Positions 1 through 64,000 of a stretch of DNA of 64,000 bases are shown in pieces. The stretch covers positions 1,922,001 to 1,986,000 of the forward strand of contig NZ_CP162100.1 in the NCBI RefSeq assembly GCF_040869035.1. Direction: 5' to 3'. Every line of letters starts with the position of its first letter. Position 1 is the first letter of the stretch. The DNA comes from Vibrio sp. NTOU-M3. GTDB taxonomy: Bacteria > Pseudomonadota > Gammaproteobacteria > Enterobacterales > Vibrionaceae. Below the pieces are notes generated by a model. The model did not search any database, had not been told where the DNA came from, and was given only the letters and a program-made list of their open reading frames with translations. The position numbers were made by a program, and so were the translations under genes.

Positions 1-77
1 ACGTCATAATGAATAGATTACGGACGAAGTCCGGTCTACAACAAAAGTTACCGAATTTATTCATGGAAAGGATCATT

Positions 78-1226
78 ATGATAAGGTTGATTACCTCATT
101 TTTCGCGCTCATTTTTTCGTTTCAAGCCTTCTCACAAGCCTCTGCCGAGTGGCCACAGATCACTGATAAAGCACAAGGACAAACCGTTTACTTCCATGCA
201 TGGGGCGGCAGTCAGGAGATTAACAACTACATTCGCTGGGCAGGCAACGAGCTGCAAAAGCAATACGGTATTAAACTCGTTCACGTAAAAGTCACGGATA
301 TCGCAGAAACAACAACACGCCTTATCGCTGAAAAAGCCGCGGGGAAAAATAGTGGTGGCAGCGTTGATATGGTTTGGATCAATGGTGAAAACTTTAAATC
401 GATGAAAGCTAACCAGCTGCTTCACGGCCCATTTGTCGCTGATTTACCGAGCTGGAAATACGTTGATAAATCCCTTCCTGTTGATAGCGATTTTTCTGAG
501 CCGACAGAAGGGTTAGAAGCCCCTTGGGGTGTAGGACAACTTGTCTTTATTTATGATGAGAAGAAGCTAAATAACCCACCCGCTTCCTTTGCTGAAATGC
601 TGAGCTACGCACAGGCGTTTCCAAACCGCCTTAGCTACCCTCGCCCTCCTGAGTTCCATGGCACCAGTTTCCTTAAAGCACTATTGATTGAACTCACAGG
701 TAACGATCCTGTACTTCAGAAACCGGCTAGTGATGTCGATTTCGCGATGATCACCAAACCACTTTGGCAATACTTAGATGCTTTCCATAAGGTAGCTTGG
801 CGTCAAGGCAAACAGTTCCCTGCGGGCAGCTCAGAAATGGTTCAACTGCTTGATGATGGCCAAGTTGACCTTGCCGTAACTTTTAATCCAAATGCGGTAT
901 TTTCAGCTCAAGCCAATGGCACTCTAGCAGAAACCACGCGTGCCTACGCCATGGAAAAAGGCGCACTGTCTAACATCCATTTCCTCGCCATACCTTGGAA
1001 TGCAAAGGCAAAAGAAGGAGCACTCGTTGCGATTAACTTCCTGCTAAGCCCTGACGCTCAATCACGTAAAGGCGATTTGTCTATCTGGGGTGACCCTGCA
1101 GTGTTAGAAAACCAATACGTCACTGGCAGCGCAAAAAATACCAAGCTGTTTAAATCGGTTGCAGAGCCACATCCAAGCTGGCAAACCGCGTTAGAGACCG
1201 AGTGGCAAAAGCGCTACGGCAATTAA
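78..1226 (+). CDS. ynjB: ABC transporter substrate-binding protein, YnjB-like
   Basis: Predicted periplasmic solute-binding component of an ABC importer. I chose the ATG at 78 because it follows an AAAGGA ribosome site and gives a clean signal peptide (MIRLITSFFALIFSFQAFSQ, then ASAEW) while the in-frame extension upstream to 9 has no leader character. The mature protein begins with a strand carrying YFHAWGGSQEINNYIRW, the typical YnjB start of a type-2 periplasmic binding fold; total about 382 residues, normal for the family. It is followed by a fused-length permease and an ATPase, so it is the first gene of a ynjBCD unit. The substrate is not known for the E. coli homologue and I cannot deduce it here. 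Confidence 0.88.
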   Translation: MIRLITSFFALIFSFQAFSQASAEWPQITDKAQGQTVYFHAWGGSQEINNYIRWAGNELQKQYGIKLVHVKVTDIAETTTRLIAEKAAGKNSGGSVDMVWINGENFKSMKANQLLHGPFVADLPSWKYVDKSLPVDSDFSEPTEGLEAPWGVGQLVFIYDEKKLNNPPASFAEMLSYAQAFPNRLSYPRPPEFHGTSFLKALLIELTGNDPVLQKPASDVDFAMITKPLWQYLDAFHKVAWRQGKQFPAGSSEMVQLLDDGQVDLAVTFNPNAVFSAQANGTLAETTRAYAMEKGALSNIHFLAIPWNAKAKEGALVAINFLLSPDAQSRKGDLSIWGDPAVLENQYVTGSAKNTKLFKSVAEPHPSWQTALETEWQKRYGN

Positions 1227-1254
1227 TTAGAATAACTAAGAGAGACAAAGCCAG

Positions 1255-2952
1255 ATGTTTCGAGCGGCGTACTTATTTTTGATCATCCTCTGCATTACAC
1301 CAACCATTCCTGGGTTAGTTGGTGTACTGGCGTCTTCTCTTAGTTATATTCCCCCAATTGGATTAGATCAGCTTTCATTAGCAGGCTATTTACAAGTGTT
1401 CAATTGGGTTGGGTATGAGCAATCTCTCTTACTCACTATCGCCAGCGCATTTTTTAGTACCTATTTATCCTGTCTGTTTTGCTTTGCGATATTGCAGCAG
1501 CTATGGCTCAATCGTCACTGGCGAAAAGTAGAAAACCTTTTGTCCCCTTTATTAGCGATGCCTCACGTGGCTTTTGCTATCGGTTTTGCTTTTCTATTCG
1601 CTCCAACAGGCATGCTTGCACGCCTGATCAGCCAAAGCTTTGGCATTGAATTGAACACTCAAGATACCGCGTGGTTAGTCAATGACCCTTATGCGCTTGG
1701 ATTAACCATCGCACTCTCCTTTAAGGAAGTGCCCTTTTTGCTTTTGATGAGCATTCCAGTATTGCAACAGCTGAAAATAGAGAACGTTGCCAAAGTCAGC
1801 GCCTCTTTGGGTTACACACCGAACCAAATGTGGTGGAAAGCGGTATTCCCACAATGGTTGGTTAAAATGCGCTTTGCCTTGTTTGCCGTGATGGCTTATG
1901 GCGTTTCCGTGGTCGACCTCAGCCTCATCTTAGGGCCTAATAATCCACCAACCTTTGCCGTCTTGGTTTGGCAATGGTTTAACGACCCAGATCTATCACT
2001 ATTACCTCGCGCAGCGGCTGGTGCGGTCATCCTTTTTATCACTGCTAGCCTGCTTATGCTTGTGATTATTGTGCTCGAAAAGCTCATTACAGGTCATTGG
2101 GGAAAATGGCAGTTTTCTGGGCGCTATGGTTTTGCATTACCGGGGAAAAGCTTATTTGCATTTTCCGCCCTAATGGCTGCGATGATGTTCCCGTTGATGG
2201 CTATCTGGAGTTTTGCTCATCGCTGGCGATTCCCTGATCTATTGCCATCGAAATACAGTGAACACTTCTGGATGAATGAATGGGTAAATATTATTCCAAC
2301 GATTCATCAGAGCTTACTTTTAGCACTGGTGACGGCAACCGCCGCTCTTATGCTTGGTATTTTGGCTCAAGAGTACAAGGCCAAATACAAACTGCATTTG
2401 CCTAATTACATCATTGCCCTACCAATGTTGATCCCGCAGCTGTCGATACTATTTGGGTTGCAAATCAGCACCCTCTATCTCTCTAGTGACTCGTTTTTCC
2501 TCTGGGTAAGCTGGTCGCATATTTTCTTTGCTTTCCCCTTTGTCTACCTTGCATTAGATGGCCCATGGCGCAGCTACGACAATAACTACACTCGAGCCGC
2601 ATTAAGCCTAGGTAAAACGCCACTCTATACGTTTATTCATGTAAAAGCGCCTCTACTCTTACCCGCCATCTTGTACGCTTGGGCGGTTGGTGCCAGCGTA
2701 AGCTTGGCGCAATATTTACCGACGCTTATCTTAGGTGGTGGCCGCATCGCCACCATCACCACAGAGGCGGTTGCTTTATCCAGTGGGTTCGACCGCCGTG
2801 TCACCGCAATTTATGCCATTTGGCAAGCTATACTGCCATTTGTTTTCTTCTCTCTCGCTGTTGTATTAGGCCGACTGCAACATCGTCGTCGCTTATTTAG
2901 TAAGGAACCTGTTACGCATGACACTATGTCTCGAAAGCCTCACCATCCGTAA
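1255..2952 (+). CDS. ynjC: ABC transporter permease, YnjC-like (duplicated permease)
   Basis: Inner-membrane permease of the YnjBCD-type importer, 565 residues. It contains about twelve hydrophobic segments and two binding-protein-dependent permease modules. The EAA-type cytoplasmic loops are visible as SASLGYTPNQMWWKAVFPQW (near residue 180) and as ALSLGKTPLYTFIHVKAPLL (near 460), so the one chain carries both halves of the pore. It starts 28 bases after the binding protein and its 3' end overlaps the ATPase gene by 35 bases, which indicates translational coupling in one operon. Confidence 0.88.
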   Translation: MFRAAYLFLIILCITPTIPGLVGVLASSLSYIPPIGLDQLSLAGYLQVFNWVGYEQSLLLTIASAFFSTYLSCLFCFAILQQLWLNRHWRKVENLLSPLLAMPHVAFAIGFAFLFAPTGMLARLISQSFGIELNTQDTAWLVNDPYALGLTIALSFKEVPFLLLMSIPVLQQLKIENVAKVSASLGYTPNQMWWKAVFPQWLVKMRFALFAVMAYGVSVVDLSLILGPNNPPTFAVLVWQWFNDPDLSLLPRAAAGAVILFITASLLMLVIIVLEKLITGHWGKWQFSGRYGFALPGKSLFAFSALMAAMMFPLMAIWSFAHRWRFPDLLPSKYSEHFWMNEWVNIIPTIHQSLLLALVTATAALMLGILAQEYKAKYKLHLPNYIIALPMLIPQLSILFGLQISTLYLSSDSFFLWVSWSHIFFAFPFVYLALDGPWRSYDNNYTRAALSLGKTPLYTFIHVKAPLLLPAILYAWAVGASVSLAQYLPTLILGGGRIATITTEAVALSSGFDRRVTAIYAIWQAILPFVFFSLAVVLGRLQHRRRLFSKEPVTHDTMSRKPHHP

Positions 2953-3568
2953 AAAAGGTGGAGAAGCACTGTTTTCTGATCTCAATGTCACCGTGCAGCC
3001 CGCAGACGTGCTCTGCTTAATGGGGCCAAGTGGGTGTGGCAAATCCACATTGTTAAGCCTAATTGCAGGCCATTTAAGTGATGAGTTTGAATATCAAGGT
3101 ACGGTAAAACTTAACGACGCCACACTCATGGATAAAGAACCACACCTGCGAGAGGTCGGCATACTCTTTCAAGATGACATGCTCTTCCCTCACTTGAATG
3201 TTTGGCAGAACCTTGCGTTTGCTCTGCCAAACGCTATTAAGGGTGAAGAAAGAAAACTGCGCGCTTTGCATGCTCTTAGCAACATCTCTTTAGAACACCT
3301 TGCAGAGTCATACCCTGACCAAATTTCTGGTGGACAACGTGCGCGAGTCAGTCTTTCTCGTATGCTGTTAGCAAAACCTAAACTGGCGTTGTTGGATGAA
3401 CCTTTTAGTAAACTTGATAAAGAACTACGCGGTCAGTTCAGAGATTGGGTGATCGAACAGCTGCGTAAAGCAAACATACCAGCGTTAATGGTGACCCATG
3501 ATATTGAAGATGTGCCTGCTAACGGGCATGTATTGAACTGGCCATGGGAGACGCAACATGCTCGATAA
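2918..3568 (+). CDS. ynjD: ABC transporter ATP-binding protein, YnjD-like
   Basis: ATPase of the importer, 216 residues. Walker A is GPSGCGKST (near residue 37), the signature motif is ISGGQRARVSLSR and Walker B with the catalytic glutamate is LALLDEPF, followed by the switch histidine in VTHD. The start lies inside the permease gene and the end overlaps the next gene by 11 bases, so four genes are packed without gaps. In E. coli a rhodanese gene (ynjE) sits between ynjD and ynjF; here it is absent and ynjF follows directly. Confidence 0.9.
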   Translation: MTLCLESLTIRKKGGEALFSDLNVTVQPADVLCLMGPSGCGKSTLLSLIAGHLSDEFEYQGTVKLNDATLMDKEPHLREVGILFQDDMLFPHLNVWQNLAFALPNAIKGEERKLRALHALSNISLEHLAESYPDQISGGQRARVSLSRMLLAKPKLALLDEPFSKLDKELRGQFRDWVIEQLRKANIPALMVTHDIEDVPANGHVLNWPWETQHAR

Positions 3569-4190
3569 ATTTAGTATTCAAGTGATCCGTTGGCCACTGA
3601 CCCACTCTGCAACTTTACTCGATAAATGGGGAGTGACAGCCAATCAAACGACATTTATTGGTTTTTTAATTGGTTGCTTAGCGTTTCCGGCTCTTGCGAT
3701 GGAAAACTATGGACTTGCCCTTTTATTCATTGTGATGAATCGAATCGCGGACGGCCTCGATGGTGCTTTGGCACGCATTCAAGGCATTACCGATGCAGGT
3801 GGCTTTCTCGACATCAGCCTCGACTTTCTATTCTATTCTCTCATCCCATTTGGTTTTGTTGTCGCGAACCCTGAAGCTAATGCCGTTGCCGGTGCCTTTT
3901 TGATTTTCTCCTTTATCGGAACGGGGTGTAGTTTCTTAGCATTTGCTGTCATGGCAGGTAAACGTGGTATCGATAATCCGGTTTACAAACATAAGTCACT
4001 TTACTATATGAGCGGTTTAACTGAAGGGACTGAGACTATCGCTTGCTTTGTCTTATTTTGTCTCCTTCCTCAGCATTTTGCTCTGATCGCCTATATATTT
4101 GGTTCGGCTTGCTGGTTTACTACCTTTACCCGTATTTACTCAGGTTTCCATACACTCAAACAGCCAGATTCATGTGAAAAATCTGAATAG
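3558..4190 (+). CDS. ynjF: CDP-alcohol phosphatidyltransferase family protein, YnjF-like
   Basis: Integral membrane enzyme of the CDP-alcohol phosphotransferase family, 210 residues with several hydrophobic helices. The family signature with its aspartates is complete near residues 68-92: DGLDGALAR, then GGFLDISLD. These enzymes transfer a phosphatidyl group from CDP-diacylglycerol (or similar) onto an alcohol; the acceptor is not known for YnjF. The gene overlaps the ATPase gene and is the last of the ynj operon, as in enterobacteria, but why a lipid-type enzyme travels with this importer is unexplained. Confidence 0.85.
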   Translation: MLDKFSIQVIRWPLTHSATLLDKWGVTANQTTFIGFLIGCLAFPALAMENYGLALLFIVMNRIADGLDGALARIQGITDAGGFLDISLDFLFYSLIPFGFVVANPEANAVAGAFLIFSFIGTGCSFLAFAVMAGKRGIDNPVYKHKSLYYMSGLTEGTETIACFVLFCLLPQHFALIAYIFGSACWFTTFTRIYSGFHTLKQPDSCEKSE

Positions 4191-4205
4191 TCTAAGGACT
4201 TGATC

Positions 4206-4257
4206 GTCGTCAAAGCGACATCAAATAATGGTATCGAGGTGATGTATAAAACACATC
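4206..4257. promoter_or_regulatory. Two NorR-like binding sites upstream of norR
   Basis: Two inverted repeats with the GT-N7-AC spacing of NorR enhancers: GTCGT-N7-ACATC at 4206-4222 and GATGT-N7-ACATC at 4241-4257. The same motif occurs upstream of hcp. Their position 50-100 bases before norR suggests autoregulation, or repression of norR. I saw no convincing sigma-54 promoter here, so norR itself is probably read from a sigma-70 promoter. Confidence 0.6.
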
Positions 4258-4308
4258 ATCACGTTACCATGTAGCTACTCGAATTCAGCTAAGTAGCACA
4301 ATAACGTC

Positions 4309-5838
4309 ATGGCAGATACCACTGAACGCGTTCTTCTCAACATCGCACTCAATTTAAGCTCAAATCTTTCCAGCAAACATCAATATCAAAAACTGATCGA
4401 CGGAATCGGTCAGGTCTTTCCATGCGATGCCAGCGCTCTGTTTGTGTTTGATGAAGACGGTTTTCTAACACCCGTCGCGGTGAAAGGTCTCTCCACCAGC
4501 GTATTAGGGCGTCGTTTTTTCCCAAGTGCTCACCCAAGGCTCCAAGCGATTATCGAAAGCAAAACTCCCGTTAGATTTGATGCCGACAGTTCACTTCCCG
4601 ACCCCTTTGATGGCATGATGCTTTCAGAAGAACATAACATTGATGTTCACGATTGCATGGGAGCAAGTCTTTATGTTGATGGACAACTCGTGGGCGTGCT
4701 AACCCTTGATGCTCTGGCCGTCGGTGCGTTCGACCATGTTGATAGCTTAGCGATTGAAACCTTTGCGGCTTTAGCTGCGGCAACGCTACGTAATATCGCT
4801 CAGTTCAAAGCGCTAAAAGCTCAAAACCAAAAGCAAAAACACGTCACCCAAATGCTCATCCAACAAGCACGGTCGTTGCATGGTGAAATGGTGGGACTCA
4901 GCCCTCAAATGCGCCAGCTTAAAAACAATATCGACACGGTTGCCAAATCTGACTATGCGGTATTAATCACCGGAGAAACGGGTACAGGTAAAGAACTGGT
5001 TGCTCACCATCTGCATGCCAATTCGTTACGAGCAGATAAACCCATGGTTTACGTTAACTGCGCCGCTTTACCTGAAGGATTGGCAGAGAGTGAGCTCTTT
5101 GGCCATGTCAAAGGTGCTTTCACAGGTGCCAATAGCCATCGAGCAGGAAAATTTGAACTGGCTGATGGCGGTACCATTTTCCTTGATGAGCTTGGTGAAT
5201 TGCCATTAGTGCTGCAAGCGAAGCTGCTTCGCGTGATCCAACAGGGCGAGCTGCAACGTGTCGGTAGTGATAAGCATCTTTTAGTCAACGTTCGCATCAT
5301 TGCTGCGACCAACCGACAACTTGAACAAGAAGTGGAACAAGGGCAATTTCGTGCAGACTTATATCATCGCCTAAATGTGTTTCCGATCCATGTCCCGGCC
5401 CTTCGTAAACGCGAGGGTGATATCCCAGTACTTGCTGGCTATTTATTAGAGAAAGTACGCCAACAATTTAACGTGCCCAACCTTCACCTCCATCCCAAAG
5501 CATTAAGTGCTTTGGAGCAACAACATTGGGCAGGGAATGTGCGAGAGCTTGAGCACACCTTAACCCGGGCGGCGCTACGTGCAATACAAGAGGAAAAACA
5601 AACCATTTTACTCAGCCACTTTGAGGGGAATATCGCGACTAAAGATGTAAAAATGACAACGCATTTTTTTCCCGCAGAAAGCAGCCCTATGCGTTCACTC
5701 GTGGAAGGCTATCAAAAAGATCTCATTCGCCATGCACTTGATAAATCGGACGGAACTTGGGCAAAAGCCGCACAATTTTTACAAATGGATCGCGGGAACC
5801 TGTACCGCATGGGCAAAAAGCTCGGTGTCGATTCCTAA
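4309..5838 (+). CDS. norR: Nitric oxide-sensing sigma-54 activator NorR
   Basis: Enhancer-binding activator of 509 residues: an N-terminal GAF sensor, a central AAA+ domain, and a C-terminal Fis-type helix-turn-helix. The ligands of the mononuclear iron that binds NO in E. coli NorR are all recognisable: Arg89, Asp98 and Asp101 in LPDPFDG, Cys116 in VHDCMG, Asp134 in LTLD. The AAA+ domain has Walker A GETGTGKE, the sigma-54 contact loop GAFTGA and Walker B GTIFLDEL; the C-terminus (WAKAAQFLQMDRGNLYRM) is the DNA-binding helix pair. The next genes, hcp and hcr, have NorR-like sites and a sigma-54 promoter, so they are the likely targets. Confidence 0.93.
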   Translation: MADTTERVLLNIALNLSSNLSSKHQYQKLIDGIGQVFPCDASALFVFDEDGFLTPVAVKGLSTSVLGRRFFPSAHPRLQAIIESKTPVRFDADSSLPDPFDGMMLSEEHNIDVHDCMGASLYVDGQLVGVLTLDALAVGAFDHVDSLAIETFAALAAATLRNIAQFKALKAQNQKQKHVTQMLIQQARSLHGEMVGLSPQMRQLKNNIDTVAKSDYAVLITGETGTGKELVAHHLHANSLRADKPMVYVNCAALPEGLAESELFGHVKGAFTGANSHRAGKFELADGGTIFLDELGELPLVLQAKLLRVIQQGELQRVGSDKHLLVNVRIIAATNRQLEQEVEQGQFRADLYHRLNVFPIHVPALRKREGDIPVLAGYLLEKVRQQFNVPNLHLHPKALSALEQQHWAGNVRELEHTLTRAALRAIQEEKQTILLSHFEGNIATKDVKMTTHFFPAESSPMRSLVEGYQKDLIRHALDKSDGTWAKAAQFLQMDRGNLYRMGKKLGVDS

Positions 5839-5853
5839 CGATTAAACTCTACC

Positions 5854-5893
5854 GATGTGTATTTGACATCATTTGCGTTGTTAAATACACATC
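5854..5893. promoter_or_regulatory. Two NorR-like binding sites upstream of hcp
   Basis: GATGT-N7-ACATC at 5854-5870 and GTTGT-N7-ACATC at 5877-5893, 23 bases apart in register. They lie 50-90 bases upstream of the sigma-54 promoter, the normal distance for enhancer sites. They match the GT-N7-AC core known for NorR and the pair in front of norR. Confidence 0.65.
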
Positions 5894-5945
5894 AAGTTAA
5901 ACTGAAAAATCAAAGTAAATCCTTAAAATTCAAACAGATACAAAG

Positions 5946-5961
5946 TGGCACGTTCCATGCT
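5946..5961 (+). promoter_or_regulatory. Sigma-54 promoter of hcp
   Basis: TGGCAC-N5-ATGCT: the -24 GG (5947-5948) and -12 GC (5959-5960) are exactly ten bases apart, as sigma-54 promoters require, and only one base of the TTGC box is changed. Predicted transcript start is near 5972, about 50 bases before the hcp start codon. Confidence 0.75.
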
Positions 5962-6022
5962 CTATTAGGTCATATGTGAATTTCACAATTTGATGAATAA
6001 TAATAAGCACTGGAGACCCAAG

Positions 6023-7681
6023 ATGTTCTGTATTCAATGTGAACAGACAATTCAAACCCCTACTACAACTGGCTGCTCATTTGCTCAAGGCATGTGCGGA
6101 AAAACGGCGGAGGTGTCCGACCTACAAGACGTTTTGGTTTATACCCTGCAAGGGGTGTCTTTCTGGGCAACGCAAGCCCGTCAATTTGATATTATCGAAG
6201 ACGCTGTTGATCAGTGGGCACCAAAAGCCTTCTTCTCTACCTTAACTAACGTTAACTTCGATCCTCAACGTATTCTGGATTTAACATCGCAAGCTGCCAT
6301 TTTCAAAGCCGAACTAAAACAAAAAGTACTAGCGGCAGCAGCCATTTCAAATCATGAGCTCTCAGTTCCTGAAGTTGCAAACTTTGAACTGCCAGCAACA
6401 GCCGAAGAAATCCTAGCCATCGCACCGCAAGTTGCGGTAAACCGTGGAAAAGAGTCCGTCCATGAAGACGTTATTGGTTTGCGTTTGTTATGTTTATATG
6501 GCCTGAAAGGCGCAGCGGCATACATGGAGCACGCACGCGTGTTACACCAAACAGATAACGATATCTACGCGGAGTACCACGAAATCATGGCGTGGTTAGG
6601 CACCGACCCTGAAGATCTAAATGCGCTACTTGATTGCTCTATGCGCATCGGCTTAATGAACTACAAAGTGATGGCGATGCTGGATGAAGGTGAAACCATC
6701 ACATTTGGTCACCCAGAACCAACCGCCGTCAATGTGAAACCAGTTAAAGGGAAATGCATATTGGTTTCTGGTCATGACTTACATGATCTAGAAAAAATCT
6801 TGCAACAAACCGAAGGTCTTGGCATCAACGTTTATACCAATGGTGAAATGTTGCCTGCACACGGCTACCCAGAGCTGAAAAAGTACCCTCACCTTGTAGG
6901 TAACTACGGTAGCGCTTGGCAAAATCAGCAAAAAGAATTTGCTAACTTCCCGGGTGCCATCGTGATGACATCGAACTGTCTTCTAAATCCAAATGTGGGT
7001 CAATATGCTGACCGCTTGTTTACTCGTAGCATTGTAGGTTGGCCGGGTGTTGAACATATTGAAGGGGAAGATTTCAGTAAGGTTATCCGCTGTGCCTTGT
7101 CACAACCAGGTTTCCAGCATGATGAAATCGAACACATGATCACTGTTGGCTTTGGCCGAAACGCGCTTATGAATGCAGCACCAGCCGTTATTGACCAAGT
7201 AAAACAAGGCAACATTAAACACTTCTTCCTTGTTGGGGGCTGTGATGGTGACAAAAAAGAACGCAGCTATTACACCGATTTCACTACCGCTGCGCCAGAA
7301 GATACGCTGATTCTAACGTTGGCATGTGGTAAGTTCCGCTTTAACAAAAACACCTTTGGTGATATCAACGGCATACCACGTTTGCTAGATGTAGGTCAGT
7401 GTAACGATGCTTATTCGGCGATTCAGCTGGCACTAGCTCTGTCTAAAGAGTTCGATTGTGACATCAATGAACTCCCTCTAACGTTGGTTCTTTCTTGGTT
7501 CGAACAGAAAGCAATTGTCATTTTGCTAACGCTATTCGCACTCGGTGTGAAAGGCATCTACACCGGGCCAACAGCTCCTGCATTTCTAACTGAGAACCTG
7601 ATTAACATCATTCAAGAGAAGTTCGACATGCGAATGATTTCGAATGTTGAAGATGATCTAAAAACCATTCTTGCAGCATAA
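6023..7681 (+). CDS. hcp: Hydroxylamine reductase / hybrid cluster protein
   Basis: Hcp carries a hybrid Fe-S-O cluster and reduces hydroxylamine in vitro and NO in vivo at very low concentration, with electrons from Hcr. The ATG at 6023 was chosen: it has a GGAGA site and starts the protein at MFCIQCEQ; in-frame TTG/ATG codons at 5990/5993 would add an atypical leader. The first cluster ligands have C-X2-C-X11-C-X6-C spacing (Cys3, 6, 18, 25), the enterobacterial [2Fe-2S] class. Hybrid-cluster segments such as [25 protein letters not shown] and [10 protein letters not shown] are present. About 552 residues, full length. Read from the NorR/sigma-54 promoter. Confidence 0.95.
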
Positions 7682-7699
7682 ACAAGTCCATCGTCAATT

Positions 7700-7727
7700 C
7701 GCAGCCTCATTTTTCAATGAGGCTGCG
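7700..7727 (+). terminator. Hairpin between hcp and hcr (partial terminator)
   Basis: Eleven-base-pair perfect stem CGCAGCCTCAT / ATGAGGCTGCG with a six-base loop, followed by TGTATTTT. Located between two genes that act together, it probably lowers hcr expression relative to hcp or stabilises the hcp message rather than ending the operon. Confidence 0.6.
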
Positions 7728-7754
7728 TGTATTTTCCCGATATGAGAGCGCTAT

Positions 7755-8792
7755 ATGTATTCCCAATGGCAACAAAATCAAGCTGTTTCACTTCGTTGTA
7801 TTGATAAATGGCAGGAAACACCTGACTGCGTTAGTTTCCGTCTTCAGCATCCGGAAAAGCCTCAATCTCACTCATTCAAACCCGGGCAATTCATCAGTCT
7901 TGGCATCGATTTAGATGGTAAAACTGAATATCGAGCCTATTCCATCAGCTCTTTACCGAGTGACCCTTTCTTACAACTGACTGTTAAGCGTGTTGAAGGC
8001 GGAAAAGTCTCTAACCACCTCGTCGATCACCTTAAAATTGGTGACGACCTTCAAGTGCTGCGCCCTGCTGGTGAGTTCAATTGTATCGACCATCCACCAG
8101 CAAAAAGAAAAGCGCTACTTATTAGTGCCGGCTGTGGTATCACACCGGTTTTCTCAATGGCGAACTATTGGCTAAGTCAAAACCAAGCGATCGACATTCA
8201 GTTTCTGCATATCGCCAGAAATAAACAACTGACGATTTATTTTGATCAACTGGAAACCATGCAAGCCGTGCATAGTGATTTCTCTCTAAGTCTGTTGTTA
8301 AAAGACGCTCAAGGCACTAGACACCCACAAGGACGATTGAATAAAGAATGGTTAAGTGAATTGGTTGTAGATTTGTACGAAAGAACCGTTTTTCTCTGCG
8401 GACCGAAGCAATTTATGCTGGATGTAAAACAGTACTTATCGGAACTCAACTTCGATATGAATCACTTCTTTGAAGAGAGTTTTACGCCCAACGAATCAGA
8501 AGCAGTGTCCCAAGCGGAAGAACAGCAAAGTGTCACGCTCTCCGTTCCGGCATTTGGCCAGAGTTTTACCGTCAATTCAGGTGAAGTATTGGCGGATGCG
8601 CTTGAAAATGCAGGCTTGCCATTAATCGTCGCTTGCCGTAGTGGTATTTGCGGTTCTTGTAAATGTAAAGTCACCAAAGGCAGCGTTACTTCAACCAGTC
8701 AAGAAACCCTGACTGATGAAGAAATTGAACAAGGTTACGTGCTGGCCTGTTCGTCGACTATCAAAGGTGATATAGAAGCTGAACTGAACTAA
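7755..8792 (+). CDS. hcr: NADH oxidoreductase Hcr (Hcp reductase)
   Basis: Electron donor to Hcp, 345 residues. The N-terminal ferredoxin-reductase half has the FAD motif RAYSISS (near residue 57) and the NAD region LLISAGCGITPVFSM; the C-terminal half is a plant-type [2Fe-2S] ferredoxin domain with CRSGICGSCKC (near residue 295) and a last Cys in VLACSS. This is the Hcr order (reductase then ferredoxin). It lies 73 bases after hcp with the hairpin between, and most likely shares the NorR-controlled promoter. Confidence 0.92.
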   Translation: MYSQWQQNQAVSLRCIDKWQETPDCVSFRLQHPEKPQSHSFKPGQFISLGIDLDGKTEYRAYSISSLPSDPFLQLTVKRVEGGKVSNHLVDHLKIGDDLQVLRPAGEFNCIDHPPAKRKALLISAGCGITPVFSMANYWLSQNQAIDIQFLHIARNKQLTIYFDQLETMQAVHSDFSLSLLLKDAQGTRHPQGRLNKEWLSELVVDLYERTVFLCGPKQFMLDVKQYLSELNFDMNHFFEESFTPNESEAVSQAEEQQSVTLSVPAFGQSFTVNSGEVLADALENAGLPLIVACRSGICGSCKCKVTKGSVTSTSQETLTDEEIEQGYVLACSSTIKGDIEAELN

Positions 8793-8892
8793 TCAAAGAT
8801 TCATGCATTTTGATATAGCAAGCCCCTAAAGCGAAAGTTGTTGCATATATAGTAGCTACGCACGATAGACGCTTATGTGGTTCCGCGGCTAG

Positions 8893-8926
8893 CATGAACT
8901 CAACATATTTCTAAATGGAGTTCATG
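8893..8926 (+). promoter_or_regulatory. Hairpin enclosing the ribosome-binding site of the beta-helix gene
   Basis: CATGAACTC at 8893-8901 is perfectly complementary to GAGTTCATG at 8918-8926, with a 16-base loop. The right arm contains the GGAG ribosome site (8917-8920) and ends two bases before the start codon at 8928, so folding would block initiation. The effect on translation is inferred. Confidence 0.5.
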
Positions 8927-8927
8927 T

Positions 8928-10688
8928 ATGTCGACAACAAATATCAAGCAAAGTTTTTTTACGCTACAAGATTTAATTAATTGCACATCTCTATCAGAGG
9001 GTGACGTGGCAGAAACACTAGGCTATCACGATCTAAATGATGGAGGTGGTGCAACTTACGCAATAATAAAAGGCAGTGTTGAACACAAAGGAGCTGATAT
9101 TGAGCTTGGCCGTGAATTGATTGCACAATTAGTTTGCTCAGGCCCGGTGAACCCTAAACAGTTTGGGGCGATTGGCGATGGAGAAACGGATGATACTGAC
9201 GCGGTTCAATCAGCATTTGATTATGCTGTGGATCGCTCAATAATCATTGATGACAATCCCAATGATGGCGATCCCAAGCGCTCAATATACTTTCTTACAA
9301 TGCATATCCCTTCGGGAATATATTTAATTAAGCCGTTAACGATTGCCAATGTAAACGGACTTAGTATTGTGGGAGATGGAAACCGGGCAACCATATTTAA
9401 ATCCGCTCTATCTGGCGCTGGTAATTTAGAGCCATTGTTTAAGTTTTTGCCAGGCACGTATGAGGGCGCCGCAGTCAGTGGCTTTACTCTGTCTAATATC
9501 GGATTTAAGGCGCCAGGGTATTTAGGGCCTATTGTTCAAATCTCAAGCATTTGGGATAGTTGTCGATTGCAAGAACTCAGCTTCGACGGTTTTTCAGGCA
9601 ATGCTCTGAGATTTTTAAAACGAGCTGATGAGACTCCGAATGCATACCGATATGTAGAAGGTGTAGTTATTGAACAATGTTATTTTCTAGGTGATAACAA
9701 AAAACAAGGTTTTCTTGCTAGTGCACCTTTAGTTGAGTTTCCAGAAGGTGGGAATGAAGTTTCTATCCTGAATAGTAAACTCTATATTCAAACCACAGCA
9801 ACTACAGAGATGAATACACCAGAAGCACTTAATGAATACAATTCTCGCTCAGCAATTAAAGCTGGTCCTTTCAATAAAGGATGGGAAATTAATGGGTGTT
9901 CGTTTGCTTGCACCATAAACGCAAAAGTTATCGATATAGAAGATGGTAATAGCCATCGAATCTATGGAAACATGTTTGAACGGATCGGTGAGTACACGGA
10001 AGGGCAAGAATTAGGATTCAACCCTTGCTTAATTCATTGGTCTAACTGTGCTAATGGTGGTTTGATAGAAAATAACCGTCGAGAACATCCGGTTTCTCTT
10101 AAAAAACACTATATTTTAAATGCGTGCAACCATATTGTAGTTAACGAATTCAATATGGACCCATCAAAAGTGGATTTAAGTACAGCTCACCAATGCCCTT
10201 GTACATTTGCCTCAGACCAAACCATAGGATACCAATCTGTAAACAACCTACCGGGAAATGTTATAGCGAGCAATAGTGGTTCATGGTCCAACATATCGAA
10301 TGCTTTACGGATAACTCAACGCGATACAACAGGAAGCGCCCAAGAAGATAAAAATTATCCAACACTCCAATTTAGCACTGTTGCGCATGTTATCAATCCG
10401 GGAGAAGAACACCTAACTGCTAAAGCGGATGCTACTGCCTCATTAAAGCTTAAGCATTCGTCTAATAGAGGCGAACTCCATATTTCGAGTAAAGGACATA
10501 AAGACGAGCAAGATAAGCTAGCTGCGGTTATCTCTAATGGCTACCTTCGATTGGCACATAACAATGGCTTACCTGAAAACCCAGCAGATGATGCAGTTCG
10601 AGGCTCATTTCGATACGATGCTGAAAAAGACCGTCTACTCTTCAAAACATCATCAGGTTGGAAAGTTGTTAACCTTTTAGATCTCTGA
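8928..10688 (+). CDS. Right-handed parallel beta-helix protein (pectate lyase-3 / tailspike-like)
   Basis: 586 residues with no signal peptide. Near residue 78 is PKQFGAIGDGETDDTDAVQS, the hallmark entry of the pectate-lyase-3/GH28-type beta helix found in tailspikes and polysaccharide depolymerases; the middle (residues 110-420) is the Ser/Gly/Asn-rich coil region, and the last ~60 residues (GSFRYDAEKDRLLFKTSSGW) resemble a phage tail-protein C-terminal strand-rich tip. No catalytic residues can be assigned by eye. It stands alone between hcr and a terminator, with no tail, capsid or integrase genes nearby. Could be a surface-polysaccharide-acting enzyme, or cargo of a phage-like particle encoded elsewhere; the fold is fairly certain, the role is not. 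Confidence 0.7.
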   Translation: MSTTNIKQSFFTLQDLINCTSLSEGDVAETLGYHDLNDGGGATYAIIKGSVEHKGADIELGRELIAQLVCSGPVNPKQFGAIGDGETDDTDAVQSAFDYAVDRSIIIDDNPNDGDPKRSIYFLTMHIPSGIYLIKPLTIANVNGLSIVGDGNRATIFKSALSGAGNLEPLFKFLPGTYEGAAVSGFTLSNIGFKAPGYLGPIVQISSIWDSCRLQELSFDGFSGNALRFLKRADETPNAYRYVEGVVIEQCYFLGDNKKQGFLASAPLVEFPEGGNEVSILNSKLYIQTTATTEMNTPEALNEYNSRSAIKAGPFNKGWEINGCSFACTINAKVIDIEDGNSHRIYGNMFERIGEYTEGQELGFNPCLIHWSNCANGGLIENNRREHPVSLKKHYILNACNHIVVNEFNMDPSKVDLSTAHQCPCTFASDQTIGYQSVNNLPGNVIASNSGSWSNISNALRITQRDTTGSAQEDKNYPTLQFSTVAHVINPGEEHLTAKADATASLKLKHSSNRGELHISSKGHKDEQDKLAAVISNGYLRLAHNNGLPENPADDAVRGSFRYDAEKDRLLFKTSSGWKVVNLLDL

Positions 10689-10701
10689 TCTAATATTTGA
10701 T

Positions 10702-10735
10702 TTGTTCCCTCTGTAACACGGAGGGGACAATTTTC
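10702..10735 (+). terminator. Terminator of the beta-helix gene
   Basis: Ten-base stem TTGTTCCCTC / GAGGGGACAA (one G-U pair) with a nine-base loop, then TTTTC. It ends just at the stop codon of the convergent TetR gene. Confidence 0.65.
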
Positions 10736-11303
10736 AAAAACTGCTTTCTTTCAACCATGGTAAAAACGCATCCATCGTATCTTGTAGTGCGTCCCCTGCT
10801 CCTTTTTGATACCCGTATATACGAATGCCAAAGATCACCATCATCAGTTGATGAGCATAGTGTTTTGCTTGTTCATCACTAAAGATACTTCGTAAGTGTT
10901 CCGCGTATGTTTTCTCGATCTCTTGTAGTTTTTCTGTCGCTAAAAACTGTAAGTCATCATCTAACGCTGACAGCTCTAATTGCGCTTTAACTAAAAAACA
11001 ACCGCAATATTGACTCTGCTCAGTCTGTTGAACCAAATCGTTCAAAATGAAAGTAATGGCGGATTGGATACCACCTTGCGTCGCAACCGCCTCATGAATA
11101 TCCACCACTGATTGCGCGGCATAATTCTCTAGAGCTAAGCGAAACAAACCTTCCTTGCTGCCAAATTCATTGTACAAACTACCGGGCTTCAACCCAGTTG
11201 CCTTAGAGATGTGTTGGATACTGGTTGCCGAGTAACCATTTTTCCAAAACAAATCAGTAACCTGTGCAATTACTTCATCAATTGAATACTTCTTTTTTGC
11301 CAT
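10734..11303 (-). CDS. TetR/AcrR-family transcriptional repressor
   Basis: 189 residues. The N-terminal helix-turn-helix is typical: FWKNGYSATSIQHISKATG, then GLKPGSLYNEFGSKEGLF (residues 18-52). The C-terminal ligand-binding half has a short cysteine-containing motif (YCGCF) and resembles the AcrR-type regulators of small organic effectors. The gene is divergent from the yellow-family gene; two matching palindromes lie between them, and these are the natural operators for this protein. Confidence 0.85.
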   Translation of the reverse strand: MAKKKYSIDEVIAQVTDLFWKNGYSATSIQHISKATGLKPGSLYNEFGSKEGLFRLALENYAAQSVVDIHEAVATQGGIQSAITFILNDLVQQTEQSQYCGCFLVKAQLELSALDDDLQFLATEKLQEIEKTYAEHLRSIFSDEQAKHYAHQLMMVIFGIRIYGYQKGAGDALQDTMDAFLPWLKESSF

Positions 11304-11342
11304 AACTCATCCCTCATTCAACTCTGAAAGCGATAATAACAT

Positions 11343-11412
11343 TTTTGAACGATCATTCAAAAAGTATTTGACAGTCACTTTTATTGATCATATTTTGAAT
11401 GGGCATTCAAAA
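11343..11412. promoter_or_regulatory. Paired TetR-type operators around a sigma-70 promoter
   Basis: Two palindromes TTTTGAA-N6-TTCAAAA at 11343-11362 and 11393-11412, centres 50 bases apart (about five helical turns). Between and overlapping them is a promoter for the rightward gene: TTGACA at 11368-11373 and TATTTT at 11391-11396 with a 17-base spacer. The second operator starts inside the -10 box, so binding should block transcription. Assignment to the adjacent TetR protein is inferred. Confidence 0.75.
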
Positions 11413-11433
11413 TGAAATTCAAAAGGAAACAAC

Positions 11434-12501
11434 ATGAAAAAACATGCACTAGCAACTCTGGGCGCACTTGCTTTAGCTATCTCTACCAACGTATTCGCTG
11501 CCGACCTAAACATTGTTCATCAGTTTGATAAACAAAACCCTCCAGGTAACATTGGCGTTTCAGAATCTGGTCGTCTTTTTATGAGCAATCACCATTTTTA
11601 TGGTGCCGACAACAAAATCGTAGAAATCAAAAATAACGGCAAAGTGGTGGCATACCCAAATGAAGCATTCAGCCAAAGTCTAAACCCGGTATTAGGCGTT
11701 ATCGTTGACAAAGAAGGCGTACTTTGGATGCTAGAAACGGCTGACGAAACGACTCACAACGGCCGTTTAATTGGTTGGGATACAAAGAAAAACCAACTAC
11801 ATCAAATCGTTTACCTGGCAGCACCAGTCATTCCAGCAGACTCTTTCCTTAACGATTTAGTCGTCGATCGTGATAACGAAATGGTTTACATCACAGATAC
11901 TGGCGCAGGTTACAACTCTGCACTGGTAGTGATTGACTTAAAAACTGGTATGGCGAAACGCGTATTGGAAGGCACTCAGTTTACTCAACCTGAAGACACC
12001 GATATTGTTATCAATGGCAAAACTGTCATGATGGGTGACGCACCTGCACGCATTGGCGTTAACCCAATCACACTAGATAGCAAAAACAAGTGGTTATACT
12101 TTGGTGCGATGAATGGTACTAAGCTATATCGCGTGAAAACTGATGATCTACGTAACGCGAAACTATCGAGTAAAGACCTAGAAAAACGTGTTGAAGTTTA
12201 TGCAGATAAGCCGATGAGTGACGGTATCACTATCGATGAAAATGACAACGTTTACGTGACAGATCTAGAAAATAATGCGGTTGGTTATATCGGCAAAGAT
12301 CGCCAGTACAAAATCTTGCACAACAGCTCTGAATTACTAAGCTGGAGCGATGGTTTTGCAACAACAGCGAATGGCAAGATCTTTGTAACAGTAAACAAAC
12401 TGCATAAATCGCCAGTACTGAACCAAAACAAAGACGAAAGCGGCAATCGCTACTACATTGTTGAATTCGATGCGCTAGCTGAAACAAAAGTTGGCCACTA
12501 A
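11434..12501 (+). CDS. Secreted major-royal-jelly / yellow-family beta-propeller protein
   Basis: 355 residues with a signal peptide (MKKHALATLGALALAISTNV, cleaved after FAA). The body is a beta-propeller of the yellow/MRJP family: LWMLETADETTHNGRLIGWD, FLNDLVVDRDNEMVYITDTG, and a late SDGITIDENDNVYVTDLEN blade; bacterial members are often listed as L-dopachrome-tautomerase-related or SMP-30-like. Function in bacteria is uncertain; periplasmic binding or hydrolysis of a small molecule or lactone is plausible. It is expressed from the promoter flanked by two operators and so is probably induced when the TetR protein binds its ligand. Confidence 0.8.
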   Translation: MKKHALATLGALALAISTNVFAADLNIVHQFDKQNPPGNIGVSESGRLFMSNHHFYGADNKIVEIKNNGKVVAYPNEAFSQSLNPVLGVIVDKEGVLWMLETADETTHNGRLIGWDTKKNQLHQIVYLAAPVIPADSFLNDLVVDRDNEMVYITDTGAGYNSALVVIDLKTGMAKRVLEGTQFTQPEDTDIVINGKTVMMGDAPARIGVNPITLDSKNKWLYFGAMNGTKLYRVKTDDLRNAKLSSKDLEKRVEVYADKPMSDGITIDENDNVYVTDLENNAVGYIGKDRQYKILHNSSELLSWSDGFATTANGKIFVTVNKLHKSPVLNQNKDESGNRYYIVEFDALAETKVGH

Positions 12502-12528
12502 GTTCTACCAAATACACTGTCCATAACG

Positions 12529-12556
12529 AAAAGGGGCTGCTTACGCAGCCCCTTTT
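12529..12556. terminator. Bidirectional terminator
   Basis: Stem AAAAGGGGCTGC / GCAGCCCCTTTT with loop TTAC, flanked by A and T tracts. It ends the yellow-family gene and, on the other strand, the methyltransferase gene. Confidence 0.9.
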
Positions 12557-12565
12557 GTTGGTTGA

Positions 12566-13531
12566 TTAACTAAATATCAACGCCTTAAGCGATGCTTCAG
12601 GATCAACATCGGTAAACTCCGGCGGATTCTCTAACCGCTCACGGAAGGTTAGCTCTGGCGCTTCTTCTTTCATGCCTTCAATCAAAAACTCACTGCTTAC
12701 CGCTGGCGAATTAACGCATGCCAATACTTGTCCCTCTGAAGACAATAGATCCGGTAGGCGACGTAAAATCTTTTTATAATCTTTCGTTAACGCAAAGCTT
12801 CCTTTTTGGAATGAAGGAGGATCAATGATCACCATGTCATAAGGCCCAGCCTTTTTGATTTTGCCCCATGATTTAAAAATATCATGTGCTAAAAAGCTAA
12901 CCTGATTGAGATTATGCTCATTAAGGCGATGATTCTCTCGTCCTTTTGCCAAAGAGGCTTTTGCCATATCAACGTTCACCACGTTGTCTGCTCCACCAGC
13001 AATAGCAGCCACTGAGAAACCACAGGTGTATGAAAATAAGTTGAGTACGTTTTTGTGTTTGGCGTTCGCTTTCACCCAATCTCGGCCAAATCGCATATCC
13101 AAAAACAAACCAAAGTTTTGGTTTCGACCAATATCGAGCTGATATTTTAGGTCACTTTCTACCACAACAGGTCGACTATTGAGCTCACCCCAAATCACTT
13201 CGGAAGGTGCGCCATCGGTATAGCGATGTTGCAATACCATGCTGATGCCTTGCTTTTGCTTCCAAACATCACTCTGAGCAAGGTATTCCAACCCTTGTTT
13301 AAGCACAGCGATAAAAGTGTCATCCACTTCTTTAAACAAGTTAACAACCAGTTGCCCTTGCAACCAGTCACAAGTCAGTTGCTCAAGACCTGGCCATTGA
13401 CGGCCTCTCCCATGAAATAAGCGACGCACTTCATCTGGAGCATTGACCAATTCATTGATCAAGTGTTGAAAAAAAACAGGCAACTTCTCTGCCTGCATTT
13501 GAGATTCAGTTATTTTTTGAGATTCGGCCAT
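12566..13531 (-). CDS. Class I SAM-dependent methyltransferase, RlmI/RlmK-like
   Basis: About 321 residues. The methyltransferase core shows the SAM-binding segment VLNLFSYTCGFSVAAIAGG, the acidic loop VVNVDMAKASL and motif IV IIDPPSFQKG, which is the pattern of the 23S-rRNA m5C/m7G enzymes RlmI and RlmK. There is no PUA domain as in RlmI, so the substrate is uncertain. I prefer the ATG at 13531, preceded by GGGAATT; an ATG four codons upstream is also possible. It overlaps the end of the pseudouridine synthase gene by about 20 bases and is probably co-transcribed with it, consistent with a shared role in RNA modification. Confidence 0.8.
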   Translation of the reverse strand: MAESQKITESQMQAEKLPVFFQHLINELVNAPDEVRRLFHGRGRQWPGLEQLTCDWLQGQLVVNLFKEVDDTFIAVLKQGLEYLAQSDVWKQKQGISMVLQHRYTDGAPSEVIWGELNSRPVVVESDLKYQLDIGRNQNFGLFLDMRFGRDWVKANAKHKNVLNLFSYTCGFSVAAIAGGADNVVNVDMAKASLAKGRENHRLNEHNLNQVSFLAHDIFKSWGKIKKAGPYDMVIIDPPSFQKGSFALTKDYKKILRRLPDLLSSEGQVLACVNSPAVSSEFLIEGMKEEAPELTFRERLENPPEFTDVDPEASLKALIFS

Positions 13532-14205
13532 GATAATTCCCATGGTTTAAGCCAATCAGAAATCCCCTGACTGACGGTTTCGTGATGCCATTTTTCGCCC
13601 AATGAGGCAAATTCACGTGGATCACAAACAAATTGATAAGACTGATTTAAGTAGGTAAAACCCAAAGCAAAAGCATGAAGATAACCGCGATCCGCGCTAC
13701 TTGCTGCGTTATAAATTGCATCACCAACAATTGGTGAACCTACCGACTTTAACGCAACACGAATTTGGTGTGTTTTACCTGTATGAGGTTTACATAAAAA
13801 CAGCCGCTCGCCCGGCTCAGCTGCGGCTGAGAAAAATTGCGTGATAGCAGGGTTATTCTGGCTATTGACTAACTTCCATGATGATCTGCGCGAGCGTTCC
13901 ATATCTCCACTCACTAAACCCTGCTTCTTCTTGGGCTTTTTACTCCCCAATGCCAAATAAAACTTCGAGACATATCGCTGTGCAAAAGCCTGAGACAGAG
14001 CACTCGCAGCCGTAGAGTGACGTGCAAGCAGCAAGATCCCAGAAGTCATTTTGTCTAAGCGGTGGACCAGATAAAGTTGTGAGTCCCCTGTTTTACACGC
14101 GACTTCTTGTAGCAGCATGGTATCGCCATCATCTTTATGGACAGATACATTAGGGTGTTTATTGATGATGAGAAAATCATCATGAGTGAATAGAATATCA
14201 AACAT
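13510..14205 (-). CDS. RluA-family RNA pseudouridine synthase
   Basis: About 231 residues from the ATG at 14205 (MFDILFTHDDFLIINKHPNV, the normal family start; an in-frame upstream ATG at 14247 adds 14 unlikely residues). The catalytic aspartate lies in HRLDKMTSGILLLAR and the second motif is PHTGKTHQIRVALKSVGSPI with the downstream GDAIY. There is no S4 domain, so it belongs with the short TruC/RluA-like group. Converts uridine to pseudouridine in rRNA or tRNA; the exact site cannot be read from sequence. Co-directional and overlapping with the methyltransferase gene. Confidence 0.88.
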   Translation of the reverse strand: MFDILFTHDDFLIINKHPNVSVHKDDGDTMLLQEVACKTGDSQLYLVHRLDKMTSGILLLARHSTAASALSQAFAQRYVSKFYLALGSKKPKKKQGLVSGDMERSRRSSWKLVNSQNNPAITQFFSAAAEPGERLFLCKPHTGKTHQIRVALKSVGSPIVGDAIYNAASSADRGYLHAFALGFTYLNQSYQFVCDPREFASLGEKWHHETVSQGISDWLKPWELSWPNLKK

Positions 14206-14273
14206 ATCGCTGGCTCCGCTTTGGAGGCAGAAGTATACCTGTTCCAAACGCGAAAGCCAGCTTAGGGAGAAGG

Positions 14274-15890
14274 TTAGCTCAGTTTGAACTTACCAATGAG
14301 CTGTTCAAGCTCTGCTACTTTATTATTTAGGCCATCAACACTCTCAGAGCTGCTGTTTGCCAATTGCAGTGAACGAACTGAAATGTCACTGATGGCGGTA
14401 ATATCCGACGCAATCTCTTTGGTTACAGCGGTTTGTTCTTCCGCAGCTGTCGCAATTGAATTCACCATTGCCTGAACATTTGCTGCACCAGACACAATTT
14501 CATCCAACGCATTGACGGCGCCTGTACTTTGACTAACACCAACTTCTACCAAACGGCAGTTTTCATCGGTATAAGTGACCGCTTCCTGCGTACCAGACTG
14601 GATAGACTGGATAATGCCACCGACTTCTTGCGTCGCTTTGGTTGTTCGCTCAGCAAGAGCACGCACTTCATCCGCAACCACAGCGAAGCCTCGGCCGGCT
14701 TCCCCTGCACGAGCCGCTTCAATTGCAGCATTCAGGGCCAGCAAGTTTGTTTGCTCAGCAATCTCTTCAATGACCTTGATGACGCTGCCAATCTGCTCAC
14801 CATGAGCACCAAGTTCATTCATCTGCCCGGACATTTCGCCCATTTGAATGGAAACTTGTTGAATACTTCCAACCATATCTGAGATGACGGTACGCCCTTG
14901 AGTCGCTGACTCTTCAGAACGGCGCGCTTCTTCAAATGTGGAGTTACCTTGTTGTGCAACTTCTGAGATGGTTAGGCTTAGTTCTTCGGCTGCGGTTGCA
15001 ATGAGGCTGGCTTTATCCGCTTGTGAAGAGGCACCTGAAACAATATCTTGGCTAACAGTTGATAGTTCATTGGTGACCACTTTAACTTCAGAGGTGACAT
15101 TGGACATTGAACTGATAAGGCTAACCAGAGAGCTTTGCATGCGATTCACTGATGAAGCAAGGTTTGCCAATTCATCACCAGACTTATCATCGATATCTTC
15201 TGCCGTTAAATCTCCTTCAGCCACACGTTGAGCAACAGAATCTAAGTGACTTAAGCGGTTAGTAATTGACTTTGATAACGCTAGCGCAATACCGACTGAC
15301 AGCGCAATTGCGATTGCAGTCATCACATAAATTGAGTTTTCAATCGAGTTAAAAGATGTCATTAAGGTATCAAATGCTTCATCTGTATCTTGACGTTCAG
15401 ATGCAGAGGTTTTATCAAGCATGTCTTCAATTGAAACTAAGTAAACCTCATATAAGTCGCGCAGATTTTGCACGCTAAGCGACATATCGTAATCCCCTTT
15501 TAGCTTCGGCACGATATCTCGCTCAAACTCTGACGCAAAGTTCGCCATCAGCTTTTCAATTTCAAGCAGGTTTCGATAATCTTCTTTTCCTGGAGTTTCA
15601 AGCTTTTTCACATTCTCCAAGGTGTTAGCAAATTCTGCTTTGCTCGATTGGTAATCTGAAGCCGCCCCCGGCACGCCATTCACCATACCCATCGCATCAC
15701 GGAAAACATCACCTGTGTCATCAATCAAAAATAGGTAATACATGCTCTCAGGAACATCATCAGAACGAAGCTCTTCTGCAACTCGATAGGAACCCATGAC
15801 TTCTAACCAGATCATCGTCACCATTGCTCCCATGATCAACACAATACCGCCAAAACCGGCATACAACTTTTTACGTACCGATAACTTCAT
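14274..15890 (-). CDS. Methyl-accepting chemotaxis protein
   Basis: 538 residues. A first membrane helix at about 10-30, a periplasmic helical sensor of ~150 residues (rich in acidic residues, four-helix-bundle type), a second helix at ~188-208, a HAMP linker ([20 protein letters not shown]) and the cytoplasmic hairpin with the CheA/CheW tip [19 protein letters not shown] near residue 380. No NWETF-type CheR tether at the C-terminus, which ends LIGKFKLS. It is a stand-alone gene; the ligand cannot be told. Confidence 0.95.
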
Positions 15891-15994
15891 TCAAATACCT
15901 GCTTCTTTTTTTTAGATTGTTGTTACAAAACATGTATCGGCCATACTGTAAAAACATTTAATATAATTTAATGTTAATTAACGACTTGCATAAA

Positions 15995-16018
15995 AAAACC
16001 TCCCATTTGGGAGGTTTT
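15995..16018 (-). terminator. Terminator of the NSS transporter gene
   Basis: Stem AAAACCTCCC / GGGAGGTTTT with loop ATTT; on the minus strand it is followed by a run of T (complement of 15992-15998). Confidence 0.88.
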
Positions 16019-16034
16019 GTTTCATGTAATCTTT

Positions 16035-17378
16035 CTAAATGATTGAGAAAATGAAGACGGCCATAATAGCTACCGGACATATCACTCGAACATACCATGG
16101 CCAAATTTTCCAGAATAGGCCTTGTTCGATTTCAGGGTTGCCTTCTTTAAGCTCATTAAGCAGTTTATTGCGATTCCAGATCCAGCCAACGACAATCGCC
16201 CAAATCACACCTAGCAATGGCTGCATGTACACGGTTGAGATGTCAGCAATCAAACCGAATAGCGCGCCAAAATTGAGCGAGATTACGATACTCAGAACTA
16301 AGATAACCCCACCAATCACCCATGTTGCTTTGGTACGCTCCATCTTTAGCTCATCTTGAGCACAAGAAACAGGAACTTCTAACAATGAAATGGAAGATGT
16401 CAGTGCCGCAATGACCATCAGAACAAAGAAACCTGTGCCAATGATGACACCAACGCCACCCATGGTGTGGAACATGGAAGGTAAAACAGCAAATACCAAA
16501 TCACCAGAGCTCATCAGCTGGCCTGCGTCATTAAAGATTTCTACACCATTGTTTTTCGCAACAAACATCGCAGGCAAAATAAGAAGACCTGCCGCTAATG
16601 CAACACCGGTATCAATCGCAGCAACTTGTCCTGCCGTCTTTGGAAGATTGACGTCTTTTTTAAGGTAAGAGCCATAAACCATCATCGAGCCCACACCAAG
16701 AGAGAGTGAGAAGAAGGCCTGCCCCATCGCGTCCACAAGTAGCGACGGTGTCACCTGAGAAAAATCAGGGACAAGGTACATTTTCAAGCCTTCCATTGCG
16801 CCATCTTGGGTGAAGATATAAATGATCATCACTCCAAATAGCACAAACAGCATTGGCATCAGGCGACTCGACCATTTCTCGATACCATCAGCTACGCCAT
16901 TTTTAACCACGTAGATAGTGAGCACAGAAAACAGAGTCGCGAGTAGCACATTTCGTGCACCACTAAAATTTACCAACCAGTCAGCCGCGCTTTGCAGGCC
17001 AACCACTTCTAATGTTGGCGCTGCGGCAAAACCCATTAACCAGCCTGCTAAAATAGAGTAGAAACTTAGGATTAATGACGCAGCAACCATTGCGATTACC
17101 CCAAAAAATCCAGCCGCAGCACGATTTTTTGTCCATACGGATTTGAGAGATGCGATAGGGTTTGATTGACCATGACGACCGATAGTCAGTTCAGCAACCA
17201 GCATTGGGAATGCTAATAAAAATACCATTGCAAGGTAGATAACCAAAAATGCCGCACCACCATTGCTCGCGGCTTTCGTTGGAAATCCCCAAACGTTTCC
17301 TAATCCGACAGCAGATCCCGCTGCCGCCATAATAAAACCGATTCTCGATGAGAAATGGCCTCTTGCATTACTTGCCAT
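16035..17378 (-). CDS. Sodium-dependent transporter, NSS (SNF) family
   Basis: 447 residues and about eleven membrane helices. The N-terminus has the family signature RIGFIMAAAGSAVGLGNVWGFP (written here in part: AAAGSAVGLGNVWGFP) that forms the Na+ and substrate sites in LeuT-like proteins. Bacterial members of this length import amino acids such as tyrosine, tryptophan or others with Na+. The upstream palindrome resembles a TyrR box, which would fit an aromatic amino acid, but that is inference. Confidence 0.9.
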   Translation of the reverse strand: MASNARGHFSSRIGFIMAAAGSAVGLGNVWGFPTKAASNGGAAFLVIYLAMVFLLAFPMLVAELTIGRHGQSNPIASLKSVWTKNRAAAGFFGVIAMVAASLILSFYSILAGWLMGFAAAPTLEVVGLQSAADWLVNFSGARNVLLATLFSVLTIYVVKNGVADGIEKWSSRLMPMLFVLFGVMIIYIFTQDGAMEGLKMYLVPDFSQVTPSLLVDAMGQAFFSLSLGVGSMMVYGSYLKKDVNLPKTAGQVAAIDTGVALAAGLLILPAMFVAKNNGVEIFNDAGQLMSSGDLVFAVLPSMFHTMGGVGVIIGTGFFVLMVIAALTSSISLLEVPVSCAQDELKMERTKATWVIGGVILVLSIVISLNFGALFGLIADISTVYMQPLLGVIWAIVVGWIWNRNKLLNELKEGNPEIEQGLFWKIWPWYVRVICPVAIMAVFIFSII

Positions 17379-17427
17379 AATTATTATTACCGATGTTGAG
17401 TTTTTAGGTAGGCGTCAGAAGGCTTAG

Positions 17428-17447
17428 GTGTACATAATTATGTACAC
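17428..17447. promoter_or_regulatory. Perfect 20-bp palindrome upstream of the NSS gene
   Basis: GTGTACATAATTATGTACAC is completely self-complementary. Its TGTACA-N6-TGTACA form keeps the G and C fourteen bases apart as in the TyrR box (TGTAAA-N6-TTTACA). It lies 50 bases before the NSS start codon, where its AT-rich centre may overlap the -10 region. A repressor site is likely; the protein is a guess. The remaining 17379-17726 stretch has no gene. Confidence 0.6.
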
Positions 17448-17726
17448 TATAAAAAAGTTTAAGTGACACCGCACAGGTAGCAAGTAAAACAGTTTGAAAT
17501 TACAATTGGAACCCCAAATAGTGTATTTTTCTAATATTGGTGTTATCGCACAGTTTAAATGGTCAAACCTTAACCAAACAAACAACTTTTACACCACCCC
17601 TTCACACTCAGGCAACATTTAGACCTGTTTCATTCGCCACTTTTTTCACATTCATTTCATTTGTGTATTCCGCTCGTCATGGATTGGCAGTACTATCTAA
17701 GCGATTAAGTTCATACAGGATTATGC

Positions 17727-19181
17727 ATGGAAAAGTTCTACCAATTTCTTACATTAGCAAGCATCGTGCTTTACTGGCTGCTGGTTGCAGGTGTAACTTT
17801 ACGTGTAGTTCTAAAGCGTCGAGCCGTTAGCGTTTCACTCGCTTGGTTGATGATCATCTATATCATCCCGATTGTCGGCGTAGCCTGCTATTTTCTGTTT
17901 GGAGAGCTGAATTTAGGTAGGAAGCGGGCAGAACGGGCGAAAGAGATGTTTACGCCTTTTGAAAAATGGTTTTCGCAACTGAATGATTGCCATGCCCACT
18001 CACCTGAAACTTTTGGCCAGCACATTTCTCGCATCGACGAGCTGTGTAACAACCGCTTAGGGTTACCTGCATTAAGTGGTAATACGCTGTCATTACAAAG
18101 CTCACCACAAGATATCCTCCATTCAGTGATCGAAGACATCGAAGCCGCCCAATCAAGCATTCGGATGGTGTTTTATATCTGGCATCCCGGAGGCCTAGCC
18201 GATTCCGTTGCATCCGCACTTATCCGTGCCTCTAAACGCGGTGTTGATGTAAAACTCTTGTTAGACTCCGCAGGCAGCCCACGCTTTTTCCGCAGCCATT
18301 GGCACCAAATGATGAAAAGCGCAGGTATAGAAGTACTGCAAGCATTAGAGGTGAGCCCATGGCGTATCTTTCTACGCCGGTTGGATCTTCGCCAGCACCG
18401 AAAAATCATCGTAATCGATGATAAAGTCGCCTATACGGGTTCGATGAATATGGTCGACCCTGCATTCTTCAAACAAGAGTCTGGTGTTGGTCAGTGGATT
18501 GATATCATGGTTCGTGTTACTGGCCCAACGGTCAACGTGCTTTCTGCGATTCATTGCTGGGACTGGGAGGTCGAAACAGGCTCTCGTACCATGCCTCAGT
18601 TGCCTGAATGTCAAATTGACCCGAATGAACCACAACACCCTATTCAAGTTGTCCCATCCGGACCGGGCATGCCTGAGCATTTGATTTCTCAAGTGCTGAC
18701 GTTGGCGATCAACCAAGCGAATCAATCGGTCAGGATCACTACCCCTTACTTCGTACCCAGTGCTGATCTGCTAGAAACATTAAAGCTAACTGCTCAAAGA
18801 GGCATCACCGTAGAGCTTATCATCCCCCAGAAAAATGATTCGATGATGGTGCAATGGGCATCACGAGCATTTTATACCGAACTTATGGAAGCTGGCGTTA
18901 AGATCTTTGAATTTTACGGTGGTCTACTGCATACCAAATCTGTCGTGATTGATGAGCAATTCTGCTTAGTCGGTACCGTGAATATGGACATGCGGAGTTT
19001 GTGGCTCAACTTTGAACTTACGCTCGCCGTCGACGACGAAGCATTTACTAAAGAAATGTACTGGCTCCAACAGAGCTATATTGAACAATCCATCGAGATC
19101 CAGTTGAGTAACTGGCAGCAACGCTCACTGTATTCACGCTTTCTTGAACGAGTTTTCTACTTGTTCAACCCGCTACTCTAA
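17727..19181 (+). CDS. cls: Cardiolipin synthase (phospholipase D family)
   Basis: 484 residues. Two N-terminal membrane helices (residues 7-60), then two phospholipase-D half sites: QHRKIIVIDDKVAYTGSMN near residue 222 and HTKSVVIDEQFCLVGTVN near residue 400, both with the HxK-x4-D core. Joins two phosphatidylglycerols into cardiolipin plus glycerol at the inner membrane. Length and the N-terminal anchor fit ClsA. It has its own promoter region after the divergent NSS gene and is followed by metC. Confidence 0.93.
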   Translation: MEKFYQFLTLASIVLYWLLVAGVTLRVVLKRRAVSVSLAWLMIIYIIPIVGVACYFLFGELNLGRKRAERAKEMFTPFEKWFSQLNDCHAHSPETFGQHISRIDELCNNRLGLPALSGNTLSLQSSPQDILHSVIEDIEAAQSSIRMVFYIWHPGGLADSVASALIRASKRGVDVKLLLDSAGSPRFFRSHWHQMMKSAGIEVLQALEVSPWRIFLRRLDLRQHRKIIVIDDKVAYTGSMNMVDPAFFKQESGVGQWIDIMVRVTGPTVNVLSAIHCWDWEVETGSRTMPQLPECQIDPNEPQHPIQVVPSGPGMPEHLISQVLTLAINQANQSVRITTPYFVPSADLLETLKLTAQRGITVELIIPQKNDSMMVQWASRAFYTELMEAGVKIFEFYGGLLHTKSVVIDEQFCLVGTVNMDMRSLWLNFELTLAVDDEAFTKEMYWLQQSYIEQSIEIQLSNWQQRSLYSRFLERVFYLFNPLL

Positions 19182-19281
19182 ACGCTTTAGGCATCATCAA
19201 GAATTTGAGGCTTTTTGTCCTTGAATTTGTCCCTATAGCATGTTTTAAATAGATCAAAATGTTATCAGACAAGGATTTCTT

Positions 19282-20475
19282 ATGTCGGAAGGCAAAAAAA
19301 CCAAGTTAGTTACTGCTGGCCGCTCTAAAAAATGGACGAACGGGGTGGTTAATCCACCCGTGCAACGCGCATCAACCGTGGTTTTTGAAACGGTTGCAGA
19401 AAAAAATCATGCGACAATCAATCGTGCAAATAAAACCCTGTTTTATGGACGCCGTGGCACCAATACCCATTTTGCATTCCAAGATGCGATGGTAGAAATC
19501 GAAGGTGGCGTAGGCTGTGCCTTATACCCATGTGGTACTGCCGCCATTTCTAACGCGCTTCTCTCGTTTGTAGAGTCAGGTGATCACATTTTAATGGTTG
19601 ATACTTGCTACGAACCTACTCGTGATTTTTGCGACAAAATTTTGAAAAAAATGGGCGTAGAGACGACTTACTACAACCCTATTCTTGGTGAAGAGATTCG
19701 CGACTTAATCCAACCCAATACAAAAGTGTTGTTTCTCGAATCACCAGGCTCCATCACCATGGAAGTACAAGATGTGCCAACACTTTCACGAATTGCTCAC
19801 GAGCACGACATGATAGTCATATTGGACAATACGTGGGGAGCGGGTGTTAATTTTTCTCCATTTGAGTTCGGCGTTGATATCTCTATCCAAGCTGCGACCA
19901 AGTATATTGTTGGTCATTCTGATGTCATGTTGGGTACCGCTGTCGCAAATGATAAGTGCTGGGATCAACTGCGAGAGCAGAGCTATTTGATGGGGCAATG
20001 CGTCTCTCCAGACGATGCTTATCAAGGTTTGCGCGGCCTTCGCACGATGGATGTAAGACTCAGACAACATGCAGAAAATAGCCTAAAGGTTGCACAATGG
20101 CTGCAGTCTCGCCCCGAAGTCGATCACGTTCGACATCCTGCATTAGAAACTTGCCCTGGTCATGAATTCTTCAAGCGTGATTTTACAGGCGGAAACGGGT
20201 TGTTCTCATTCGTACTAAAAACAAGCTACCCTCGCGCGACTACAGCCTTACTCGATGGTATGAAACACTTCAGTATGGGGTACTCGTGGGGCGGTTTTGA
20301 AAGTCTTATTCTCGCCAATGAACCAAAGAGCTTTAACAGCTTAAGAACCGTAGCAAACCCAAACTTTGACGGAACGCTTATCCGCTTACACATCGGTTTA
20401 GAAGATATTGACGACCTGATTCAAGATCTCGAAGCAGGCTTTAAGCGTTACAACTCAATGCTTCAAGAGCAATAA
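19282..20475 (+). CDS. metC: Cystathionine beta-lyase
   Basis: PLP enzyme of methionine synthesis that splits cystathionine to homocysteine, pyruvate and ammonia; also able to desulfhydrate cysteine. 397 residues, with the PLP lysine in [15 protein letters not shown] (near residue 209), FYGRRGTNT near the cofactor phosphate, and the C-terminal [10 protein letters not shown] that distinguishes MetC from MetB. Preceded by a plausible AAGGA site. I saw no clear MetJ box in the 100 bases upstream. Confidence 0.93.
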
Positions 20476-20478
20476 TAC

Positions 20479-20510
20479 AAAAATAGGAGCTTTCATCAGC
20501 TCCTATTTTT
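20479..20510. terminator. Bidirectional terminator after metC
   Basis: Stem AAAAATAGGAGCT / AGCTCCTATTTTT with a short loop, bordered by A and T tracts, between convergent metC and the small membrane-protein gene. Confidence 0.92.
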
Positions 20511-20854
20511 TATTCCACTTTATACATCGTCTTAAACTTTAGCTCTTCATCATCAAGTGACTCTACCTGATAAATGTATGGGCTAACGATTTTATCTCTT
20601 CTAAAGATGAGATAGACGACAAACAGGAGTGCGGTAAAAGGGACAGTAAACGTGAGTAACCACACTAGTTTGGTTCCATCTGTCATGACTTTATAAAAAG
20701 ACAATAAGAACATTAGGCAATATGTCGTTGCAACTGAAAAAAAGGCATATTCCTCACCTCTTTCGTTGATGTACCAGTACACTGAAAAGATAAAGAAAAT
20801 GACAAACAGCGCCATTATCCCTTTAAACATGTAATAAGAAAGGGGTTGCTTCAT
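20510..20854 (-). CDS. Small hypothetical membrane protein
   Basis: 114 residues starting at MKQPLSYYMF; this ATG has an AAGGAGG site six bases upstream, so I prefer it to the upstream start that would overlap the preceding gene. Three hydrophobic segments (about residues 10-30, 40-58 and 65-88) and a charged C-terminal tail of ~25 residues. No family recognised. It follows the coiled-coil envelope protein by eleven bases and is probably the last gene of that operon. Confidence 0.65.
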   Translation of the reverse strand: MKQPLSYYMFKGIMALFVIFFIFSVYWYINERGEEYAFFSVATTYCLMFLLSFYKVMTDGTKLVWLLTFTVPFTALLFVVYLIFRRDKIVSPYIYQVESLDDEELKFKTMYKVE

Positions 20855-20865
20855 ACTCTGCCTCC

Positions 20866-22212
20866 TTATATCACTAGACACAACACATTCGCTGTTGTGT
20901 TTCCATCAGCATCGGCCTTTTGAATGCCTCCCTTATTAAAAAATATGGTTGTTTGATCATCTAACCAATAGCGAACATCTAGGCCAAATTGACGGTGGAA
21001 AAACTGCTCTCCAAGTACTTTCTTATAATTTGCTTCATCCAATACTTTGGAGTTTTTTGGGGAAATTGATTGGCATAGTTGAGATGCTTTGGGATATGAC
21101 CAACGTTTATAAACATAGTTTCCAGCTTCACTGAACATGCTTCCCTGAATTTCATTAAAGGTCGGCATAACAATCATTGTGGTATCAGTGTTTGTATTCG
21201 CGTTGATATCGCGAACGGATGTTAAGTTGTAACCACTATGTGCACTCTTTTGGTTTGTTGAGCGGCTGTTTTCTAGTTCTGGAACATGGGAAAAGTTATA
21301 AGTCAGCTCTACATCCTTGGTAAGTTGCTCAATCGTCGACTCTCGCTGCTCACCACTTCTGGCTTCAATCACATATTTTCCATATGGGATCCGAGTTGTT
21401 ACCTTGCTTCCCTTTCCAACAAAACTACTGTCGATGTAAAAATTCGTGGATGAAAGATTACTTCGCAGTATAACTTCAACTTCGTCCAAGCCTAGTTGTT
21501 GCTTTAACTTAGCGTCAGTGTCCCTTGTATAAGGAGAAATATATGTTAGGTTGACTTGGTAACTCGCTTCACCGTGATAATTAACCACCATATCTTCAAC
21601 GTGAGACTGGATTAGCCGAGCGCCCTCACCTAATGTCTTTTGAACGATCTGAGGTTCGTATTTTTTAAAGCATGAACGAGCACCCATATCACTACAATCG
21701 AGCTTTCCACGTTTTGTCGTCGTTTTCTCTTCCCCTGACTCCGATAAAAGCCTAACTCTTACCTCTTTGTAGAGCGCTTTTCTTTGCTCAAACAAACTAC
21801 GACGCTGATTCGCTAACAAATCGTTATTCTTTTCGATTTTTGATGTGAGCTCAACAAGCTCAGCTTCAGCGTTCTCAAGGTTTACCACTGCTTGTTTTCT
21901 ATTCGTTGAAATTTCTTGAAGCTGTGCGATTAACTGCTCGTTATCAATGGAATTGATCAGATCTTTAGTAAGACGTGAGAACTCTGAGTCTAGCCCAGCG
22001 ATCTCGTTCGAAAATATCCATTTATCGGTTTCGATTGCAACAGAGCTCTCATTAAGCTCCTGCTTATAAGTTAAGAAACGCTTTAATTCATTAGAGTCAT
22101 TAATCTCTAATAAGGATGATTGTTCCATATCTGTTAGCAGGATTTCTGAAGACACTGTAGAAAAGCTAACTAAAACAATGGATGCAAAAAGTGCACTTTT
22201 TACTGACTGCAT
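20866..22212 (-). CDS. Hypothetical exported protein with coiled coil and PEGA-like domain
   Basis: 448 residues with a signal peptide (MQSVKSALFASIVLVSFSTV, then SS). Residues 30-160 are strongly charged and heptad-like, probably a long coiled coil. Around 245-300 is a PEGA-like beta domain (NFYIDSSFVGKGSKVTTRIP, then YGKYVIEA). Four cysteines in CSDMGARSCF, QLCQ and the C-terminal VLCLVI could form disulfides. I do not recognise the whole protein. It sits between a ToxR-like regulatory pair and a small membrane protein on the same strand, suggesting a regulated envelope system. Confidence 0.65.
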   Translation of the reverse strand: MQSVKSALFASIVLVSFSTVSSEILLTDMEQSSLLEINDSNELKRFLTYKQELNESSVAIETDKWIFSNEIAGLDSEFSRLTKDLINSIDNEQLIAQLQEISTNRKQAVVNLENAEAELVELTSKIEKNNDLLANQRRSLFEQRKALYKEVRVRLLSESGEEKTTTKRGKLDCSDMGARSCFKKYEPQIVQKTLGEGARLIQSHVEDMVVNYHGEASYQVNLTYISPYTRDTDAKLKQQLGLDEVEVILRSNLSSTNFYIDSSFVGKGSKVTTRIPYGKYVIEARSGEQRESTIEQLTKDVELTYNFSHVPELENSRSTNQKSAHSGYNLTSVRDINANTNTDTTMIVMPTFNEIQGSMFSEAGNYVYKRWSYPKASQLCQSISPKNSKVLDEANYKKVLGEQFFHRQFGLDVRYWLDDQTTIFFNKGGIQKADADGNTTANVLCLVI

Positions 22213-22294
22213 TTATATGGTCATTGTATTCTCATTCTACTTATCTTCGATTTTATAGTAACTTCTAACTCCAACTTAATTAATTTTCATTATA

Positions 22295-22747
22295 TTAATT
22301 TATTAACGATGCAACCCTATCAATAAAAATAGGCTTCTCAATTCGATCATATGTGATGGATAACCCTCCGCCTCTTAAGTGCGATTGATTTTCTTCATAT
22401 TTGACATAGTCGACAGTTTTAAAACCACCCAAGGGATGATTAAAATCAATTGTTCTTTTTTTCTTAATAACAAACTTGCCATCAATTATATTAAACCTAA
22501 CTCTAGGGAAGTAGATATAGGATGAGCGATTGATCATAAAATAATATCCTTCAACCGCCCTATCTGTAACACCATCTTTTGTTAGAATTGTTATATATGA
22601 ACCATGATTATGAATTACTTCATAACCATTTTTTAAATCTGAATCATAGTATGCTCCAATATTTTCACTGTCAATTGTAATAAACATAGAATAGATAACA
22701 AGAATCGAAAATATGGTGACATTAATAAAAAATATTTTCCTTAACAA
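22295..22747 (-). CDS. Single-pass membrane protein, possible ToxS-like partner
   Basis: 150 residues starting with TTG at 22747; a GAGAGG ribosome site lies five bases upstream, inside the end of the regulator gene. An N-terminal helix (FFINVTIFSILVIYSMFI, residues 6-23) is followed by ~125 mostly beta residues that would face the periplasm. No sequence family recognised, but size, topology and a seven-base overlap with a ToxR-like gene match the arrangement of ToxS, TcpH or VtrC. Partnership is inferred. Confidence 0.6.
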   Translation of the reverse strand: MLRKIFFINVTIFSILVIYSMFITIDSENIGAYYDSDLKNGYEVIHNHGSYITILTKDGVTDRAVEGYYFMINRSSYIYFPRVRFNIIDGKFVIKKKRTIDFNHPLGGFKTVDYVKYEENQSHLRGGGLSITYDRIEKPIFIDRVASLIN

Positions 22748-23238
22748 AACAACCTCTCATATAATGTCACTAAGAGCAATTCAAATGAAAAAAACACGAT
22801 GTTGTAATAGAAAAATTTATTATGAAAAAGGTCTGACTTTACAATATATGTATATATGGTGTTTAGATAATTTGAATGCAATTCTGTACTTTTTTTATCA
22901 ACTGGTAAATCAGAAGCAATCTCTATTTCCTCAATCGGATAAATAGGTTTATCTAGATAATACCCTACGCTACGTTTAGTCTTTATCAATTCAATATCAC
23001 AAATTTTTGACAAATGACTACGAAGGCCATTAATTAATACCCTCAATGAGTTGTTCGAAACAATTCGTCCTGCCCAGCAATCAAGTAACTCGTCTTGACT
23101 GCATGGTTCTGGATAAGACTTCATTAGCTGCTCAACAACGGCAAACTCAATATCTGTCAAAGGTGCTGTTTTAGAAAAGCTCGATTCCTCAGCACCTTGA
23201 AAAGCAATAACTTTTTCACTGTAGATTAACTGGTACAT
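22741..23238 (-). CDS. ToxR-like winged-helix regulator with C-terminal membrane anchor
   Basis: About 165 residues from the ATG at 23238 (a GTG one codon upstream is the alternative). Residues 25-105 form an OmpR/ToxR-type winged helix: LTDIEFAVVEQLMKSYPEP, the WAG turn, NSLRVLINGLRSHLSKI and the wing IKTKRSVGYYL. A linker leads to a hydrophobic segment (FFYYNIVFFSFELLLVTLY) ending within a few residues of the C-terminus, so there is essentially no periplasmic domain. The next gene supplies a membrane protein with a periplasmic domain. Likely a membrane-bound activator of nearby genes. Confidence 0.75.
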   Translation of the reverse strand: MYQLIYSEKVIAFQGAEESSFSKTAPLTDIEFAVVEQLMKSYPEPCSQDELLDCWAGRIVSNNSLRVLINGLRSHLSKICDIELIKTKRSVGYYLDKPIYPIEEIEIASDLPVDKKSTELHSNYLNTIYTYIVKSDLFHNKFFYYNIVFFSFELLLVTLYERLFC

Positions 23239-23373
23239 CACTACTTTAACTTTATTGTACTAAAAACGTTCGGACGTGAGGATATATTCCGAAGAATGAA
23301 CAACGCAAGATGCACCAGTCACATTAACAAGCTTATGACAATTTTTGAGAACTTTCTTACAAACCCGACTTAT

Positions 23374-24066
23374 TTAAGATGGAATGATACTTCCACGATG
23401 AAAATAATATCCTTGAAAGTATGTCAAATTTAAGGACTTTAATAAGTTTAGCTGTTGATAAGTCTCAACTTTTTCTACAATAATCTCTAGTCCTTTTTGT
23501 TTACATATTTCCACTTGCTTAATAAATTTATCAAGTGACATTCTTGAACTTAATGATGGTGCCTCTACCTTGGCATACGTATAACAATCAACTTCTTTAG
23601 TGATTAATCTAGGATCATCAATTCCTACTACATCATCAATTGCAAAAATAATGCCCCACTCCGTCATCTTTCTCATTTCTGCTTCAACGGCACCACATCC
23701 CATACATTCATTTCTTTCTGTAATTTCAACAACCAGTATGTGACCATTGTTTTCAAGAAACTTATGCATATCGAAAAGACAGTTTCTAATATTAAAGTCA
23801 CAGAGATTATGTCTTTCAACATTAATAAATATCTTCTTAGGGAATTTTTCAAGTGAACTTTTTAAGATATCAAAAATTGAATAAATAACTTTTCCACTTC
23901 TGATTACTTCATAAAAATCACAATACTCTCTTTTATAGCTTTTGAAATCTATGAGAATCTCACAAGCAAAATTTTCTTTATTTGAATTAAAAAGATTTTG
24001 ATAATAAAAGTTATCACCAAAACTATAACTAATGTTCCTTAATTCATTAACCTTCTCACATGTCAT
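23374..24066 (-). CDS. Stand-alone EAL-domain protein (c-di-GMP phosphodiesterase-like)
   Basis: 230 residues with an AAGGA ribosome site; almost only an EAL domain, very AT-rich. The metal and catalytic positions are kept although the text diverges: Glu36 (EIL for EAL), Asn82 (INVE), Glu114 (VVEITE), Asp144-Asp145 (AIDD), Lys166 (AKVE), Glu198 (IVEKVET) and Gln218 (FQGYYF). Loop 6, normally DDFGTGYSS, is DDVVGIDDPR, so dimer control or activity may differ. It has cysteine pairs such as CMGCG. It lies directly downstream of the giant surface-protein gene on the same strand, suggesting c-di-GMP control of adhesion; whether it cleaves or only binds c-di-GMP cannot be told. Confidence 0.78.
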   Translation of the reverse strand: MTCEKVNELRNISYSFGDNFYYQNLFNSNKENFACEILIDFKSYKREYCDFYEVIRSGKVIYSIFDILKSSLEKFPKKIFINVERHNLCDFNIRNCLFDMHKFLENNGHILVVEITERNECMGCGAVEAEMRKMTEWGIIFAIDDVVGIDDPRLITKEVDCYTYAKVEAPSLSSRMSLDKFIKQVEICKQKGLEIIVEKVETYQQLNLLKSLNLTYFQGYYFHRGSIIPS

Positions 24067-24145
24067 ATTTAAATCCTTATAATAATACGTATAAATAGTT
24101 AGTGGATGTATGATGTAATTTTTAAACCGTGTGGAGAGACGAAGA

Positions 24146-24178
24146 AAAGACCATATAAATACGCTCTATATGGCCTTT
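24146..24178 (-). terminator. Terminator of the giant surface-protein gene
   Basis: Twelve-base stem AAAGACCATATA / TATATGGCCTTT with one mismatch and a nine-base loop, 20 bases after the stop codon, followed on the minus strand by a T-rich stretch. It separates the giant gene from the EAL gene. Confidence 0.65.
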
Positions 24179-24199
24179 CGCTATATTTATTGCGTTATA

Positions 24200-27100
24200 T
24201 TACTCAACCCATGAGCTTTCAATATTAACGCGTCTATTTAAGCTACGACCTTGTTGATTATCATTTGATGCAATTGGTGAAGACTCACCAAGTCCTATTG
24301 CTTCAACCAAATCTGGATTCAAACCTAATGAAGTCAAATACGCTTTGGCCGAATCAGCCCTACGTTGTGATAGACGTTGGTTATACTCATCTGAACCCGT
24401 TGCGTCTGTATGACCGTAGATTTTTACGTGATAGTCCGACTTAGATAACACCTTCTCAGCAAGAGTTTGGAGTTCGCGCTTACCATTCTCACCAAGAACC
24501 GAGCTGTCAGACTTAAAAAAGTCCACGACTGAGTTGCTGTTGAAGTTTTCAACGACAATGGTTTTTTCTTCAGTAGCCGGAATAACATCAACCTTTGTTT
24601 CAAGGTCTATGATGCGCTCTTCAATCGTGTCTAGCTGTTGCTCAACTTTAGATTTTGGTTGCTCTTTATCACCACCAAAATATCGGCCTATCAGTAAGGA
24701 GGTATTAAGCGCATCAGAGTCATATGAAATACCCTCTAACTTGAAGAACCAAGCTGAATTCGTTGGACGATATTCAACACCACCACCAAAATTTACCTGA
24801 ACTTTGTTTTTTTGTTCGAAAGTAATACGGTCATCAGAAGTCGAGTTAAACATCGAGCTTGCGCCAATTTTTCCATATACATTCCATTTTCGGTCTGTTG
24901 TATACGGATAAAAATAGGAGCCCAATGCAATTGATGGCACGTAATACGAAATAGATTCCTCTCCTTCAAACGCCGCGACTCCAGATTGACTATATTTGTT
25001 CACAAGTTTCGCATCACCTAGTCCTGCATATCTTGCCTCAGCGAACCAACGTGGTGACAGTTGATACCCAACAGCGACCTGCCAGCTTGGCTTATAGCTC
25101 GCAGATTCGTTATACCAGCCTTGAGATTCCCCTTCAGGCGCTAATCGAGAAATACCAATACCACTCTCTAGTTTCCAACAACCTTCAAATTCACCATCTT
25201 CATACAGGTATCCACAAGTTGTCGCGTGGACCATTGGTGTTAAGAGAGCCAAGCCTGCTCCAAGTAGGATATAAACCTTATTTTTCATGCTAGAAACACT
25301 TCTCACTATTAAAGTCATTAATACAAATAATCCCGTAAGTAAATTCAGGCTGCCGCCACCTCCTGCACCGTGACCGGACACTGCCGTCTCCATCGATGTC
25401 ACTTCATATGGACGGTTATTGCCCAAATTAGGATCCGTCAGATATTCATCCTTATCGCTGTACCCATCGTTATCGCTGTCTTTATCTTGGAAATCTCTCA
25501 GCCCATCTGAGTCGGTATCAGCCAGAATCAAGGCATGCGCAAAGTAGTTATTACTTCCCAACCCAAAGCCATCACGGTCAATTGAGTCAACAATGCCATC
25601 GTTATCTGAGTCAGCTTTCTCATCCAGTTGTCCGTTCAAAAGACGGTTAATGTTCGTAATCAAGGTCACTTCATTAATGCCTACTGCTTCAAACAGATCT
25701 GGAATACCATCGTTGTCACTGTCTATCTCCTGACTGTCGATAACTCCATCGTTATCGCTATCCATAAGAGGTTTTCCAACCAACCTGTCGTCCATTCCGT
25801 CACCGTTCAAGTCGATCATGTCAACGATGTAACCTGCTTTAGCGGTATCAAATGAAGGGAAGTGCTCTAGCAAATCAGGAATACCATCATTGTCTGAGTC
25901 CAAATCCATCGCATCGATCAGTCCATCACCATCTGTGTCCATATTTCCTTCGATGTCATTTGGAATACCATCGTTATCCATATCCAAGTCGAATGAATCA
26001 GGGATACCATCGTTGTCAAAGTCGTCTGTATTGGCACGGTCAATCGGTGCTGAACCATAACCGGTAGGGAAACCATCGACGATATCTGGTAAACCATCGC
26101 TATCTGAATCGACATGTGTATCATCGATCATGCCATCGCGATTTAGGTCCAGCTCTTGATCAACAACTTCTTCGGTCATGCCTTTGGACTCATAGATGTC
26201 AAAGATGCCATCGTCATTACTATCAAGATCTAGGTAGTCATATTCACCATCACCATCCGTGTCGAGTGGCTGTGTGATCACAGGGCTATCAAAGTCTGCA
26301 ATTGCATTGTTGTCCTCATCTTTGCCGCCAGATTCGATAACGTCTGGAATACCATCATTGTCACTATCCAAATCGGTATAATCAGGTAGCGCATCGTTGT
26401 CTGAATTGACCGGTGTTGTAATGAAGTTCGCAAATGCTAGGAAGCTTCTTGAGGTTGTCGAGGTAAAGCTATTACCTTGCGCCTCTATCTGGTCACTAAT
26501 TCCATCATTATCCGAATCGGTATCGATGTAGTTTGCCAGTCCATCTAAATCGAAGTCCGCCGTACCTTCAACTTCATCTGGAATCAAATCGCCATCGCTA
26601 TCGAGGTCGACATAATCAGGCGTACCATCGCCGTCGGTATCTCGTGGTTGATAGCGGTCATCAATACCGTCACCATTGGCATCGACACCTCCGGTGAAAT
26701 CAACATCTAATGCGTCATCGATTCCATCTCTGTCTTGATCGACACCTTTCATTTCAGGAGCTGGGGTAATACCTGCGCTCTCAACGCTGTCTGGAATACC
26801 GTCATTGTCAGAGTCCGTGTTTATGTAGTTACTTCCCTGCTCCAGCACTGATGGAATACCATCGCCATCATCATCTTGGTCTAGGTAATTCGGAATACCA
26901 TCACCATCGGTATCGATACAAGGAACACCTGTGTTGTTGCAATCCCACTCCTCAAGGTCCGTACGGCCATCAAAGTCACTGTCGCGAATTGTTCCACCTA
27001 CAACAACAGGCGTACTCAAACCTGAAGACTGAAGTTTTTGCGCCATGCTGTAGAAGCTAAAGGCAAGCTTAGTGCTATCAACTGACTGACTAGCATTACA

Positions 27101-30100
27101 GCTGAAGTGGTTAACTAACTCAGAGTTGTTGTATCCCTTGCTGATCGTGCTTTCACAGATTTTCTCGCCATTGACGATAGTGACCGAGCCATTCTCATAA
27201 TCACTTTCACCCTCAAACAAACTCGAACGTACATCGTACATCGTAGGTGGAACCCACTCATTGTCAGGGTCAATCACATGAGTAAACACGTTCATCGCAA
27301 CTTGATCAGCAAACTGTAAAACGTTCACTTTTGAATTAGGTGCTAGGTTGGCACTCAACACACATTGCCATGTCCCTAATGGATTCACGGTCGTCTTACA
27401 GAGTGTCGTATTGGCATCATCATAGACGGTGATATCGGCAGCAAACGCACCTGTACCACTGACCTCTTTTCCAAGCGTGTTAAACAACATTGCAGGCGTC
27501 GTCTTCATGCTATATGCACCAGATACGACTTGCGTTCCAGCCACCAAAGATGTGTTTCCAGCACTATCAGTAACTGTTGCTTCCACCACTTGTGAGTCAC
27601 TCAACATGACCGTTGGATTACATTGCCAGAAACCAAATTCGTCGATCGTTTGCTGTGCACAAACTGCCGCACCATTTGCCAATTTCACAGATACTTTGGT
27701 TTGTGGCTCACCCAATCCTTTAATCACTTGTTGTACAGTAACCGGATAAAAGATCGGCGGATTAGGTCTGTGAGTATCAATGGTCACTTCATCAAGCGTT
27801 GCATCCTCATCAGATACATTGCCAAATGAATCAACTGCATACAGTTCCACATCGTAACGGTTGTCTTCCAAGGAGTTAAAGTCAACCGGACTGCCTGAAC
27901 TATCGATTCCATTAGCGGTATCAACTGTCCATTTACCCGCAGTCGAACGCGTTGTCGCAGTTGCTGTTGTCACAAACTGCACGTTGTTGATAGTTACAAA
28001 TACTTGGTTTCCTGCATCCGACGTTCCCGTCAGCACCGGCGTATTAATGTTCGTTGTTGATTTATCAATTGTTGGCGTCGTAGGTTTCTTCGTGTTGACA
28101 TCAAAAGTCACCGTATTTGATACCACATTGTTATTCCCAGCCGCATCAGTGAATTTACCTTCGGCTACAGATAGAGAAACTGAACCAGCAAACTCATCTT
28201 TTGGCACAACGACTGCTTCATAATTTTTCCCTGAACCCGTGAAACTGGTAATGCTACCCACCGTAATCACCAAATCATCTACGGTGAAATCAGTCGCCGC
28301 TTCACTTAACACAATGGTGATGGTCGACGTATCGCCTTTTTTCAGCTTGCTCTTATCAGCAGTGATAGCAATGGTGGGTTTTACTGTGTCGATTGTTAAC
28401 GTTAGCTTGGTTTCCGCGCCGTTGGTGTTACCTGCAGCATCTGAGAATTTGCTCGCTGCAACGGTGATCACACCATTTGCTATACTGCCTGACGTCGGGG
28501 TAAATACAGCGGTATATGCATCTCCGGAGCCATCGAAATCAGTTAATGTACCGCCACTTACGGTGACATCATTTGCAACGAAGTCTTGAGAGGCTTCGCT
28601 AAGCTTAAAGGTAATATCCGCTGTTTCATTGGCTTTTAGTTGCGTCTTGTTGGACGTAATCGAAATTGTGGGAGCTACCGTATCCACTGCTAGCGTCAAG
28701 CTTGCACCAGCTAGGTTAGTATTTCCTGCTGCATCAGTGAATTTGCTTGCCGCAACGGTGATTACGCCAGATTTATTGCTGTTAGTCGTTGGGGTAAATT
28801 CCGCCGAATAGGTTGTACCTGAACCCGTTAACGTCCCTAGTGTACCGCCTGAAACTGTAATATCTGCAGATTCAAAGTCCGTTGAAGCCTCGCTTAAGGT
28901 AAAGGTAACTTGAGCTGTTTCACCACCCTTCAACGCTGAAACATCAGCAGTAATCGCTATCGTTGGTACAACGCTATCAATGCTCAAAGTTAGGCTGTCA
29001 CCTGCACCATTTAAGTTGCCCGCCGCATCACTAAACTTACTCTTGGCAACACTAATCACACCATCGCTTGTGCTGTTCGCTGTTGGTGTAAATTCAGCGG
29101 AGTAACTTGTGCCACTGCCTGTTAACGTACCTAACGAGCCACCTGTAACCGTAATGTCTCCCGACGCAAAATCTGTCGCGGCTTCACTGAGAGTAAATGT
29201 AATTTGTGCCTTTTCTCCCGCTTTCAGCGCAGTTTTGTCAGAGCTAATATCAATCGTTGGCAGCACACTATCGACAGTCAGAGTAATACTCGCTCCTGAC
29301 GTATTGAGGTTGCCCGCTGCATCAGAGAACTTATTCGTACCGACGCTGATCACGCCATCGGTTGTGCTATCAGCCGTTGGGGTAAAGGTAATACTGTAGC
29401 TCTTACCACTACCACTTAGCGTGCTCAATGTACCACCAGTTACACTGATATCATTAGCTTCGAAATCTGCTGATGCCTCACTTAACGTAAAGGTAATCTG
29501 TGCCGTTTCACCATTTTTAACGCTTGATTTATCAGCGGAAACACTAATAGTTGGAGGCAGTGTATCAATGCTTAAGGTCAAGCTTGCACCCACCGCATTC
29601 GCATTACCCGCACTATCGGTAAACTTGCTTGTACCGACACTAATTACACCATCTTTAGTGCTACTTGCTGTTGGGGTAAAGATTGCGGTGTAGCTCTTAC
29701 CACTGCCCGTCAGCGTACCTAAGGTACCCCCTTCAACTTCAATATCTTCTGCCTTAAAGTCCGAAGCACTCTTAGTCAACGTAAAGGTAATTTCAGCAGT
29801 CTCACTGTTTTTTAGTGACAAGCTATCTGAAGTAATGGTGATGCCAGGTAATACACTGTCAATCGTCAGCGTCACACTTGCACCTGTCGTATTAAGGTTA
29901 CCAGCCGCATCACTGAATTTACTTCCTACAACACTCACCACACCATCATCTGTGCTGTTCGCTTTCGGAGTGAAAGTAGCAGTGTACGATTTTCCTGTAC
30001 CAGTAAAGCCGCTTAATGCACCTCCTGTCACCGTTACATCGTTAGCAACAAAATCTGTCGACGATTCACTCAACGTGAAAGTAATCGTCGCGGTCTCACC

Positions 30101-33100
30101 ATTTTTCAAGGTCGATTTATCGGAGGTAATGCTGATGGTTGGCACCACAGTATCCACCGTCAACGTCAAGCTATCACCAGTGCTGTTAGCATTACCGGCT
30201 GCATCACTGAACTTGTTTGCAATAACGCTGATAACACCAGCTGTGGTGCTGTCATCACTCGGCGTGAACTCGGCACTGTAGCTTGTACCACTACCAGTAA
30301 GGGCACCCAAGGTACCGCCACTGACCGTGATGTCATTAGCCACAAAGTCGGTTGCAGACTCACTTAACGTGAAGGTAATTTGAGCAGTTTCTCCTGCTTT
30401 CAGTGCAGATTTATCTGACGTAATGGCAATGGTTGGCACAACACTGTCCACCGTGAGTGTCAGTGTGTCCCCTTTACTATTTGAGTTACCTGCCGCATCG
30501 GTAAATGTGCCCGCAGCAACGGTAATAACACCGTTCTTAGTGCTTGATGCTGTCGGGGTAAAGGTTGCGCTATAGCTGGTACCACTTCCTGTAACCGCAC
30601 CCAAGGTGCCTCCGGTTGTGGTCACATCTTCAGCTTTAAAATCATCTGCCGCTTCACTTAAGGTAAAAGTAATTTGAGCAGACTCACCCGCTTTTAACGC
30701 TGACTTATCTGAGGTTATCGCAATGGTAGGTGCCACCGTATCGACACTGATGGTCAATGTATGACCCGTTGCGTTTTGGTTGCCTGATGCATCGGTAAAG
30801 GTATTTGCAGCAACGGTAATCACACCATTCGCGACACTATCGACTTTCGGCGTGAATTCGGCGGTGTATGTCGTCCCTGTCCCTGTAAGGGTACCCAACG
30901 AACCACCGGTTACCGTGATATCACTGGCGATAAAGTCAGATGCACTCTTACTTAACGTAAAGGTAATCGTTGCCTTTTCACCACGCTTTAGCGCTGACTT
31001 ATCTGACGTGATCTCAATGGTCGGAACCACGGTATCAATCGTCAGTGTAAAGCTTGCCCCTGTCGCATTCGGGTTTCCGGCTGCATCCGTAAACTTGCTC
31101 GCCGCAACACTAATCACACCATCCGCATCGCTGTTGGTTTTTGGCGTAAACTCTGCTGTGTAGGTTGTTCCAGAGCCTGTTAAGGTCCCAAGCGTACCAC
31201 CAGTCACTGTAATGTCTGTGGAAGTAAAATCTGTCGACGCTTCACTTAATGTAAAGGTCACTTCAGCGGTTTCACCACCTTTCAAGTTTGATGCATCTGC
31301 CGTGATAGTAATCGTCGGTACTACGGTGTCAATCGTCAAGGTTAAACTGGCGCCATCCGCATTCAGGTTTCCAGCTGCATCGCTGAAGCTGTCAGACGCC
31401 ACGGTAATAACGGCATCCTTTGTGCTGTTGGCTGTTGGAGTAAACTCAGCGGTATAGACTTTTTTCGCCGTATCGGCACTTAGGGCGCCTAAGGTTCCTC
31501 CCGTTACCGTAATATCGTCTTTTTGAACAAAGTCTGTCGCTGCTTCACTTAAGGTGAAGGTTACTGTGGTTTTCTCACCCGCTTTCAATGCCGTTTTTTC
31601 AGCTGTGATCGCAACCGTTGGAACCACGGTATCAATGGTCAGCGTAAGGCTCGCACCCGCTGCGTTCGGGTTGCCCGCTGCATCGGTAAAGCTGTCAGAC
31701 GCAACCGTGATCACGGCATCCGCTGTACTGCCTGCTTTTGGTGTGAATTCAGCGGTGTACACTTTTTTCGCCGTATCAGCGCTTAATGTCCCTAAGCTAC
31801 CGCCAGTTACCGTAATGTCATCATTGAGCGTAAAGTCCGTTGCCGCTTCACTTAAAGTGAAGGTGACCGTGGTTTTCTCGCCCGCTTTTAGCGCAGTTTT
31901 TCCTGCGGAGATAGCAACGGTTGGCACTACGGTATCAATGCTTAAAGTTAAGCTTGCCCCCACCGCATTCGCGTTACCTGCACTGTCGGTAAACTTGCTT
32001 GTACCAACACTAATCACACCATCTTTGATACTGCTTGCTGTTGGGGTAAAGGTTGCGGTGTAGCTCTTACCACTGCCTGTTAGCGTACCTAAGGTACCCC
32101 CTTCAACTTCAATATCTTCTGCCTTAAAGTCCGAAGCACTCTTAGTCAACGTAAAGGTAATTTCAGCAGTCTCACTGTTTTTTAGTGACAAGCTATCTGA
32201 AGTAATGGTGATGCCAGGTAATACACTGTCAATCGTCAGCGTCACACTTGCACCTGTCGTATTAAGGTTACCAGCCGCATCACTGAATTTACTTCCTACA
32301 ACACTCACCACACCATCATCTGTGCTGTTCGCTTTCGGAGTGAAAGTAGCAGTGTACGATTTTCCTGTACCAGTAAAGCCGCTTAATGCACCTCCTGTCA
32401 CCGTTACATCGTTAGCAACAAAATCTGTCGACGATTCACTCAACGTGAAAGTAATCGTCGCGGTCTCACCATTTTTCAAGGTCGATTTATCGGAGGTAAT
32501 GCTGATGGTTGGCACCACAGTATCCACCGTCAACGTCAAGCTATCACCAGTGCTGTTAGCATTACCGGCTACATCACTGAACTTGTTTGCAATAACGCTG
32601 ATAACACCAGCCGTAGTGCTGTCATCACTCGGTGTGAACTCGGCACTGTAGCTTGTACCGCTGCCAGTAAGGACACCCAAGGTACCACCACTGACCGTGA
32701 TGTCGTTAGCCACAAAGTCGGTTGCAGACTCACTTAACGTGAAGGTAATTTGTGCAGTTTCTCCTGCTTTCAGTGCTGATTTATCTGACGTAATGGCAAT
32801 GGTCGGCACAACACTGTCCACAGTAAGTGTCAGTGTGTCACCTTTAATATTTGAGTTACCCGCCGCATCGGTAAATGTGCTTGCAGCAACGGTAATAACA
32901 CCGTTCTTAGTGCTTGATGCTGTCGGGGTAAAGGTTGCGCTATAGCTGGTACCACTTCCTGTAACCGCACCCAAGGTGCCTCCAGTTGTGGTTACATCTT
33001 CAGCTTTAAAATCATCTGCCGCTTCACTTAGGGTAAAGGTAATTTGAGCGGACTCACCCGCTTTTAACGCTAACTTATCTGAGGTTATCGCAATGGTAGG

Positions 33101-36100
33101 TGCCACCGTATCGACGCTGATGGTCAATGTATGACCCGTTGCGTTTTGGTTGCCTGATGCATCGGTAAAGGTATTTGCAGCAACGGTAATCACACCATTC
33201 GCGACACTATCGACTTTCGGCGTGAATTCGGCGGTGTATGTCGTCCCTGTCCCTGTAAGGGTACCCAGCGAGCCACCAGTTACCGTGATATCACTGGCGA
33301 TAAAGTCAGATGCACTCTTACTTAACGTAAAGGTAATCGTTGCCTTTTCACCTCGCTTTAGCGCTGACTTATCTGACGTGATCTCAATGGTCGGAACCAC
33401 GGTATCAATCGTCAGTGTAAGGCTTGCCCCTGTCGCATTCGGGTTTCCGGCTGCATCCGTAAACTTGCTCGCCGCAACACCAATCACACCATCAGCATCA
33501 CTGTTGGTCTTTGGTGTAAACTCTGCTGTGTAGGTTGTTCCAGAGCCTGTTAAGGTCCCAAGCGTACCACCAGTCACTGTAATGTCTGTGGAGGTAAAAT
33601 CTGTCGACGCTTCACTTAATGTAAAGGTCACTTCAGCGGTTTCACCACCTTTCAAGCTTGATGCATCTGCCGTGATAGCAATCGTCGGTACCACGGTGTC
33701 AATCGTCAGGGTTAAACTGGCACCAGCCGCATTCAAGTTTCCAGCGGCATCGCTGAAACTGTCGGACGCAACAGTGATAACAGCATCCTTTGTGCTGTTA
33801 GCTGTTGGAGTAAACTCAGCGGTATAGACTTTTTTCGCCGTATCGGCACTTAGGGCACCTAAGGTTCCTCCCGTTACCGTAATATCGTCTTTTTGAACAA
33901 AGTCTGTCGCTGCTTCACTTAAGGTGAAGGTTACTGTGGTTTTCTCACCTGCTTTCAATGCTGTTTTGCCAGCTGTGATGGCAACCGTTGGAACCACGGT
34001 ATCAATGGTCAGCGTAAGGCTCGCACCCGCTGCGTTCGGGTTGCCCGCCGCATCGGTAAAGCTGTCGGAAGCAACCGTGATCACGGCATCCGCTGTACTG
34101 CCCGCTTTTGGTGTAAATTCAGCGGTGTACACTTTTTTCGCCGTATCTGCGCTTAATGTCCCTAAGCTACCGCCAGTTACCGTAATGTCATCATTGAGCG
34201 TAAAGTCCGTTGCCGCTTCACTTAAAGTGAAGGTGACCGTGGTTTTCTCGCCTGCTTTTAGCGCAGTTTTTCCTGCGGAGATAGCAACGGTTGGCACTAC
34301 GGTATCGATACTTAAAGTTAAGCTCGCACCCACAATATTTGGGTTGCCTGCGGGGTCATTGAAGCTATCGGCTGCAACACTAATGACCGCATCTGTCGTG
34401 CTGTTGGCTTTTGGCGTAAATTCTGCGGTATAGACTTTGTTTGCAGCGTCAGCGCTAAGTGTACCTAATGTACCACCAGTAACCGTAATATCGTCTTTTT
34501 GAACAAAATCTGTCGCTGCTTCACTTAAGGTGAAAGTAACGGTGGTTTTTTCACCAGCTTTGAGAGCCGTTTTCCCTGCTGTGATCGCAATGGTTGGCGA
34601 GAGTGCATCAATCGTAAATGCTACCGACGGTTGATTGGCATTGTTGTTACCGGCAGCGTCAGTGAACGAATCTGCTTTGATTGCAACACTACCATTGCCT
34701 GAGAAGTTGTCTGTAGCTGTAAAGGTGGCACTGTAGTTTTTATCAGAGCCAGAAAAACCTGAGATCACCCCACCAACAGCTGATAGATCAGCCAATGCAA
34801 AGTTCGTTGAACTTTCACTCAAAACCATGGTTAACGTCGTTGATTCACCTTTCTTCAGTGTTGTTTTACCTGCAGACAGTTGAATCGTCGGTTTGGTGAC
34901 GTCTTCAAATGTCACCTCTAACTGGTAAGGAGACGACGTATTGTTTTGGATCGCTTCTCCATTAACGGTTGCACTGATCTTTGTTTTTGTTTCTAGGGTT
35001 TCACTGGTCGATAACGTGACCGAGTAAGTACCGTCTTTATTGTCCGTAACCGAGGTGACAGAGACTAAATTATTATCAACAGAAAACGTTACCTCGTCAC
35101 CACTCTTCCCGACATATTTATCGTCTTCAGTAATGCTCGTTACCGTTGCAACAATCTGTCCTGTGGTCGGTGTTTTTGATTTATCGACAGTAAGTTTGGT
35201 TTTGACTGGGTCGGTAGGATATCGGTTTAGGGAATAACGAGTATTTTTCTCTAATGTTCCTGATGGTAATGTCGATAAGTCTGGCGCAGTTGTATCTTTT
35301 GCTCCTCCGAAAATACTATCAACTTGATAACTTTCAATACTATCGACTGTCATCAAACCGGTAAGGTCTTTCGCTTCCTCCCTTACGGTATACGTCCCTT
35401 TGAGGCGATTAAAGCGCATACGAATAATGCCACGTTCATCGTTGGTTTGAGAGTTGTAACCAGCAAATGTTCCCCCAACCATTAAACTGCCGTCTTTCAT
35501 CAACGTCAGCGCGTGGACGTCTGTACCACCACCAACAAACTTTCCGCTACCAAGTGTTTTCATGAACGGCTGGTTAACCGTTCCGTCTTCCATATTGAAT
35601 ACCAGTAAGCCACCATTACCTTGTGCAGCTGGCCATCTATTATGCGCACCAACAAATAACTTACCTTCTACAATTGCAAATGCTTCTGCTGAATAGCCAG
35701 CACGAATCGACGTTGTTGCCCAGTTATCTTTGTTGTGTGTTCCATCTTTCTTTAACGCATAAACATTACTTGTACTAACGCCAGGGATCGACATATTGTA
35801 GCCAGAAACCACAATACCTTCCTGAGCACTTTTCGGCAGGACCAAAACATCGGAAACAAAGGCCGAAGTTACCGCTGAGAGAAAAGTCTCATCAACCGTT
35901 CCATCCATATTGAGGCGCCAAATCGGGCGTGCGGTATTTCTACCTTTATAGACTACATAGGGGTTATAACCGGTTATATAAAGCTTATCATCAGTCGTTG
36001 TTGCCGTTTCATTGTCATCGACTCTGACTGTTTTTACTGCTTGGGCATTAGAGTTTGTTGAAACTGGTGAGGTAAAACCCGTATTGATCGTGCCATCAAG

Positions 36101-36940
36101 ATTTAGGCTCACAATTTTATTGTGGTTTTCCCCAGAAACTTGTGTGAAGTTACCTGTCACATAGAGCTTTGAGTCATGCTCCAACACTGGTGAGTTTGGT
36201 GAATAGACTGCATAGTTTTTCTCACCAATAGCAGCATTAAAAGTTCGACTAGAGCCATTCTTAGTAAGCTTATCCATAAAGGTCGTATCAATGGAAAAAT
36301 CACTATTGAATTGAACTAAGTAGTCGTAATTACCATTACCGTTATAGTTATAGAATTCACCGGCAACAATTATTTTTCCTTCACTTGTTTCCGTCAGGCT
36401 GGTGACTTCACCATTAAATGTTGGGCTGTTTGTAGAGAATGAGCCACCAAAGGTTCTTTTTACCGTCCCATCTGGATTAACCAATACCAAATGACGAGTG
36501 GCAACGCCTTCATATGACGTAAAATATCCACCAATCAGAATATCACCATTTGAAAGCTCTAATATATCCCAAACACCAGTATTATCATTAACACCATTTA
36601 GATTTGGTGTATTCGGAACACCAAAACTCTCGTCTAATAATAGACTCGCTGAACTGGTTAAATTTATTGTTGTTTTATGAGCATCAGGGCCTGTATCCAG
36701 TTTAAGCGTAACTTTAGATGGTGATGTTGCATCATCTGATGGTGATATAAATGAGCTAAAGTCGGCGTATATATCAATTTTATCGCCTTCATTATACATT
36801 CCACTATCATTTCCCCCTGAAATTGATTCTAACTTAGGCTTATTTGCAGCATAAACATCAAATGTGCTCATCATTAAAAACAACACAAAGAAAAGTACTA
36901 TATTTTTATTATACATATTATTTATACCAGTGGGTTTCAT
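24200..36940 (-). CDS. Giant Ig-repeat surface protein fused to an OmpA-type protein
   Basis: 4,246 residues from the ATG at 36940, chosen because GAGG precedes it by six bases and it gives a signal peptide ending DVYA-ANKP. Order: delta-60-like repeats with xNxDGTxxxxF cores (~80-510); an invasin-type Ig domain (~550-680); 23 Ig-like repeats of 98-101 residues, each ending DAAGN..TLTIDTVVP (~682-2950); three more Ig-like modules (~2950-3300); thrombospondin type-3 repeats with DxDxDG (~3318-3836); GHGAGGGGS plus a hydrophobic segment (3856-3880), a GlyGly-CTERM-like signal; a second signal peptide from Met3885 (MKNKVYILLGAGLALL, ending MVHA); an OmpA-like beta-barrel; and an OmpA peptidoglycan-binding domain (HTDATGSDEYNQRLSQRRA) to the end. 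Role inferred as adhesion or biofilm matrix. No type I secretion signal seen. Confidence 0.88.
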   Translation of the reverse strand: MKPTGINNMYNKNIVLFFVLFLMMSTFDVYAANKPKLESISGGNDSGMYNEGDKIDIYADFSSFISPSDDATSPSKVTLKLDTGPDAHKTTINLTSSASLLLDESFGVPNTPNLNGVNDNTGVWDILELSNGDILIGGYFTSYEGVATRHLVLVNPDGTVKRTFGGSFSTNSPTFNGEVTSLTETSEGKIIVAGEFYNYNGNGNYDYLVQFNSDFSIDTTFMDKLTKNGSSRTFNAAIGEKNYAVYSPNSPVLEHDSKLYVTGNFTQVSGENHNKIVSLNLDGTINTGFTSPVSTNSNAQAVKTVRVDDNETATTTDDKLYITGYNPYVVYKGRNTARPIWRLNMDGTVDETFLSAVTSAFVSDVLVLPKSAQEGIVVSGYNMSIPGVSTSNVYALKKDGTHNKDNWATTSIRAGYSAEAFAIVEGKLFVGAHNRWPAAQGNGGLLVFNMEDGTVNQPFMKTLGSGKFVGGGTDVHALTLMKDGSLMVGGTFAGYNSQTNDERGIIRMRFNRLKGTYTVREEAKDLTGLMTVDSIESYQVDSIFGGAKDTTAPDLSTLPSGTLEKNTRYSLNRYPTDPVKTKLTVDKSKTPTTGQIVATVTSITEDDKYVGKSGDEVTFSVDNNLVSVTSVTDNKDGTYSVTLSTSETLETKTKISATVNGEAIQNNTSSPYQLEVTFEDVTKPTIQLSAGKTTLKKGESTTLTMVLSESSTNFALADLSAVGGVISGFSGSDKNYSATFTATDNFSGNGSVAIKADSFTDAAGNNNANQPSVAFTIDALSPTIAITAGKTALKAGEKTTVTFTLSEAATDFVQKDDITVTGGTLGTLSADAANKVYTAEFTPKANSTTDAVISVAADSFNDPAGNPNIVGASLTLSIDTVVPTVAISAGKTALKAGEKTTVTFTLSEAATDFTLNDDITVTGGSLGTLSADTAKKVYTAEFTPKAGSTADAVITVASDSFTDAAGNPNAAGASLTLTIDTVVPTVAITAGKTALKAGEKTTVTFTLSEAATDFVQKDDITVTGGTLGALSADTAKKVYTAEFTPTANSTKDAVITVASDSFSDAAGNLNAAGASLTLTIDTVVPTIAITADASSLKGGETAEVTFTLSEASTDFTSTDITVTGGTLGTLTGSGTTYTAEFTPKTNSDADGVIGVAASKFTDAAGNPNATGASLTLTIDTVVPTIEITSDKSALKRGEKATITFTLSKSASDFIASDITVTGGSLGTLTGTGTTYTAEFTPKVDSVANGVITVAANTFTDASGNQNATGHTLTISVDTVAPTIAITSDKLALKAGESAQITFTLSEAADDFKAEDVTTTGGTLGAVTGSGTSYSATFTPTASSTKNGVITVAASTFTDAAGNSNIKGDTLTLTVDSVVPTIAITSDKSALKAGETAQITFTLSESATDFVANDITVSGGTLGVLTGSGTSYSAEFTPSDDSTTAGVISVIANKFSDVAGNANSTGDSLTLTVDTVVPTISITSDKSTLKNGETATITFTLSESSTDFVANDVTVTGGALSGFTGTGKSYTATFTPKANSTDDGVVSVVGSKFSDAAGNLNTTGASVTLTIDSVLPGITITSDSLSLKNSETAEITFTLTKSASDFKAEDIEVEGGTLGTLTGSGKSYTATFTPTASSIKDGVISVGTSKFTDSAGNANAVGASLTLSIDTVVPTVAISAGKTALKAGEKTTVTFTLSEAATDFTLNDDITVTGGSLGTLSADTAKKVYTAEFTPKAGSTADAVITVASDSFTDAAGNPNAAGASLTLTIDTVVPTVAITAEKTALKAGEKTTVTFTLSEAATDFVQKDDITVTGGTLGALSADTAKKVYTAEFTPTANSTKDAVITVASDSFSDAAGNLNADGASLTLTIDTVVPTITITADASNLKGGETAEVTFTLSEASTDFTSTDITVTGGTLGTLTGSGTTYTAEFTPKTNSDADGVISVAASKFTDAAGNPNATGASFTLTIDTVVPTIEITSDKSALKRGEKATITFTLSKSASDFIASDITVTGGSLGTLTGTGTTYTAEFTPKVDSVANGVITVAANTFTDASGNQNATGHTLTISVDTVAPTIAITSDKSALKAGESAQITFTLSEAADDFKAEDVTTTGGTLGAVTGSGTSYSATFTPTASSTKNGVITVAAGTFTDAAGNSNSKGDTLTLTVDSVVPTIAITSDKSALKAGETAQITFTLSESATDFVANDITVSGGTLGALTGSGTSYSAEFTPSDDSTTAGVISVIANKFSDAAGNANSTGDSLTLTVDTVVPTISITSDKSTLKNGETATITFTLSESSTDFVANDVTVTGGALSGFTGTGKSYTATFTPKANSTDDGVVSVVGSKFSDAAGNLNTTGASVTLTIDSVLPGITITSDSLSLKNSETAEITFTLTKSASDFKAEDIEVEGGTLGTLTGSGKSYTAIFTPTASSTKDGVISVGTSKFTDSAGNANAVGASLTLSIDTLPPTISVSADKSSVKNGETAQITFTLSEASADFEANDISVTGGTLSTLSGSGKSYSITFTPTADSTTDGVISVGTNKFSDAAGNLNTSGASITLTVDSVLPTIDISSDKTALKAGEKAQITFTLSEAATDFASGDITVTGGSLGTLTGSGTSYSAEFTPTANSTSDGVISVAKSKFSDAAGNLNGAGDSLTLSIDSVVPTIAITADVSALKGGETAQVTFTLSEASTDFESADITVSGGTLGTLTGSGTTYSAEFTPTTNSNKSGVITVAASKFTDAAGNTNLAGASLTLAVDTVAPTISITSNKTQLKANETADITFKLSEASQDFVANDVTVSGGTLTDFDGSGDAYTAVFTPTSGSIANGVITVAASKFSDAAGNTNGAETKLTLTIDTVKPTIAITADKSKLKKGDTSTITIVLSEAATDFTVDDLVITVGSITSFTGSGKNYEAVVVPKDEFAGSVSLSVAEGKFTDAAGNNNVVSNTVTFDVNTKKPTTPTIDKSTTNINTPVLTGTSDAGNQVFVTINNVQFVTTATATTRSTAGKWTVDTANGIDSSGSPVDFNSLEDNRYDVELYAVDSFGNVSDEDATLDEVTIDTHRPNPPIFYPVTVQQVIKGLGEPQTKVSVKLANGAAVCAQQTIDEFGFWQCNPTVMLSDSQVVEATVTDSAGNTSLVAGTQVVSGAYSMKTTPAMLFNTLGKEVSGTGAFAADITVYDDANTTLCKTTVNPLGTWQCVLSANLAPNSKVNVLQFADQVAMNVFTHVIDPDNEWVPPTMYDVRSSLFEGESDYENGSVTIVNGEKICESTISKGYNNSELVNHFSCNASQSVDSTKLAFSFYSMAQKLQSSGLSTPVVVGGTIRDSDFDGRTDLEEWDCNNTGVPCIDTDGDGIPNYLDQDDDGDGIPSVLEQGSNYINTDSDNDGIPDSVESAGITPAPEMKGVDQDRDGIDDALDVDFTGGVDANGDGIDDRYQPRDTDGDGTPDYVDLDSDGDLIPDEVEGTADFDLDGLANYIDTDSDNDGISDQIEAQGNSFTSTTSRSFLAFANFITTPVNSDNDALPDYTDLDSDNDGIPDVIESGGKDEDNNAIADFDSPVITQPLDTDGDGEYDYLDLDSNDDGIFDIYESKGMTEEVVDQELDLNRDGMIDDTHVDSDSDGLPDIVDGFPTGYGSAPIDRANTDDFDNDGIPDSFDLDMDNDGIPNDIEGNMDTDGDGLIDAMDLDSDNDGIPDLLEHFPSFDTAKAGYIVDMIDLNGDGMDDRLVGKPLMDSDNDGVIDSQEIDSDNDGIPDLFEAVGINEVTLITNINRLLNGQLDEKADSDNDGIVDSIDRDGFGLGSNNYFAHALILADTDSDGLRDFQDKDSDNDGYSDKDEYLTDPNLGNNRPYEVTSMETAVSGHGAGGGGSLNLLTGLFVLMTLIVRSVSSMKNKVYILLGAGLALLTPMVHATTCGYLYEDGEFEGCWKLESGIGISRLAPEGESQGWYNESASYKPSWQVAVGYQLSPRWFAEARYAGLGDAKLVNKYSQSGVAAFEGEESISYYVPSIALGSYFYPYTTDRKWNVYGKIGASSMFNSTSDDRITFEQKNKVQVNFGGGVEYRPTNSAWFFKLEGISYDSDALNTSLLIGRYFGGDKEQPKSKVEQQLDTIEERIIDLETKVDVIPATEEKTIVVENFNSNSVVDFFKSDSSVLGENGKRELQTLAEKVLSKSDYHVKIYGHTDATGSDEYNQRLSQRRADSAKAYLTSLGLNPDLVEAIGLGESSPIASNDNQQGRSLNRRVNIESSWVE
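25223..25375 (-). other. Internal GlyGly-CTERM-like signal followed by an internal signal peptide
   Basis: Codons 25375-25300 encode GHGAGGGGSLNLLTGLF and a hydrophobic stretch ending in Arg, the tripartite layout of GlyGly-CTERM signals cut by rhombosortase. Thirteen residues later codons 25288-25223 encode a classical signal peptide (MKNK, hydrophobic core, VHA cleavage site). A possible weak ribosome site (GAGAAG) precedes the ATG at 25288. Both signals lie in one uninterrupted frame. Confidence 0.7.
25430..26985 (-). repeat. Thrombospondin type-3 calcium-binding repeat region
   Basis: Dozens of DSDNDGIPD, DTDGDGIPN and similar units over about 520 residues. Each Asp-rich loop binds calcium in known TSP3 proteins, so the segment should become a rigid stalk in seawater. 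The DNA shows matching short near-repeats (GGAATACCATCGTTGTC-like), which are coding and not a CRISPR. Confidence 0.88.
28090..34895 (-). repeat. Array of 23 Ig-like repeats
   Basis: Twenty-three consecutive units averaging 98.6 codons. Consensus features: PTIAITSDKSALKAGET at the start, ITFTLSEAATDF, ITVTGGTLG, FTPxxxSxxxGVI, and F(S/T)DAAGNxN near the end. Units 2-4 and 11-12 have a 101-codon form with LSADTAKKVYTAEF. The first and last units are the most divergent, typical of arrays that grow from the middle. Confidence 0.92.
29562..34301 (-). repeat. 2,370-bp tandem duplication of eight Ig repeats
   Basis: Block 29562-31931 and block 31932-34301 are near-identical at an offset of exactly 2,370 bases (790 codons = six 98-codon plus two 101-codon units). 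By eye about 460 bases from about 29730 are identical in both copies, with scattered single substitutions elsewhere. Block edges are accurate to a few tens of bases. Confidence 0.85.
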
Positions 36941-37400
36941 ATGCAGCCTCACGAAACATCCCCTCAATACGCGCATAGTACAGAATTCGAAAAGACACTA
37001 GAATAGACATTCCACCAAAATAAAAAGATATAAACCGTTTTAACAATAAATAACATTAACGATGATTAATTAATTTAAAAACACAAGATTAATAATCAAT
37101 TAATAAAGATAATCACAAAACATAACTAACTGATATTTAAGAAAAATAATCAAATTAATGGTATTTAACAAATAATAACTAACACTAAAGAAAAAAAACC
37201 ATAAAATGAATTAAAAACACAATTAAGCAATCACAATCATTTATGTGCCACAATAAAGAAAATTAAGTAAAAAAATCAAATTATAAACGGATTACTATAA
37301 AATATTAACTATATAGATGTTGCTAAAATGGATATAAGCATCTGGATAATAAAGGAGATAAACATCTGGACAATGATGTTAGTCTAGTCAGGAGACAAAT
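36941..37400. promoter_or_regulatory. Very AT-rich divergent intergenic region
   Basis: 460 bases between the giant gene and the divergent winged-helix gene without an ORF. By hand count only 20 of 120 bases in 37021-37140 are G or C. It is full of short A and T tracts and TTAAT words and must hold both promoters. Such composition is typical of xenogeneic silencing by H-NS and of ToxR-type regulation; neither is shown by the sequence alone. Confidence 0.6.
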
Positions 37401-37799
37401 ATGAGAAATGCAGACAATCTAAACAACTGTAAAAATAAAACTTGCTTAATGTGTAAGAACATAAAAGATCTTGAGGTTTCCCTAGGTATCAAAATTTCAT
37501 TTAATAATCTAGGGAAAATATCTGTCATTGGTAATAATGCAGAACAACCTATTTATTGCAGTACAAACTGTATTAAATGTTTGTGCTTTATGACAAAAAG
37601 CATGAATCAATTAATAAGCCGAGAAGAGCTTGAAGAGCATGTTTGGGATGGTACTCACATAGGCATAAATAGTTTACCAGTCTTACTCCATGAAGTAAGA
37701 AAAGTACTTGGTTATACAGAGTTTACATTGTTAACAATTCGAAATAGAGGTTATGTATTACGCTCAACGGATGCATCTGATATTGTCAATGCCAGCTAA
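37401..37799 (+). CDS. Cysteine-rich soluble winged-helix (ToxR/OmpR-type) regulator
   Basis: 132 residues with a strong AGGAGA ribosome site. The C-terminal half is a winged helix (ISREELEEHVWDGTHIGINS, then LPVLLHEVRKVLGY and the wing TIRNRGYVLR). It has no receiver and no membrane segment. The N-terminal part is unusual: seven cysteines at 10, 15, 18, 53, 57, 60 and 62, as C-X4-C-X2-C and C-X3-C-X2-C-X-C, a pattern that could bind zinc or an Fe-S cluster. It is divergent from the giant gene across the AT-rich region and is a candidate regulator of it. Confidence 0.75.
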   Translation: MRNADNLNNCKNKTCLMCKNIKDLEVSLGIKISFNNLGKISVIGNNAEQPIYCSTNCIKCLCFMTKSMNQLISREELEEHVWDGTHIGINSLPVLLHEVRKVLGYTEFTLLTIRNRGYVLRSTDASDIVNAS

Positions 37800-37807
37800 A
37801 TAACTTC

Positions 37808-37828
37808 AGCCCTCAACTCTTGAGGGCT
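37808..37828 (+). terminator. Hairpin after the winged-helix gene
   Basis: Perfect stem AGCCCTCAA / TTGAGGGCT with loop CTC, nine bases after the stop codon. There is little T tract after it, so it may be a weak terminator. The rest of the gap to 38050 shows no gene. Confidence 0.55.
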
Positions 37829-38050
37829 TCAAATAGGCAGGATATCTATAACCGTTATTTCATTTAATCGCTTCCCTGTTCAACGCTTTGCTCCTCTGTA
37901 AACGTTGCCCTTAACTATTCAAGTCAAACAACGTAAATCACCAAGCAAGATAAATTACATCCAAGCAAATTGAGAAGCTTTCCTCTCCATAATGCTGGCT
38001 CAGAAATCCAACCCTGCATAACAATCATTCAAAGAGGGATAAAACAGCGA

Positions 38051-38611
38051 TTAATGTGGTTTATGCGGACACCCAACGACATGATCATCCACCATCCCTA
38101 CTGCCTGCATAAAAGCATAACAGATGGTTTCACCAACAAACTTGAATCCTTTCTTCTTTAAGAATTTACTCATTTGCTTGGATTGCTCCGTCACCGCAGG
38201 CACTTCAGACATTGATGTCCAGTGATTCACGATAGGCTTGCCTTCGACAAACTGCCACAGCGCATTGGATAATGAACCATACTCTTTCTGAAGTTCGATA
38301 GTCGCGCGGGCATTAGAATAAACCGACGCTATCTTCGCTTTGTTTTTGACAACATCGTATTGCTCAATAATCAATGGAACGCGTTGTTCATCATATTGAG
38401 CGAGTTTGTTGATATCATAACCCTCAAAGGCTTTACTATACCCTTCTCGTTTTTTTAAAATCGTAATCCAGCTAAGTCCTGCTTGAGCACCTTCTAGCGT
38501 AATAAACTCAAACAGTTTCGTATCATCATAAACAGGCACGCCCCACTCTTCATCGTGATAGTTTTTTTCTAACGGATGATTTAAGGCCCAAGCACAAGTT
38601 GTATCAGTCAT
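38051..38611 (-). CDS. tag: DNA-3-methyladenine glycosylase I
   Basis: 186 residues. Removes 3-methyladenine from alkylated DNA. The N-terminal CAWALNHPLEKNYHDEEWGVP (Cys and His zinc ligands, first part of the active site), the EGAQAGLSWITILKKREGY segment and the C-terminal HVVGCPHKP with the other zinc ligands are all present. Full length and core-like; marks the return to ordinary chromosome after the accessory region. Confidence 0.94.
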   Translation of the reverse strand: MTDTTCAWALNHPLEKNYHDEEWGVPVYDDTKLFEFITLEGAQAGLSWITILKKREGYSKAFEGYDINKLAQYDEQRVPLIIEQYDVVKNKAKIASVYSNARATIELQKEYGSLSNALWQFVEGKPIVNHWTSMSEVPAVTEQSKQMSKFLKKKGFKFVGETICYAFMQAVGMVDDHVVGCPHKPH

Positions 38612-38626
38612 TTTTGTATCCTTACA

Positions 38627-38658
38627 AAAACGCCCCTGAAGGTTCAGAGGCGTTTTTT
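38627..38658 (-). terminator. Terminator of the RND efflux operon
   Basis: Imperfect stem AAAACGCC..CTGAA / TTCAG.GGCGTTTT, with A and T tracts on both sides, 20 bases after the RND gene stop and just before tag on the same strand. Confidence 0.85.
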
Positions 38659-38677
38659 ATGTTTTGTTAACCAAACC

Positions 38678-41600
38678 TTAGTTTGGCACCTTAACCTTAT
38701 GGAATAGACGATACAAGACTGGTACGACAATAAGTGTCAGTACCGTAGCAAAACCTAAACCAAACATGATCGTTACCGCCATTGGTTTAAAGAAAATATC
38801 CGGTAACAGAGGAATCATGCCTAAAATCGTAGTAATCGCGGCCATACAAACAGGACGAACACGACTTAGCGCCGCATCAACCACAGCAATATAGGGATCT
38901 TTGCCCGATTGCATTTCTATCTCAATCTGATCCAAGAGCACGATACCATTTTTCAGCAGCATACCGGACAAACTTAAGAAGCCAAGCAACGCCATAAAGC
39001 CAAATGGCGTATTTAGCGCCAGCAGACCTGTTGTCACACCAATAATAGCCAATGGCACTGTTAGCCAAACAATCAGCGGCTCTTTCACTGAGTTGAATAA
39101 GAACACCGTGATCAAGAACATGAACAAGTAACCCATTGGCATCGTTGTAAACAGCGAGGCTTGTGCATCACTTGATGATTCATACTCCCCACCCCATTCC
39201 AAAGAATAACCCGGTGGCAATTCAATCGCTTCAATTTGCGGTTGAAGACGTTTTTGCAATGTCGCTGCCGTTTCTTCGCCAAGAATATCTGGGTCAGCCA
39301 TTACAGTGAGCATACGCTTACGATTCTTGCGCACAATAATTGGGTCTTCCCAACGCATCTCATAACCCATAGTCACTTGCTGGAGCGGAATGTATTCGCT
39401 CAGTACTGGGCTCCAGATCTTCATTCCTTCGATATTTCGGATATCAATACGCTCATCTTCCGGTAATCGGGCAACGATTGGCATCAAGGTTGTACCATCT
39501 CGGTATACACCAATCGCCATACCAGAGAATGACATTGACAAGAAATCATCGACATCTGACTTGGTGATCCCATAACGACGCGCCTGACTCTCATTAAACT
39601 GAGGCTCTAAAACCTTAGTGCGCTCTCTCCAATCGTGACGCACGTTTGTTGCACCTGGATCGTTATGCATAATCTCGCTGATCTGTGCAGCAAGCAAGCG
39701 TAAGACAGTAGGATCAGAGCCAATCACACGCGCTTCAATTTTGGCACCGCCACCTGGGCCAAGCTCAATCTGTTTAAGCTTGTAATTGACTTCAGGGAAC
39801 GTCGCTTCAACATGTGCTCGGAATTTCGCCATGAGCGGTTGAAGTGCTTCATAGTTATCGACTCGAGTGGTGATTTCACCATATGCGGCGTAGCTCTTCT
39901 CAGGTGCATACGTCAGCATAAAACGCTGTAACCCTTTGCCTGCCGTCGTTGTTATATGCTCAACGTGGTCCTGCTCTGCCAGCCAAGATTCCAATGCTTT
40001 CAGCTTTGTATTTGTCGCTCGAATGTCTGTCCCTTCAGGTAACCAAATGTCTGCTTGGAACATCGGTGTCGTTGACGATGGGAAAAACGACTGCTTAACA
40101 AAACCGAAACCATAGATACTCGCAACAAGGCCGACAATAAGCACTGCAACGGTCAGCCAAGCTCGCTTCATACAGAACTCAAGGAAGTTCTTGTAAATGA
40201 CGAAAATCATGCCGTTGTATGGATCGGAGTTTTCTCCATCTTGTTTCACCTTTTGCCCTTTAAAGAATATATCGGCAAAAAATGGCGTCAGAGATATCGC
40301 CGTAAACCAACTCAGCATGAGTGAGATAAGAAGAACGGTAAACAAAGTGCCACAATATTCACCAGTCGCATCTTCTGACAGGCCAATCGGAGCAAATGCC
40401 GTGACAGCAATCACCGTTGCACCCAGCAATGGCCATTTAGTTTGGGTCACGATATCGGTCGCAGCTTGTAGCCGCGTTCGCCCTTTCTGGGTACCTATCA
40501 GTATCCCCTCAACGACCACAATGGCGTTATCCACCAGCATCCCTAGTGCAATAACCAATGCACCTAAAGAGATACGTTGCAGATCAATCTGGAAATATTT
40601 CATGAAAATGAATGTTCCCAAAACCGTCAGCAGCAGTATCAAACCAATTAATAGACCAGAGCGTAACCCCATGAAAAACAGTAGAACAATGATCACTATC
40701 GCGACAGCTTGGCCAAGGCTCACCACAAAGCCACTAACCGATTTATCGACTTCTTTTGGTTGACTGTAAATTTCGGAAATACCGACACCAACCGGTTGTT
40801 GATACTTTAACTCTGCAAGTCGACGATCAAAGCTTTTACCGACTTCAACAACATTGACGCCCTGTGCAAAAGAAACCCCGACATTCAAAGCAACCTGACC
40901 GTTAAAGTTAATGATATTGCTAGGAACTTCGACATAACCGCGTTTAATCTCAGCAACGTCTTTGAGATAAATAAGTCCCTGAGCACCTGCTTCTGTCAGG
41001 ATCAGGTCACCTAATTGATCAACATTTTCAAATTCGCCAGTCGGTTGAATACGAATGTATTCGCTACCAATGCGGATAGCACCAGCATCAGAGACAACAT
41101 TCTGTGTCGACAATAGATTGAAGACGGTATCCGGCGATAACCCAAGGCTACTGAGGCGTTTCATCGATATCTCAATGAACACTTGCTCTTGCTGTTGCCC
41201 AGTTACCGATACCTTGCTGACACCATCAACTAATTCGAGCTCACGCCTTAAGTAGTCAACATAGTCCAGCAGCTCTTTATAACTGTACCCTTCCCCTGTT
41301 ACTGCCAACAAAATACCGTAAACATCACCGAAATCATCAATGACTTGTGGGTCATTCACCCCGGGAGGAAGTTGACCTTTTAGATCATTAACTTTTCGGC
41401 GCAATTCATCCCAGATCTGCGGTAAATCATCAGGACCATAATTGTTCTTCATGGAAACCGTGATTTGAGACAGACCGCGGCTAGAAATGGAATTGACCTC
41501 ATCAACGTACGTCAGTTGCTGTATCGCTTTTTCCAACGGATAAGTCACTTCTTCTTCGACTTGCTGCGGGGTTGCACCCGGGTATGCAGTCACGACCATC

Positions 41601-41779
41601 GCGTCTTTAATGGTAAAGGCAGGATCTTCAAGACGTCCTAAACCAAAAAATGCTGCAACACCACCAATCAGGAAAATCAGCGAGATCATCCAACTGATAA
41701 CACGATTTCGAATAAAATATGCCGCAATGCCTGTTACATCTTCATCACGTTGAGGTGTGTTATTCGTGATTTCACTCAT
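38678..41779 (-). CDS. RND efflux pump inner-membrane transporter
   Basis: 1,033 residues of the AcrB/HAE1 family: a cytoplasmic start, TM1 near residue 35, the large periplasmic loop opening with DPAFTIKDAMVVTAYPGATP, the relay region GALVIALGMLVDNAIVVVEG in TM4, a second large loop, and a final six-helix bundle ending LIVVPVLYRLFHKV. Exports drugs or metabolites by proton antiport with an outer-membrane TolC-type channel, which is not encoded here. A strong AGGAGG site precedes the ATG, which overlaps the upstream fusion-protein gene by eight bases. Confidence 0.93.
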   Translation of the reverse strand: MSEITNNTPQRDEDVTGIAAYFIRNRVISWMISLIFLIGGVAAFFGLGRLEDPAFTIKDAMVVTAYPGATPQQVEEEVTYPLEKAIQQLTYVDEVNSISSRGLSQITVSMKNNYGPDDLPQIWDELRRKVNDLKGQLPPGVNDPQVIDDFGDVYGILLAVTGEGYSYKELLDYVDYLRRELELVDGVSKVSVTGQQQEQVFIEISMKRLSSLGLSPDTVFNLLSTQNVVSDAGAIRIGSEYIRIQPTGEFENVDQLGDLILTEAGAQGLIYLKDVAEIKRGYVEVPSNIINFNGQVALNVGVSFAQGVNVVEVGKSFDRRLAELKYQQPVGVGISEIYSQPKEVDKSVSGFVVSLGQAVAIVIIVLLFFMGLRSGLLIGLILLLTVLGTFIFMKYFQIDLQRISLGALVIALGMLVDNAIVVVEGILIGTQKGRTRLQAATDIVTQTKWPLLGATVIAVTAFAPIGLSEDATGEYCGTLFTVLLISLMLSWFTAISLTPFFADIFFKGQKVKQDGENSDPYNGMIFVIYKNFLEFCMKRAWLTVAVLIVGLVASIYGFGFVKQSFFPSSTTPMFQADIWLPEGTDIRATNTKLKALESWLAEQDHVEHITTTAGKGLQRFMLTYAPEKSYAAYGEITTRVDNYEALQPLMAKFRAHVEATFPEVNYKLKQIELGPGGGAKIEARVIGSDPTVLRLLAAQISEIMHNDPGATNVRHDWRERTKVLEPQFNESQARRYGITKSDVDDFLSMSFSGMAIGVYRDGTTLMPIVARLPEDERIDIRNIEGMKIWSPVLSEYIPLQQVTMGYEMRWEDPIIVRKNRKRMLTVMADPDILGEETAATLQKRLQPQIEAIELPPGYSLEWGGEYESSSDAQASLFTTMPMGYLFMFLITVFLFNSVKEPLIVWLTVPLAIIGVTTGLLALNTPFGFMALLGFLSLSGMLLKNGIVLLDQIEIEMQSGKDPYIAVVDAALSRVRPVCMAAITTILGMIPLLPDIFFKPMAVTIMFGLGFATVLTLIVVPVLYRLFHKVKVPN

Positions 41780-42854
41780 GACCAGCCTCCTGAATTACTT
41801 CCACCTTCATCCCCTCTCTGAGTCTGGAAATGCCTGCAATAACTACTTGTTGATCTGCTTTAAGGCCATTTAGAACCTGAACCGAGTTGCGGCTCGCTTT
41901 ACCAAGCATCACTTGTTGTTTACTTACCGTTTGATCATCATTGAGTACCCAGACAAATTTATTTCCTCTGTCTAGAGCATCACCATTGGCATTAAATAGC
42001 GCTTCAATTGGGATTTGCACTCCGGCATTCAGCTCAAGACCAACATCTTCTCCACGAGAAGTGACTTCAACCGCCATACCATCAAGAATGTACTCCTCCT
42101 CAGGCATCGGTAGTGACAACGTCACAGTAAATGTCCCCGTTGCAGGATCTGGTTCGGTGGTAAACTCTTTAATTACAGCCTGATATTCATTACCACTTGG
42201 TACGCGTACAACCGCCTGCACATGAGACAATTTATCCCTCTCAGGTTGCTTCACGTAAATTCGGTCTGGAAGTTGAATCAAGACTTCGACATTGTCGATG
42301 CTGTGGATATTAACAATTTGCTGCCCTACTTGAATATTCTCAAACCGATCGGCGCTTACACGTGAAATGATGCCATCCACTGGAGCGGTCAATTTGGTAA
42401 ATGACAAACGAAGTTTAGCCAGCTGTAATTCTGCGTAAGCAATCTGACGCTGAGCAGCAATTTCATCAAATTGAGATTTGGCTAGCAGACCTTTTTTAAC
42501 CAAAGGCGCAGAACGTTTATACTGGCTATCGACAACCGAATAACGGGCCGCCGCATTATCAACATCAAGTTGATAATCGGTTGGATCCAGCTCAGCTAAG
42601 ATATCCCCTTTCTTTACGCGATCGCCTTCTTTCACATCAATTTTGCTGATTTCACCAGCGACACGAAAACTAAGGTGTGATCTTTCAGAGGCATTCGCTA
42701 CCGCAGGAAAATACAAATTATTTTTTGCTTCTTGCTGCCCGAGATTTTCAACTTTCACCTTGGGTAGACCAAAGTCAGCATGTTTGATTTCACCACCACA
42801 ACCCGTTAGTAACGCGGCAGATGAAAGAACACTTAACACTATCCAGTTCTTCAT
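41772..42854 (-). CDS. RND efflux membrane-fusion lipoprotein (second)
   Basis: About 360 residues starting at MKNWIVLSVLSSAALLTGCG; the LTGC lipobox makes it a lipoprotein. The HlyD/AcrA layout is clear: a lipoyl half motif (VAGEISKIDVKEGDRVKKGD), a helical hairpin, the second lipoyl half (LTAPVDGIISRVSAD) and the beta-barrel/membrane-proximal domains. It starts two bases after the stop of the preceding fusion-protein gene and overlaps the pump gene. Two different adaptor subunits for one pump suggest a mixed adaptor ring. Confidence 0.9.
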   Translation of the reverse strand: MKNWIVLSVLSSAALLTGCGGEIKHADFGLPKVKVENLGQQEAKNNLYFPAVANASERSHLSFRVAGEISKIDVKEGDRVKKGDILAELDPTDYQLDVDNAAARYSVVDSQYKRSAPLVKKGLLAKSQFDEIAAQRQIAYAELQLAKLRLSFTKLTAPVDGIISRVSADRFENIQVGQQIVNIHSIDNVEVLIQLPDRIYVKQPERDKLSHVQAVVRVPSGNEYQAVIKEFTTEPDPATGTFTVTLSLPMPEEEYILDGMAVEVTSRGEDVGLELNAGVQIPIEALFNANGDALDRGNKFVWVLNDDQTVSKQQVMLGKASRNSVQVLNGLKADQQVVIAGISRLREGMKVEVIQEAGHE

Positions 42855-42856
42855 AA

Positions 42857-43888
42857 TTACAGGCCCCGCTCTTTGATCCATTCGCGCACTTTGATGCCCG
42901 GTTCAATGCCACTGACACCAGAAATGATGATCTGATCACCATTTTCTAAACCCGAAACAACCTGACGGCGTTCATTGAGTTCAATCGTCGCCTTTTCAAC
43001 AATGCCTTGCTCGTTAACACGCCAAACATTCGTTTGTTCGCCATCTTTAAACAAAGCTGACTGAGGAATGGTCGTTGCGCCTGTAGAGGCAGAAACAACA
43101 TTAACTTGTCCCGACATTCCCGGCAGGATACCCACGTCAGCGGGACGCTCCATAATCATCGTCACTTTATACGAGCCAGTTTTAGGATCCGCCTCTGTGT
43201 CTATTTCTTGGAATGTTAAGGCGTATTGATTGTTCGGGAATGCATCGAAAACCATTGTTGCTACAGGTTCTGCACCAGAAGCGAATTTAGACAGCAGATG
43301 ATCTGGCAGCTGAAAAATAACTTTCATCAACTGATTGGTTTGGATATTCATGACCCCTTTTTTAGCGGCAACAAATTCATGATTTTCGGCAGGGATCAGT
43401 GAAATCGTCCCATCATAAGGCGCAACTAATCGTGTATAGCTCAAGTTTGCATTGGCTTGATCTAACGTTGCTTTCGCAGAGTTATGATTGGCTTTCGCTT
43501 GATCAAAGTCTTGTTCTGATACCACTTTATCTTTACGCAACTTTTTGTAGCGTTGGTATTGCACATCAGCCAATTTAAACTGAGCTTCAGCTTGTTGGGC
43601 AAGCAGTGTGTATTCATCCGGATTGAGGCGCGCTAATACATCACCCTTTGTAACCAGCTGTCCGGCGACAACATCTATCGATTGTAATTGCCCTGGTACA
43701 CGAAACGCTAAAACGGCTTTATCGCCTGCTTCTGAGGTGGCTGGAAATTGTCTTTCAAATTGAGAATTGCCTACAGAAACCGTAAATAACTTAGCCGGTC
43801 TGGAGTCTGGTTCAGGGACCGGAGGAAGTTCCTTACCACAACCGCTTAATGTGGCGGCCACTGCAAGAAACAAGAGGTGTTTTCGCAT
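42857..43888 (-). CDS. RND efflux membrane-fusion lipoprotein (first)
   Basis: 343 residues with a lipoprotein signal (MRKHLLFLAVAATLSGCG). Lipoyl motif PGQLQSIDVVAGQLVTKGD, helical hairpin with AEAQFKLADVQYQRYKKLRK, second half LVAPYDGTISLIPAE, then barrel and membrane-proximal domains. First gene of the three-gene efflux operon; there is no linked TetR or MarR regulator. About a third of residues match its neighbour by eye, so the two adaptors are diverged paralogues. Confidence 0.9.
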   Translation of the reverse strand: MRKHLLFLAVAATLSGCGKELPPVPEPDSRPAKLFTVSVGNSQFERQFPATSEAGDKAVLAFRVPGQLQSIDVVAGQLVTKGDVLARLNPDEYTLLAQQAEAQFKLADVQYQRYKKLRKDKVVSEQDFDQAKANHNSAKATLDQANANLSYTRLVAPYDGTISLIPAENHEFVAAKKGVMNIQTNQLMKVIFQLPDHLLSKFASGAEPVATMVFDAFPNNQYALTFQEIDTEADPKTGSYKVTMIMERPADVGILPGMSGQVNVVSASTGATTIPQSALFKDGEQTNVWRVNEQGIVEKATIELNERRQVVSGLENGDQIIISGVSGIEPGIKVREWIKERGL

Positions 43889-43986
43889 GGTCTTTCATCC
43901 ATTAGCTATAGATGAGTACTAAGATAGATGAATGACGTATGGGATACTAGTAGATAGGCTATAAAGTTTTGTTATACCGGTTGATA

Positions 43987-44013
43987 TGAGAGAAGGTTTA
44001 GCTCCTTCTCTCA
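43987..44013 (-). terminator. Hairpin terminator after pspC
   Basis: Ten-base stem TGAGAGAAGG / CCTTCTCTCA with a seven-base loop, just after the pspC stop codon on the minus strand. The T tract is poor. Confidence 0.6.
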
Positions 44014-44021
44014 ATTCTGCA

Positions 44022-44411
44022 TCATAGGTTACGAAATTCACGATTGACTTTAAATGCATCTGATGTCACATAAGCTTCGATATTACGCAATTTACTCTCA
44101 ATACCATTGAAGTCTTTCTCCAAGGTATTGAGTAACACTTCTGGTGATTGCCCTTGCTGCCATGGCTTCGCTTTTAGCTTATGTTCTTGCTTACTCTTGA
44201 GTGTTTCACCGTAATTTGCTGGCTGCTTTTCGATCATCAACGTCATCGCCACATACGCCAGTAATACGAGAAAGCTACCACCTAACAACGCTGCAGAGAT
44301 CACCAAAATACGGATTAACCATACTTCAGCACCAAAATAATTGGCAAGCCCAGCACAAACTCCGGTGATTTTCCCATTCACGGTATCACGATAGAGCTCT
44401 TTACTACTCAT
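44022..44411 (-). CDS. pspC: Phage shock protein C
   Basis: 129 residues. The PspC domain fills the first 65: RDTVNGKITGVCAGLANYFG, then a membrane helix (ILVISAALLGGSFLVLLAYV). The cytoplasmic C-terminal half is charged. PspC and PspB sense inner-membrane stress and release PspF from PspA. The start overlaps the end of pspB by eight bases. Confidence 0.92.
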   Translation of the reverse strand: MSSKELYRDTVNGKITGVCAGLANYFGAEVWLIRILVISAALLGGSFLVLLAYVAMTLMIEKQPANYGETLKSKQEHKLKAKPWQQGQSPEVLLNTLEKDFNGIESKLRNIEAYVTSDAFKVNREFRNL

Positions 44412-44634
44412 AACGTTGCCTCCAGTTTGGGGACTCTGAGTCCAGAATGCGCTCTAACGTATCGACCCTTTGCTGCATAGACTCAGCTTTATCGGATAAT
44501 GATTGTAGGCGTTCATAATCTTCACTCGATAGTCCACTGCTTGTTTTGCGTTTACTGCGATAATGCAAGATAAGCCAAAGCGGCGCGACAAAGATAAGAA
44601 AGACAATCAAAGGACCTGAAATCCAGAATGACAT
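44404..44634 (-). CDS. pspB: Phage shock protein B
   Basis: 76 residues from the ATG at 44634, which has an AGGAG site six bases upstream (a TTG two codons earlier is less likely). N-terminal membrane helix (FWISGPLIVFLIFVAPLWLI), then a charged leucine-zipper-like tail (LQSLSDKAESMQQRVDTLER). Partner of PspC; normal family length. Confidence 0.92.
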   Translation of the reverse strand: MSFWISGPLIVFLIFVAPLWLILHYRSKRKTSSGLSSEDYERLQSLSDKAESMQQRVDTLERILDSESPNWRQRYE

Positions 44635-44752
44635 AAGCAACTCCTGTAGTAAGGGCGGAAAGGTCTGGTCACTTTACCACATAACACCAATGCAATGAGG
44701 TCAATACAGTGAAGCCTTATACCCGCCCAATTTTATTTATGATTTAAATGGC

Positions 44753-45421
44753 TTACTTCTTTTCTTCCATTTGTTGCTTTAACTTAGCGAGTTCTTGCTC
44801 AATTTCATCTTGAGCTTGAAGTTCTGCGAACTCTTGATCCAGTGACTTACCATTGCCTGTTTTCGCGTAAAGATCGGCTTCGGCTTCAAGTTCATCAATT
44901 TTGCGTGAATATTGATCAAACTTTGCCATCGCTTCATTGGTACGAGCGGTGTGCAGATGCTTTTGCACATCACGACGATTTGACGCAGCTTGACCTCGAA
45001 TTGCCAGTGCTTGCTGTTTTGCTCGCGTTTCAGTGATTTTGCTTTCAAGCTTGCTGATTTCACCCGTTAGCTTGTCAATGGTCTCTTCAACCAATGTTTG
45101 CTCTGTATGTAACCCTTTCAGTACATCTTGAAGTTTTTGCTTTTCAATTAGTGCTGAGCGAGCTAAATCTTCTCTTTGCTTTGTTAGCGCTAACGTGGCT
45201 TTTTCCTGCCAGTCGCTAATTTGAGCGTCAATCGCCTCAACTTTTCGTGCCAATTCTTTTTTGTCAGCAATCGCTTTTGCTGAATTAGTACGAACTTCGA
45301 CCAAAGTGTCTTCCATTTCTTGGATGATTAGGCGAATCATTTTTTCTGGGTCTTCCGCTTTGTCGAGAAGAGCGGAAATATTTGAATTAACAATGTCTGC
45401 GAATCGAGAAAAGATACCCAT
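44753..45421 (-). CDS. pspA: Phage shock protein A
   Basis: 222 residues starting at MGIFSRFADIVNSNISALLD with an AAGGAG site; the open frame extends 58 codons upstream but that part covers the promoter. ESCRT-III-like protein, almost wholly helical coiled coil, that binds stressed inner membrane through its N-terminal amphipathic helix and restrains PspF when idle. The motif for PspF contact (near residues 24-58, EDPEKMIRLIIQEMEDTLVE) is conserved. First gene of pspABC. Confidence 0.95.
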   Translation of the reverse strand: MGIFSRFADIVNSNISALLDKAEDPEKMIRLIIQEMEDTLVEVRTNSAKAIADKKELARKVEAIDAQISDWQEKATLALTKQREDLARSALIEKQKLQDVLKGLHTEQTLVEETIDKLTGEISKLESKITETRAKQQALAIRGQAASNRRDVQKHLHTARTNEAMAKFDQYSRKIDELEAEADLYAKTGNGKSLDQEFAELQAQDEIEQELAKLKQQMEEKK

Positions 45422-45481
45422 GGTGATCTCCTTGTTTACTTTGATACTGAGCTTAAATTGCTCAACCGTTGCTATTGATAT

Positions 45482-45497
45482 ACCAAGATGCGTGCCA
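45482..45497 (-). promoter_or_regulatory. Sigma-54 promoter of pspA
   Basis: On the minus strand TGGCAC-N5-TTGGT: the -24 box is perfect and the -12 box departs from TTGC by one base. It lies about 60 bases before the pspA start and in the region divergent to pspF, as in enterobacteria. PspF sites would lie at 45500-45600 but I cannot place them. Confidence 0.6.
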
Positions 45498-45612
45498 AGT
45501 TTTTTATCGTTTATTTTCAATAAGTTAAAATATAGCCTCTTGAAAGCCACCTCAGAGTATGATGAATTTGACCGATTATAGGTAAATTTAACCAAGCTAA
45601 GTAAGGAAGAGC

Positions 45613-46605
45613 ATGCAACAGAATCTAATCGGTGAATCTCCCGCTTTTCTTGCGGTCCTTGATAAAGTCTCGAAGCTCGCTGCCATCGATCGCCCTATTC
45701 TAATTATTGGTGAACGAGGAACGGGGAAGGAGTTGATAGCACAGCGGCTACATTATCTATCCAAGCGCTGGGATCAGCCCTTAGTCTCCTTAAATTGCTC
45801 TACGTTAAGTGAAGGTTTAATTGACTCGGAACTGTTTGGCCATGAATCTGGTTCATTTACTGGCTCAAAAGGACGGCATAAAGGGCGCTTCGAACGGGCT
45901 GAGAACGGAACATTGTTCCTTGATGAACTAGCAACGGCTCCCTTGCTTGTTCAGGAAAAGCTACTGCGTGTCATCGAATATGGGCAGTACGAACGTGTAG
46001 GTGGACATGAATTACTGAACGCTAACGTCCGTTTAATTTGTGCAACGAACGCTAACTTACCTGACATGGCCGCAACTGGCGCGTTTAGAGCGGATCTACT
46101 CGATCGCTTAGCATTTGATGTCGTCCACCTGCCACCACTGAGAGAAAGAAAAGAAGACATTCTGTTACTTGCTGAATACTACGCAATTAAAATGTGCCGT
46201 GAATTGAACTTTGAGTACTTCGTTGGTTTTTCAGAGCATGCCAAGCAGAGTTTATTGTCCTATTCATGGCCGGGTAATGTTCGTGAGCTCAAAAACGTCA
46301 TTGAACGTGCAGTTTACCAGCACGGCATTCAAGATAACCCTATCGAAGCACTGATTTTTGATCCATTTGCGACCGGATGGATGGACACTTCTTCTCATTC
46401 GGCTGAGAAGCAAGCAACTGACAACGTACCGTTGGAATTTCCAATGGATTACAAACAATGGCAAGAACAACAAGACATTAAATTACTCGAAGCCGCGCTT
46501 GAAGAAGCAAAGTTTAACCAGAGGAAAGCAGCTGAACTTCTCGGCTTGAGCTACCATCAGTTAAGAGGAATGGTGAGAAAATACGACCTCACTAAAGCCG
46601 ATTAA
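45613..46605 (+). CDS. pspF: Psp operon sigma-54 activator PspF
   Basis: 330 residues consisting of a AAA+ domain and a Fis-type helix-turn-helix with no N-terminal sensor, the defining PspF architecture. Walker A GERGTGKE (near 33), the sigma-54 loop is GSFTGS in place of GAFTGA, Walker B GTLFLDEL, and the C-terminal recognition part FNQRKAAELLGLSYHQLRGM. Divergent from pspA. GSFTGA-like variants with Ser are found in PspF orthologues, so this is not a defect. Confidence 0.94.
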   Translation: MQQNLIGESPAFLAVLDKVSKLAAIDRPILIIGERGTGKELIAQRLHYLSKRWDQPLVSLNCSTLSEGLIDSELFGHESGSFTGSKGRHKGRFERAENGTLFLDELATAPLLVQEKLLRVIEYGQYERVGGHELLNANVRLICATNANLPDMAATGAFRADLLDRLAFDVVHLPPLRERKEDILLLAEYYAIKMCRELNFEYFVGFSEHAKQSLLSYSWPGNVRELKNVIERAVYQHGIQDNPIEALIFDPFATGWMDTSSHSAEKQATDNVPLEFPMDYKQWQEQQDIKLLEAALEEAKFNQRKAAELLGLSYHQLRGMVRKYDLTKAD

Positions 46606-46763
46606 CGAACGATGTTTAACCGACCTCCTAACAGCAATAAAAGTGAACTGATCGTTGTCGAATCGATTAGTTGGTTTGAGTAAATAAAAAATGGTAAATT
46701 ATTGAGATCTTGAGGCATAATGGGGAGTTTTATTATGCTTCGTTTCTCAAAAGTATTCTGTCT

Positions 46764-48383
46764 ATGAGAGCTTTGATACAACTGACATTGGGACTATTTA
46801 GCTTTAGCCTATTAACAGGCTGCGGCGAAGAAATAGATCACAGCAAAATTCGCCAAAGTGGCTTTGTTTATTGTGGGCAAGGAGGGCCAACCTCACTCAA
46901 CCCACAACTGGTTGACAGCGGCATTACATCTGAAGCTCTTAGCCCGCAGATTTTTGATACTCTGCTCACTCTCGATCCTGACACCTTCCAACCGGTAGGT
47001 AATCTCGCACAAAGCTGGTCAGTCAATAAGCAAGCGACCGAATATACTTTCACGCTTAGGGAAAATGTACAGTTTCAGTCAACACCTTGGTTTACGCCCA
47101 CTCGTCCTTTGAATGCTCAAGATGTGGTGTTTAGTTTTCGCCGAATCATCGACAGTTCAAACCCATTCCATTATGTCGGTGGAGGCATGTACCCTTGGTT
47201 TGATGGGATTGATTTTCAGAATCTATTAGTCGATGTGCAAGCCATTGGCGAGCATCAGGTGAAGTTTACGTTGGCTCGACCAGACAATACGTTTCTCGCT
47301 AATATTGCCACCAGCTACGCGGTGATCCACTCAAAAGAATATGCAACCGAACTAGAGCATAAAGACGAAAAAGGACAACTCGATAGCTTCCCCATTGGCA
47401 CTGGGCCATTTTATTTGTCTGAGTACCAAGTTAACGATTTTATTCGCCTAAAACGCCATCAGAACTATTGGAAAGGCGAAGCTAAAATGAGCCAAGTTGT
47501 TTTCGATATTTCCCACCGTGGAACAGGCACACTGGCTAAACTACTTCGTAAAGAGTGTGATGTATTAAGTTCACCACTTTCGAGCCAAATCCCTATTATT
47601 GAAGACCAAGAACACATCAATTTAGTAGCAAAGCCCGCGATGAATATTTCTTTTATCGCCGTCAACACTTCGCACCCAGCCCTCAATGATCCTAGGGTAC
47701 GAAAAGCATTGAACTTTGCTATCAACCGCCAAAACATCCTAGATTCCGTGTATTACGGAACCGGAAGTCAGGCGTATTCGGTTCTCCCGCCGAGTTCTTG
47801 GGCTTACCAAAAAGATACGGTGCAAATTCGCTACGATCGAAACTATGCTATCGCACTTCTAAAAGAAGCGGGCTTTGATAAAGGACTAGAACTCAATATG
47901 TCGGTTCCTCTTGAACCGAGAGCTTACAACCCTAGCCCACGGAAAACGGCTGAACTGATCCAATCTAACTTAGCGGATATCGGTATCACCCTAAATCTGT
48001 TTACAGATGACCGATTCGATCGCACACAGGTGGACGCCAATGCCAATATCGATCTGTTTCTAACTGGTTGGATTGCAGACACCGCCGACCCCGACAACTT
48101 TTTCCGCCCGCTACTGTCATGTGATTCGGAGCGAGCAGGCCTTAATGTATCTAGCTGGTGTAATCCCGACTTTGACTTCTTGTTGGATCTCGCATTAGAG
48201 GTTGAGAAGCCTAGATACAGATTGAATTTATATCGTCAGGCACAGAATGTATTAAACGAAGAGTTTCCGGTTATCCCACTAAACCATGGGATGCAATTCC
48301 AAGCTTATGACGACTCACTAACTGGATTCAAAATGAGCCCGTTTAACACCCAGCCATTTGATCAAGTTGAGAGGTTGCGATAA
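46764..48383 (+). CDS. sapA: Peptide ABC transporter substrate-binding lipoprotein SapA
   Basis: 539 residues from the ATG at 46764, giving the lipoprotein signal MRALIQLTLGLFSFSLLTGC; the 18 codons upstream are not leader-like. Type-5 (DppA/OppA-like) binding protein: VYCGQGGPTSLNPQLVDSG at the start, FSFRRIIDSSNPF, and IDLFLTGWIADTADPDNFF near residue 445. Sap systems are linked to antimicrobial peptide resistance and, for SapBCDF of E. coli, putrescine export. Located after pspF, same order as in enterobacteria. Confidence 0.92.
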   Translation: MRALIQLTLGLFSFSLLTGCGEEIDHSKIRQSGFVYCGQGGPTSLNPQLVDSGITSEALSPQIFDTLLTLDPDTFQPVGNLAQSWSVNKQATEYTFTLRENVQFQSTPWFTPTRPLNAQDVVFSFRRIIDSSNPFHYVGGGMYPWFDGIDFQNLLVDVQAIGEHQVKFTLARPDNTFLANIATSYAVIHSKEYATELEHKDEKGQLDSFPIGTGPFYLSEYQVNDFIRLKRHQNYWKGEAKMSQVVFDISHRGTGTLAKLLRKECDVLSSPLSSQIPIIEDQEHINLVAKPAMNISFIAVNTSHPALNDPRVRKALNFAINRQNILDSVYYGTGSQAYSVLPPSSWAYQKDTVQIRYDRNYAIALLKEAGFDKGLELNMSVPLEPRAYNPSPRKTAELIQSNLADIGITLNLFTDDRFDRTQVDANANIDLFLTGWIADTADPDNFFRPLLSCDSERAGLNVSSWCNPDFDFLLDLALEVEKPRYRLNLYRQAQNVLNEEFPVIPLNHGMQFQAYDDSLTGFKMSPFNTQPFDQVERLR

Positions 48384-49346
48384 ATGTTTTTGTATACCAT
48401 TCGACGGCTTAATCTGTTCATTATCACACTACTCATCCTGACCATCGTCGGATTTAGCCTACTGCGCCTTGACCCTTCATCACCATGGGCAATCCAAAAT
48501 TTTTGGGCAGGATGGACAACCTATGTGGGTGAACTCACTCATTTCAATTTCGGCTTGAACAAAGCTGGCGTGCCAATCATTGATGAGCTGAAAGTGGTTT
48601 TCCCAGCAACATTAGAGCTTTGCTTAATTGCTTTTATTTTTTCATTGCTGATTGGGATCCCACTAGGAACTTTGGCAGGTATGAAGCAAGGTAAATGGAC
48701 AGACACGATTATTTCATTCACTTCGATGTCGGGATACTCTGCCCCACTCTTTTGGGTCGCACTACTCATGATCATGGCATTCTCGCTGCACTATGAAGTT
48801 TTTCCTGTGTCGGGGCGCTACGATTTGCTTTATCAAATTGACCACGTCACTGGTTTTGCGCTTATCGACGCTTTCTTTTCAGAAAGCGCCTATCGTGCAC
48901 ATGCGCTTCAAAGTGTCATAGAACACCTGATCTTACCGTGTTTAGTTTTGGCGCTAGCACCGACAACGCAAGTTATCGGGCTTATGCGAACCTCAGTGTC
49001 TGAAGTCATGGGACAAAACTACATTCGCGCAGCTCGCATTAAAGGTTTAACGACCCACGAAATCGTCACCCAGCATGTACTGCGCAATGCGATTCCACCG
49101 ATCATTCCAAAAATTGGGGTTCAGCTATCAAGTATGCTAACCCTAACAATTATTACCGAATCTATTTTTAACTGGCCTGGTATTGGCCGGTGGCTATTAG
49201 ACGCTCTATCTAACCAAGATTATGTCTCAATCCAAGCCGGCGTCATCGTAGTGGCAACATTCGTGTTAACCGCGAATATTCTATCGGATCTTATCGGTGC
49301 GATGATAAATCCGTTAGTAAGGAAAGAGTGGTATGCTAACAAATAA
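48384..49346 (+). CDS. sapB: Sap ABC transporter permease SapB
   Basis: 320 residues, DppB-type permease, with an N-terminal helix (LNLFIITLLILTIVGFSLL) and five more segments. The cytoplasmic EAA loop is RAARIKGLTTHEIVTQHVLR (near 215). Starts immediately after the sapA stop codon and overlaps sapC by 14 bases. Confidence 0.92.
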   Translation: MFLYTIRRLNLFIITLLILTIVGFSLLRLDPSSPWAIQNFWAGWTTYVGELTHFNFGLNKAGVPIIDELKVVFPATLELCLIAFIFSLLIGIPLGTLAGMKQGKWTDTIISFTSMSGYSAPLFWVALLMIMAFSLHYEVFPVSGRYDLLYQIDHVTGFALIDAFFSESAYRAHALQSVIEHLILPCLVLALAPTTQVIGLMRTSVSEVMGQNYIRAARIKGLTTHEIVTQHVLRNAIPPIIPKIGVQLSSMLTLTIITESIFNWPGIGRWLLDALSNQDYVSIQAGVIVVATFVLTANILSDLIGAMINPLVRKEWYANK

Positions 49347-50220
49347 CGTTTATCAAGAAGAAAGCATCCCAACGCAGTTTGAGCGTTTTTCTCGCAGCTT
49401 TCGTTCAAACAGCCTTGCTATGTTTGGGCTCTGGTGCCTTGCACTGATCATCTTGATCACCCTTGCATCGCCTTGGATTACACCGCACGACCCTCAAGCA
49501 CAAACTGGGGAGTTATTGGTGCCACCATCTTGGAATCCAGCCGGCACCGTTGAATTCTTTCTAGGCACCGATGACTTAGGCCGAGATATTCTTTCAAGGT
49601 TAATTGCAGGAACGCAATTGACATTTGGTGCCGCCGTTTTAATTACACTAATTGCAACAACTGTAGGCTGCTTCATTGGTATTTTAGCTGGCATGACCAA
49701 GGGGTTAATTTCAAGTACATTGAACCACTTACTCGATACAGTCATGTCTATTCCTTCGCTATTATTAGCCATTATATTTGTCGCTTTTCTTGGCTTCGGT
49801 GAATTTAATATCTTACTGGCGATATGCCTTGCACTTATTCCACGCTTTATTCGCTCAGTCTATATCGCTGTGCATACCGAAGTAGAAAAAGACTACATCA
49901 TGGCTGCTAGACTCGATGGTGCCAATGACTTTTACCTACTTTGGAACTCTATTTTGCCGAACATCCTTGTGGTGATCGCAGCAGAAGTCACACTGGCTCT
50001 CTCTATTGCTATTTTGGATATCACGGCACTGGGATTTCTTGGCTTAGGTGCGCAAGCTCCAAGCGCCGAATGGGGAGCTATTTTAGGTGATTCTGTTGAA
50101 CTGATTTATCTCGCGCCATGGACAGTAACTCTGCCCGGGCTCGCAATCATGTTTACTGTAATCGTCATTAACCTTGTTGGTGAAGGTGTTCGCCAAGCAC
50201 TCAATGCGGGGATCGAATAA
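49333..50220 (+). CDS. sapC: Sap ABC transporter permease SapC
   Basis: 295 residues, DppC-type permease. N-terminal helix ([20 protein letters not shown]), the periplasmic [20 protein letters not shown] motif and the EAA loop [20 protein letters not shown] (near 195). Overlaps sapB at its start and shares one base with sapD (TAATG). Confidence 0.92.
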
Positions 50221-51215
50221 TGCCTCTGTTAGATATTCGACATTTGACCATTGAGATCGAAACTCCTCAAGGAATGATGAAAGCCGTCGATCGTATGAGC
50301 CTCACCATGAATGAAGGTGAAATACGTGGCCTGGTTGGTGAATCTGGTTCAGGAAAGAGCTTGGTCGCCAAAGCGATCGTTGGCGTGTGTAAAGATAATT
50401 GGAAAGTCACCGCCGATCGTATGAGGCTAGGTAACATCGATTTGCTGCAACTCACCCCTCGCGAAAGACGTCGAGTGATTGCACGCGACATTGCGATGAT
50501 CTTTCAAGAACCCTCCACCTGTCTCGACCCTTCTGAGGAAGTCGGCAAACAGTTGATTGAATCCATTCCTTCCCATTCTTTTGAAGGTAAGTGGTTTGAG
50601 AGATTTAAATGGCGTAAAAAACAAGCCATTGCGTTGCTGCATAAAGTAGGCATCAAGGATCATAAAGGCTTGATGAGCTGTTACCCTTACGAACTTACTG
50701 ACGGTGAGTGTCAAAAAGTAATGATTGCAATGGCCATCGCAGCAAAACCAAAGCTTCTTATTGCTGATGAACCAACAAACGATTTGGATCCTATCACCCA
50801 GTCGCAAATATTACGTCTGCTCAGCCGCATGAATCAGGTACATAACACAACCATTATGCTGATCGGCCATGACTTAACCACGATTACACAATGGGCCACT
50901 CGTATTACAGTCATGTACTGCGGTCAATCGGTTGAATCTGCCGATACTCAGAAAATCCTTAAGGCACCAAAACACCCATACACAAATGCCCTGCTAAAAG
51001 CGATGCCAGATTTTGCCGACTGGATACCACATAAAGAAAAACTCCAGTCTTTGCCGGGTTCGATTCCACCCTTGCAGCATTTGCCAATAGGCTGCCGCTT
51101 AGGTCCACGCTGCCCATACGCACAGCGTCAATGTGTTGAAATACCAATGACACAACGCGTCAAGAACCATAAATTCGCCTGTCACTTCCCGCTGAATATG
51201 GAGAAGAAATCATGA
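50220..51215 (+). CDS. sapD: Sap ABC transporter ATPase SapD
   Basis: 331 residues. Walker A is GESGSGKS (near 40), Walker B is [12 protein letters not shown]; the signature position reads [12 protein letters not shown] in place of the common LSGGQ, as is seen in SapD proteins, which are thought to hydrolyse ATP poorly in that site. The C-terminal oligopeptide-transporter Cys cluster ([15 protein letters not shown] ... FACHFP) that binds a [4Fe-4S] cluster in DppD-type ATPases is present. Confidence 0.9.
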
Positions 51216-51997
51216 GTGCGCTGTTAGAGGTCAACGATCTATCCAAAGACTTTGTAACGCGTTTCGGCTTATTGCATAAAAAAGTACAACATGCCGTTAA
51301 GCCGGTTAGCTTCAGCCTAGAAGCCGGACAAACCATCGGATTTATTGGTCAAAATGGTTCTGGTAAATCCACACTCGCTCGCATGTTAGCTGGGGTTGTT
51401 GAGCCTACATCAGGTGAAATTCGCGTCAATGGTGAACTGCTTGCGCACAAAGATTACGAAACGCGCTGTAAGTTAATCCGGATGATTTTTCAGGATCCTA
51501 ATACCTCATTAAATCCAAGGATCCAAATTGGGCGTATCCTCGAAGGACCACTAAAACGAAATACTAATATGCCGCCAGAGGCACGGATACGACGTGTGAA
51601 AGAGACCCTTCTACGTGTTGGTTTGCTTCCCGAGCACGCGTATTTCTACCCTCAAATGTTAGCAACAGGCCAAAAACAACGTGTTTGTCTAGCTCGTGCA
51701 TTGATCCTTCAACCATCAATTATTGTGGCAGATGAAGCCTTGAATGGTCTCGATATGGCAATGCGCTCACAAATCATCAACCTATTTCTCGAACTGCAAG
51801 AAGAAATGGGGGTTTCGTTCATTTACGTATCTCAGCATATTGGTGTTGTGAAACATATTACCGACCAAGTCATGGTGATGCATGAGGGCGAAGTCGTTGA
51901 ATTTGGAGATACTCAGCAAGTTCTTACGAACCCGGAACACCCGATCACGCAACGCATGATCGAAAGTCACTTCAATAAAGCCCACTGCTTTAAATAA
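51212..51997 (+). CDS. sapF: Sap ABC transporter ATPase SapF
   Basis: 261 residues. Walker [10 protein letters not shown], Walker [13 protein letters not shown] (Ala-Leu in place of Pro-Thr, usual for SapF), and [16 protein letters not shown] as a signature variant lacking the SGG of LSGGQ. Shares ATGA with the end of sapD. No Cys cluster, as in SapF of enterobacteria. Last gene of the operon. Confidence 0.9.
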
Positions 51998-52007
51998 CCC
52001 AATAGAA

Positions 52008-52038
52008 TAAAGCACACTCTTTCTTAGCGTGTGCTTTT
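52008..52038 (+). terminator. Terminator of the sap operon
   Basis: Stem AAAGCACAC / GTGTGCTTT followed by T, with an eleven-base loop, right after sapF. Confidence 0.85.
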
Positions 52039-52478
52039 AATTCTTGCACTTCTCATCAATCTCGTAACCAATATCTTAAATAGATAAACTTACCTCCTCC
52101 GTTAAGAGTAAACTGGCCCCATTATTTACGAGTTGAATCGCTTTAATAATAGTTCATGACACCTGAGTGCTAAAAATAGATGTACAAATCAACGTTTGGC
52201 GACGAAAAGCCTAAAAGCATAGCTCTTCACAGTGAGAGCTGCACAATTGAACCAGAAACCAGTGTAAAACTTGTAGCTATTGGCCGTGATATCAAGGCGA
52301 TTTAAGCGAGATATCGATACGTAAATAACCTTAAATCGATACTGGTGTCAATTTGAACACCTTTTCGATTTAGTTCCAATAAACCTATTAAATCTTGATA
52401 CTTTTCATACACAAAATTGAGGTAGGCGATTCTAGCAACCAGAATCGCACTATTTTTCCATTTTCTTTTCACAAATTG
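52039..52478. other. Long noncoding gap between sapF and the aminotransferase
   Basis: No convincing gene. There are two small stem-loops: AGCTCT / AGAGCT at 52221-52240 and GCGATTCT / AGAATCGC at 52426-52448, the latter followed by ACTATTTTT and thus terminator-like. The stretch could hold a small RNA ending at 52460 or be decayed sequence. Confidence 0.4.
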
Positions 52479-52507
52479 TTGTTTATCCCTTCACACAAAG
52501 GTATAAA
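52479..52507 (+). promoter_or_regulatory. Probable promoter of the aminotransferase gene
   Basis: TTGTTT at 52479-52484 and TATAAA at 52502-52507 with a 17-base spacer, 43 bases before the start codon at 52550. The -35 box is weak. Confidence 0.5.
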
Positions 52508-52549
52508 AGAACGAGATACTTTCCCCTTCGATTAACATGGATGACGATT

Positions 52550-53740
52550 ATGTTTGAAAAAGTAGTTGCGGCTCCCGCTGACCCTATTCTCGGCCTAACA
52601 GAAGAGTTTAAAAAAGACGCTCGTGCAGAGAAAATCAACCTAGGCGTTGGAATTTACAAAAATGAACAAGGTGAAACCCCTGTTTTAGCGACAGTAAAAA
52701 AAGCAGAAGCAGCTCTGATTGAAACGGAAAAGACTAAGTCATACCTAACAATCGAAGGTACTGCTGAATATGGTCTTGCTGTACAAAAACTTCTTTTTGG
52801 AGAAGACGCGGCGATCGTAGCAGAGCAGCGTGCTAAAACAGCTCAAGCGCCAGGTGGTACTGGTGCATTACGTGTAGCGGGTGAGTTTATTAAGCGTCAG
52901 CTCGGCAATGCTAAAATCTGGATCAGTAATCCAACTTGGGCAAACCATAACGGTGTATTCACCGCTGCTGGTATCGAAACGGCTCAATACAGCTACTACA
53001 ACGCAGAAAGCAAAGATAAAGATTTTGCTGCGATGCTTTCTGATCTGGAAAAGGCAAGCGAAGGTGATGTGGTATTGCTACATGGCTGCTGTCACAACCC
53101 TACTGGTATCGATCCAACGGCAGAAGAATGGGAAACTCTGGCTAAGCTGGTTGCTGAGAAAAAGCTGCTTCCTTTATTCGATTTTGCATATCAAGGTTTT
53201 GCTAAAGGTGTAGAAGAAGATGCAGCAGGCCTTCGTACTTTCGCGAAATACAACAAAGAGATCCTAGTTGCGAGCTCTTTCTCTAAGAACTTTGGCCTAT
53301 ACAACGAACGGGTTGGTGCTTTTACCCTTGTGGCTGAATCAACTGAAGTTGCAACAACGGCATTTTCTCAGGTGAAAGCGATCATCCGCTCTATCTACTC
53401 TAACCCACCAGCTCACGGCAGTGCGGTTGTAACTCATATTCTAAACAACGCTGAACTTCGTGCAGAATGGGAAGCAGAAGTTGCTGAAATGCGTGACCGT
53501 ATTCAAGAGATGCGGGAGCTATTTGTCACAACGCTAAAATCGGAAGGTGTTGAAGCAGACTTTAGCTTTATCGAACGCCAAAACGGCATGTTCTCTTTCT
53601 CTGGTCTTTCTAAAGAACAGGTAAACCGTCTTAAAGAAGAGTTTGCGATTTACATCGTTGGCTCCGGTCGTATTAGTGTTGCAGGCATGACACGCAACAA
53701 TATGGGCCCATTATGTAAAGGGATCGCTGCGGTCCTATAA
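52550..53740 (+). CDS. Aspartate/aromatic amino-acid aminotransferase
   Basis: PLP class-I aminotransferase, 396 residues from the ATG at 52550 ([16 protein letters not shown], the family start; an ATG three codons earlier is the alternative). Visible: [12 protein letters not shown] at the substrate end, [24 protein letters not shown] near the cofactor, the PLP lysine in [17 protein letters not shown] (near 248) and the C-terminal Arg in [10 protein letters not shown]. AspC and TyrB cannot be separated safely by eye. Monocistronic between two terminators. Confidence 0.92.
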
Positions 53741-53755
53741 ACATATTGTTCACTA

Positions 53756-53782
53756 AAAAAGCCAGCGTATCGCTGGCTTTTT
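53756..53782. terminator. Bidirectional terminator
   Basis: Stem AAAAGCCAGCG / CGCTGGCTTTT with a three-base loop, A tract left and T tract right, between convergent genes. Confidence 0.93.
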
Positions 53783-53800
53783 TATTGATAGGAAATTAGC

Positions 53801-54433
53801 TTAATAAGCAAATCGTACCGAAATACCACCTTCATTCGTGGTACTTTCCCCCGTATCACGATGGGTATAAAAACCGCCTAACATAAAACGTTTGGAGAGT
53901 TTGTAGTCCCCTCTTAATGTCAGCAGATTTTCATCCAAAATATCGCTTCGTGTTAGCTCCCCAATCACTGAAGCTTGCCAATTCTCACTCAGAGCATAAC
54001 TTAACGTTAAACTTGTACCGTAGCGAAGTTCAGTATCACTCTTTAAGGTTTCATCCGTAATGTCATTCGTAGTACGAGCACGAATATAACCGACACTCGC
54101 TTGAGCGAGCATATCTAAATCCTCAATCAAAGCATAGCGATAACCAATTCCAGGCATAAGGCTGTATATTTCTGTCGTCGTATTAGCAGGATGTATAAAC
54201 CTAGCGGAGTAGTCCAATGATGCAACCCAATGATCGGTAAACAAATAATTACCACCAATGGTCAACGTCGTAACATTATTGTTTTCGCCCAAGTTTTCAT
54301 TCAAAGACCCTGAACTCAGATCTGCATGAATATACTCATATTCAATGTTATTGGTAGTGGAAGAGTCTGCCATCACTACACTAGAGGGCAAACAAAGAGC
54401 GGTGGCCATCACCCAAGCTGAACTTATTCTCAT
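53801..54433 (-). CDS. Small outer-membrane beta-barrel protein
   Basis: 210 residues starting at MRISSAWVMATALCLPSSVV; the CGGAG site seven bases upstream decides this ATG over two in-frame ones further up. Signal peptide cleaved near VMA-DSS. The mature part alternates polar and aromatic residues in about eight strands and ends in GGISVRFAY, with a C-terminal aromatic residue suited to BAM recognition. Looks like an OmpW/OmpX-sized barrel, family not recognised. Monocistronic. Confidence 0.75.
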   Translation of the reverse strand: MRISSAWVMATALCLPSSVVMADSSTTNNIEYEYIHADLSSGSLNENLGENNNVTTLTIGGNYLFTDHWVASLDYSARFIHPANTTTEIYSLMPGIGYRYALIEDLDMLAQASVGYIRARTTNDITDETLKSDTELRYGTSLTLSYALSENWQASVIGELTRSDILDENLLTLRGDYKLSKRFMLGGFYTHRDTGESTTNEGGISVRFAY

Positions 54434-54612
54434 TCGAATACTCCGTCTCATTCCTTGAAAATGGTAATCGTGGTGATTTTTACTAAATCTATTCACATTT
54501 TGGCAAGCAAAAATCAATCATCAAAGCACACGCTTACCTCATTAAGGTGAATCATAACCTAAGCAGAATCAAGTTTTCGGTAGGATATGAAAAAGGTGTG
54601 ATACGCAAACAA

Positions 54613-54636
54613 AAAAAGCCCATGAATGGGCTTTTT
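54613..54636 (-). terminator. Terminator of the following unknown gene
   Basis: Stem AAAAAGCCCAT / ATGGGCTTTTT with a two-base loop and an A tract (T tract on the minus strand), 20 bases after the stop codon of the gene at 54657. Confidence 0.85.
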
Positions 54637-54656
54637 GAGTAGGAAAATACTGACTG

Positions 54657-55037
54657 TTATTGCAAAGTCACCAGCAGTTCATCTTGTTGTTGGCTCTGTA
54701 TTGTTGCTTCTGTTTTCAACCGCAATGATTCCAGTTGTTCCCCATCCAATTCATACGGAAGCACCACTCTGAGTTCATCAATGCCTTCTGTTTTGGCTAA
54801 CTTTAGTAACGTTGCCAAATTGGATTCATCACTTCGACTCACCGACAGTGATTTCATGGCCTGTTCCCAAAGCCGCTCTTCAGGCGAATGCAGATCTTGA
54901 ATGGAATTTTTCCATGCAAGACTGAAAATGGGAGCAAACGTACTCATTGCTTCAAGAAAAGTCCATTTCTTACTACATGAAGCGCCTAAAAACGAAGTGT
55001 AGTCAAATACAACGCATGTCTTATTTTGATGTTCCAT
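54657..55037 (-). CDS. Hypothetical cytoplasmic protein
   Basis: 126 residues from MEHQNKTCVVFDYTSFLGAS (an ATG five codons upstream lacks a better site). No signal peptide or membrane helix. The C-terminal half reads like a small alpha/beta domain (TEGIDELRVVLPYELDGEQL) ending in a Gln-rich tail. No family recognised. A single-gene unit with its own terminator; the 250 bases upstream hold no other gene. Confidence 0.6.
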   Translation of the reverse strand: MEHQNKTCVVFDYTSFLGASCSKKWTFLEAMSTFAPIFSLAWKNSIQDLHSPEERLWEQAMKSLSVSRSDESNLATLLKLAKTEGIDELRVVLPYELDGEQLESLRLKTEATIQSQQQDELLVTLQ

Positions 55038-55289
55038 ATCATCCCCCGACATAATGGCATCATTTGCTCATTGTTTATGGCTGCCTTGATTGAGAGCCGA
55101 GTAAAACGTTTCACTGAGCACTCCCCCACTATCAGCCAACATGCCCCATATAGCAATAGGATATAAAACAATGATCTTTTATGCCCCCATATCAAACATC
55201 ATTCGCTATATAAAAACCAAGTAAGTAACAATCAAGGAACAATTAGTAAATATATGCGACCATGTGCTTAATATTTTGCAAAGCAAAAA

Positions 55290-57638
55290 TTATCTTACAT
55301 CAATGATCCGGCTTGCCTTTTTAAACTGTATACGCCAGCCTTGCCAACGAGGTAGCTCCCAACGTTTGGGATCTCCTTTACGCAACCCATCTTTATAGAC
55401 CACGTAAATCAACTTTTTCTTCGCGTAATATTCGACAGTCAAATTCAGATCACCAAGACTAAGTTCAAACGGATATAGTTCCGCAAACTCTTCATATTGC
55501 CAGTATGGGATCCCATCGAATGGAAAATCTTCTTCAGAAAATAGTTGCAACTCTTCCATATTACTTAGTTCAAGCGCATTGAGTTGCTCGGTAAACCAAG
55601 ATTCAAAGCTTTCGTCATTGTGGCTATGGCACATATCAGATAGGCCTAAATCAACATATAATTTCCAATGCTGAATTTCATTTTCTCTTCGTTTCGCAAA
55701 CCCCGGGAATATGGCTCCCGTTTGGACTGCTTCTAATAAAGGTTTGGTTGTCAATTCACCATGGGCCAGCCGAAGCTCTCTGTGCACACTACGACCAGCA
55801 TATATCATCTCCATTTCGACATGAGCGACATCGTCAACGAGAACAACATCTCCCTCTTGCCATTCTCCTAGTTCAAGCTCGCGAATAAGCGAAATAGGAA
55901 CGGGCATCATGAATGTAGCAAGGTTCAACGTTTGCTTAACGCCCCTACCTGGTAGGCTGTGAATGTCCAGCACCAATGCAGCTTGGCTTTCTTGTTTAAT
56001 ACGGGAGTTTCGCCCCTCCATCACTTCTAATAAGCCGTTCGCAAATGCTTCTTTGCGCTTTTCTCTTCGAACAAAAACCAATTCTGGATGTAACTGAGCA
56101 ATCGCAGCTCGCAGCTGGTTGTGATCATATCGGGATGCCACACTCAGCTCAGGTAGCTCAAACAACGCCCTCATTTGTTTAGACAGCCCTTGAGCTTCAG
56201 CCAATGCATCTAATTCGATAGAGACGCCACTAAATTGTTGGCCACGGACCAAACCAATCATTAACTGAGCATCACAACCTAACGGCTCTTGTTGCGCGAG
56301 CTTTTCCAACGTTTCTTCATTAGCAGATAATTGAAACAATCGGGCCGGTACTGCAAGCGCAGCGGTAAGGTCAATCATGGCCTCTTGTAACGACTTTTGC
56401 GGCATTCTTGAAACCAAATCAGCATACAAAGCATCGATCGGTAATGGATAAATTTTACGTCCATGCGCTGTTGCTTGCCCTTGAGAATCAATGGCAGCCA
56501 TGTTGGACAATAAAGCGTGCGCTGACTGAAATGATCTTTCTGGCAATTCGTCCATTAGAGGCAATTGATTTAGAGATACTCCGCAACAAGCGGCAGCAAG
56601 CATTGGCTCCGTTAACGCTTCGCGCTGCATTTCTGGTGGCGTTACTTCAATTAATGCAGCATGCTCCCCATATAGACGGACACAAATGCCATCCATTACA
56701 CGTCCAGCCCGTCCTGCTCTCTGCTTAGCACTGGCTTTAGATATATGCTTGAGACTTAATGTAGTTCGGCCATTACGCTGCTCAGTTCTACGCTCTAAAC
56801 CAGAGTCAATCACAGCCGATATATTGGGAATAGTCAGAGAGGTTTCCGCGACATTTGTCGCTAATACAACCTTTCGCTCAGCTTGTATCGTCAGAGCAAT
56901 ATCGCGTTGCTGATCAGAAACAGAAGCATGGAGTGGTGTGACCAATACATCATCAAGGTGGCTTAACATCTGAGCACATTGGGCGATTTCTTTTCGTCCG
57001 GGTAGAAAAACCAGAATATCCCCAGCCGTTTGTGTAAGTAGCAACATGACTTCGTCTCGAACCTTCGTCTCTAAGTTGCGAGGATCAGGCAACTGCCTTG
57101 AGTCTACAGCTCTGTACTGCAATGCTACCTGATGAACTCGCCCTTCCGCTTGCATCCGGTCCGCAGCTAAATAGTGAGCAAGCTTAGCGCCTTCAATTGT
57201 CGCAGATGTCAAAACTATTCGATGAGTGTTGTGTTGCTTCAGCAACCCAACCAAAACATCCGTATCCCAACGACGCTCGTGAAATTCATCCACAATGATG
57301 ATGTCAAATTGCGCCAATTGATCCTCAGAATACCAACGCAATGCAACACCAGGGCTTACAAAAACGACATTGCTGCTCTGGCAGAACTGGTTTTCCAGCT
57401 TGATCGCATAACCAATGCTCTCTCCCAATTTATCGCCAGATTGCGCTGCAAGAAACCGAGCTAGCGAAGTACACGCAATACGTCTTGGTTCTACAACTAA
57501 CACTCGGCCATGTGTTGCGGCCCATACGGGTAATCGAGTTGACTTACCTGAGCCTGTCTCAGCTTCAACGATTAAATGATTCTTTTTGAGTTCGGTTTTA
57601 AACGTATTTTCCAGAATATCAATTGGCAGAGATTGCAT
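55290..57638 (-). CDS. DEAH-family ATP-dependent helicase, HrpB-like
   Basis: 782 residues from the ATG at 57638. Superfamily-2 motifs are complete: Walker A AETGSGKST, motif Ia VVEPRRIACTSLA, motif II with DEFH (IIVDEFHERRWDTD) in place of DEAH or DEIH, motif III TSATIEG, motif V TNVAETSLTIPNI and motif VI QRAGRAGR. A helicase-associated domain follows (near 380-480). The last ~230 residues (ending KKASRIIDVR) do not show the proline-rich HrpB C-terminus that I know, so the gene symbol is withheld. Processing of RNA or RNP is likely, substrate unknown. Confidence 0.82.
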   Translation of the reverse strand: MQSLPIDILENTFKTELKKNHLIVEAETGSGKSTRLPVWAATHGRVLVVEPRRIACTSLARFLAAQSGDKLGESIGYAIKLENQFCQSSNVVFVSPGVALRWYSEDQLAQFDIIIVDEFHERRWDTDVLVGLLKQHNTHRIVLTSATIEGAKLAHYLAADRMQAEGRVHQVALQYRAVDSRQLPDPRNLETKVRDEVMLLLTQTAGDILVFLPGRKEIAQCAQMLSHLDDVLVTPLHASVSDQQRDIALTIQAERKVVLATNVAETSLTIPNISAVIDSGLERRTEQRNGRTTLSLKHISKASAKQRAGRAGRVMDGICVRLYGEHAALIEVTPPEMQREALTEPMLAAACCGVSLNQLPLMDELPERSFQSAHALLSNMAAIDSQGQATAHGRKIYPLPIDALYADLVSRMPQKSLQEAMIDLTAALAVPARLFQLSANEETLEKLAQQEPLGCDAQLMIGLVRGQQFSGVSIELDALAEAQGLSKQMRALFELPELSVASRYDHNQLRAAIAQLHPELVFVRREKRKEAFANGLLEVMEGRNSRIKQESQAALVLDIHSLPGRGVKQTLNLATFMMPVPISLIRELELGEWQEGDVVLVDDVAHVEMEMIYAGRSVHRELRLAHGELTTKPLLEAVQTGAIFPGFAKRRENEIQHWKLYVDLGLSDMCHSHNDESFESWFTEQLNALELSNMEELQLFSEEDFPFDGIPYWQYEEFAELYPFELSLGDLNLTVEYYAKKKLIYVVYKDGLRKGDPKRWELPRWQGWRIQFKKASRIIDVR

Positions 57639-57811
57639 GGGCAGTACTTCATCATTCAAGCGGCTGGGTAGTATATACTTAAGTGACAATAAGATGCTGG
57701 GTATATCTCAAATAATCGTTTACAAGGTCTGGGTTTAGGAGGTACTCCAGTTTACAATAGGCTATTCAGTCCTTATCATTTTTATGACTTCTCTACCCTG
57801 TATATAGGCAA

Positions 57812-59503
57812 ATGATGAATAACGATAAACGCCCACTCTATATCCCCTACGCTGGTCCTGCACTTCTAAGTACACCACTGTTAAACAAAGGCAGTGCATT
57901 TAGTGCTCAGGAGCGAATTTCTTTCAATTTAGAAGGCCTACTGCCAGAAGCTACAGAAACTATTCAAGAACAAGTTGATCGCGCATACAAGCAGTACTGT
58001 AACTTCGAAAGTGATATGGACAAACATATCTACTTGCGCAATATCCAAGATACCAACGAAACACTCTTCTATCGTCTGGTACAAAACCACATTTCTGAGA
58101 TGATGCCTATCATCTACACACCGACGGTTGGAGCAGCCTGTGAGAACTTCTCCAATATCTACCGACGCGGACGTGGTCTATTTATCTCTTACCCTAATCG
58201 CGATCGTATCGATGACTTGCTAAATAATGCAGCAAACCACAATGTCAAAGTTATTGTGGTAACCGACGGTGAGCGTATTCTTGGTCTTGGCGACCAAGGG
58301 ATTGGTGGTATGGGCATCCCAATTGGTAAGCTTTCTCTCTACACTGCCTGTGGCGGTATTTCTCCAGCTTACACCTTGCCAATCGTTCTGGATGTGGGTA
58401 CCAACAACCCGCAACGCTTGGCTGACCCAATGTACATGGGTTGGCGTCATCCGCGTATTACTGGTGCTGAATACGATGCCTTTGTAGAAGATTTCATCCA
58501 AGCAGTGCAGCGCCGCTGGCCTGAAGCACTTATTCAGTTTGAAGACTTTGCGCAAAAGAACGCAATGCCGTTGCTTGAACGTTATAAAGACCGCATTTGC
58601 TGCTTCAATGATGATATTCAAGGAACTGCGGCTGTAACTGTTGGCTCTTTACTCGCTGCTTGTAAGGCGGCTGGCAGTAAACTTTCTGAGCAACGAGTCA
58701 CCTTCCTAGGTGCTGGCTCTGCGGGTTGCGGTATTGCAGAAGCCATCATTGCACAAATGGTTTCTGAAGGTATTTCCGATGAACAAGCTCGTTCTCAGGT
58801 TTACATGGTCGATCGATGGGGACTACTGCAAGAAGGCATGCCGAACTTGCTTGATTTCCAACAACGTTTAGTTCAGAAGCACAGCAACACTGACAATTGG
58901 GAATCTGAAGGTACGGGGTATTCATTACTCGATGTCATGCGTAACGGACAACCGACTGTTCTGATCGGTGTATCTGGTGCGCCGGGACTATTTAGTGAAG
59001 ATGTCATTAAAGAAATGCATAAGCATTGTGCTCGACCAATCGTCTTCCCACTATCCAACCCAACAAGTCGTGTAGAGGCAACGCCAAATGACATCCTGCG
59101 TTGGACAAATGGCGAAGCACTTGTCGCAACGGGTAGTCCGTTTGACCCTGTCGTTGTAAATGGTAAGAGTTACCCTATCGCTCAGTGCAATAACAGCTAC
59201 ATTTTCCCGGGTATTGGACTTGGTGTACTGGCCGTTTCAGCTAAGCGTGTTACCGATGAAATGTTGATGGAGTCAAGCCGAGCACTCGCGACATGTTCAC
59301 CACTTGCTATTAATGGCCAAGGTGCCCTACTGCCACCTCTGGAAGCAATCCACTCAGTATCGAAGAAGATTGCTTTTGCGGTTGCTAAAAAAGCGATAGA
59401 ACAAGGTGTTGCGCAAGAAATCACTGACGAAGCGCTTGAAGAAGCCATCGAAGGTCACTTCTGGCAACCCGTTTATCGTCGTTATAAACGTACTGCGTTT
59501 TAA
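57812..59503 (+). CDS. maeA: NAD-dependent malic enzyme
   Basis: 563 residues; two adjacent ATGs (57812, 57815). Oxidative decarboxylation of malate to pyruvate with NAD. Active-site segments: [20 protein letters not shown] with the catalytic Tyr and Lys region, [20 protein letters not shown], the metal site [15 protein letters not shown] and the nucleotide-binding [15 protein letters not shown]. Length and order fit E. coli MaeA (SfcA). Monocistronic, divergent from the helicase gene. Confidence 0.94.
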
Positions 59504-59510
59504 CTAACTA

Positions 59511-59531
59511 AGAGCCTCATTATGAGGCTCT
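59511..59531. terminator. Bidirectional terminator of maeA
   Basis: Stem AGAGCCTCA / TGAGGCTCT, loop TTA, then TTTTT. The stop codon of the convergent cyclase gene lies in the loop. Confidence 0.85.
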
Positions 59532-60839
59532 TTTTCCTTGCGACGTACAGCACAAAACGTTATTGAGTATCGTGTCTCGGTAGATTTGCACACAATTTCG
59601 ACCACATTGTTTAGCTCGATATAAAGCTTGGTCAGCGCGAGATACAGCAGCAAATACACCGTCACCTCGCTCTAGCTCAACACCGACACTGCAAGTAACT
59701 GGGATGTCTTGAACCCAAGCATTTAGCTCAACTCGTTGTCGAATCGATTCTGCTAGCTCGATAAGTTCAGAAAAGCTAATTCCGGGACAAAACACGATGA
59801 ATTCTTCCCCTCCCCACCGAGTTAACCGATAGACCGGATTAACCACTTGTTCGATCGTCGAACTAAATTGCTTTAAAACTTCATCACCAACTTTATGCCC
59901 ATATTGATCATTGATGGCTTTGAAATGGTCAATGTCTAAGTAAAGTACTCCCATATAGGGCTGAGTCGCCATCACTTCATATTTCATTAACCACTGACGA
60001 ATACCGTGTCGATTTAATGCTCCCGTTAACGCATCGGTAAACGCAAGATCCATATATTTATTCTTCTGCGTTTCCATATATTTATATTGCGTTTCAGTAT
60101 GTCTTACTTTCTTCTTATTTTTAGTTAGCTCATGAAGTAAACAATAAATCCCATAAACAAGCCAGATAGAGAAAATGGTGCTATAAAAAATAGGCTTACT
60201 GATTGGGTTTCCTATTAATTCAATCGTGTTTAAGTAAAAGTGATAGTTGCCAGGTGGGATATTCGCAATAGTCGCTATTTGAATAGAAGATACATTATCA
60301 AATTCTGGATCTTTCTTCTTCATCAACTGTTTGTTATTCAATAACCACCAGCTCATTACTTCAAGTTTATCGATGGGTATTTCAATAATATGTTGTCGAG
60401 AGTTAAACTCTATCCCATTATTATTATGCGAAAAATGCCAATCAAGTCCCTCCGATTTCGATGTTTTATTTTCTACATATATTCGTGCAGCCCATGCTCT
60501 ACCCTTATGACTTGGTCGCTTGTCAATATCAAACCGAATAACATCGAATTCGCTAATATCAATACCCGACTCAATCACAGTGGCAATATCAATATTGATA
60601 GCACAATAGGGCCAACGATAGCTCCCTTTAACTATATTACAATGAACAGAAGCTATCCCTTCATTGATATCTATACTGGAATTTGAATCTCCACCAAAAT
60701 ACGAATCATCTTCTATTTTAATTGGAAATTTACCAGGAAATAAGCTGACGACTTTACTTCCTTCCAATCCCCAATACGTAACTAGTGACACGAATGTAAA
60801 ACACATTAATACTCTTGTGCTTTTTCCAGTGATAACCAT
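59520..60839 (-). CDS. Membrane diguanylate cyclase with periplasmic sensor (paralogue A)
   Basis: 439 residues from the ATG at 60839; the frame runs eight codons further to a TTG without a ribosome site. Signal-anchor helix (RVLMCFTFVSLVTYWGL), ~180 periplasmic residues, a second helix (IFSIWLVYGIYCLLHEL) and a short coiled linker, then a GGDEF domain with an intact active site (LTRWGGEEFIVFCPG) and DALTGALNRHGIRQW. The RxxD inhibitory site is not present before GGEEF. Makes c-di-GMP in response to a periplasmic cue. It is a clear paralogue of the cyclase at 62192. Confidence 0.9.
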   Translation of the reverse strand: MVITGKSTRVLMCFTFVSLVTYWGLEGSKVVSLFPGKFPIKIEDDSYFGGDSNSSIDINEGIASVHCNIVKGSYRWPYCAINIDIATVIESGIDISEFDVIRFDIDKRPSHKGRAWAARIYVENKTSKSEGLDWHFSHNNNGIEFNSRQHIIEIPIDKLEVMSWWLLNNKQLMKKKDPEFDNVSSIQIATIANIPPGNYHFYLNTIELIGNPISKPIFYSTIFSIWLVYGIYCLLHELTKNKKKVRHTETQYKYMETQKNKYMDLAFTDALTGALNRHGIRQWLMKYEVMATQPYMGVLYLDIDHFKAINDQYGHKVGDEVLKQFSSTIEQVVNPVYRLTRWGGEEFIVFCPGISFSELIELAESIRQRVELNAWVQDIPVTCSVGVELERGDGVFAAVSRADQALYRAKQCGRNCVQIYRDTILNNVLCCTSQGKRAS

Positions 60840-61159
60840 CGAAACCCCAACAAAACCACCCAAACTTGTAAGATCACGCTACAAGTAACATAGGAATTGC
60901 CTTACACCTATAAAAATTAAGCTAAAAATCTTCTAATTCACCTTTTGTTTTAAGAGCAAGACAACGCGAATTTTCGTCCATTTTTTCTCATTACTCTTAG
61001 TAATGTTATTAATTCGATGATTGGAGAATTTAACATTATTTATTCTGGCAAAATGACGTATTTCCCAGAATTTAAAACTTCCAGCTTGGTGGCTCTTAGT
61101 ATTGCTACACGAATATGCTAAAGTAATGAATCGTAGTCATTCTTCACATCAATAATCTC
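60840..61159. other. Gap between cyclase A and the DUF3392 gene
   Basis: 320 bases between divergent genes without an ORF I can support. AT-rich, with TTGAC-poor but TATTCT/TATTTA-like words; it must contain both promoters, which I cannot place with confidence. Confidence 0.4.
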
Positions 61160-61483
61160 ATGTTTGAAAGCCTAACTCCGATTGCACGCCATCTTTCACC
61201 ATACATCAGCGAAATCTCAATCGCCTTGATAGCCTGCTTACTTGTGATGTTTGGGGGGGAAATAAATGCCCTGTTACGGCGCTTACTGAGAGGACAAAAC
61301 TTTCTTATCCGAACGATTGTTTTCGTTCTCATAAATGCGTTTGGTTACGGATTAATCATCGTAAAAGCAACACCTTACGTAACTCGGACATTAAAAACCT
61401 TAGAGCCGGGCATGATGTTGGTTGTGATTGTGATTAGTTTTGTGATAATCGGCTCATGGGCACAAAGAAACCGGCAGATCTAG
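61160..61483 (+). CDS. DUF3392-family small membrane protein
   Basis: 107 residues with three hydrophobic helices (IALIACLLVMFGGEINALL, RTIVFVLINAFGYGLIIV and MMLVVIVISFVIIGSW) joined by short basic loops (RRLLRGQN, QRNRQ). Matches the DUF3392 family of marine gammaproteobacteria as I recall it; no function known. Its 3' end overlaps the sanA-like gene by 28 bases, so the two are translated from one message. Confidence 0.75.
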   Translation: MFESLTPIARHLSPYISEISIALIACLLVMFGGEINALLRRLLRGQNFLIRTIVFVLINAFGYGLIIVKATPYVTRTLKTLEPGMMLVVIVISFVIIGSWAQRNRQI

Positions 61484-62208
61484 TGAGAAATATTTTTCAG
61501 CGACAAAGTGCTTTAAAGCGTTCATTGTTATTGTTAGCAAAAACACTGCCGCTCGCACTCCTAACAATCATACTGACTGTGATAGGGATTGACCGTTGGG
61601 TTTCTTATCAGACGGATGCGGAGATCTTTACCAGTGAAGATCAGGTTAACCAGTTTGATGTTGCTGTCGTTTTAGGCACAAGTAAGTACCTAGGACGTAC
61701 ACTAAACGAGTACTATAGCCACAGAATTGATGCGGCTATTGAGTTATTTCAACAAGACAAAGTCACGAACTTCTTACTAAGTGGTGACAATGCGCATCGC
61801 TCTTACAATGAGCCATGGACAATGAAGCGTGATTTACTCCGTGCTGAAGTGCCTGAAGATCGCATCTATTTAGATTATGCAGGATTTAGAACATTAGATT
61901 CGATTGTCCGAGCTAAAGAAATTTTCGACACTGATAACTTTTTAATCATCTCTCAAAAGTTCCACTGCGAACGCGCGTTGTTCATTGCAAAGCATCACAA
62001 CATTAACGCCAGTTGCTTTGCAGTTCCAGGCCCAACAAATCCGGGATATAAAGTCCGACTCAGAGAAGTATTTGCTCGTACTAAGGCTTTCTTAGACCTT
62101 TATGTTCTCGATGCCAAACCCAAATTCCTTGGGCCTAAAGAACCCATTATAAAAGTGGTAGAAGAAAACCCTGAAATTGAGGATGTAGAAGCTAATCTAA
62201 CCGACTAA
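61456..62208 (+). CDS. SanA/YdcF-like DUF218 envelope protein
   Basis: 250 residues. N-terminal membrane anchor (LAKTLPLALLTIILTVIGID, residues 27-46) and a DUF218 domain in the periplasm: VAVVLGTSKYLGRTLNEYY, SGDN with the acidic site, PEDRIYLDYAGFRTLDSIVR and SQKFHCERALFIA. SanA of E. coli affects vancomycin exclusion and envelope permeability. The end overlaps the convergent cyclase gene by 17 bases. Confidence 0.82.
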   Translation: MGTKKPADLVRNIFQRQSALKRSLLLLAKTLPLALLTIILTVIGIDRWVSYQTDAEIFTSEDQVNQFDVAVVLGTSKYLGRTLNEYYSHRIDAAIELFQQDKVTNFLLSGDNAHRSYNEPWTMKRDLLRAEVPEDRIYLDYAGFRTLDSIVRAKEIFDTDNFLIISQKFHCERALFIAKHHNINASCFAVPGPTNPGYKVRLREVFARTKAFLDLYVLDAKPKFLGPKEPIIKVVEENPEIEDVEANLTD

Positions 62209-63499
62209 CTTCTACACAATTTCGACCATTTCGTTTCGCTCGGTATAACGCTTCATCGGCACGAGCCAATAGCGCAGAAGAATGTTCATTCCCTAGCTGG
62301 GCAACTCCAAGGCTCGATGTCATTCGCTGGCCATGAACCCACAGATGCCCTTCAATCGTCATACGAATTTTTTCTGCCAGTAGTTCCGCATCTAATAGAT
62401 CAAGCGAAGGACAAAAAGCAATAAACTCCTCTCCCCCCCAGCGGACCAGCCAGTGATTTTCATGCAGAACACTCATTACCATCATGGTAAATTCACGCAG
62501 AATGTCGTCTCCCATGCTATGGCCATACTGATCATTAATCGTCTTAAAATGGTCAATATCAATGTAGATAACAGAAAGCGGCTTTCGAGCACTCTCTCCA
62601 CTTTCATAATTTTTTGCTAGCCAATCGCGTACTGCGTGACGGTTCATTGCACCTGTTAATGCATCTCGGTGCGCAAGTTCTGCAAATTGAATATTTTGGG
62701 CTTTCAATGCTCGGTTGAGTTTTTTAAGCTTTAACTGGCGTGTCTGTGCATCAACAATGAGCTTCTGACTACGGCGGATCTCAAACACACTGTACAAAAG
62801 ACCTAAAATGACCCAAACAAAAAGCAACCCCATAAAGAGATCTTCACCTTCTACATAAGAACCAACAAGCTCTATGTTATTGATTGTCATTCGATAGTGG
62901 CCGAGTGGTAGAGATGAGCCTGTTGCAAATTCAATACGATTCACGTTACCCATTTCTGGTGCAGAATGCTCAATGGAAATATCGTTATCCACAAGCCACC
63001 ATGTCATGACCTGAAGGTTTCTAAGGGGTATTGAGGTGCCTTTTTTATCAACACCTGGATGGTATTCTAACCCATTATATTTATGGGTATATTCATTGTC
63101 TGGAATCGAATAAGCGGCATTGTAATTTCGAAGGTAGAATCGCATTCTCGGTTCAGAATCATTATCTAAGTTGTGAAAATCGATATCCAGTTTAATTGTA
63201 TGGTAGTTTGAAAAATCAATACCAACGGTTGGATCTTCTCGATCAACAACAATAGAGACACCACAATATGGCCAAGGATAATCGCTCTCTTTAAGCTCGC
63301 ACTCTAATATTGCTGTTTTCCCATCAATACTTATGGATGAAGTAGACAGACCGTTCTGTACCTGATCATTGGTGGGTAGAAACGCAAAATGTTCAGGCAT
63401 AACTTTGTAAACACGTTGGTCACCATAAACGCGGTAGAGCTGAACGATAAGAATGGTGAATATACCTAAAATAAATACGGCTTTATGGATAACTCTCAA
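62192..63499 (-). CDS. Membrane diguanylate cyclase with periplasmic sensor (paralogue B)
   Basis: 435 residues, read from TTG at 63499 with AAGG nine bases upstream; the next Met would delete the first membrane helix (VFILGIFTILIVQLY). Same plan as the cyclase at 59520: periplasmic domain of ~180 residues, second helix (LFMGLLFVWVILGLLYSVF), coiled linker, GGDEF domain with LVRWGGEEFIAFCPS and DALTGAMNRHAVRDW. No RxxD inhibitory site before GGEEF. Enzymatically active by motif. Confidence 0.88.
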   Translation of the reverse strand: MRVIHKAVFILGIFTILIVQLYRVYGDQRVYKVMPEHFAFLPTNDQVQNGLSTSSISIDGKTAILECELKESDYPWPYCGVSIVVDREDPTVGIDFSNYHTIKLDIDFHNLDNDSEPRMRFYLRNYNAAYSIPDNEYTHKYNGLEYHPGVDKKGTSIPLRNLQVMTWWLVDNDISIEHSAPEMGNVNRIEFATGSSLPLGHYRMTINNIELVGSYVEGEDLFMGLLFVWVILGLLYSVFEIRRSQKLIVDAQTRQLKLKKLNRALKAQNIQFAELAHRDALTGAMNRHAVRDWLAKNYESGESARKPLSVIYIDIDHFKTINDQYGHSMGDDILREFTMMVMSVLHENHWLVRWGGEEFIAFCPSLDLLDAELLAEKIRMTIEGHLWVHGQRMTSSLGVAQLGNEHSSALLARADEALYRAKRNGRNCVEVSRLD

Positions 63500-64000
63500 A
63501 CGCGAAGACCTTGTTCAAAACTCATATGAGTTACGGATTACTGAAAACGGTTAAGATTGTCATTTTACAACCTTAGTGCCAAATTTTAACTGAAATATCA
63601 TTCTGTATGATAGAAATTTTCGACCTATATCAACTGATGATTAAAAGTCGTGCAAAATCGTCTCTCTTTATTGCGCAATTTAAAACTAATCGCTTCTTAG
63701 CCTTGTAAACTCTAGCTTTCAGCCTTTTTTCTATCAAGAATCTCACTAAGTTTTATAAATTCATCACACGATAACTCAGTTAAGTTGTTGTACTAACGCT
63801 ATATTTTTATTATCGATTCTTGCAGCTTGCATATAAACTTTAGTACCAATGCAAAACCCATTCACCAAGCAAATGTAATGCAGAGCAAGCACCTGGCAAA
63901 GCTATGCTTTCTAAGTAATTGAAGTCTGCTAAACTGCTAGCTAAAAATAGCCACATGATGGCTGAAAATAACGAAAATGAGCACTGTCATGTCTTTAATT
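63500..64000. other. Terminal noncoding stretch
   Basis: Upstream region of cyclase B plus about 450 bases with frequent stop codons in all frames. An ATG at 63989 could start a gene that leaves the window, but too little is visible to support it. Confidence 0.4.

Follow-up and report, generated by a model that had tools for sequence, protein, structure and literature searches.

The stretch of DNA analysed here, referred to as the window, comprises 64,000 nucleotides from Vibrio sp. NTOU-M3 (NZ_CP162100.1, positions 1,922,001 to 1,986,000 of the forward strand). Its minus strand carries a stop-free open reading frame of 4258 aa (24200-36976), whose translation contains an Ig/TSP3 adhesin and, fused to it, a complete protein of the OmpA type, as claimed in an earlier note made from the sequence alone. 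The features of this frame are listed below; residues are counted from 36976, whereas the numbering of the earlier note started at ATG 36940 and runs 12 lower.

24200..36976, minus strand: single reading frame (4258 aa; likely start ATG 36940)
36848..36940, minus strand: N-terminal Sec signal peptide MKPTGINNMYNKNIVLFFVLFLMMSTFDVYA, predicted from sequence
28097..34909, minus strand: Ig-like Big_12 repeat stalk, 23 stretches above threshold (Pfam; outer limits set by eye)
25427..27109, minus strand: TSP3-type Asp-rich repeats (from sequence, limits set by eye; homologous stretches in family f8)
25301..25363, minus strand: putative internal GlyGly-CTERM-like tag, consisting of GGGGS, a hydrophobic segment and Arg (residues 3872-3892; TIGR03501 below cut-off)
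25277..25300, minus strand: short basic linker SVSSMKNK, expected on the cytoplasmic side (from sequence; at least two Lys/Arg in 80/80 fused loci)
25223..25288, minus strand: internal signal peptide MKNKVYILLGAGLALLTPMVHA (residues 3897-3918), predicted from sequence
24677..25177, minus strand: eight-stranded outer-membrane beta-barrel (Pfam OMP_b-brl, AlphaFold model, Foldseek matches to E. coli OmpA)
24233..24520, minus strand: OmpA peptidoglycan-binding domain, residues 4153-4248 (Pfam PF00691; solved relatives, e.g. OprF 5u1h)

The likely start codon, ATG 36940, is preceded by GAGG 6 bases upstream, while the database record of the same protein in a second strain, Vibrio sp. TRT 17S01, begins at the ATG equivalent to 36916. 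Ten Pfam families were matched on the full protein at E≤0.01. Besides the Big_12 stalk, which contains a tandem duplication of ~790 residues with 98% identity, the 4258-aa protein harbours DUF5122 (delta-60) stretches. At the junction, GGGGS (from residue 3872) is followed by a hydrophobic segment (3877-3891), Arg3892, SVSS, MKNK, a second hydrophobic core and VHA (3916-3918). The sorting-signal layout of the GlyGly-CTERM type that had been proposed for this site was recovered as a pattern of Gly/Ser motif, hydrophobic segment and basic residues (GGGGS-LNLLTGLFVLMTLIV-R, linker SVSSMKNK), but not at the level of the family model, since TIGR03501 gave 7.4 bits against a curated cut-off of 15.5. 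No other family was listed at E≤10 for this junction; when the window's genome was scanned, the junction was absent from the 10 TIGR03501 matches at E≤10. The JDVT-CTERM model (NF033191) gave no match to the window's junction at E≤10 and MrtJ none in this genome (G000) at E≤1e-8, and MYXO-CTERM was rejected as the window's tag, as it is not among the family matches of the junction. About 366 residues lie beyond the tag, which is thus not at the extreme C-terminus, and its hydrophobic segment does not contain the proline that the available part of one study describes as required in VesB for rhombosortase (PMC11389362).

The second hydrophobic stretch corresponds to the signal peptide that the earlier note had placed at its Met3885 (Met3897 in the present count, base 25288); MKNK, a hydrophobic core and VHA were indeed read at residues 3897-3918, and the mature OmpA part is predicted to start with TTCGYLYE at residue 3919. 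The barrel and peptidoglycan-binding domain said to follow were likewise recovered. In the 362-aa half, the Pfam models OmpA (76.5 bits, cut-off 27.2) and OMP_b-brl (34.8 bits, cut-off 28.7) both scored above their cut-offs, and an AlphaFold model of a 410-aa segment (43-row alignment; mean pLDDT 80.1, pTM 0.56) comprised helices at positions 31-45 and 49-62, eight strands and the OmpA domain. Its best solved matches in Foldseek were E. coli OmpA and OmpA-type peptidoglycan-binding domains.

Close orthologues of the gene were found in the second strain alone. Among 148 genomes of the genus, the best other match of the OmpA half reached 33% identity, and in 227 genomes the TSP3 section matched only itself at 1e-25. 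A single-protein search with the OmpA half retrieved OmpA-domain proteins, mostly aligned over <40% of the query. The flanks of generic OmpA matches were uninformative, the domain being ubiquitous and the loci unoriented. TSP3 homologues in ten genomes of a different family (code f8) led to 13 loci, with the whole design in one frame in 12 of them; L076, also from f8, is a TSP3 adhesin that ends in a terminal tag and has no barrel. A profile of the junction plus barrel (A1) was then built from fused loci. It matched 19 of 40 f8-family genomes and 42 of 369 class genomes; within the genus of the window, 31 of 227 genomes matched, many of these matches being ordinary short OmpA genes. Because A1 includes the junction, the class search was repeated with a barrel-only profile without junction columns (A3), which matched 65 of the same 369 genomes. 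All 92 class matches of A1 other than the window's were taken up, together with extra A3 matches (those above ~75 bits, those in long frames and two weak ones), whereas ~30 weak short-frame matches were left out. Rows L234 and L267 (repeat stretches of L214 and L216) and L076 (no barrel) were dropped, the removal of L267 also costing one further separate barrel (435 aa, G945:C217:14075); five rows cut by contig ends (L143, L177, L229, L262, L275) were likewise set aside. A scan of named genomes yielded three loci, one of them with the full design in a Woeseia MAG, the others, in Niastella and Longitalea, amounting approximately to the OmpA domain alone and therefore excluded from the counts. 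The final set comprised 80 fused one-frame loci from 60 genomes of 19 family codes plus the Woeseia MAG (62 class or f8 rows, 17 Vibrio-genus loci and the MAG), with a fused locus in at least 29/369 class genomes, the window's included, and at least 16/227 genomes of the genus.

By eye, all 80 fused loci show a motif that is Gly-rich or JDVT-like and, behind it, two hydrophobic cores separated by a basic linker; 74 of them also passed a fixed rule that requires both hydrophobic 15-residue windows to score ≥1.4. The linker contains at least two Lys/Arg residues in 80/80 loci and is net positive in 79/80; a glycine motif precedes the first core in 79/80, and a small residue-x-Ala motif follows the second in 78/80. 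The sole net-negative and glycine-less row, L305, is mis-parsed and by eye equals the junction of L302-L304. A signal-peptidase-like ending is clear in most fused loci and weakest in L163, L172, L297 and L298. Five long-frame loci that were found only by A3 also carry this hairpin, which is thus not forced by the search model. In 11 chosen pairs of relatives, the hairpin codons showed a pS of 0.39 and a pN of 0.10 (ratio 0.26, uncorrected), and pairwise comparison of four Vibrio-genus loci over a 43-codon stretch gave 4-8 synonymous and 0 non-synonymous differences per pair. Judged by these codon differences, the hairpin is under protein-level constraint.

The earlier note had asked whether relatives keep the two halves as separate neighbouring genes. 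This arrangement exists: sister loci encode the OmpA protein from a start of its own, next to an adhesin gene with a terminal tag. The 133 barrel rows of the class and f8 sets were divided into 62 fused rows, 36 in which the barrel is separate and directly behind a tagged adhesin, 30 otherwise separate rows and 5 at contig ends. Among the 36 flagged pairs, L214 and L270 look false, while L191 and L198 had been missed and were added by eye for the tree. In a quick tree of 98 barrels, in which long branches meet and which was used for the count of changes and for one supported group, at least 15 switches between the fused and the paired form were counted, 10 of them forced by supported branches; the supported group of the window consists of 23 fused and 2 paired rows. 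Given these row counts and the repeated switches in the tree, the arrangement is, as far as sequence comparison goes, one system with two genetic forms, and the pairing of a tagged surface protein with a barrel partner is seen both as fusion and as gene adjacency. Each fusion seen retains both processing signals. Gene fusion by loss of a stop codon, which had been offered as an alternative to a polyprotein, is probably the evolutionary origin of the frame, in keeping with the switches in the tree, and not a defect.

A rhombosortase, the enzyme named in the earlier note, is encoded in the window's genome (TIGR03902, 169.6 bits, cut-off 84; one match above cut-off). Its translation contains GLSG, followed by a histidine in AHLAG, which we take to be the catalytic residues. 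The same genome has a second rhomboid-like match (35.1 bits), seven GlyGly-CTERM sites above cut-off elsewhere and a type II secretin (543 bits). Of the 60 fused genomes, 42 were tested; rhombosortase scored above cut-off in 41 of these (the exception, G593, has a completeness of 55%), in 17/19 genomes with separate barrels only and in 6/20 class genomes without an A1 match; for 41/42 versus 6/20, Fisher's test gave p = 2e-8, a type of value that overstates independence, and these controls were the first complete class genomes without an A1 match, unmatched for size or kinship. Two genomes <90% complete and one of 0.4 Mb were skipped in choosing the controls, one of which (G608) has a weak barrel match with A3 (51.2 bits); the 42 genomes tested for rhombosortase, MrtJ and secretin exclude 15 other Vibrio genomes as well as G754, G762 and G869, three class genomes whose fused loci came to light later. 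The secretin of the type II secretion system (T2SS) was above cut-off in 38/42 fused genomes versus 11/20 controls, the four fused genomes lacking such a match being G593 (55% complete), G837 and G772 (both with pieces of a secretin) and G905, for which, at 94% completeness, neither account holds.

At the junctions themselves, TIGR03501 was matched at E≤10 in 31 of 57 cases, more than any other family. Of the 31 internal tags scanned singly (the window's and 30 others), 8 passed its cut-off (L078, L222, L289, L295, L296, L300, L192, L238); the 31 are a non-random set in which ten tags had been chosen as odd-looking and four of those ten pass JDVT-CTERM instead. JDVT-CTERM is above cut-off at four fused loci (L155, L173, L175, L208); a fifth junction of the 57 matched it at E≤10 and is not among the 20 of the 57 that were scanned singly. 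MrtJ was above cut-off in all four genomes with JDVT tags versus 5 of the 38 other fused genomes tested (p = 0.001), and mrtJ lies within ~1.5 kb behind several separate OmpA genes, e.g. in G805, G671, G637, G899, G905 and G658. A working sorting signal inside the chain would be expected to change in step with its enzyme, as seen here.

From the sequence pattern, its conservation and the gene content, all of which are observed, we infer every cut and every location in the following scheme, including the enzyme that acts on the adhesin side in the window and the 1:1 ratio. We consider it likely that the giant surface adhesin and a dedicated outer-membrane partner of the OmpA type are produced as a polyprotein, in one translated chain. 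This is the reading put forward in the earlier note, and the checks on encoded rhombosortase, on separate halves in relatives and on the frame in a second strain turned out in its favour. The N-terminal signal peptide would send the adhesin through Sec until the Gly-rich/hydrophobic/basic segment stops transfer, after which the next hydrophobic segment would restart it as an internal signal peptide, leaving a hairpin in the inner membrane with the basic loop inside. Rhombosortase would cut at the glycines and may add a phosphoethanolamine-containing moiety to the new C-terminus, as reported for VesB, whereas signal peptidase I would cut after VHA and free the OmpA part. The adhesin could then reach the surface via the T2SS, and the barrel would enter the outer membrane via BAM, with the OmpA domain gripping peptidoglycan. 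Fusion would fix the supply of the two proteins at 1:1, while relatives use two adjacent genes. The weak TIGR03501 score of the window's own tag is the main weakness of the scheme in the window. In V. cholerae, moreover, the available part of one report states that the tag alone is insufficient for passage through the outer membrane and that a second secretion signal is required (PMC13393428), which counts against the scheme.

Among the other readings, the one that survives best retains the polyprotein but lets another protease (GlpG or a housekeeping enzyme) cut the adhesin side, so that the window's tag would be no true rhombosortase signal. We regard this as unlikely: it draws on the low TIGR03501 scores of the window's tag and of 22 of the 30 others (four of the 22 being JDVT-type), on the second rhomboid-like match in the genome and on a source, available in part, according to which GlpG can cut VesB in V. 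cholerae (PMC11389362), but it is set against the presence of rhombosortase in 41/42 fused genomes tested and against the window's own genus, in which 4 of the 6 internal tags scanned pass TIGR03501 (L289, L295, L296 and L300; not L292 and L302).

Internal initiation, raised in the earlier note, would make the OmpA protein separately from ATG 25288, the missing stop codon being incidental. As a general explanation it fails, because the linker is free of ATG in 54 of the 80 fused loci and of ATG, GTG and TTG in 25 (under a rule that sets in roughly where the first hydrophobic window ends and leaves codons inside that segment uncounted). For the window it is improbable, even though an ATG lies exactly at the start of the signal peptide, with a weak purine stretch (gagaag) upstream, and the OmpA gene of sister loci has its own start: the hairpin is constrained at the protein level, and read-through would still yield a fused chain, so that cutting would be needed all the same.

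A chain that stays whole, with the OmpA barrel as a plain anchor for a tethered adhesin, is less probable still. Long OmpA-domain proteins of other kinds do exist (P0004-P0008), but none of the five has two cores around a basic linker, in contrast to the 80 loci with a hairpin, 78 of which have a signal-peptidase-type ending. In one of them, P0006, two windows reach ≥1.4 but flank an acidic stretch, which shows that hydrophobicity alone is no proof. In addition, a barrel preceded by two inner-membrane helices would be expected to be blocked from transfer to BAM, which speaks against an uncut chain. An assembly or base-calling error that deleted a stop codon would fit the relatives with separate genes but is rejected as extremely improbable, since the 3445-aa protein P0003 of Vibrio sp. 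TRT 17S01, encoded on another contig, shows the same fused frame with a letter-identical junction, and 79 further loci are fused as well.

For the polyprotein reading, the nearest published case found is MXAN_5598 of Myxococcus xanthus, for which the available part of the source describes a single ORF with an adhesin region, an internal MYXO-CTERM, a barrel and an OmpA domain (PMC11980579). In the view of its authors, two genes may have fused and the N-terminal portion may be processed, and the protein is likened to the overlapping genes traA and traB (PMC11980579). MXAN_5598 shares with the window the large adhesin, the internal sorting tag and the barrel with OmpA domain in one ORF. It differs in using MYXO-CTERM and the myxosortase MrtX in an atypical configuration, and an internal signal peptide is not mentioned in the accessible portion of that paper (PMC11980579). 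The present set, by contrast, involves GlyGly-CTERM-like or JDVT-CTERM tags, 80 loci, two-gene sister forms and co-occurrence with the matching protease. In M. xanthus, the genes of TraA and TraB overlap by four bases and their products form 1:1 complexes, according to the available excerpts (PMC3325183, PMC12045341). As described there, they resemble the window in pairing a tagged surface protein with a partner that has a signal peptide, a barrel and an OmpA domain, but they are two genes with a MYXO-CTERM tag and a PA14/Cys-rich TraA. Membership of the TraB family was rejected for the OmpA half (59.5 bits on NF033763, cut-off 700), and the 10 Pfam families that the full protein matches at E≤0.01 include no PA14-like TraA domain. 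By analogy, the window's protein may work like the TraA/TraB pair, yet it is no TraB by family model.

The tag can also be compared with that of VesB, in which rhombosortase cleavage exposes the second glycine, followed by a glycerophosphoethanolamine-containing adduct (PMC6219818, in the part available). Partly accessible sources further report that the GlyGly-CTERM tag functions on unrelated proteins (PMC13393428) and describe it at the extreme C-terminus (PMC3237569). As presented there, substrates of the VesB type share with the window the Gly-rich motif, hydrophobic helix and basic residues, along with rhombosortase and the T2SS in the genome; their tag closes the chain, however, whereas in the window it lies inside the chain and a second exported protein comes after it. 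The JDVT-CTERM/MrtJ system (NF033191/NF033192) has an internal tag position in common with the window at L155, L173, L175 and L208, but relies on a CPBP glutamic protease, as the excerpted source has it (PMC11980579), and is not the system of the window's tag. PdsO (TIGR03789, sortase-associated OmpA-like protein) is, by name, another OmpA-like partner of a sorting-enzyme system; here only the OmpA domain matched, with 52.9 bits against a cut-off of 152.2. An internal GlyGly-CTERM followed by an OmpA protein was not found in the available portions of the literature on rhombosortase, GlyGly-CTERM, JDVT-CTERM and polyproteins.

Within the same portions of the literature, what was known before is one myxobacterial protein; new are two other sorting systems, the occurrence in many Gammaproteobacteria, the two-gene sisters and the matching proteases. 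On balance, we lean towards a general bacterial class of hairpin polyproteins, in which a surface protein and an outer-membrane partner are joined by an internal tag and signal peptide, cut in the inner membrane, used with rhombosortase, MrtJ and (in the published MXAN_5598) myxosortase, and fused or split many times. Under this reading, the repeated fusion and splitting would reflect the function of the two parts as 1:1 partners. Since C-terminal sorting tags have been described and sought at the ends of proteins, a tag that lies inside a chain readily escapes notice; the titles of the named records read 'Ig-like domain-containing protein' or 'OmpA family protein'. In evolutionary terms, the type of tag and the type of protease should change together. 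If both cuts are true, the arrangement would constitute a bacterial polyprotein system across many Gammaproteobacteria, would name the outer-membrane partner of many tagged adhesins and would offer a way into the question of how such adhesins are held at the cell surface.

The window adhesin carries a tandem duplication in its Ig stalk and is followed by two genes:

29606-34294 (-), tandem duplication in the Ig stalk, residues 895-1667 and 1685-2457
23374-24066 (-), EAL-domain protein, immediately downstream of the adhesin
22741-23241 (-), protein whose DNA-binding domain is of the response-regulator type, downstream of the adhesin

Sequence comparison showed that the tandem copies (~790 residues each) are 98% identical, and the duplicated block comprises about eight Ig domains. 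Counted from the same start, the record of the second Vibrio strain, TRT 17S01, is 793 residues shorter than the window adhesin. Given this difference, the stalk probably differs in length from strain to strain. The adhesin may be under cyclic-di-GMP control via its EAL-domain and response-regulator type neighbours.

The junction design (tag, hydrophobic segment, basic linker and internal signal peptide) is common to other adhesins of several kinds from the same genus (loci L289-L305), with a 43-residue hairpin that is letter-identical across L302-L305. At eight JDVT-CTERM loci (L150, L164, L168, L169, L171, L182, L186 and L213), the tagged adhesin and mrtJ have a separate OmpA-barrel gene between them. 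The MrtJ neighbourhood described in PMC11980579 is limited to two genes, MrtJ and its target. In one genome (L214), two OmpA-barrel genes lie in tandem, spaced 51 bases apart by open frame.

In the barrel tree, L174 (genome G796) and L184 (G669) are near neighbours (end branches 0.05 and 0.06), one barrel being fused and the other separate. This recent fusion or split could reveal how the switch between the two arrangements occurs.
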